From: a virus
Strand: one strand, 5' to 3'
IMG/VR virus record: IMGVR_UViG_3300005613_003651
Coordinates: 1 to 23,731 of that record
Length of the DNA: 23,731 bases
The stretch's first letter is position 1; each line of letters starts with the position of its first letter. Both the position numbers and the translations under genes were made by a program. A model generated the notes under the pieces. The model saw nothing but the letters and a program-made list of their open reading frames with translations. It searched no databases and was not told the origin of the DNA. Positions 1-23,731 of this stretch are shown piece after piece.

Positions 1-20
1 TGCAAATAAATAAATTCACA

Positions 21-49
21 TTGATTTGTAATCTACTTGCTGTTATACT
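21..49 (+). promoter_or_regulatory. possible sigma70-like promoter
   Basis: TTGATT at 21-26 and TATACT at 44-49 are separated by 17 bases, matching 4 of 6 and 5 of 6 consensus positions. Transcription would start near 56, inside the palindrome at 49-76, which could then act as an operator. Such matches are common by chance in AT-rich DNA, so this is an inference from spacing and similarity only. Confidence 0.3.
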
Positions 50-82
50 AAAGACAATCCCATGGGATTGTCTTTATTTTTT
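49..82 (+). terminator. perfect palindrome with T-run: intrinsic terminator or operator
   Basis: Bases 49-76 form a perfect 28-base palindrome centred on CCATGG (60-65), with arms reading TAAAGACAATCC and its complement. A run of six T follows at 77-82. A perfect palindrome plus U-tract is the usual form of a Rho-independent terminator, here probably ending a transcript from upstream of the window. It has no unpaired loop, so the real hairpin must open its central bases. The alternative is a symmetrical repressor site just downstream of the promoter-like sequence at 21-49. Confidence 0.6.
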
Positions 83-107
83 ATACTTACGTAAAGTACT
101 AGTAAGT

Positions 108-311
108 ATGCAAGAAATACTAAGACTTTTAGAGGAACTTCCTGAAAGACGGAAGGTTTTTTTTACTGAGTTACTTACTGTTTGTTACCATTACGGAAAA
201 ACTTCCAATACTGAGGATTTTGAGAATTTATTGATTCTAGTAAAGTCATTGGTTAGAAGAGAATTAGAAGATTTCTTAGAGGAAGATATACTAAGAGATA
301 AGTATAATTAA
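108..311 (+). CDS. small acidic helical protein, function unknown
   Basis: A 67-residue protein starting at ATG 108. The open frame extends back to a TTG at 21, but that would read through the palindrome and T-run at 49-82, so the internal ATG is preferred. The sequence is rich in Leu, Glu and Arg, with patterns such as EILRLLEELPERR and VRRELEDFLEED that look helical and amphipathic. It has no signal peptide, membrane segment or recognisable motif. No clear Shine-Dalgarno sequence precedes the start, and an 8-bp inverted repeat (83-90 with 102-109) would pair with the first two bases of the start codon. I do not recognise the family. Its 13-base gap to the next gene suggests one transcription unit. 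Confidence 0.6.
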   Translation: MQEILRLLEELPERRKVFFTELLTVCYHYGKTSNTEDFENLLILVKSLVRRELEDFLEEDILRDKYN

Positions 312-324
312 AAAGAGGTAAGTT

Positions 325-726
325 ATGCCTGAAATTAGTTTCGATCAGGGAGTAGCAACAGTTGTTCTTTTTACGATTCTAGCAGGTATAGCCTATGCGG
401 GCAGATTATTTTTAAATCATTATCTTTCTGAAGATGGTGTTGTCCAATTAGAGTCTAAAGCTAGAATAGAATTTATGCAAAGGATAGTCGAAACAAACGA
501 AAAAATGTCTGCTAATATAGAAGCTACAAAAGAGGGATTAGACACACACAACTGTAATGTAAATCAGAATATTGAATGTATTCGTAGAGCAGGTTTAAGG
601 GCCTGTCAAGTAGCTAAAGACGCTTGTACAAATTTGAATATATGTTCGCCGGAAGTAGAACATGGGATTGACAGAGTACAGGAAGAATTAAATAGTGTTC
701 ACGATTGCAAGACTGAAGAAAATTAG
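325..726 (+). CDS. small membrane-anchored protein with N-terminal TM helix
   Basis: A 133-residue protein with AGAGG at 315-319 upstream of the ATG. Residues about 9-29 (VATVVLFTILAGIAYAG and following) form a single hydrophobic helix, probably a membrane anchor. The remaining hundred residues are polar, mostly helical and contain five Cys (in NCNVNQNIEC, RACQ, DACTN and NICSP) plus one near the end. With the short N-terminus before the helix, the Cys-rich domain could lie on either side of the membrane. I do not recognise the family. Small single-TM phage proteins include holins and spanin components, but nothing here proves a lysis role. It is followed after 14 bases by another small frame. 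Confidence 0.65.
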   Translation: MPEISFDQGVATVVLFTILAGIAYAGRLFLNHYLSEDGVVQLESKARIEFMQRIVETNEKMSANIEATKEGLDTHNCNVNQNIECIRRAGLRACQVAKDACTNLNICSPEVEHGIDRVQEELNSVHDCKTEEN

Positions 727-740
727 AAAGGGTTAAGAAA

Positions 741-842
741 ATGGAAAAGACAGGATTAACTGAATTTGTTTGCACTGCTACTGCTTTGTCTGTCCGTCGT
801 AGAGGACTTGTACAAAAATTAGCCATTCGTCATGGTGGTTGA
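741..842 (+). CDS. possible 33-residue basic peptide
   Basis: An ATG at 741 opens a 33-residue frame ending with TGA at 840-842. It is preceded by AAAGGGTTAAG (727-737), a plausible weak ribosome-binding site. The peptide starts MEKTGLTEFVCTATAL and ends with a basic stretch containing SVRRRGLVQKLAIRHGG. It occupies the gap between two better supported genes where no other frame is convincing. No family is recognised. Its short length means it could be a chance frame, although position, strand and upstream purines favour translation. Confidence 0.4.
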   Translation: MEKTGLTEFVCTATALSVRRRGLVQKLAIRHGG

Positions 843-889
843 TTAGTTCGTGTTACTGTAGATCCTACAAAAGATTCAGACGTGTAAAA

Positions 890-1918
890 ATGAGATACAA
901 TAAGAAGATTCTGTTATTGTTGTTTCTAATTCCGTCTATTACTTTTGCTCAAAATTTTTGTATGCCTACAAGGCCAGGGATGGCTAAGATTGCTTATTCT
1001 TATGCTGATCCTACAGGACGAAAGGTAACTGATTTAGGAAGTGGTGTAGTTTTTAAAGAAGATGGAGACAGGGCTTATGTATTAACCTGTTTTCATATTT
1101 TTAGGGATGGATGGGGAAAAGGAAAAGCAGTTGTTTATGTTGGTACAAGATCATTTCAGGGAAGAATTATAAACTATAACATAAAATATGATTTGGTTGT
1201 TATTTTAATAGCTAATCCTAAAACAAAAGTAATACCTATAGCTACTAGAGATTTGCGTAATGGAGAAATTCTTACGGCTAGTGGTTTTGTTAAAGGTAGT
1301 TGTTATAGAGAAATAAAGGGACGTTTAGTAAAACTAACTCCAGATAATTTAGTTTGTGATAATAGAATTTATGAGGGAATGTCTGGTGGTCCATTAATAG
1401 ATGTAAATGGATACGTGGTCGGTGTTTGTTGGGGAACAGATAATAAAAATCATTATTGTGCTCCATTGTCTAAAATAAGGTTGTTCCTTAAAAATGTATT
1501 TGCAAATAGGAGAGCAAAACGTAATCCTACAATAGTTAATAATATTGTTGTACCTAATGATGAAACAACTGAAGATCCTCCTACAGAAGATAATAATTTA
1601 GCAGAACAGGTAGAAGCTAACAGGATAGCTATAGAGCAATTACAACAAAGTATAGATATTTTAACAACTAGACTTGACTCATTTGAGAATAAAATAGATA
1701 CTTTGGACAGTCGTATCACTGGTGAGTTTACGACTATAAAAGAACAAATACAGAATATACAAATTACAGTAGGATCTATTGGTGAAGTAAATCCTACTAA
1801 TCTGCCTCCTATAAGAATACAAACTCTTAAACCGGATGGTACAGTTCATCAGGATGCTACGGCCCATCTTGGTGACTTAATAAAATTGAAGGCCGTTCCT
1901 ATCTCGGGAGCACAGTAA
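890..1918 (+). CDS. secreted trypsin-like serine protease with C-terminal coiled coil
   Basis: A 342-residue protein. The start is placed at ATG 890 because it begins a good signal peptide (MRYNKKILLLLFLIPSITFA, cleavage likely after residue 20); the frame is open back to 839 but lacks a convincing start. The next domain matches chymotrypsin-fold proteases of the HtrA/S1C type: GSGVVF at 50-55, His69 in LTCFHIF, Asp101 in KYDLVV, and Ser165 in EGMSGGPLID, a complete catalytic triad. Residues about 237-292 are a heptad-like coiled coil (EQVEANRIAIEQLQQS, then KIDTLDSRI), which suggests oligomerisation or attachment, followed by a small C-terminal segment. There is no PDZ domain. Its substrate is unknown; it could act in the host periplasm or outside the cell, or on a virion component. 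The stop overlaps the next start (TAATG). Confidence 0.85.
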   Translation: MRYNKKILLLLFLIPSITFAQNFCMPTRPGMAKIAYSYADPTGRKVTDLGSGVVFKEDGDRAYVLTCFHIFRDGWGKGKAVVYVGTRSFQGRIINYNIKYDLVVILIANPKTKVIPIATRDLRNGEILTASGFVKGSCYREIKGRLVKLTPDNLVCDNRIYEGMSGGPLIDVNGYVVGVCWGTDNKNHYCAPLSKIRLFLKNVFANRRAKRNPTIVNNIVVPNDETTEDPPTEDNNLAEQVEANRIAIEQLQQSIDILTTRLDSFENKIDTLDSRITGEFTTIKEQIQNIQITVGSIGEVNPTNLPPIRIQTLKPDGTVHQDATAHLGDLIKLKAVPISGAQ

Positions 1919-2187
1919 TGCCCGAGGAAATTACTCTCGATTTACCCGTTATTACGGGGGAGGAAAGTGAAATGGCAGAACCGTCTGCTGGTGTGGCCCA
2001 ACTGGCCGCTGACACTCTTGCTGCTGAAGCATCGGCAGCTAGCAATCGACGAATCGTCCGGGCTGATCAGCTTCAGGGTGATTCGGATCGTATGTGGTCT
2101 GTTTACATGACCACGCCCAATGCCTTGACTGGGATTGGTTATCGTACCCTTCAACAGGATACAGGATACCCTACTCCAGCTCGGTAG
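1918..2187 (+). CDS. small phage protein, function unknown
   Basis: An 89-residue protein whose ATG shares one base with the stop of the protease gene, so translation is probably coupled. The N-terminal half is acidic and Ala-rich (EPSAGVAQLAADTLAAEASAA); the C-terminal half is more ordered (RMWSVYMTTPNALTGIGYRT). The gene looks distinctly richer in GC than the protease gene and the genes after 2600, suggesting a different origin or codon selection. No enzymatic motif is visible and I do not recognise a family. A small structural or assembly protein fits the context, but this is inference. Confidence 0.6.
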   Translation: MPEEITLDLPVITGEESEMAEPSAGVAQLAADTLAAEASAASNRRIVRADQLQGDSDRMWSVYMTTPNALTGIGYRTLQQDTGYPTPAR

Positions 2188-2193
2188 TGTCTA

Positions 2194-2514
2194 ATGTCTA
2201 GCTCTGACGCCATCATGAATTCTATACGTGAAAACTCAATCCGCCGTATGGCTAGGGCTGAGGAAGATGAACGTAGATCCATGACGGCGTTCAGAGCTGG
2301 ACGTTTTGAAGAGTATTGGCTTGCACGAGGTAAAGAAGCTGAAGACCGTGTAGAGGTCGAGAATGAGCGAATTAAAAAAGAAACAGCAGACTCCAGTTCA
2401 GGAGACACAGGAACATTTGGGGGAAGCGAGTCCAGCTCTAATATTTCCAACGATGATAGAGATAAATCATCTAAATCGTCAGAGGAAGAATTATCGCCGC
2501 CAACTGGAGCATGA
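2194..2514 (+). CDS. charged protein with Ser-rich tail, overlapped by next gene
   Basis: A 106-residue hydrophilic protein starting at ATG 2194, six bases after the previous stop. The first 65 residues are highly charged and helical (NSIRENSIRRMARAEEDE, then FEEYWLARGKEAEDR). The last 40 residues are low complexity and Ser-rich (SSSGDTGTFGG, SSKSSEEELSPP). That tail is encoded in the region where a second frame at +1 already runs, so one of the two overlapping readings may be incidental, or the frames may be joined by a frameshift or sequencing error. Function unknown. Confidence 0.55.
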   Translation: MSSSDAIMNSIRENSIRRMARAEEDERRSMTAFRAGRFEEYWLARGKEAEDRVEVENERIKKETADSSSGDTGTFGGSESSSNISNDDRDKSSKSSEEELSPPTGA

Positions 2515-2866
2515 TAGAGCTGCACAGTCTGCAACATTACGTGGAGAAAAAACACCTGAGTGGAGTTTACACGATGAGTTAAATGAGGATAATGAGATGG
2601 GTGATACGTTTTCAATTGCAGGTGATACCGTACATCATCATCATTATTCTGATACCAAACAACAACAAACTACTACTACAAGCAAAACATTTAGTTTAGG
2701 AAAAGCAGCATTAATTGCTGCTGGGTTGTTAGGTGCAGGGACATTAGGTACTGGAGTACCTTGGATGCTCGGAGCTTATGATAAGGAAGGTACGACTACA
2801 ACAATACATGAATCACAGAATATGGGTGTTGGTGTAGAAGTAATTCCTGGTGGGGCTTTGGATTAA
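2363..2866 (+). CDS. small membrane protein with His/Thr-rich segment
   Basis: A 167-residue protein starting at ATG 2363 inside the preceding gene, with AGAGG at 2352-2356 six bases upstream. The N-terminal part is basic and hydrophilic (NRQRKNYRRQLEHDRAAQ). A low-complexity stretch follows with four His and runs of Gln and Thr (VHHHHYSDTKQQQTTTTSK). Residues about 115-140 (AALIAAGLLGAGTLGTGVPW) are Gly/Ala-rich and hydrophobic, consistent with one membrane helix. ATGs at 2453 and 2597 (the latter preceded by GAGGAT) are alternative starts that would shorten or nearly remove the 152-base overlap. I do not recognise the family, and a holin-like role cannot be shown. Confidence 0.6.
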   Translation: MSELKKKQQTPVQETQEHLGEASPALIFPTMIEINHLNRQRKNYRRQLEHDRAAQSATLRGEKTPEWSLHDELNEDNEMGDTFSIAGDTVHHHHYSDTKQQQTTTTSKTFSLGKAALIAAGLLGAGTLGTGVPWMLGAYDKEGTTTTIHESQNMGVGVEVIPGGALD

Positions 2867-2888
2867 CTTTTATAGAAGGAGAGAGTAA

Positions 2889-3092
2889 ATGCCAAATGAA
2901 GAAGAAAAGAACTTTTCTATTGATTTAGAATTGAATATCAAGAAGAATCGTGGTGCTGGGATGGATAATAATTTTTGCAAGATGACTTGTAATTATCCTC
3001 TTTTAAATGTTGAAGAAATGACTTTAGTAGAAAAGACTGTAGTAGGAGGTCTATTGGCATTAGGAGATAGTACTGAAGTCAGGAGAGGGTAA
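2889..3092 (+). CDS. small hypothetical protein
   Basis: A 67-residue protein with one of the clearest Shine-Dalgarno sequences in the window (AAGGAGAG at 2877-2884, before ATG 2889). The N-terminus is acidic (MPNEEEKNFSIDLELNIKK). Two Cys lie in CKMTCNYPL, and the C-terminal part (LVEKTVVGGLLALGDS) is mildly hydrophobic but too short and polar to be a confident membrane span. The stop is directly followed by the TTG start of the acyltransferase gene, so the two are probably translated together. No family is recognised. Confidence 0.6.
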   Translation: MPNEEEKNFSIDLELNIKKNRGAGMDNNFCKMTCNYPLLNVEEMTLVEKTVVGGLLALGDSTEVRRG

Positions 3093-3671
3093 TTGTGTTT
3101 TGTCAAAACTTGTTCCCATAATGAACTTAAAAAAGTATGGAAACTAACCTATAAAAAATATCTTGAACAAGGATTTTGTAGGAAAAACGTAGAGGAAAGA
3201 CTAAAACTTTATCCAAATCTAGATGGGATAGAAGAGACAACTGTTTTAGTTGCAGAGGATTGTGGGGAAATAAAAGGGACCATCAGCATTACTGAGGATG
3301 GTCCTTTTCTTTTAACTACAGATATTTCTTTTAGTCATTCTACTGAATTGATAAGATTAGGTTGTAAAGCTACAAATAAGAAATTAGGATGTGTTTGGAG
3401 ATTTATTTCTTCTAATGGCTGTAATACTTTAATAGAAGCAGGTTTAGAAGAAATAAAGAACAGAGGAATAGATATAGTTTTATGTGTGATAAACCCCAAA
3501 CATTTTGGTTTTTATAATCGTTGTTTAGGTTTTTTGGATGTAGAACGTGCAGAAAGAGATCCTATTGTAAATAACAATGCTTCTCTTTTAATTTATAGTT
3601 CTTATGAAACTATGGTTTCTAAGTGGTATAGTAGAAAGTGTTTTTCTAACTTTAAGGAGAGTTTATTATGA
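3093..3671 (+). CDS. FeeM-like GNAT-fold N-acyltransferase
   Basis: A 192-residue protein resembling FeeM/N-acyl amino acid synthase-type members of the GNAT superfamily, which move an acyl group (in FeeM, from acyl-ACP) to an amine. Visible signs are the N-terminal pattern WKLTYKKYLEQGF (16-28), the strand VLVAEDCGEIKGTISI (51-66), and the late motif INPKHFGFYNRCLGF (133-147), equivalent to the NPRH..FY...LGF signature of that group. Length agrees with a single catalytic domain. The start is TTG 3093, immediately after the previous stop and after AGGAGAGGG (3081-3089); there is no in-frame ATG before the conserved region. Substrate is unknown. Such a gene is not needed for phage assembly, so it is likely an accessory (moron-type) function. 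A terminator-like hairpin lies inside the coding region at 3273-3313. Confidence 0.65.
   Translation: MCFVKTCSHNELKKVWKLTYKKYLEQGFCRKNVEERLKLYPNLDGIEETTVLVAEDCGEIKGTISITEDGPFLLTTDISFSHSTELIRLGCKATNKKLGCVWRFISSNGCNTLIEAGLEEIKNRGIDIVLCVINPKHFGFYNRCLGFLDVERAERDPIVNNNASLLIYSSYETMVSKWYSRKCFSNFKESLL
3273..3313 (+). terminator. terminator-like hairpin inside the acyltransferase gene
   Basis: GGACCATC (3277-3284) pairs with GATGGTCC (3297-3304). The outer AAAG/TTTT bases lengthen the stem to about 12 pairs with one G-U, and TTTTCTTTT (3305-3313) follows. The form is that of an intrinsic terminator, but it lies about 60 codons into an intact gene. It could attenuate transcription into the downstream genes or be incidental. 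Confidence 0.4.
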
Positions 3672-4171
3672 CTCCAGAACAACTCGTTACTTTTGGTACT
3701 GCTATTCGAGCTAACACAGATCAAGGTATTATTGATGCTATTGCTGCTGGCAATAATACTTACATTAGAAATTGGTACAATCAGTTAGCATCACCAGATG
3801 TTTGGGTATTACAACAAGATGTAAGTGTAGACGACATTGTAGGTGTTATAGATTGGGCTACAGATTATGCTGCTTTTAAGGATGATATGACAGCAGTACA
3901 GTTCCTTTTGTCTAATGGTACTTATGATCCTAGAACACCTAATGCCCGTGCAGCTTTGAATGAAGTATTTTCTGGTGCTGCAAATACAAAAGCTGCTATA
4001 TTAGTTTTAGCTACTAGAAAAGCTACTTATGCTGAGGGATTATTTATTGAGGAAACTACTGGTCCTGGTGGTGGTGATGGAAGTGTTCAGGGTCAATCTG
4101 CTATAGCTACATGGGTAGGAGAGGTTACAAATGTAGACGTAAGAGAGGCGTTACTAGCTACAGCTACTTAA
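3668..4171 (+). CDS. phage protein of unknown function, probably structural
   Basis: A 167-residue acidic, mostly helical protein. The ATG overlaps the upstream TGA by four bases (ATGA) and is preceded by AAGGAGAG (3654-3661). The N-terminal half has the pattern ALIRANTD..I..A.AAGN...I..WYN (here TAIRANTDQGIIDAIAAGN, then IRNWYNQLASPDVWV), which I associate with small proteins of tailed-phage structural modules whose role is not established. The middle contains DWATDYAAFKDDM, and the C-terminal region is Gly-rich (TGPGGGDGSVQGQS) before a final helix. No catalytic motif is seen. Position between virion genes favours a head or tail accessory role. Confidence 0.65.
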   Translation: MTPEQLVTFGTAIRANTDQGIIDAIAAGNNTYIRNWYNQLASPDVWVLQQDVSVDDIVGVIDWATDYAAFKDDMTAVQFLLSNGTYDPRTPNARAALNEVFSGAANTKAAILVLATRKATYAEGLFIEETTGPGGGDGSVQGQSAIATWVGEVTNVDVREALLATAT

Positions 4172-4172
4172 A

Positions 4173-5039
4173 ATGGAAAATGATTATAAAAACCGGAGAA
4201 TAATCTGGTTGGCTAGTTATCCCAAGTCTGGAAATACTTGGGTGAGAATGTTTGTCAATGCTTATATTAGTGGTTTTTCAATAAATCTTAACTCTGCTTT
4301 TCAATTTGCAACTTCTGATGTACTTCCGTATGCATATCAGAGAGTATGTGATTGTAAAATATCAGATTTAGATCATACGTGGATGCCCTATATAAGATTT
4401 GCTGCATTGGCAAATATGCTAATTAGGAGTCATACCAGAGATATTTGTCTAAAAACACATTTTGCAAAGCTAAGTGGAAATGGAATTCCACTTATACCTA
4501 AAGAACTTTCTAGATGTGCTTTATATATTGTCAGAGACCCAAGAGATTTAGTCTGTTCTTTAGCTAGTTATATGAATAAGTCTATAGATCAAGCTATAGA
4601 AATGATGGCAGATGAAAAAGTAGGTATAAAAAATAATGAGGAGGGTTTACATCAGTTTATGTCTTCATGGTCTATACATGTTGATTCTTGGACTGTAAAC
4701 AATGAGGAGATACCTACAGAAGTAATTCGATATGAAGATATGGTACTATATACTAAAGATACTTTTGAACTTATATTACGTGCTTTAGGCATTGAGACTA
4801 TAATAGAGGATAAGTTTAATTTTGCTTTAGAAGAGACCTGTTTTGATAATCTTAGGAGAAAAGAAGATAAGACAGGTTTTAGAGAGCAACGAGGAAAAGG
4901 AAAGTTCTTTCGTAAAGGAAAGATAGGGGCATGGAAAGAAGAATTAACGGATTCACAAGTACGATCTATAGAAGAAACTCATAGAGAAACTATGGATCGT
5001 TTTGCATATTTTGAGATACCAGAATTGGTACAAGTATAG
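4173..5039 (+). CDS. PAPS-dependent sulfotransferase (Sulfotransfer_1 type)
   Basis: A 288-residue protein with the full set of cytosolic-type sulfotransferase motifs. The 5'-phosphosulfate loop is YPKSGNTWVR (16-25). A KTH triplet at 94-96 places His96 as the likely catalytic base. The 3'-phosphate site is YIVRDPRDLVCSLASY (118-133) with Arg121 and Ser129. The C-terminal nucleotide-binding motif is RKGKIGAWKEEL (247-258). Such enzymes transfer sulfate from PAPS to a hydroxyl or amine of a small molecule, glycan or other acceptor. All key residues appear intact and length is normal for the family, so the enzyme is probably active. The acceptor cannot be predicted. The gene begins one base after the previous stop with no clear Shine-Dalgarno, so it may depend on upstream translation. 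It sits among virion genes, as an accessory insertion would. Confidence 0.93.
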   Translation: MENDYKNRRIIWLASYPKSGNTWVRMFVNAYISGFSINLNSAFQFATSDVLPYAYQRVCDCKISDLDHTWMPYIRFAALANMLIRSHTRDICLKTHFAKLSGNGIPLIPKELSRCALYIVRDPRDLVCSLASYMNKSIDQAIEMMADEKVGIKNNEEGLHQFMSSWSIHVDSWTVNNEEIPTEVIRYEDMVLYTKDTFELILRALGIETIIEDKFNFALEETCFDNLRRKEDKTGFREQRGKGKFFRKGKIGAWKEELTDSQVRSIEETHRETMDRFAYFEIPELVQV

Positions 5040-5050
5040 GAAGTATTATT

Positions 5051-5449
5051 ATGCTTGCTAGAAATTGGCGTTTTGGAATACAAAATGATATTGGAGTTGC
5101 TTTAGGTGCTGCTGGTGCAGTAATTAAAGCAAGACGATGGAAAGGATCTTCCGATGGTACTGTAGCTTTTGAAGCTTCGGAAGCTGTTATTTATTCCAAT
5201 GCTGCTAGTATTGGTAGTGGATCTTACCAACCTGAAGATAACGTAGATAATAGTGCAGACGAATATGAAGGAGGTGCTTTTGAACTAACAATAACAATAG
5301 GTACTGGTACTCCTACTGGTGATATTACTGTTTATTACGAGGTTTCTACTGATGCTGGTGGAACTTGGCCAGATGCTAATGAAGGTTCTCCAGTTTGTGT
5401 TTTAAACATAACTGCTACTGGAACTTTTGTTAAAACTTTTCAATTGTAA
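5051..5449 (+). CDS. probable virion structural protein, beta-rich
   Basis: A 132-residue protein with AGGAAG (5038-5043) upstream of ATG 5051. It is Gly, Ala and Thr-rich with alternating strand patterns (DITVYYEVSTDAGGTWPD, then VCVLNITATGTFVKTF), typical of small beta-sandwich virion proteins. The segment SIGSGSYQPEDNVDNSADEYEG followed by a strand, with a W-P-D turn, resembles a recurrent type of phage structural protein that I know only as hypothetical. There is no enzymatic motif. The next gene starts on the base after its stop, which supports coupled translation and perhaps a shared structure with the LamG protein. Confidence 0.65.
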   Translation: MLARNWRFGIQNDIGVALGAAGAVIKARRWKGSSDGTVAFEASEAVIYSNAASIGSGSYQPEDNVDNSADEYEGGAFELTITIGTGTPTGDITVYYEVSTDAGGTWPDANEGSPVCVLNITATGTFVKTFQL

Positions 5450-7363
5450 ATGCCTCTGAAAGATTTATCAACTCGATTAGCGGCTACAGGCAGTCAGCAC
5501 ATCGACATGACCCAGCCGCTGAACGTGTTTCATCCGTTGGCGGATGGGCTGGTTGGGTTGTGGCTGCCAGTGCCACAACTTATGGGAGGCAACAAGTGGA
5601 TCGATTTGTCGTGCTATGGCAATGATGGTGTGCTGACCGGCATGGATGCGACTGCATGGAGAGCGCAAAGCCAGGTTAATGGGTTTGGTAGTCTGGAATT
5701 CTTTGGAGTCGGTTTGGCGGATAGCGTGCAGACTCCGAATTCGCTTACGGGCGCGGTAAGCAAATACTCGGTGGCTGCGTGGGTATATGCGGATGAATAT
5801 GACGCCACCACCAACAGGCTCAGCGCAATTGTAGACAACAGTATTACAACAGGCTCTGGTTTTCGGTTCGGTGTGCTTAATGATGCGAGCACGTTTAAGT
5901 TAAAGTTACAGAATAACTACGCATTTCTGTCACCTGGAGCTGTAGACCCTGATGCGTTGCCTACAGGACAATGGAATTTTGTTGCAGGTACTAGTGAGCA
6001 CTCAGGTAGCAACGCCACGATTTCAGCATACGTAAATGGCGTGTTGAAAAACACCCAGGCAGCCGCAGATGATTACGTATGCAACGCGTTAAACATAGCA
6101 TTTGGCGACAGGCCAACCGGTTCTGGTTCCTCGATTATAGAGTGGGATGGGAAGATCGCCATGGTGGCGATTTGGAAGCACCGTGCCCTCTCACCCGACG
6201 ACGTACGAGCACTCTACCAAGAGTCCCTAGCCGGCTACCCAACGCTGCTGAATCGCGGTAGTCGAAGAGTATTATCGACAGTAAGTGGAGGGGAAGAAAG
6301 TACAAGTAGTAGTTCTTTAACTTCTTCCAGTTCTAGTAGTTCTCTTACAAGTAGTTCAAGTAGTTCAAGTTCTTTAACTTCTTCCAGTTCTAGTACTAGT
6401 TCAACTTCTAGTACTAGTTCAACTTCTAGTACTTCGTCTAGTAGTAGTTCTTTAACTTCTTCCAGTTCTAGTACTAGTTCAACTTCTAGTACGAGTTCTC
6501 CTAGCAGTCAATCAGGAGAATCTACTTCTAGTTCCAGCAGTAGTTTAACAAGTTCCAGTTCTAGTACTAGTTCAACTTCTAGTACTAGTTCAGCTTCTAG
6601 TACTTCGTCTAGTTCTAGTTCTTTAACTTCTTCCAGTTCTAGTACTAGTTCAACTTCTAGTACTTCTTCACAGTCTAGTACTTCTAGTTCTAGTAGTTCT
6701 TTAACTTCCTCTTCAAGTTCAACTTCTAGTACCAGTTCTACTAGTAGTACTTCGTCTAGTAGCAGTTCTTTAACTTCTTCCAGTTCTAGTACTAGTTCAA
6801 CTTCTAGTACGAGTTCAACTTCTAGTACTTCGTCTAGTAGTAGTTCTTTAACTTCTTCCAGTTCTAGTACTAGTTCAACTTCTAGTACGAGTTCAACTTC
6901 TAGTACTAGTTCTCCTAGTAGTCAATCAGGAGAATCTACTTCTTCTAGTTCCAGTTCATTAACATCTTCATCTAGTTCACCATTTAGTATTTCTTCTGCT
7001 AGTAGTATAAGTCATGTCAGTAGTGGTAGTGAAGGCAGTATTGCTAGTGAAGGCAGTATTGCTCCTGGACCAGAAGAAACTTCTTCTTCTAGTACACCAT
7101 TCAGTACTTCCTCTACTTCCAGTTCTAGCAGTTCTTTAACAAGTTCTAGTAGTTCTGCTAGTAGCACATCTTCTAGTTCTAGTTCACTTACAAGCTCCAG
7201 TAGTTCATTAACTAGTAGTAGTTCATCTACAAGTTCATCTACAAGTTCTTCTAGTGTTGGACCTAAATTCCCTTATGGAAAAACAATAACAAAAGTTGGT
7301 ATAAGTTCTTCTACAATTACTAAAGTAGGTGCTGTTGGTAAGACAATAGCCATTCCTGTATAA
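5450..7363 (+). CDS. LamG-domain virion protein with long serine-rich region
   Basis: A 637-residue protein in three parts. Residues about 25-270 form a concanavalin A/LamG-like jelly roll: LADGLVGLWLP, the cue YGNDGVLTG (56-64), SKYSVAAWVYAD, QWNFVAGTSE, ISAYVNGVLK and the closing segment WDGKIAMVAIWKHRALSPD. These domains bind carbohydrate or act as display modules on virions. Residues 284-602 are almost entirely Ser with Thr and Leu, in repeats such as SSSLTSSSSSTSSTSS. The last 35 residues are a non-Ser tail in which ITKVG occurs twice. The start directly follows the previous stop without a Shine-Dalgarno. The LamG part is clearly GC-richer than the Ser-rich part and neighbours, so the gene looks like a fusion of modules. 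A fibre or head-decoration role is likely, but unproven. Confidence 0.8.
   Translation: MPLKDLSTRLAATGSQHIDMTQPLNVFHPLADGLVGLWLPVPQLMGGNKWIDLSCYGNDGVLTGMDATAWRAQSQVNGFGSLEFFGVGLADSVQTPNSLTGAVSKYSVAAWVYADEYDATTNRLSAIVDNSITTGSGFRFGVLNDASTFKLKLQNNYAFLSPGAVDPDALPTGQWNFVAGTSEHSGSNATISAYVNGVLKNTQAAADDYVCNALNIAFGDRPTGSGSSIIEWDGKIAMVAIWKHRALSPDDVRALYQESLAGYPTLLNRGSRRVLSTVSGGEESTSSSSLTSSSSSSSLTSSSSSSSSLTSSSSSTSSTSSTSSTSSTSSSSSSLTSSSSSTSSTSSTSSPSSQSGESTSSSSSSLTSSSSSTSSTSSTSSASSTSSSSSSLTSSSSSTSSTSSTSSQSSTSSSSSSLTSSSSSTSSTSSTSSTSSSSSSLTSSSSSTSSTSSTSSTSSTSSSSSSLTSSSSSTSSTSSTSSTSSTSSPSSQSGESTSSSSSSLTSSSSSPFSISSASSISHVSSGSEGSIASEGSIAPGPEETSSSSTPFSTSSTSSSSSSLTSSSSSASSTSSSSSSLTSSSSSLTSSSSSTSSSTSSSSVGPKFPYGKTITKVGISSSTITKVGAVGKTIAIPV
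6299..7255 (+). repeat. serine-codon tandem repeat tract
   Basis: A low-complexity coding tract of about 957 bases built from Ser codons of both families (AGT/AGC and TCT/TCA/TCC) with Thr, and Leu at intervals. Larger duplications are visible. The unit reading SPSSQSGEST starts at 6497 and again at 6911, each followed by a similar Ser block. EGSIA is doubled near 7030-7065. Because AGY and TCN codons cannot interchange by one substitution, the mixed units suggest expansion by recombination of mixed blocks together with selection for Ser. Confidence 0.9.
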
Positions 7364-7373
7364 TGGTGGTGTT

Positions 7374-7718
7374 ATGAGTTTAGTATACGCCTATCGTGGT
7401 AAAGGTATATCCCACGATATAGTTATTGTGGATAGAAATGGAAATACAATTACACCAGGAGGTAGTGATTTAGTACGAGCTACTATAGGTCATCAGGGAC
7501 AAACTGCTAAACTTACAGTTACAAGTGGTTCACCTACTGCTAATGGAAGTTCCTTTACAAAAGGATCTACTAATAGACTTAGATTAGATGCTTCTGATCT
7601 ATCTTTTCCTGCTGGTACATATAATCTCGACGTAGAACTTTTTGATCATTCAGATGCAGCCGAGTGGAAATTAGTATCTCGTCAAGTATTTTGTCTAGAA
7701 GAAGATATAGGATCTTAA
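7374..7718 (+). CDS. small virion protein with Ig-like/beta-sandwich pattern
   Basis: A 114-residue protein starting at ATG 7374 after GGTGGTG (7364-7370). The pattern is YRGKGISHDIVIVDRNGNTI, then a central Gly/Ser/Thr-rich stretch, LRLDASDLSFPAGTYNLDVE, and a final strand with WKLVSRQVF. The arrangement of an initial strand pair, a threshold for values (LDASDL.F..GTY.L.VE) and a last strand resembles N-terminal modules of phage baseplate or upper-fibre proteins and small stand-alone structural proteins. It has no catalytic residues. It lies between the LamG protein and the head-tail connector, so a role at the neck or in a surface appendage is likely. Confidence 0.6.
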   Translation: MSLVYAYRGKGISHDIVIVDRNGNTITPGGSDLVRATIGHQGQTAKLTVTSGSPTANGSSFTKGSTNRLRLDASDLSFPAGTYNLDVELFDHSDAAEWKLVSRQVFCLEEDIGS

Positions 7719-7719
7719 A

Positions 7720-8529
7720 ATGGGACAAATAGTAGATATAAGTTCTGTCATTTTAGAACTTGGATTGTCTTCTTCTATTACAGATGAAGAGAGAGGTATT
7801 ATTTCTGCTGCTATAACAAAAGCTGAAGGAGCAGTAAAAAGATACTTAAAGTATGATCCAGTACAAAGAGAAAGAACGGAATACTATCCTCAAGCTACTT
7901 TTACTACTCAAACATTTGCTTCTTTTTGGGAAACTACTGATACTCATGCTTATGAACGTAGGGTTTCAGGTGCTTCTACTGATGAATTACAAGTAAAACA
8001 TATACCTATTAGGGATATAAATTCATTAAGAGTAGATTATGATGGTCGTAGTGGGGAAATAGCTGGTTCCTTTGCAGCTTCTACAGAATATACAAGGGGG
8101 GAGGACTATTGGCTAAATGCTGATGGTATAGACAGTGATGGGAATCAGATTTGTAGAGATGGTATTATTCGTAGTTTTGGTTCTTGGCCTATTGAACCTG
8201 GATGTGTAAAGATTGTTTATACTGCTGGGTATGATAGAGAAGAATTAAGTGGACAAAATACTATTGTTGATGCTTCTCCTATTATGGATGCTGTGGTAGA
8301 CGAGGCTATTAGGAGAGCTAAGAAAGCTTTAGTTTGGAAAAAGAGTAGCACGTTAGGATTTACTGCTAGTCCATTAATGTCAGAATCTTTAGGTGATTAC
8401 AAATATTCATTAGGTTCTGGTAGTAATTCATTAATAGATAGAATGTTTGGTGGTTTGTATGATTTATTACCAGAAACTAAGTCTAAAATAGAAGAATTCA
8501 TTAATTTTGGATGGATGCTAGCTGGTTAA
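7720..8529 (+). CDS. head-tail connector (adaptor) protein, HK97 gp6-like
   Basis: A 269-residue protein. The N-terminal helices (SITDEERGIISAAITKAEGAVKRYLKYD, described in pieces: DEERGIISAAITKAEGAV then KRYLKYDPV) are typical of the connector proteins that dock under the portal ring. The middle is beta-rich (VKHIPIRDINSLRVDYDG, then CVKIVYTAGYDREE), and a later helical part (PIMDAVVDEAIRRAKKALVW) completes the known arrangement. At 269 residues it is longer than the small gp6 type and closer to the extended gp6/gp15-like connectors. The start lies one base after the previous stop with no Shine-Dalgarno. It probably forms a ring between portal and head-closure protein. Confidence 0.75.
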   Translation: MGQIVDISSVILELGLSSSITDEERGIISAAITKAEGAVKRYLKYDPVQRERTEYYPQATFTTQTFASFWETTDTHAYERRVSGASTDELQVKHIPIRDINSLRVDYDGRSGEIAGSFAASTEYTRGEDYWLNADGIDSDGNQICRDGIIRSFGSWPIEPGCVKIVYTAGYDREELSGQNTIVDASPIMDAVVDEAIRRAKKALVWKKSSTLGFTASPLMSESLGDYKYSLGSGSNSLIDRMFGGLYDLLPETKSKIEEFINFGWMLAG

Positions 8530-8554
8530 TTCTTTTTTAATTAGTAGGTATATA

Positions 8555-9280
8555 TTGTTACCAATAAGATTTCGTATTCATCTTACCTATAGATGTAATT
8601 TGAATTGTGAATATTGTGTACAGTTCGTAGACAAATTAAAATATGATGAAGATACTGACATTACAATACGTGATTTAGTAGATAGTGCCAGAATATTAAA
8701 GTTTTATAATATTCAAATTAGTTTGTTACGCATAACTGGAGGAGAACCTACATTACATCCCTTATTGAAAGAATGTTGTGAAGTTATAGCAAATAAATGG
8801 GAAAGCCATTTAAATGTAGTATTTTCTAATGGACAAATACCAGTACAAAAAATAAAAGGAATGCATTATTCTATTTCTGAAATTGGGGACATTAAAAAAG
8901 TAAATCATAAACCTCCTATGATTTCTCCTTTTGATTTAGGAATAGAACCAGTATTTGGTTTTACAATACCTTGTACTCAAATGAACAGATGTGGAAGGTT
9001 GTTTGATACATATGGATTTTCGTATTGTGCTAGTGCTGGTAGTATTGGAAGATTAATTGGTATAGATCCTTATCATTCTAAACCAGTTATGTTAGGAATA
9101 CCAGAAATGTGCCAGCATTGTCCTTGGTCTTTATCAAAAAGTGTACGAGTAGATTTAGCAGAAAAAGTAAAAGAAGGAAAGATAAAATATCCTACAAATA
9201 CATATAGAGAAGGATTAGAGAGACAATTAGATGATCCCTTTTTTTTCAAGAAATTTATAGATAGAACGAATAATAATTAG
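8555..9280 (+). CDS. radical SAM protein with extra C-terminal Cys cluster
   Basis: A 241-residue protein with the radical SAM cluster motif CNLNCEYC (Cys14, Cys18, Cys21), which binds a 4Fe-4S centre, and TGGEPTLHP (61-69), the GGE motif for S-adenosylmethionine. The C-terminal part has Cys140, Cys146, Cys158, Cys186 and Cys189 (IPCTQMNRCGRLF, SYCASAG, MCQHCPW). This spacing suggests a second iron-sulfur site of SPASM/twitch type, common in enzymes modifying peptides or complex substrates. The start appears to be TTG 8555 with GTAGG upstream (8544-8548); no ATG precedes the Cys motif. The gene is very AT-rich (17 of 60 bases G+C at 8641-8700) and separates two head-tail joining genes, so it looks like an inserted accessory gene. 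Product unknown: epimerisation, methylthiolation or crosslinking are all possible. Confidence 0.88.
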   Translation: MLPIRFRIHLTYRCNLNCEYCVQFVDKLKYDEDTDITIRDLVDSARILKFYNIQISLLRITGGEPTLHPLLKECCEVIANKWESHLNVVFSNGQIPVQKIKGMHYSISEIGDIKKVNHKPPMISPFDLGIEPVFGFTIPCTQMNRCGRLFDTYGFSYCASAGSIGRLIGIDPYHSKPVMLGIPEMCQHCPWSLSKSVRVDLAEKVKEGKIKYPTNTYREGLERQLDDPFFFKKFIDRTNNN

Positions 9281-9290
9281 AGAAATATCT

Positions 9291-9662
9291 ATGTCTTTAT
9301 TAGATAACTTTCCTCATAAGTGCTCTATAAGTAAACGTGTTCGTACTGGTGGAACACTGAGTGGTTCCAAAGACTCTTTAACAGTAGAACAAACTAATGT
9401 AGAATGTTGGGAACAATATGCTTCCAGTTCAGAAATAGCTGATTATGAAAAAGCTGGGATGAGTATCAATAGGAAAATATATTTCCTAACTGATCCTGGT
9501 GTTAACGTAAGACATATAATTCAAATTACGGAAAGAAATGGTAGTACTGTTTCTAGTCCAATTGAGTTAGAAGTAAGAACAGAAGCATTACCGGATGCTT
9601 CGGCTGGTTTAGGAGTTGTTTATCGGGTCATGGCAGAGGAAATTACGTCAGAAAGCAATTAA
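9291..9662 (+). CDS. probable head-closure (stopper) protein
   Basis: A 123-residue protein that fits the head-closure/head-tail joining family (SPP1 gp16 and similar). It opens with MSLLDNFPHKCSISKRV, where the family has an L...P..C.I.R pattern. The centre is a short beta-barrel (VECWEQYASSSEIADYEKAG, then INRKIYFLTDPGVNVRHIIQ), and it ends with strands in a GVVYRVMAEEI pattern. The second strand after the mutation-prone S-E-I segment carries I.F..DPG.... as in closure proteins that set a value for D or V before a long hairpin. It should bind below the connector and hold the packaged DNA. The radical SAM gene separates it from its usual partner. Confidence 0.7.
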   Translation: MSLLDNFPHKCSISKRVRTGGTLSGSKDSLTVEQTNVECWEQYASSSEIADYEKAGMSINRKIYFLTDPGVNVRHIIQITERNGSTVSSPIELEVRTEALPDASAGLGVVYRVMAEEITSESN

Positions 9663-9664
9663 TA

Positions 9665-10009
9665 ATGAAAGTACAATGTACAGATATAAAGGATTTTTTG
9701 GACAATATAATAGCAGATGGTCCTAGTAATGTTGATAGGAAAGTTATTTATGTCAATATTGAAAAGCGACAAGTAGGTGATATAGAAGTCAAAAAACAAA
9801 TATCTCTACAATGTTATGCTGCTATAAATGTTGTAATTGATAACAGTTATTACATTTTGTATATGGAATCAGATTGTGGTATAGATTATACTGACGCTTC
9901 CGCTTGTTTTGATGGTACAAGAAAGGCTACTTTAATAAAGGATAGAGTGGAAAAGTTTTGTGAAGAAAATGGACTTACTATTCGTCCGGGGAAACTTGAT
10001 TTTAGTTAG
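9665..10009 (+). CDS. small phage protein, function unknown
   Basis: A 114-residue protein starting two bases after the previous stop (TAATAATG). It mixes strands and helices (RKVIYVNIEKRQVGDIE, then QISLQCYAAINVVIDNS) and contains five Cys. There is no metal-binding arrangement clear enough to name. The C-terminal half (TDASACFDGTRKATLIKD, then EKFCEENGLTIRPG) looks like a helix followed by a strand. I do not recognise the family. Its position between head closure and portal genes suggests a conserved part of the morphogenesis module. Confidence 0.6.
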   Translation: MKVQCTDIKDFLDNIIADGPSNVDRKVIYVNIEKRQVGDIEVKKQISLQCYAAINVVIDNSYYILYMESDCGIDYTDASACFDGTRKATLIKDRVEKFCEENGLTIRPGKLDFS

Positions 10010-10020
10010 AGAGGAAAGAA

Positions 10021-10482
10021 ATGAGTCTTGTAAAACACACAAGTAATGAGGAAGCCAAGAATTCTTTTTTAAAGGGATTTGGTGATGCTGTTTTTAGTGG
10101 TCAATGGATGGCTGCTGTTTGGTACAAAGATGAAAGGGGAAATATCATAGGTAAAAATACTACCTATGGATTTCCTACAGAGGCTTTTGATTTTGTAATA
10201 AGGGATTTATTTAATTCTTGTGAGGCTAAAAGACAAGAGGCAGATAAAGCTGAAATGCCTCCACTTCCTTTAGCTCCTCATTTACGTGAAAAACCCTTTG
10301 AGATAAGTGATCCTGTTACTACTAAGTTCTTTACTACAGATGAAGGAACAAAAGTAGATCAACCTCCATTGGAAGATAATAATAAAAAACCATTTAACAT
10401 AGAAGAATACAGATCAGATAAACCTGTAATTGGTGATTTGTCTAAAATGCCAGAGGAATTAAATGTGGAAAAAGATACGTAA
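10021..10482 (+). CDS. hydrophilic phage protein, function unknown
   Basis: A 153-residue protein with a good Shine-Dalgarno (AGAGGAAAG at 10010-10018) before ATG 10021. The first 75 residues look folded (FLKGFGDAVFSGQWMAAVWY, then ERGNIIGKNTTYGFPTEAFD). The rest is Pro- and charge-rich and probably disordered (PPLPLAPHLREKPFE, NNKKPFNIEEYRSDK). No motif is recognised. It overlaps the following coiled-coil gene by 20 bases, so translation is linked. An 8-bp inverted repeat (10146-10153 with 10161-10168) lies inside, but stems of this size are expected by chance in a sequence of this length. Confidence 0.65.
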   Translation: MSLVKHTSNEEAKNSFLKGFGDAVFSGQWMAAVWYKDERGNIIGKNTTYGFPTEAFDFVIRDLFNSCEAKRQEADKAEMPPLPLAPHLREKPFEISDPVTTKFFTTDEGTKVDQPPLEDNNKKPFNIEEYRSDKPVIGDLSKMPEELNVEKDT

Positions 10483-10843
10483 ATGGTTTATTTCATATTT
10501 TGCTACACGTAAGATAATTGCTTGTGATATTATTACTGGAAAAGCTGAATTACGTGCAAAGAAGTATGTAAAGTTACTAGCTAAAAGAGAAAAACAGTTA
10601 AAGTCTTTACAAAAGCAATTGTATTCTCTTAATGAACGTCTTTCAGAAGAATTAGAAGATGCTCTTGCTGCCCAAAAAAGGTATGAGGAAGCTCTATCAG
10701 CACAACAAAGTGAGTTGAAAATCCTTAGAGAAGTGACTTTGCCTACATTGACTTCTCAGCATAAACTACTTTTGCAAAGATATGATGCCGAGATTGCGAT
10801 TCAAATACGTAGACAAGTAGCTGCTTCTCCCCACAACGAGTAA
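10463..10843 (+). CDS. basic coiled-coil protein
   Basis: A 126-residue protein starting at ATG 10463 inside the end of the preceding gene. The N-terminus is basic and aromatic (MWKKIRKWFISYFATRK), able to lie on membrane or nucleic acid. Residues about 30-105 are a long helix with heptad spacing (AKREKQLKSLQKQLYSLNE, then SEELEDALAAQKRYEE), a strong coiled coil. No enzymatic motif is seen. Small coiled-coil proteins near the portal gene may act as internal or scaffold-like proteins or as membrane-attached accessory factors; I cannot decide between them. Confidence 0.65.
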   Translation: MWKKIRKWFISYFATRKIIACDIITGKAELRAKKYVKLLAKREKQLKSLQKQLYSLNERLSEELEDALAAQKRYEEALSAQQSELKILREVTLPTLTSQHKLLLQRYDAEIAIQIRRQVAASPHNE

Positions 10844-10849
10844 TCTATT

Positions 10850-12412
10850 ATGGACGCATTAACAGCCGCATTAGATAGAGTTAATGCTGTAGCTAATACA
10901 GCTAATAAAACTGCTTTGTCTATGAAGCAAACAGGTATTATATCTAACGAAATTTCTCCTAGTTCCTTTTCCAATTTCAGTTTTGGACAGGAAAGAATGG
11001 GAGATAATTTTAGATATAGTCTATTTCGTGGTTGGCTTTATTCGGCTGTTAATGCGTTGGCTTGTGAGGCAGCAGGACAGCCTGTTAATGTAGGGAAGTT
11101 TATAAAGTCTGAAGAGAATTATAATAGGGAAGAGAGAAGAGGAATTTCTTCTAGAAAGTCATTTTATTTAAGTAAAATGACTAATTCTATGCGGTCTAAA
11201 TCTATAGAGCATGGGATTGAAGTAACAAACAACAATCCTTTGTACTATGCTTTGGAAAAGCCTAATTCTATTCAACATAGATGGCAATTTGTTTACACAT
11301 TTGTTGCTAATTTGAATATTACTGGATGGGCTTACATTGTTGCTGATATAGACAGTGAAGGGAATCCAGAGTTCTATTCAATACCTACAACTTGGATTAC
11401 TCCCGTACATAAAAAAGGTAAAGCTTTTGCAGAATTCAAAATAAAGAATCCTAATGAGGCTGGAGAAGGGAAAACACTTAGTAGGGAAAATGTAGCTTTT
11501 GCTCATTTACCTAATCCCAGTGATCCTTTGCTCAGTGGATTAGCTCCTTCTACTTCTCAAATTCTTGCTATTCGTGTAGATGATCATATTCAAACGTCTC
11601 AAGAGAGATTCTTTGAGAATGGAGTATTTCCTAGTGTTATTGTAACTGTAGGTAAAGATCCTCATCCTGATGTTGCTAGTGGGATACGTCCTAGACTTAC
11701 AGGAGAACAACGTAGACAAATTACTGGGGCTATTAGGAAAACAATGTCTGGAGTTACTAATTATGGTAATCCGGCCATTGTGGATGGTTTAATAGAGAAA
11801 ATAGAAAGGCTGTCAGCTACTCAGAACGAAATGGGATGGGAAAAGTCTGAGGATGCTGTAATGGACCGCATTCTTAGTGCTTTTAGTGTCCCTCCCTTTA
11901 TTTTAGGTAAAGCTTTACCTGGTAGTTATTCTCAAGCTTATGTAACTAGGGAGATATTCTGTCAGAGAGTTAATACATTCTTAGACATGCTTAGTACAGT
12001 AATGACTAACTTTGTCAATCTAAGGATGCCTGAGAGTGATGATGTATTAGTTTGGTGGGAAAAAAGTAATCCTGTTGATCCTTCTATTAGATCGAAAGAG
12101 ATTATAGAAGCTAGGAAGTTGCACGATATTACTCAGGATGAATATAGAGCCCATTTAGGATTACCTCCTGCTGAAGAAGAGGAAAAGCGTAGTAAGTTCT
12201 TTGATAGCCCTGCTAGCATGCGTAGTGTGCATGAGTTACTTTCCAAAGTGACTTTGGGTGAAATTTCTGCTGATTCTGCATCTCAAATACTTTCATTGTT
12301 TTTTGAAATTCCTTTGGAAGACGCAAATAATATAGTGGGTAGTACACAAGAAAATCAGTTAATACAAGAAAGTGTACGCATGCTAGAAGAAATTACTAAC
12401 CGTTTAAATTAA
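10850..12412 (+). CDS. portal protein, HK97 family
   Basis: A 520-residue protein with the build of HK97-type portal proteins, which form the dodecameric ring for DNA entry and exit. Early motif: FRGWLYSAVNALACEAAGQP, corresponding to the V..av..ia..ia..p segment. Middle: PLYYALEKPNSIQHRWQFVY, LNITGWAYIVADIDSEGNPE, then PNPSDPLLSGLAPSTSQ, equivalent to the h.......GlSpl signature. Later: ERFFENGVFPSVIVTV (the ...f..NGa.p.g.l pattern), FSVPPFILGKALPGSYSQAY, with the clip/crown-region signature vPp.llG......y, and a final DEYRAHLGLPPAEEE. Length is typical or slightly long. The start is ATG 10850, six bases after the previous stop. The terminase genes usually found just upstream are not there. 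Confidence 0.9.
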   Translation: MDALTAALDRVNAVANTANKTALSMKQTGIISNEISPSSFSNFSFGQERMGDNFRYSLFRGWLYSAVNALACEAAGQPVNVGKFIKSEENYNREERRGISSRKSFYLSKMTNSMRSKSIEHGIEVTNNNPLYYALEKPNSIQHRWQFVYTFVANLNITGWAYIVADIDSEGNPEFYSIPTTWITPVHKKGKAFAEFKIKNPNEAGEGKTLSRENVAFAHLPNPSDPLLSGLAPSTSQILAIRVDDHIQTSQERFFENGVFPSVIVTVGKDPHPDVASGIRPRLTGEQRRQITGAIRKTMSGVTNYGNPAIVDGLIEKIERLSATQNEMGWEKSEDAVMDRILSAFSVPPFILGKALPGSYSQAYVTREIFCQRVNTFLDMLSTVMTNFVNLRMPESDDVLVWWEKSNPVDPSIRSKEIIEARKLHDITQDEYRAHLGLPPAEEEEKRSKFFDSPASMRSVHELLSKVTLGEISADSASQILSLFFEIPLEDANNIVGSTQENQLIQESVRMLEEITNRLN

Positions 12413-12426
12413 TTGGTGTTTTTATT

Positions 12427-12750
12427 ATGAGTGGTAATGGGCAAGTTATACATAGTAATATGTTAGTTACTAGTACTCCTGATGACATTTCATTGTGTCA
12501 AGCAGTAGAAGATAAGTTCAAGGATCTTTGTAATATACATCCTAAAATGACTGGAGTTCATTTACAAATACCTAAAAGATTAGAAAAGTATATGATAAAT
12601 TGGCGGACAATGGCTATACGTTTTAAGAATGGGGATTTTAGACATACTGACATAGAAAAGAAATCATTAAGAACTATTGCCGAATGGACTTTACGTGTAA
12701 ATGCCAGGTTACGTAACCAAGAAATACCAATAGTTAGATGGAGAGACTAA
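12427..12750 (+). CDS. small basic phage protein, function unknown
   Basis: A 107-residue protein following the portal gene by 14 bases, with GGTG (12414-12417) as a weak upstream signal. It is mixed alpha and beta, with CQAVEDKFKDLCNIHPKM, then VHLQIPKRLEKYMINWRT and a basic C-terminal helix (IAEWTLRVNARLRNQEIP). No known motif is recognised. The stop overlaps the preferred start of the next gene by one base (TAATG). Retained position in the head module suggests an assembly-related protein, but the role is unknown. Confidence 0.6.
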   Translation: MSGNGQVIHSNMLVTSTPDDISLCQAVEDKFKDLCNIHPKMTGVHLQIPKRLEKYMINWRTMAIRFKNGDFRHTDIEKKSLRTIAEWTLRVNARLRNQEIPIVRWRD

Positions 12751-12986
12751 TGATTGACTGGATTTCTCTAATTGTGGGACTTATTCTTGGATTTATCATT
12801 GGAGCCGTTAGTGATTCTAAAGGGAGCAATAAAACTTTTCTTGAACAGTTAAATCTTGTAAAAGACAGTATGCATAAGAACAATAAGTTTTATGCATCTA
12901 TTTTTGTAAGTGGTGAAGAGTCGAATGATGGTGATGAGGAGGATTTATCTTTACCATTACAAAGTGATAGTTGGAGAAATAATTAA
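12750..12986 (+). CDS. single-span membrane protein
   Basis: A 78-residue protein. ATG 12750 is chosen over ATG 12738 because it overlaps the preceding TAA by one base and has GGAGAG (12740-12745) four bases upstream. Residues about 2-20 (WISLIVGLILGFIIGAVS) are a hydrophobic helix with G-xxx-G spacing; the remainder is polar and ends acidic (ESNDGDEEDLSLP). Topology is probably N-terminal anchor with a cytoplasmic or periplasmic tail. Single-span small proteins in phages may be holins, antiholins or exclusion proteins, but no specific evidence selects one. Confidence 0.6.
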   Translation: MIDWISLIVGLILGFIIGAVSDSKGSNKTFLEQLNLVKDSMHKNNKFYASIFVSGEESNDGDEEDLSLPLQSDSWRNN

Positions 12987-13192
12987 TGCCTGTTAAACCC
13001 AGAATAGCTGATATTCAATGCACTAGACTTCAATTTCAGCCTGGTGATAGAATATTGGTAAGGTCTCATCATAGACTAGATACTGATCAAATTAAAAAAT
13101 TAAAGAAATCAATAAAGAAGTGGGCAGGTGTCGAAGTTGAAATACTAGTATATTGCACATTAGATTTAGATATCCATGTCGAACAACAATAA
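12986..13192 (+). CDS. small phage protein with GDRILVR motif
   Basis: A 68-residue protein coupled to the previous gene by a one-base overlap (TAATG). It has LQFQPGDRILVRSHH (15-29), then TDQIKKLKKSIKKWAG and a final strand VEVEILVY. The pattern FxPGDRxLVR...L...Q...L...I.KWAG.dVEvL is one I associate with small proteins in tailed-phage structural modules that have no assigned function. The fold is probably beta-alpha-beta. It overlaps the following gene by 17 bases. Confidence 0.65.
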   Translation: MPVKPRIADIQCTRLQFQPGDRILVRSHHRLDTDQIKKLKKSIKKWAGVEVEILVYCTLDLDIHVEQQ

Positions 13193-13433
13193 TATACAAA
13201 CTGCCTTCGGTAAAGATGATGAATCTTTGGCCATTTTCCTTAGAAGAGTTAAAAAGTTTAACGATTACTTTTGTGAGTTAATGGCTGATGGTATAGATTT
13301 TACTTTGAGAATAGAAGTACATGGTAATAAAGGACGAATGATACATTGCCGAGTTTATAATGATGGATTTGAGCGTCCTAAAGATGTAGGGGTTCCTAAT
13401 GTAACTAAAAGAATAAGAAAAACTAATTATTGA
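13176..13433 (+). CDS. small phage protein, function unknown
   Basis: An 85-residue protein whose ATG lies inside the end of the preceding gene. A central helix (ESLAIFLRRVKKFNDYF) is followed by two strands (DFTLRIEVHGNKGRMIHC, then RVYNDGFERP). It is basic at the C-terminus (TKRIRKTNY). No motif is known. It ends a run of six small overlapping genes behind the portal gene and is followed by the first sizeable intergenic gap in the window. Confidence 0.6.
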   Translation: MSNNNNIQTAFGKDDESLAIFLRRVKKFNDYFCELMADGIDFTLRIEVHGNKGRMIHCRVYNDGFERPKDVGVPNVTKRIRKTNY

Positions 13434-13509
13434 TAGTTTTGCTATTGCCTAACATTTCAATTTAGTATATAGTTACAAAACAACAACGTCTAGGTGTTCC
13501 AGCGGCGAG

Positions 13510-13566
13510 ACCGCGACGTACTTGTAGCCCCCAAAAAGGGCACTTGTACTTCGCGGTTTTTCTTTT
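13510..13566 (+). terminator. structured terminator in the 13434-13578 gap
   Basis: ACCGCGA (13510-13516) pairs with TCGCGGT (13551-13557). Inside, GTAC pairs with GTAC and GCCC with GGGC around a loop of CCAAAAA, and TTTTTCTTTT follows. This is a strong intrinsic terminator signature, probably ending transcripts of the portal gene group. The inner part, with GCC..CA.AAAGG and a later TTGTACTT, loosely resembles the core of the elements at 18573-18606 and 22249-22282. The rest of this 145-base gap shows nothing certain. Confidence 0.7.
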
Positions 13567-13578
13567 GGAGTTTGTAAA

Positions 13579-14322
13579 ATGCGAAATGTAACTTTTTATC
13601 TTGGTCCTGCAAATGGTCTTGCTCAACGTGTTTTGCAGATCCGTCAAATATCAGTAGCAGGACAGGATACAGCTCCAGCTTTAGCAGTTAATGTAACTTT
13701 GGGTGCTGTAGCTAATACAACTCAGGCATTGGCTGATGGGTTAATGTGGCAGGCTATATTGACAGACACTACTGCAACTGGTGCAGTGTCTAGTCCTCAG
13801 ATACTTAATTTCCATACAGGTTTCTTGCAATTTCCTGGTCCTGAAAGTTTAGATGATAGTACTTTCTTCCGTATTTTACATATGGAAGATTTGTCATCTA
13901 GTAGTTCCAGTTCTAGTAGTAGTTCTCCGTCCAGCTCCAGCTGGTCTAGTAAGAGCAGTTCTTCCAGTTCTTCCAATTCTAGTAGTTCTAGTAGTTCTAG
14001 TAGTAGTTCTGCTACTAGTAGTAGTAGTTCTGTAACTAGCAGTAGTTCTGTAACTAGTAGTTCTAGTAGCAGTTCTGTAACTAGTAGTTCTAGTAGTAGT
14101 TCTGTAACTAGTAGTTCTAGTAGTGAAAGCAGTTCTAGTACTAGTAGTTCTAGTACTTCTAGTAGTTCTGTAACTAGTAGTTCTAGTTCTGTTACGAGTT
14201 CTAGTAGTTCTGTAACTAGTAGTAGCAGTCAAAGCAGTTCCAGTAGTTCTGTAACTAGTAGTTCTAGTAGTGAAAGCAGTTCTAGCAGTAAGAGTTCTAG
14301 TAGTTGGTCTACCCAATCCTAA
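13579..14322 (+). CDS. virion protein with beta domain and serine-rich tail
   Basis: A 247-residue protein with TTGGAG (13566-13571) before ATG 13579. Residues 1-105 are a small beta-rich domain (NVTFYLGPANGLAQRVLQI, LAVNVTLGAVANTTQALAD, QAILTDTTATGAVSSPQI) of a kind seen in phage appendage or decoration proteins. Residues 106-247 are nearly pure Ser with VT, E, W and K spacers (SSSSVTSSSSSVTSSS). The tail contains SPSSSSWSS and ends with SSSWSTQS; both features recur in the protein at 20160. It is probably exposed on the particle, where the poly-Ser tail could be a flexible or modified appendage. It is the first gene after the terminator at 13510 and precedes the capsid genes. Confidence 0.7.
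   Translation: MRNVTFYLGPANGLAQRVLQIRQISVAGQDTAPALAVNVTLGAVANTTQALADGLMWQAILTDTTATGAVSSPQILNFHTGFLQFPGPESLDDSTFFRILHMEDLSSSSSSSSSSSPSSSSWSSKSSSSSSSNSSSSSSSSSSSATSSSSSVTSSSSVTSSSSSSSVTSSSSSSSVTSSSSSESSSSTSSSSTSSSSVTSSSSSVTSSSSSVTSSSSQSSSSSSVTSSSSSESSSSSKSSSSWSTQS
13894..14319 (+). repeat. serine-codon repeat tract
   Basis: The coding tract for residues 106-247 consists mainly of TCTAGT/AGTAGT units with periodic GTAACT (Val-Thr) codons. It shares the block encoding SPSSSSWSS (near 13921) with the protein at 20160. The reverse strand is therefore also open over this span, giving a Thr/Arg-rich shadow frame that is not a gene. Confidence 0.9.
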
Positions 14323-14729
14323 TGAACAGGATAGTAGCAAAATGGAATAAGCATCAGGAACGAACAAAAGAACACGTTCCTGATGCTATCCAAATAGATG
14401 AAGATACTAAGTTTTATTTTAGTGAGGAACCTGAAATGGATTATGATACAAGCCTTACCAAAGTGCAATTCCGTAGTCTTATTAAGCTTATGAAGACAGC
14501 GGATTTGGGTATAGCTGAAACAGTAAGGTCAAACTCTTTTAAGGCTTTGAAAAGGTTAAAGGTTAAGAGGGATCTTTCTAAAGCTGTAAAGGGTATTCCC
14601 AAGGGACATACAGAAGTCAATGTAGGGAATATTGTTGCTTGGCTTGAAAAAGTAGATCCTGCTGATCCTAAAGCCGTAGCACAAGTAGTAGCAGTTGACG
14701 CAACAGCAGTTACTAGAATGAGTAGCTAA
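14322..14729 (+). CDS. small phage protein, function unknown
   Basis: A 135-residue protein. The ATG at 14322 is chosen because it overlaps the stop of the serine-rich gene by one base (TAATG); the frame is open to a TTG at 14304, but that would lie inside the Ser-rich coding sequence. It has an acidic stretch (IDEDTKFYFSEEPEMDYD), a helical centre (KVQFRSLIKLMKTADLG, then SNSFKALKRLKVKRDL) and a C-terminal segment ending VAVDATAVTRMSS. I do not recognise it. A perfect 12-bp stem-loop lies 29 bases inside the gene (14351-14386). Confidence 0.6.
   Translation: MNRIVAKWNKHQERTKEHVPDAIQIDEDTKFYFSEEPEMDYDTSLTKVQFRSLIKLMKTADLGIAETVRSNSFKALKRLKVKRDLSKAVKGIPKGHTEVNVGNIVAWLEKVDPADPKAVAQVVAVDATAVTRMSS
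14351..14386 (+). promoter_or_regulatory. perfect 12-bp stem-loop within 5' coding region
   Basis: GCATCAGGAACG (14351-14362) and CGTTCCTGATGC (14375-14386) are exact complements around a 12-base A-rich loop. No T-run follows, so it is not a standard terminator. It lies 29 bases after the stop of the abundant-looking serine-rich protein and inside the next gene. It could protect the upstream 3' end or limit translation of the downstream gene. Confidence 0.6.
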
Positions 14730-14731
14730 AA

Positions 14732-15028
14732 ATGTTTATAGGTTATGAACAAGTAGCTGTTACTAATGCTGTTCAAACGGCAGCAGCTTTAACTATTCCT
14801 GCTAGTACTACTCATGTGCAAATACAAGCAGAAACTAGGGATGTCCGTTATACAATGGATGGTACGGACCCTACTGCTACAACGGGAATGATTTTTGCTG
14901 CTACAGCACCAGAACCATTATATGAGTTTTTGTCTGAAGATCTGCATAGGATTAGGTTTATAGCGGATGGTGGTGGACAGGGTGATCCATTGTTAAACTT
15001 CCATTATTCAACTGGAAGGGTAGTCTAA
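14732..15028 (+). CDS. small beta-rich virion protein (possible decoration protein)
   Basis: A 98-residue protein starting two bases after the previous stop, without Shine-Dalgarno. It is Ala/Thr-rich with strands throughout. The segment DVRYTMDGTDPTATTG (38-53) matches the pattern V.YT.DGsdPt..tG of Ig-like domains found at the C-terminus of hexosaminidases and in small phage structural proteins. LYEFLSEDLHRIRFIADGG follows. No catalytic residue is seen. Its place just before the prohead protease suggests a capsid-associated protein, but tail or fibre association is also possible. Confidence 0.6.
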   Translation: MFIGYEQVAVTNAVQTAAALTIPASTTHVQIQAETRDVRYTMDGTDPTATTGMIFAATAPEPLYEFLSEDLHRIRFIADGGGQGDPLLNFHYSTGRVV

Positions 15029-15033
15029 TTCCA

Positions 15034-16836
15034 TTGCCTACACCAAGACAAAATGAGACACAACAAGAATTTGTAAGTCGATGTGTGGCTAGTGATGTTG
15101 TACAACAAGATTTCGATACACAATCCCAACGATTAGCTGTTTGCTATAGTCAATGGCGTCAATCACAGGAACGTGATATGGATACTGAAACAAAGCTTCT
15201 TAGTCAAATTAAGAATAGGAAGCAAAAAAATACTCAGTTCAATTATGGCATACTTACTGCTGATAGGTATGTAAAAACACTTCAGGATGGAGTGGGATTA
15301 GATTTTTGTTATAAGTATGCCTCTACTAGGCAAACCAGCTTTGATGATGTATTGACTAAAGCGTCTAATACTCTTGTATACAGTAATCCGGATATGGTTG
15401 TACAAGAGAAAAAAGTCAATATAGAAGACTATGAACTGCCTAAAAATACTTTGATGGCTTTTAGTCATGTATTGACTACTTCTAGGAAAGACAGAGATGG
15501 AGACATTCTTAGAACTAAGGGGGCTGAAGTAGATCCTAATATGCTTTTGCTTTGGCAGCACGTTCATACTTTACCTATCGGTAAGATGATTGCTGTTACT
15601 AAGCAGAGTAACAAAGAATTAATTGTAGTATCAGCTATTGTGGATATGAACGAGTTATCCCACGATGCTGCTGTTATGATTGATAATAAAATGGGCAGGT
15701 TTTCTCATGGGTTTAGAGCATTGGAGTATGAGGAATTAAAAGAGGAAGATCCAAACGACATTTATGGATTTGACATTAAACGATTTGAGGTAATGGAAGA
15801 ATCTTTAGTGTCTGTTCCTGCAAATTCTGATGCCGAAACTCAAGAGGTTCTTTTATCATTAGTAGAAGATGGAAAAATGACAAGTCCTCTTATGAAAGAG
15901 TATGGAAAGTCTATAAAAGAACGTAGAAACGTAATAGTTCCTGGTATTTCTATTAAAGATAGTGTAGGGGATACCAGCCGAGAATTAACTTGTAATTCAT
16001 TTGCCGATCTGAAAGCCGCTGTAGATGCTGGCTTGGTGAAAGGTGTTCAAAATGAGAACGAGTCCGGAAGTGGAAGCGAAGAGGAAAAAGGAAAAGGAGG
16101 AAGCTCACCAGAAGAAGCCAATGAAGCAGAATCTAGGAAGGAAACAAAGGAAACTACCTGTTCAGAAATAGAAAAAAGATATGCTGGTGAATTGGATGGT
16201 TCTTGGGAATGGATAGAAAGAACCCTTAGAGGTAAAGTAAAATCTTATCTTCTTGCCATGCGTATAAGTGTGGGAGAACGTGATTGGGTACGAATTATAG
16301 GAACGTATTCAGACTATGTTGTTGTTTGTGTAGAGAAACCAGAAGTAGGTGTAGCTGACGAATATCGTTATTTTAAAATCAGTTGGGAAATGAAGGAGGG
16401 AGAACCCTCTTTTTATGGTGAACCTACTTCAGTAAACATAACAACAAATGTGGAAGTTCGCAATTTTGCGGGTTTATATTCTATAAAATCCCAGTTAAAG
16501 AACAGTAAGTCTGGTAGGACTATATCAAAAGCTAATGAGACAAAGTTAATAGAAGTAAAAGAAAGCCTTAATGAAATACTAGGAATGGATGGTGTTTCAA
16601 GAACTATAAAGGCATTAGTAAGAATAGCTTTGTCTGATTTGGAAGGAATATTAGCTTCTCTAAGTGATGTGGAAGAGACTAGTACAGAGCAGATCGATAT
16701 AAAACAAGCCATAACATTTGTTCTGACAGAGGCTACCAAAGAACAGCAAACTCATTTACTTAATTGCCTAAAAGCTATTGAAGCTTCTGTTCAGAACGAT
16801 CTTACTAGCCAGTATCGTGATTTAATTGGTGTCTAA
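15034..16836 (+). CDS. prohead maturation protease with long C-terminal extension
   Basis: A 600-residue protein apparently starting at TTG 15034. It has three regions. Residues 1-45 contain QEFVSRCVASDVVQQDF and QRLAVCYSQWR, a short Cys-containing module often preceding phage proteases or portals. Residues about 125-275 are the HK97-type (S78/U35) prohead protease: WQHVHTLPIGK (174-184) with the likely catalytic His176, FSHGF (223-227) with the likely catalytic Ser224, and MEESLVSVPANSDAE (254-268). Residues about 280-600 are an extension with an acidic, disordered link (SGSGSEEEKGKGG), a beta-rich domain (SWEWIERTLRGKV to FKISWEM) and a helical end (ALSDLEGILASLSDV). The extension may serve as a scaffold, cleaved on maturation. 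The protease should process the capsid protein encoded next. A TTG start is unusual for such a gene. Confidence 0.85.
   Translation: MPTPRQNETQQEFVSRCVASDVVQQDFDTQSQRLAVCYSQWRQSQERDMDTETKLLSQIKNRKQKNTQFNYGILTADRYVKTLQDGVGLDFCYKYASTRQTSFDDVLTKASNTLVYSNPDMVVQEKKVNIEDYELPKNTLMAFSHVLTTSRKDRDGDILRTKGAEVDPNMLLLWQHVHTLPIGKMIAVTKQSNKELIVVSAIVDMNELSHDAAVMIDNKMGRFSHGFRALEYEELKEEDPNDIYGFDIKRFEVMEESLVSVPANSDAETQEVLLSLVEDGKMTSPLMKEYGKSIKERRNVIVPGISIKDSVGDTSRELTCNSFADLKAAVDAGLVKGVQNENESGSGSEEEKGKGGSSPEEANEAESRKETKETTCSEIEKRYAGELDGSWEWIERTLRGKVKSYLLAMRISVGERDWVRIIGTYSDYVVVCVEKPEVGVADEYRYFKISWEMKEGEPSFYGEPTSVNITTNVEVRNFAGLYSIKSQLKNSKSGRTISKANETKLIEVKESLNEILGMDGVSRTIKALVRIALSDLEGILASLSDVEETSTEQIDIKQAITFVLTEATKEQQTHLLNCLKAIEASVQNDLTSQYRDLIGV
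16393..16414 (+). terminator. short terminator-like hairpin inside the protease gene
   Basis: AAGGAGGG (16393-16400) pairs with CCCTCTTT (16405-16412), with one G-U pair, around an AGAA tetraloop, and ends in a T-run to 16414. It is a compact intrinsic-terminator shape within an intact coding sequence, upstream of the capsid gene. Partial attenuation is possible; chance is also plausible given its size. Confidence 0.3.
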
Positions 16837-16896
16837 TGATGCGTTGCGGCGGTCGTAACGATCTTTACTTTGTGTTTTGTTACTAGGAGGTTTGTC

Positions 16897-18534
16897 ATGC
16901 CGCTTACCAAAGCTCTGCGTGACTGGCTCGTCAAAAACTGCGAAGTTGCTACTGATGCAGATGACGAGACCTTTAAGAAGGCCGCCGGAACAGCTATGGC
17001 CGAAGGCAAGCTTACGGTGGAAGAGTTTACTAAGTTGACCAAAGATCCCGTAGAGGAGAAGGCCAACGAATTTAAGTCTATGTTGGAAGGACTTACTTCT
17101 AACATTGGTAAGCTAACTGAGTTGATGCTTGCTAAGGAAACTCCTAAAGAGACTCCTAAAGAGACTCCTAAAGAGACTTCTGTAGAGGACAAGGAAACTA
17201 AGCCTACTCCAAAGGAGAAGCAAGAGCCGACTGAATTAGAAAAGATTTTTTCTGGTATCGGAGGTAATGCTGCTGATCCTGGTGAGAAGACTTTGGACAT
17301 TCGGGTTAAGGAAGCTGCTGAACAGTATTCGGATACTAAGTCGGCTCTGCTTTATCCTACTGAGTCGAAGTCTGGTGCAGCTCATCCTAAAGCCGGTCAA
17401 CGAGTAGTGAATTACTCAGATGGTGGCCGTCCTTTGGATGAGCCTAGTGAGTTGGATAAGGCTATTGCAGGTGCTTTTGCCAAGTATTGTATTTCTAAGA
17501 ACCAGTCTGGTGGAAGTCGTACACTTGGTTTCCAGAAAATGCCTCAGCATGATAAGGAACTTCTTTATTATGCCGCTGACAAGATGAGTTGGTGTGGTGC
17601 TAACTATGATAGTGATTACGAACAGATTAAAGATCGTAAGCTCACTACGATAGAAAAGCAGTCGTTGTTTGATGATGGAATCGGTGGTGCCTCGGGTGGT
17701 ACTGAAGCTGTTCCTATTGTCTTTGACGATATGGTAATTAGTACTCCCTTGCTTTACGGTGAACTGTTCCCGCTGGTAAATGTTGTGCCTGTGGAACGTC
17801 GACGTATTGAAGGGGTGCAGGTTGGTCAAGTGACGGGCAATTGGGGTAGTGTTGATAGTACTGCCATTGCCCTGTTCAATACTGCTGGATATGTAACAGC
17901 TTTTGATACCACTATCTTTAAGTGGGCTGCTGCTGTCCGTGTCGGTCTTGATTTCCTTAGTGATACTCCTATCGATTTCGGGGCGATTATTACCCGACAG
18001 ATTGGAGAGGAATTACTGAGGCAGTTAGATAACGTAATTGCCAATGGTACTGGTGCTAACCAACCTCTTGGTGTTCAAACTAGTGCTGGTACTACTGTGG
18101 CTTTTGCTGGAGTTGGAGCAGCGGCTACTCTTGGTAATTATGAGTTGCTTAGATTTGCTGTTGCTAAGCAAGAGCATACGGCTGCTCTAAAGAATACGGC
18201 TGTATTTTGTAGTACAGAAGTTAGTTATCAACGTGCTAAGGGTATTCCTGTTGGTGCTGCTGATGCCAGGCGTCTTGGTGGTATGAACTACGATGATTAC
18301 TCATGGATGCAACGTCCTTACAAGATTAATGCCAACTTGGCTAACAACCAAGTTTGGTATGCTATCTTAGGTCGTTACCGTATGTATCGTAGACGTGGTA
18401 TCAACTTCCGTACTACTACGGAAGGTCGTACTTTGGTACAGGCTAACGAGTTGTTAATTACGGCTTCCGGTCGTTATGGTGGTCAATTGGAAAGAGGAGC
18501 AGCCGCCGGTAATACGGTTACTGCACAAGCGTAG
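16897..18534 (+). CDS. major capsid protein, HK97 fold
   Basis: A 545-residue protein. ATG 16897 is chosen over the open frame from 16870 because AGGAGG (16885-16890), the best Shine-Dalgarno in the window, lies six bases upstream. Residues about 1-170 are a helical and charged pre-domain, with TPKE repeated (ETPKETPKETPKET), that probably acts as a scaffold and is removed by the protease encoded upstream. The HK97-like part includes GGASGGTEAVPIVFDDMVI (entry to the E-loop/P-domain), VPVERRRIEGVQVGQVTG, WAAAVRVGLDFLSDTPID, QIGEELLRQLDNVIANGTG and a C-terminal GRYRMYRRRGINFRTTTEG with the final ASGRYGGQL. It makes the icosahedral shell. The codon choice looks GC-richer than its neighbours, as expected for a strongly expressed gene. 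Confidence 0.92.
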   Translation: MPLTKALRDWLVKNCEVATDADDETFKKAAGTAMAEGKLTVEEFTKLTKDPVEEKANEFKSMLEGLTSNIGKLTELMLAKETPKETPKETPKETSVEDKETKPTPKEKQEPTELEKIFSGIGGNAADPGEKTLDIRVKEAAEQYSDTKSALLYPTESKSGAAHPKAGQRVVNYSDGGRPLDEPSELDKAIAGAFAKYCISKNQSGGSRTLGFQKMPQHDKELLYYAADKMSWCGANYDSDYEQIKDRKLTTIEKQSLFDDGIGGASGGTEAVPIVFDDMVISTPLLYGELFPLVNVVPVERRRIEGVQVGQVTGNWGSVDSTAIALFNTAGYVTAFDTTIFKWAAAVRVGLDFLSDTPIDFGAIITRQIGEELLRQLDNVIANGTGANQPLGVQTSAGTTVAFAGVGAAATLGNYELLRFAVAKQEHTAALKNTAVFCSTEVSYQRAKGIPVGAADARRLGGMNYDDYSWMQRPYKINANLANNQVWYAILGRYRMYRRRGINFRTTTEGRTLVQANELLITASGRYGGQLERGAAAGNTVTAQA

Positions 18535-18548
18535 TCTTTCCTCGGCAG

Positions 18549-18634
18549 ACCCTACCGCCGGTTTTCCTACGTCACTACGCCTGCATAAAGGCTTTGTATT
18601 TGTGACTGAATCCTTTCCCGGCGGTAGGGTTTTT
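18549..18634 (+). terminator. large structured terminator after the capsid gene
   Basis: ACCCTACCGCCGG (18549-18561) and CCGGCGGTAGGGT (18618-18630) form a perfect 13-bp GC-rich stem followed by TTTTT. The 56 bases between them are not a simple loop. GTCAC (18571-18575) pairs with GTGAC (18602-18606), and inside that GCCT (18579-18582) can pair with AGGC (18589-18592). The result is a branched or extended RNA of over 80 bases. It probably ends or stabilises the capsid mRNA. Bases 18573-18606 recur at 22249-22282 with two changes. The rest of the 18535-18662 gap holds only the upstream region of the next gene. Confidence 0.8.
18573..18606 (+). repeat. 34-base intergenic core element, copy A
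   Basis: This core differs from the copy at 22249-22282 at only two of 34 positions. Its ends read CACTACGCCTGCATAAAGG and TTTGTATTTGTGAC. One difference (T instead of C in GCAYAAAGG) changes a C-G pair to U-G in a possible CAYAAA/TTTGTG helix, so pairing is kept. It lies within the terminator structure after the capsid gene. Confidence 0.75.
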
Positions 18635-18662
18635 ATCAATCTTTTAATACTGGAGAGAAGAA

Positions 18663-19262
18663 ATGGCTTCTGTTGCAGAGGAAAAGAAAACAACGGTATT
18701 TCCTTTCGCTATTGAATTTGATTCATGTTCTAATAGTGATTACAAACTTAACTCTTTGCCAGAGTATAAGTTTCGGAGTGCTTTAAAGACTCATAGAACA
18801 GTTATGGATAATGAGACTGGTGAGGAAGCTGTACCTGTGGATATGATACAGGGACTTAGCATGCTTCCTACAATCCCTGGGATGCAATTGCATGTAAATC
18901 CTACTGATCGTACTTTTGAGATTATTGATCCTTTGTGTGATCGACAGGATTTGACAGACAGAATTGCTAAGGTAATTAATAGTCAAGGTGCAATTCGGGC
19001 AGATAAGGGAGTACGAGGAGTTCCTACTGTTAAAGGGAATTTAGACGTACATAGGATGAAAACACTTTGTCGTGAAATGGTAATGCTTTTGGATGCTGGT
19101 GAGGCAGAACTAGTAAAGGGTGTTAAGCCCAGTCTTCAAGCCATTTCTAAATTGCCTGGAAAGTTCTTACTGAATCCTGGTAGTCAGATACAAAACAATC
19201 TTCCTAGATATGAGGAAGATTATGATGTTTGGCTTGAGAATTTGAAAAAGCATGGCGGTTAA
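18663..19262 (+). CDS. phage protein downstream of capsid, function unknown
   Basis: A 199-residue protein with GGAGAG (18652-18657) before ATG 18663. The sequence looks globular with PFAIEFDSCSNSDYKLNSL, MIQGLSMLPTIPGMQLHVN, the strand DRTFEIIDPLCDRQD, a helix VHRMKTLCREMVMLLD and a Pro-rich end (ISKLPGKFLLNPGSQIQ). I recognise no motif. In phages with this gene order, a head-completion or tail-joining protein is often found in this place, but the sequence gives no decisive cue. It overlaps the next gene by 11 bases. Confidence 0.65.
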   Translation: MASVAEEKKTTVFPFAIEFDSCSNSDYKLNSLPEYKFRSALKTHRTVMDNETGEEAVPVDMIQGLSMLPTIPGMQLHVNPTDRTFEIIDPLCDRQDLTDRIAKVINSQGAIRADKGVRGVPTVKGNLDVHRMKTLCREMVMLLDAGEAELVKGVKPSLQAISKLPGKFLLNPGSQIQNNLPRYEEDYDVWLENLKKHGG

Positions 19263-19650
19263 GTTGAAAGTAAAATGGTACGGGAAGGAAATAGAAAAAT
19301 TAGCTTCCCGTACCATGAAAGAACGAGTAAAGTATGCTACCAAGCATTTACGGGCAGCAGTTAGAGAAAACATAAGTGTCCCTGTAAAAAAGACTACTGG
19401 TCCTCGTGGTGGGATAAGGAAAGGGCGGAGTAAGCCTGGTGAATATCCTAGAAGGGATTTAGGAACATTAAAGAAAGATATTTTTGGAGAGGTTCATCAG
19501 ACTTCCAAGGGTGTATGGGATGGCTTTGTAGGATCTACTTTGGATTATGCTTTCTACTTAGAAATGGAAAACATATTAGATAGATCCTTTCTTAGGCGTT
19601 CTTTGAGAGAAGAACTAGGAACTATAAAAGACATTTTAACTGAGCCATAA
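19252..19650 (+). CDS. neck/tail-joining protein, HK97 gp10-like
   Basis: A 132-residue basic protein matching the HK97 gp10-like family. The N-terminus has a helix bearing ASRTMKERVKYATKHLRAA (conserved alpha helix of the family), followed by IRKGRSKPGEYPRRDLGTL, equivalent to the family motif S.PGepP....G.L, then SIxx-type strands VGSTLDYAFYLEM (the VG....YA.ylE signature) and RSFLRRSLREEL. It acts in the connection of head and tail. The start lies within the previous gene. A perfect 13-bp stem-loop occupies 19275-19316, 23 bases after the start. Confidence 0.85.
   Translation: MAVKLKVKWYGKEIEKLASRTMKERVKYATKHLRAAVRENISVPVKKTTGPRGGIRKGRSKPGEYPRRDLGTLKKDIFGEVHQTSKGVWDGFVGSTLDYAFYLEMENILDRSFLRRSLREELGTIKDILTEP
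19275..19316 (+). promoter_or_regulatory. perfect 13-bp stem-loop within 5' coding region
   Basis: ATGGTACGGGAAG (19275-19287) and CTTCCCGTACCAT (19304-19316) are exact complements with a 16-base A-rich loop. No T-run follows. It begins 13 bases after the stop of the upstream gene and lies inside the gp10-like gene. Such a stem is improbable by chance at this length and could affect mRNA processing or translation. Confidence 0.65.
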
Positions 19651-20145
19651 ATGTCAGTAGCTTCAGCCGATGTTCATAAAGCTGTAACTGCTGTTTGGAA
19701 CGCAAGTACATTAGATGCTTTGTTTCAAGCTTTGTGGGCTAGTGGTGTTGGTGAGTACACAGTACTAAATGATCAAGAGGCAGCCCCTAACCAACCCTTT
19801 CCCTATTGTGTATATGAACTCACTCTTAGTTCCACAACGGATAGAATGTCTGGAGATGGAAGTACAATTAGGGAAGTTAGGAATATAGCTTGGAACTTTC
19901 ATGTACATGCCAGACAAGTGGATGGTGATGCTAGAACAGCTAAGGAAATAGCAGCTTATTTAGCTGAAGAGATTATGAAAGTTTTTGGTGGTCATCCTAC
20001 AGTAGCAGCTACAGATTTATCTTTGGATAGTGGAGGATTCTTAATTTCTGAGTATCAAAGTGACTTTGGAATTAGGACTGGAGATCAGACACATCGATGG
20101 GACATTCAGTATATTTTTAAAATTGACGTTCCCATAGCTGTATAA
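19651..20145 (+). CDS. tail terminator/completion protein
   Basis: A 164-residue protein starting on the base after the previous stop. The pattern fits small tail-terminator proteins of the DUF3168/gpU-like type: N-terminal helix (VTAVWNASTLDALFQAL), the strand NQPFPYCVYELTLSSTTD with the P-Y-x-V-y core, EVRNIAWNFHVHARQVDGD, a helix AKEIAAYLAEEIMKVFGG and a last strand THRWDIQYIFKIDV. These proteins cap the tail tube and join it to the neck. Gene order (gp10-like, terminator, tail tube) agrees with the assignment. Confidence 0.75.
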   Translation: MSVASADVHKAVTAVWNASTLDALFQALWASGVGEYTVLNDQEAAPNQPFPYCVYELTLSSTTDRMSGDGSTIREVRNIAWNFHVHARQVDGDARTAKEIAAYLAEEIMKVFGGHPTVAATDLSLDSGGFLISEYQSDFGIRTGDQTHRWDIQYIFKIDVPIAV

Positions 20146-20159
20146 AGTGAGAAATTGTC

Positions 20160-21077
20160 ATGCCTAGAAGCTTTGCAAGTGGACGAGTAAGGGTAACTTT
20201 ATCAGGTTCCCTTTCTAATACTTTGACCGATGGTTCTAGTACTTCAGTTTCTCACCCTTCTCTGGCTTACAGTAATGCTATTTCTAATGGGGTAAGTGCA
20301 GGTCAAGCAAATAGAGCTTGGCAATCTGTTAGTAGAACTTTAGGAAACGGAGCTACTGAAACTCTTGATTTGTTTGATATGGCTGGGGTGGATATTGGTG
20401 CTGGGGCTGGGTTAGATGGACTAGGACAGGATGTTTCTCCTTTTGAAGAAATTGTAACTATAGCTATTGTAAATAATAATGCTGTAGGAACTGCTGGACA
20501 GTTAGAAATAGAACCTGCTGGAGTTAATGGTTGGACTCCTATAGGTTCTCATACTGTTGCTAATGGTGGTGCATTAAGAGGACAGGGTATTTTACTCAAA
20601 TCACAACCTGCTGAGGCTGGATTTGATATAACTGATGGGGCTAGTAATCAAATTACCATAACTGCTACGGGTGGAGCAATAACTTACTCCATTTATCTTA
20701 TTGCTAGACATGATGATAACGAGTCTAGTAGTAGTTCTAGTAGTTCTAGTTCTAGTAGTTCTAGTAGTCAGAGTTCTAGTAGTTCTAGTAGCAGTAGTTC
20801 TAGTAGTAGTTCTCCTTCCAGTTCTAGCTGGTCTAGTTTAAGCAAGAGTTCTAGTAGTTCCAGTAGTTCTAGTAGTTCTGTAACCAGTTCTAGTAGTTCC
20901 AGTTCTGTGACTAGTAGTTCTAGTAGTAGTTCTGTGACTAGTAGTTCTAGTAGTGAAAGTAGTTCTAGTAGCTCTGCAACTAGTAGCTCTAGTAGTTCCA
21001 GTAGTAGTTCTATGACTAGTTCTCAGAGTGAAACTAGTGAACAGTCTAGTTCTACTTGGAGTACTGCATCAGTTTAA
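20160..21077 (+). CDS. virion protein with beta domain and serine-rich tail
   Basis: A 305-residue protein with the weak purine signal GTGAGAAA upstream of ATG 20160. Residues 1-187 are beta-rich with ETLDLFDMAGVDIGAG, EEIVTIAIVNNNAVGTAG, QLEIEPAG, ANGGALRGQGILLKSQPAEA and QITITATGGAITYSIYLIA. This matches a common phage structural type in which a Gly-rich block precedes a final V-T-Y-x-I strand. Residues 189-305 are Ser-rich with VT and E spacers. They contain SPSSSSWSS, as in the protein at 13579, and end STWSTASV. It sits between tail terminator and tail tube genes and so is likely part of the tail or a surface attachment. Function beyond that is unknown. Confidence 0.7.
   Translation: MPRSFASGRVRVTLSGSLSNTLTDGSSTSVSHPSLAYSNAISNGVSAGQANRAWQSVSRTLGNGATETLDLFDMAGVDIGAGAGLDGLGQDVSPFEEIVTIAIVNNNAVGTAGQLEIEPAGVNGWTPIGSHTVANGGALRGQGILLKSQPAEAGFDITDGASNQITITATGGAITYSIYLIARHDDNESSSSSSSSSSSSSSSQSSSSSSSSSSSSSSPSSSSWSSLSKSSSSSSSSSSSVTSSSSSSSVTSSSSSSSVTSSSSSESSSSSSATSSSSSSSSSSMTSSQSETSEQSSSTWSTASV
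20724..21074 (+). repeat. serine-codon repeat tract
   Basis: This tract encodes residues 189-305 and is made of AGT/TCT units with periodic GTAACC or GTGACT (Val-Thr). It shares the SPSSSSWSS block (near 20811) and repeated SSSSVTSSSS units with the tract at 13894-14319, so the two are homologous rather than independently formed low-complexity sequence. Confidence 0.9.
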
Positions 21078-21105
21078 GACTATTAGATAATAGGAAATAA
21101 GAAAT

Positions 21106-21591
21106 ATGAGTGGTTCTACAGCACTTACTGGAAGGAATGGGGCATTCTGGGTAAATATGCTGACCGGAATGGATGACGTTTCAGATTTAACACCAGACAA
21201 TGCTATTGCTAGAATTACCCAATGGGCAGTAAATCCTACATTAGCTACTAGTACAGAATGGGGTGATAGTGGACTTGCAGGTAGTAATGGATTTACTAAC
21301 CGTGCTGCTGGAAGGGATGATAATACTTTTACTGCTGAAGGTAAATATGATACTGGAGCTGAAGTATTTGATATATTTGAACCAGAAGATTTTGCTGCGG
21401 CTGCTCTTATATTAGATGACAGTGATGGTGATTTACATTGGTCTTTTCCTCGTGCAATGTGTACAGATTTTAACATAACAGTAAATATAGATACTGAAGA
21501 AGTGATAGGCTGGACTTCCTCTTGGGGATCGGATGGTATTTTTTATCGTCCTGGTCAAGATGGTGCACCAGCTTGGGCACTTACAGCATAA
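21106..21591 (+). CDS. major tail (tube) protein-like, copy 1
   Basis: A 161-residue protein with AGGAAATAAG (21090-21099) before ATG 21106. Motifs are ITQWAVNPTLATSTEWGDS, DNTFTAEGKYDTGAEVFD, a strand WSFPRAMCTDFNITVNID and a final EEVIGWTSSWGSDG. Position between tail terminator and chaperone-like genes, strand-rich design and a C-terminal pattern of a strand followed by W.....G.G fit a tail-tube subunit. It is clearly paralogous to the next gene, sharing long identical blocks at protein and DNA level. It has an insertion near the N-terminus (MLTGMDDVSDLTPDNAIA) that copy 2 lacks, and a longer C-terminus. Confidence 0.7.
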   Translation: MSGSTALTGRNGAFWVNMLTGMDDVSDLTPDNAIARITQWAVNPTLATSTEWGDSGLAGSNGFTNRAAGRDDNTFTAEGKYDTGAEVFDIFEPEDFAAAALILDDSDGDLHWSFPRAMCTDFNITVNIDTEEVIGWTSSWGSDGIFYRPGQDGAPAWALTA

Positions 21592-21603
21592 GAGGCATGT
21601 AAT

Positions 21604-22008
21604 ATGAGCAGTGCTACAACTTTAACCGGTCGTAATGGCTTATTTAAAGTATCTGGAACGGTAGTTGCTAGAACTACTCAGTGGGCTATTAATCCTACTT
21701 TAGCTACTAGTACAGAGTGGGGTGATAGTGATAGTGCTGGTTATACCAATAGGGCTCCAGGTAGGAAAGATTGCACTTTTACTGCTGAAGGAAAGTATGA
21801 TGCCAGTGATCAAAATGCTTATATATTATTTCAACCTGGAGACATTCTAGCTGTTATTTTGTACTTAGCTGGTGCAGTAGCTCCTTATTATAATTTTGAT
21901 AGGGCATTGTGCACAGATTTTAACTTAACAGTAAATATAGATACTGAAGAAGTTATAGGATGGACTTCTAGTTGGGGTTCTGATGGGTCTTATACATTAG
22001 TTACCTAA
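21604..22008 (+). CDS. major tail (tube) protein-like, copy 2
   Basis: A 134-residue protein with AGAGG (21590-21594) before ATG 21604. It shares TLTGRNGLFKV, TTQWAINPTLATSTEWGDS, FTAEGKYDASDQNAYILF, ALCTDFNLTVNIDTEE and VIGWTSSWGSDG with the previous protein. It is shorter, has no early insertion, and its centre differs (GDILAVILYLAGAVAPYYN). Both copies look intact, so either both enter the tail, or one is the tube and the other a specialised or decorating subunit. I cannot say which is the main tube protein; the shorter copy is the more compact version of the fold. Confidence 0.7.
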   Translation: MSSATTLTGRNGLFKVSGTVVARTTQWAINPTLATSTEWGDSDSAGYTNRAPGRKDCTFTAEGKYDASDQNAYILFQPGDILAVILYLAGAVAPYYNFDRALCTDFNLTVNIDTEEVIGWTSSWGSDGSYTLVT

Positions 22009-22009
22009 A

Positions 22010-22243
22010 ATGGGTAATTCAAATATCTATAGAATAGTAAGAATCGAAGAGCATTGGTTACCTACATGCCAATGCTCTGACTGTATAAAAGAACGCAAGC
22101 GACGGGAAACGATCAAATCTGAAGCACATCTTCAAACTCTTTCCCCCCAAAATGCCTATGTTCTAGGCTTTGTTTCCTCCCAATATCGTTCTGGTTCGCT
22201 TGCTCGTGAAATGCACTGTGAGACCGCTCAGGATCGATCCTAA
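22010..22243 (+). CDS. small Cys-containing protein, function unknown
   Basis: A 77-residue basic protein starting one base after the previous stop (TAAAATG) with no Shine-Dalgarno. It contains HWLPTCQCSDCIKERKRRE, with Cys20, Cys22 and Cys25 and nearby His15, which might bind a metal ion, although a fourth ligand is not certain. The second half (YVLGFVSSQYRSGSLARE) is not recognised. Its GC content rises toward the end, so the C-terminal reading is less certain than the start. A perfect 10-bp stem-loop lies 38 bases inside (22048-22078). Confidence 0.5.
   Translation: MGNSNIYRIVRIEEHWLPTCQCSDCIKERKRRETIKSEAHLQTLSPQNAYVLGFVSSQYRSGSLAREMHCETAQDRS
22048..22078 (+). promoter_or_regulatory. perfect 10-bp stem-loop within 5' coding region
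   Basis: AGAGCATTGG (22048-22057) and CCAATGCTCT (22069-22078) are exact complements with an 11-base loop. No T-run follows. It lies 40 bases after the stop of the second tail-tube-like gene, in the same relative place as the stems at 14351 and 19275. Confidence 0.5.
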
Positions 22244-22411
22244 CTAGCCACTATGCCTGCACAAAGGCTTTGTATTTGTGACGTCCTGTACTGGTTTTAC
22301 GTGTTTTGCTGCATTGGGAAATACAAGTTGTCTTGAGTTGTTTAATCGTTTTATGCTCCGAATAACTGTTTTGTATTAATTAAAACATATTTCCTTTTTG
22401 TTCTATAGCCT
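22244..22411 (+). other. intergenic gap with repeat element and possible promoter
   Basis: This 168-base gap, the largest in the window, holds no convincing gene. It starts with the 34-base core element at 22249-22282. Farther on, TTGTCT (22328-22333) and TATGCT (22352-22357) are 18 bases apart and could be a weak sigma70-like promoter for the sulfotransferase gene. The stretch just before the gene is AT-rich with no Shine-Dalgarno. I see no tRNA. Confidence 0.5.
22249..22282 (+). repeat. 34-base intergenic core element, copy B
   Basis: It is identical to 18573-18606 except for two positions (T for C after CACTA, and C for T in GCAYAAAGG). CACAAA (22259-22264, counting from the final C of GCCTGC) can pair with TTTGTG (22275-22280), and GCCT with AGGC nearby. 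The outer GC-rich stem and T-run of copy A are absent here, so it is not simply a terminator. Confidence 0.75.
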
Positions 22412-23119
22412 ATGTCCTACTTTCTTCCAGAATACAATACACTTTTTTTACATATACCAAGGACTGGTGGACATTGGATGCGAAGAGTTTTTATAGATTT
22501 TTATGATTTAGAACCTGATAGAAGTTATGGAAGACCTGTTTCGACTAAAGCTAGTATGCATATACCTGTATGTGATTATGAGCAAGAGGACATTGATAAA
22601 CTAAAACATATTATTTGTGGTGTTAGAAATCCTATAGGATATTATGAGTCTATATGGAGATGGTTTAAACGATCGAATCATTTTGGACGTTTAAAAACGA
22701 CTGGGAAGCCTAAGGTAAGACATAAGGGAAGACGGCACGCACTTGATAATATATCTTTTCATTACGATCCTGATTTCCAGATTTTTTTGGAGAGAACATT
22801 AGAATACAATTCTGGATGGATTACTAGTCTGTTTTCTCACTTTATATACAGAAAAGGGTTAATGTCTTGTGATTATATTTATAGGTTGGAAACTATATCA
22901 GATGATTTAAAATGGATTTCTTATCATATAGGTATGGGTGATATTTATGAAAATATAGTAAAGACAGGCGTAACAATAGATACCAGGAGAAGAAAGAATA
23001 GAAAAGGACTAGTGCCAAAGGTTAAATGGAAGAAAGAATGGAAAGAATTAATATATAATTCTGAACGTACAATATTTGACAAGTTTTATGGTGATATGGT
23101 ACATAAACTTTTAGATTAA
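22412..23119 (+). CDS. sulfotransferase family protein (HIPKTGG type)
   Basis: A 235-residue protein with the 5'-phosphosulfate loop in the form FLHIPRTGGHWMRR (12-25), as in the Golgi carbohydrate-type and bacterial sulfotransferases with HIPKTGGTS. The 3'-phosphate site is ICGVRNPIGYYESIWRWF (68-85), with Arg72 and Ser80. SMHIP (48-52) may supply further active-site residues. The rest is basic and aromatic (RLKTTGKPKVRHKGRRH) and lacks clear motifs. It shares no alignable sequence with the sulfotransferase at 4173 beyond the general cofactor sites, so two separate families are present. The acceptor is unknown; carbohydrate is common for this group. It has its own upstream gap and lies between tail-tube and chaperone-like genes, as an accessory gene would. 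Confidence 0.8.
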   Translation: MSYFLPEYNTLFLHIPRTGGHWMRRVFIDFYDLEPDRSYGRPVSTKASMHIPVCDYEQEDIDKLKHIICGVRNPIGYYESIWRWFKRSNHFGRLKTTGKPKVRHKGRRHALDNISFHYDPDFQIFLERTLEYNSGWITSLFSHFIYRKGLMSCDYIYRLETISDDLKWISYHIGMGDIYENIVKTGVTIDTRRRKNRKGLVPKVKWKKEWKELIYNSERTIFDKFYGDMVHKLLD

Positions 23120-23137
23120 GTAGGAGTAAAAAGGGTT

Positions 23138-23731
23138 ATGGGTACTGACAGAGAAGCTAGAATTTTAGCTGCTTGTGAAACTATTGAAGTCAATGGGAAA
23201 GAGTACAAATTACGTCCCATTGTAGCTCAACATTTGTGTGATTTGGAGAAAGAGGCTCTAAGACACTATAAGAGACAGTATCTAGAAACTTTTAGTGAAA
23301 ATGCTGATTTACTTGGAAACAATAATGATTTACTTGTAAAGAAAATAGAAGCTGTAGCTAAGTGGGATTTGAATGATTTACCACAAAAAGATGCTTTTGA
23401 CGTAAGTAAAGTTCCTGTTACTGATGCTTTGAAGAAATGGGTAACTGCTAATACTGATGAATTACCTAATACAGACAATGGCATTAGAGCAGTAGTAGTT
23501 AATTTTCTGGACAATGGAAGACTATCTCCAAAAGATGTTAGAAACCTTACTGGGAAAGCACCTTTACAAGGTCGGGTGAGATATGATCAATGGTGGGTTA
23601 CAGCTTCAATGAATGGACAAGTATTGTTTATTCTTAGTTCTATTCGATATGACCATCCAGAACTTACTAAAGAAGAAATAGCTCAATGGCCTTTCTCTAA
23701 AATTGCTGAAGCTGCTAGGAAAGTGGAGTCT
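23138..23731 (+). CDS. probable tail assembly chaperone, partial at right edge
   Basis: An open frame from ATG 23138 runs 198 codons to the window end without a stop. AGGAGTAAAAAGGG (23121-23135) lies upstream. The N-terminus has a strand ETIEVNGKEYKLRPIVAQ followed by helical, charged sequence (LCDLEKEALRHYKRQYLE), which resembles tail assembly chaperones that open with an F/Y-x-L-R-P-like segment. Later parts include WWVTASMNGQVLFILSSI and ELTKEEIAQWPFSKIAEAA, also like the central helices of that family. Genes in this place, between tail tube and tape measure, usually encode the chaperone, often with a programmed frameshift; any such site would lie beyond the edge. Confidence 0.6.
   Translation, partial: MGTDREARILAACETIEVNGKEYKLRPIVAQHLCDLEKEALRHYKRQYLETFSENADLLGNNNDLLVKKIEAVAKWDLNDLPQKDAFDVSKVPVTDALKKWVTANTDELPNTDNGIRAVVVNFLDNGRLSPKDVRNLTGKAPLQGRVRYDQWWVTASMNGQVLFILSSIRYDHPELTKEEIAQWPFSKIAEAARKVES

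Follow-up and report, generated by a model that had tools for sequence, protein, structure and literature searches.

The preQ1-II riboswitch and the rpsO and T4 gene 32 operators are pseudoknots that hide a Shine–Dalgarno sequence. Mobile regulatory cassettes of T4-type phages were reportedly described by Arbiol et al. in 2010, a study cited in PMC4177764. They combine a promoter with a stem-loop. The stoperators of cluster A mycobacteriophages are 13 bp long, occur in more than twenty copies per genome and have a known repressor (PMC9283540), and RNA anti-CRISPRs are solitary repeat units (PMC10651486). Here we compare these systems with noncoding elements of the window, by which we mean the whole of IMG/VR virus record IMGVR_UViG_3300005613_003651 (23,731 bases, positions 1 to 23,731), a stretch that contains portal, protease, capsid, neck and tail genes.

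A preliminary description of the window had proposed a single structured element in three intergenic gaps. These are indeed the three largest gaps in the window (168, 145 and 128 bases), but the single element is three things: a lineage-specific repeat, an ancestral group-wide hairpin, and a promoter-leader-terminator at a position that we call site C. The repeat is real, and it leads to a conserved RNA element in relatives. Our main reading, to which we assign a probability of roughly 0.45, is that the repeated core, rather than being a folded RNA family, is a recognition site of ~31 bp dispersed within one lineage, and that its copy A sits in an older hairpin, the loop of which pairs as a pseudoknot in relatives.

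A Repeated Core in One Phage Lineage

A 34-base core at 18573-18606 had been reported to recur at 22249-22282 with two differences, in noncoding gaps both times, and this was confirmed; both of the 2 differences in 34 bases are C/T. At up to three mismatches only these two copies, A and B, match the core in the window, and none of 100 dinucleotide shuffles gave a match. A relaxed pattern scan of viral contigs (IMG/VR) recovered a third copy, D (TATGCCTGTACAAAGGCTTTGTATTTGTGAC), on a 42-kb sister contig, IMG/VR record IMGVR_UViG_3300005613_000135 (G001), at G001:15647-15677, which is the same as L029:1948-1978. Copy A (TACGCCTGCATAAAGGCTTTGTATTTGTGAC) at 18576-18606 and copy B at 22252-22282, both on the plus strand, have 31 positions in common with copy D, and the sequence common to the three is TAYGCCTGYAYAAAGGCTTTGTATTTGTGAC. 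Of these, 28 are identical in all three copies and the three variable ones are all C/T; copy D differs from copy B at only one of the 31. A position-weight scan of the window and G001 revealed no further stretch scoring near the three copies. All three are intergenic and co-oriented with transcription (the chance of co-orientation is 1 in 4), and a stop codon lies about 8-41 nt upstream of each. Copy B is 8 nt past the stop codon of a 77-aa ORF, and a sulfotransferase-like gene follows it at a distance of 130 nt; copy D is ~8 nt past the stop of a small ORF.

G001 encodes Ser-rich proteins and sulfotransferases of the same kinds as the window, and the genes of the two map to separate regions in one set of relatives (G005, G006, G007 and G010). 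The codon usage distance between window and G001 is 2.1, compared to 1.3-3.6 between halves of single contigs and at least 5 to other relatives. Gene order and codon usage therefore place G001 in the same phage lineage as the window. The two may be parts of one virus, or copy D may come from a virus other than that of the window. The sigma-like and glyco-region proteins of G001, used as queries, matched G001 alone. No phage-type single-subunit RNA polymerase (PF00940) was matched in seven records, in a search for which the control likewise matched nowhere.

Long serine-rich proteins (SSSSLTSSSSSTSSTSS) among the late genes are common to this phage group (window 5450-7363, 13579-14322 and 20160-21077, and the start of G001). 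The late region of the window also contains sulfotransferase and radical SAM genes (4173-5039, 8555-9280 and 22412-23119) and G001 has many genes that resemble glycosyl- and sulfotransferases, which suggests modification of surface sugars.

Outside this lineage the core was missing from 26 full relative records (up to three mismatches), from ~70 related capsid loci (only chance matches, at seven mismatches), from isolate phages (50,697 phage records) and from the plasmids searched. A relaxed pattern gave no intergenic match in 84,980 bacterial genomes, a collection that may not include the host. The only bacterial match (L031) falls within a coding gene and one viral match (L074) within a tail gene; neither is a core copy. 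Judged by its distribution within the records searched, the core is a lineage-specific dispersed repeat. For the site of a regulator, three is a small number of copies, and these could be recent duplicates under no selection. Restriction to one lineage and the low copy number would agree with neutral duplicates that lack any function; however, the near-identity of the core between unrelated flanks and the noncoding, co-oriented position of every copy make this very unlikely.

The near-invariance and intergenic position of the core would also agree with mimicry of a host CRISPR repeat, as a solitary repeat unit in the manner of RNA anti-CRISPRs, which are likewise short. With its GTCAC/GTGAC ends copy A is 36 nt long, the size and shape of a CRISPR repeat. 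In contrast to RNA anti-CRISPRs, the ends are not common to all copies, as the GTCAC end is missing in B and D, no promoter was predicted immediately ahead of A and B, and no CRISPR repeat or array with the core sequence was found with the relaxed pattern in the 84,980 genomes, among which the host is perhaps not included. We regard this explanation as extremely improbable.

Copies B and D sit in segments that are absent from relatives. At copy B, the sulfotransferase-like gene is inserted between genes that adjoin in G010, where it is missing at the corresponding position. Copy D has on one side an epimerase gene, inserted on the minus strand, and on the other a gene with sigma-70 region 2; its segment separates a 97-aa gene from the sigma-like gene, two close neighbors in G006. 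Since copy A, too, has been inserted, in its case into a loop (see section “A Hairpin After the Capsid Gene”), the core could be the border of mobile gene cassettes and provide short homology for module exchange, as has been proposed for the T4-type regulatory cassettes. Like the T4 cassettes, it is a short intergenic element at borders of exchanged genes. However, copy A adjoins no foreign gene, and the other inserted genes of the window (4173-5039 and 8555-9280) have no core. Moreover, no sigma-70-like promoter such as T4 cassettes carry beside their stem-loop was recognisable at copies A and B, and the stem around copy A is ancestral and lies outside the repeat. A role as cassette border is therefore doubtful.

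Folding and Coding Potential of the Core

A further alternative is a small structured RNA that would act within the transcript as a signal in processing, antitermination or stability, e.g., an H-type pseudoknot with stems GCC/GGC and CAYAAA/UUUGUG. The orientation of every copy with transcription is consistent with this, and so is the folding of copy A, which alone beats shuffled sequences (z -2.62); copies B (z 0.22) and D (z 0.09), however, fold no better than shuffles. The only hairpin common to the three copies is a 4-bp GCCU/AGGC hairpin, and the GTCAC/GTGAC stem of copy A is missing in B and D. The proposed one-sided change in a CAYAAA/TTTGTG helix is possible, as the C/T at 18578 in copy A can pair with G either way, and all three variable positions, being pyrimidines, could face G in a possible pseudoknot or UAY/GUA pairing. 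A stable core structure was not borne out by copies B and D, with z values near zero. Nor did a conserved core helix with compensating changes find support: among the three copies no pair has changed on both sides. Rfam gave no match to the core, even at permissive thresholds, in agreement with the earlier remark that no named RNA was known to match the element. Between the core and the region downstream of it, pairing was limited to a weak match at copy B (AAATACAA, p = 0.03), with none at A and D. Because B and D fold so weakly, recognition of the core by its sequence is likelier than a role as structured RNA; we consider the latter unlikely.

The motif TTTGTR occurs in the core twice in direct and once in inverted orientation, an arrangement that would be compatible both with a DNA-binding protein and with an RNA pseudoknot. 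The suggestion that the core binds a protein is a reasonable reading, and this noncoding element also recurs in a related genome. We also considered the core as coding sequence. Every copy has an open frame TAY-GCC-TGY-AYA-AAG-GCT-TTG-TAT-TTG-TGA, in which two of the three differences are synonymous, but the upstream sequences are unrelated and in copy D a stop lies just before the frame, so that this reading was rejected.

A Hairpin After the Capsid Gene

Copy A is enclosed by a perfect 13-bp stem followed by a T-run, as had been described. The 5′ arm (18549-18561) pairs with 18618-18630, and the 3′ arm with its T5 extends to 18634, all on the plus strand; the fold of this segment is much stronger than those of shuffled sequences (z -5.45). 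With a stable GC-rich stem directly before a T-run, the hairpin has the makeup of an intrinsic terminator. It was not listed by a terminator scan that allows loops of 3-8 nt, and its loop of 56 nt (18562-18617, plus strand), which holds the core, is unusually long. The ribosome-binding region (18648-18662, plus strand) of the next head gene (18663-19262) shows no significant pairing with this loop (p = 0.53), and in general loop-downstream pairing was not detectable in the window, since 52 of 300 shuffles were equally good.

Nearly every relative has a strong hairpin after the capsid stop codon, and because the position is so widely conserved, the hairpin that holds core A in its loop is ancestral. 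The loop in relatives is mostly 10-25 nt, compared to 56 nt in the window, and its complement occurs at one to three sites immediately upstream of the next gene. The loop is often GTTCTTC and the partner GAAGAAC. More than a dozen versions of loop and partner exist, and each loop matches its own partner, among others TTTGTTCTTCG with CGAAGAACAAA in L003, TCTCGTTCTTC with GAAGAACGAGA in L004, TTCCTCGGA with TCCGAGGAA in L006, TGTCTCCTT with AAGGAGACA in L082 and L085, CTGTTCTCC with GGAGAACAG in L100, CCTGGTCCTTC with GAAGGACCAGG in L101, GGTTCTTTG with CAAAGAACC in L104, and TTTTCCGTCCT with AGGACGGAAAA in L141. The covarying hairpin stands directly after the capsid gene in all of these loci and in L008, L015, L107 and others. 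A search for more copies and covariation had been proposed earlier; it yielded a third core copy in a related genome, and covariation not in the core but in this hairpin of the relatives.

In 40 non-redundant relatives the longest complement between loop and partner averaged 7.75 nt, compared to 5.65 ± 0.22 nt with partners permuted, and none of 5000 permutations reached this value; nine loci were set aside, in which the automatic stem choice was wrong and had in several cases taken the loop-partner helix itself. With an automatic choice of start codons, a few of which were placed too early, a pairing site of at least 6 nt was found in 34 of 41 relatives and two or more sites in 22. As a raw count, the partner reaches the region 4-16 nt before the start codon in 27 of the 41. 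Pairing loops are nearly confined to the post-capsid position and rare elsewhere (40 strong hairpins, 30 loci). A general dispersal of GTTCTTC/GAAGAAC in the relatives was rejected, as this motif is hardly present in other gaps. In L018 (6346-6460) an HNH-like gene separates the capsid gene from the next gene, and the hairpin stays with the displaced next gene, with its pairing loop GGTTCTTC and the partner GAAGAACATGAAGAACC before the ATG. L015 has a second hairpin (11905-11972) with the loop CGTTTCTC, and the complementary GAGAAACG stands immediately ahead of the ATG of a different gene; going by this complementarity, it is probably the same device at another gene boundary.

Complementarity is thus kept across sequence change in the relatives, and the same pairing was not found in the window. 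As far as can be judged from sequence, the hairpin in relatives fits a loop-to-Shine–Dalgarno pseudoknot that would control the gene after the capsid gene. At the Rfam gathering threshold there was no family for the window or for 11 relatives, and we found no description of such a post-capsid element in the literature other than subscription papers. We know of no named RNA family for the relatives' hairpin, and to our knowledge its layout over a ribosome-binding site has not been described. The element looks like an undescribed regulatory RNA.

Proposed Roles of Core and Hairpin

If the core is a recognition site, each copy would be retained through a putative sequence-reading factor that acts on transcription or on the passing transcript. 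By analogy with the mycobacteriophage stoperators, this factor would most likely be a phage-encoded DNA- or RNA-binding regulator. Copy A is lodged inside the loop of the older hairpin. In relatives, this loop would pair as a pseudoknot with sites before the next gene and so limit translation of the gene after capsid; in the window lineage, the core would have displaced the pairing loop. A more specific version has the loop pair alternately with two or three tandem sites that reach the ribosome-binding region and thereby set the ratio of two head proteins. In the window lineage the loop would then have been swapped for a 31-bp regulator site that also acts elsewhere in the genome, and control by RNA pairing would have passed to a trans-acting factor. 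We hold this version to be rather speculative.

Phages need to make capsid and neighboring head proteins at a set ratio from a single transcript. A hairpin with a partner maintained across more than a dozen versions would be a direct, testable answer to this for one phage group, and the hairpin of the relatives is a candidate new RNA family to annotate. The core marks the place where post-capsid control seems to have been rewired, and it can serve as a tag for finding the factor that reads it.

A Separate Leader Element at Site C

The preliminary description regarded 13510-13566 as a looser relative of the core. Its alignment to the core is at chance level (p = 0.15), with a local score of 18 vs. 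14.7 ± 2.5 for shuffled sequences and up to 20 for other gaps of G001, and this stretch belongs to a different conserved leader element. It is a terminator-like hairpin (ACCGCGA/TCGCGGT) with a T-run before a Ser-rich gene and is not a core copy. Upstream, also on the plus strand, are a sigma-70-like promoter (TTGCCT-17-TATAGT, 13445-13473), which is a consensus match only, with about one such match expected by chance, and a leader motif (CGTCTAGGTGTTC, 13487-13499) that recurs at the same position in many relatives. At this position in relatives, the ribosome-binding site of the Ser-rich gene is preceded by sequence resembling a promoter, by a leader motif close to CGTCYAGGYGYYC and by a GC-rich hairpin and T-run. 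On this conserved arrangement, site C is apparently a separate promoter-leader-terminator of its own kind. In the window (13445-13566) and in relatives, the CGTC of the leader can pair with GACG/GGCG in the hairpin arm. This pairing might act like an attenuator or antitermination leader.

Other noncoding repeats were seen in relative G010. A promoter-like repeat (GTGGTAAGATAGTTGGTG) is present at 694-789, 56754-56811 and 83456-83560, where conservation extends past the -10 box on its downstream side, and G010:68473-69627 contains tandem-like repeats (GGTAAGGATTTTTAACTTCCAAGCAAACAAATGAGG) within long noncoding stretches.

Comparison With Known Systems

The post-capsid hairpin resembles an intrinsic terminator in its GC-rich stem after the capsid gene and, in the window, its T5. 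It differs in that the T-run is poor in many relatives and in that the loop has a conserved pairing partner. With the known Shine–Dalgarno pseudoknots, the hairpin of the relatives would share a loop or pseudoknot acting on the ribosome-binding region of the next gene. Unlike them, it lies between two genes, after capsid, often has its partner in two or three tandem copies, and has a pairing sequence that varies freely among phages yet stays complementary.

Like stoperators, the three copies of the core are dispersed, asymmetric and in short intergenic spaces; they also follow the direction of transcription, as so few copies would by chance in 1 of 4 cases. It is longer (~31 bp), has three known copies and its regulator is only putative. 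Still, if it is indeed a recognition site, we propose that the core would work most like a stoperator.
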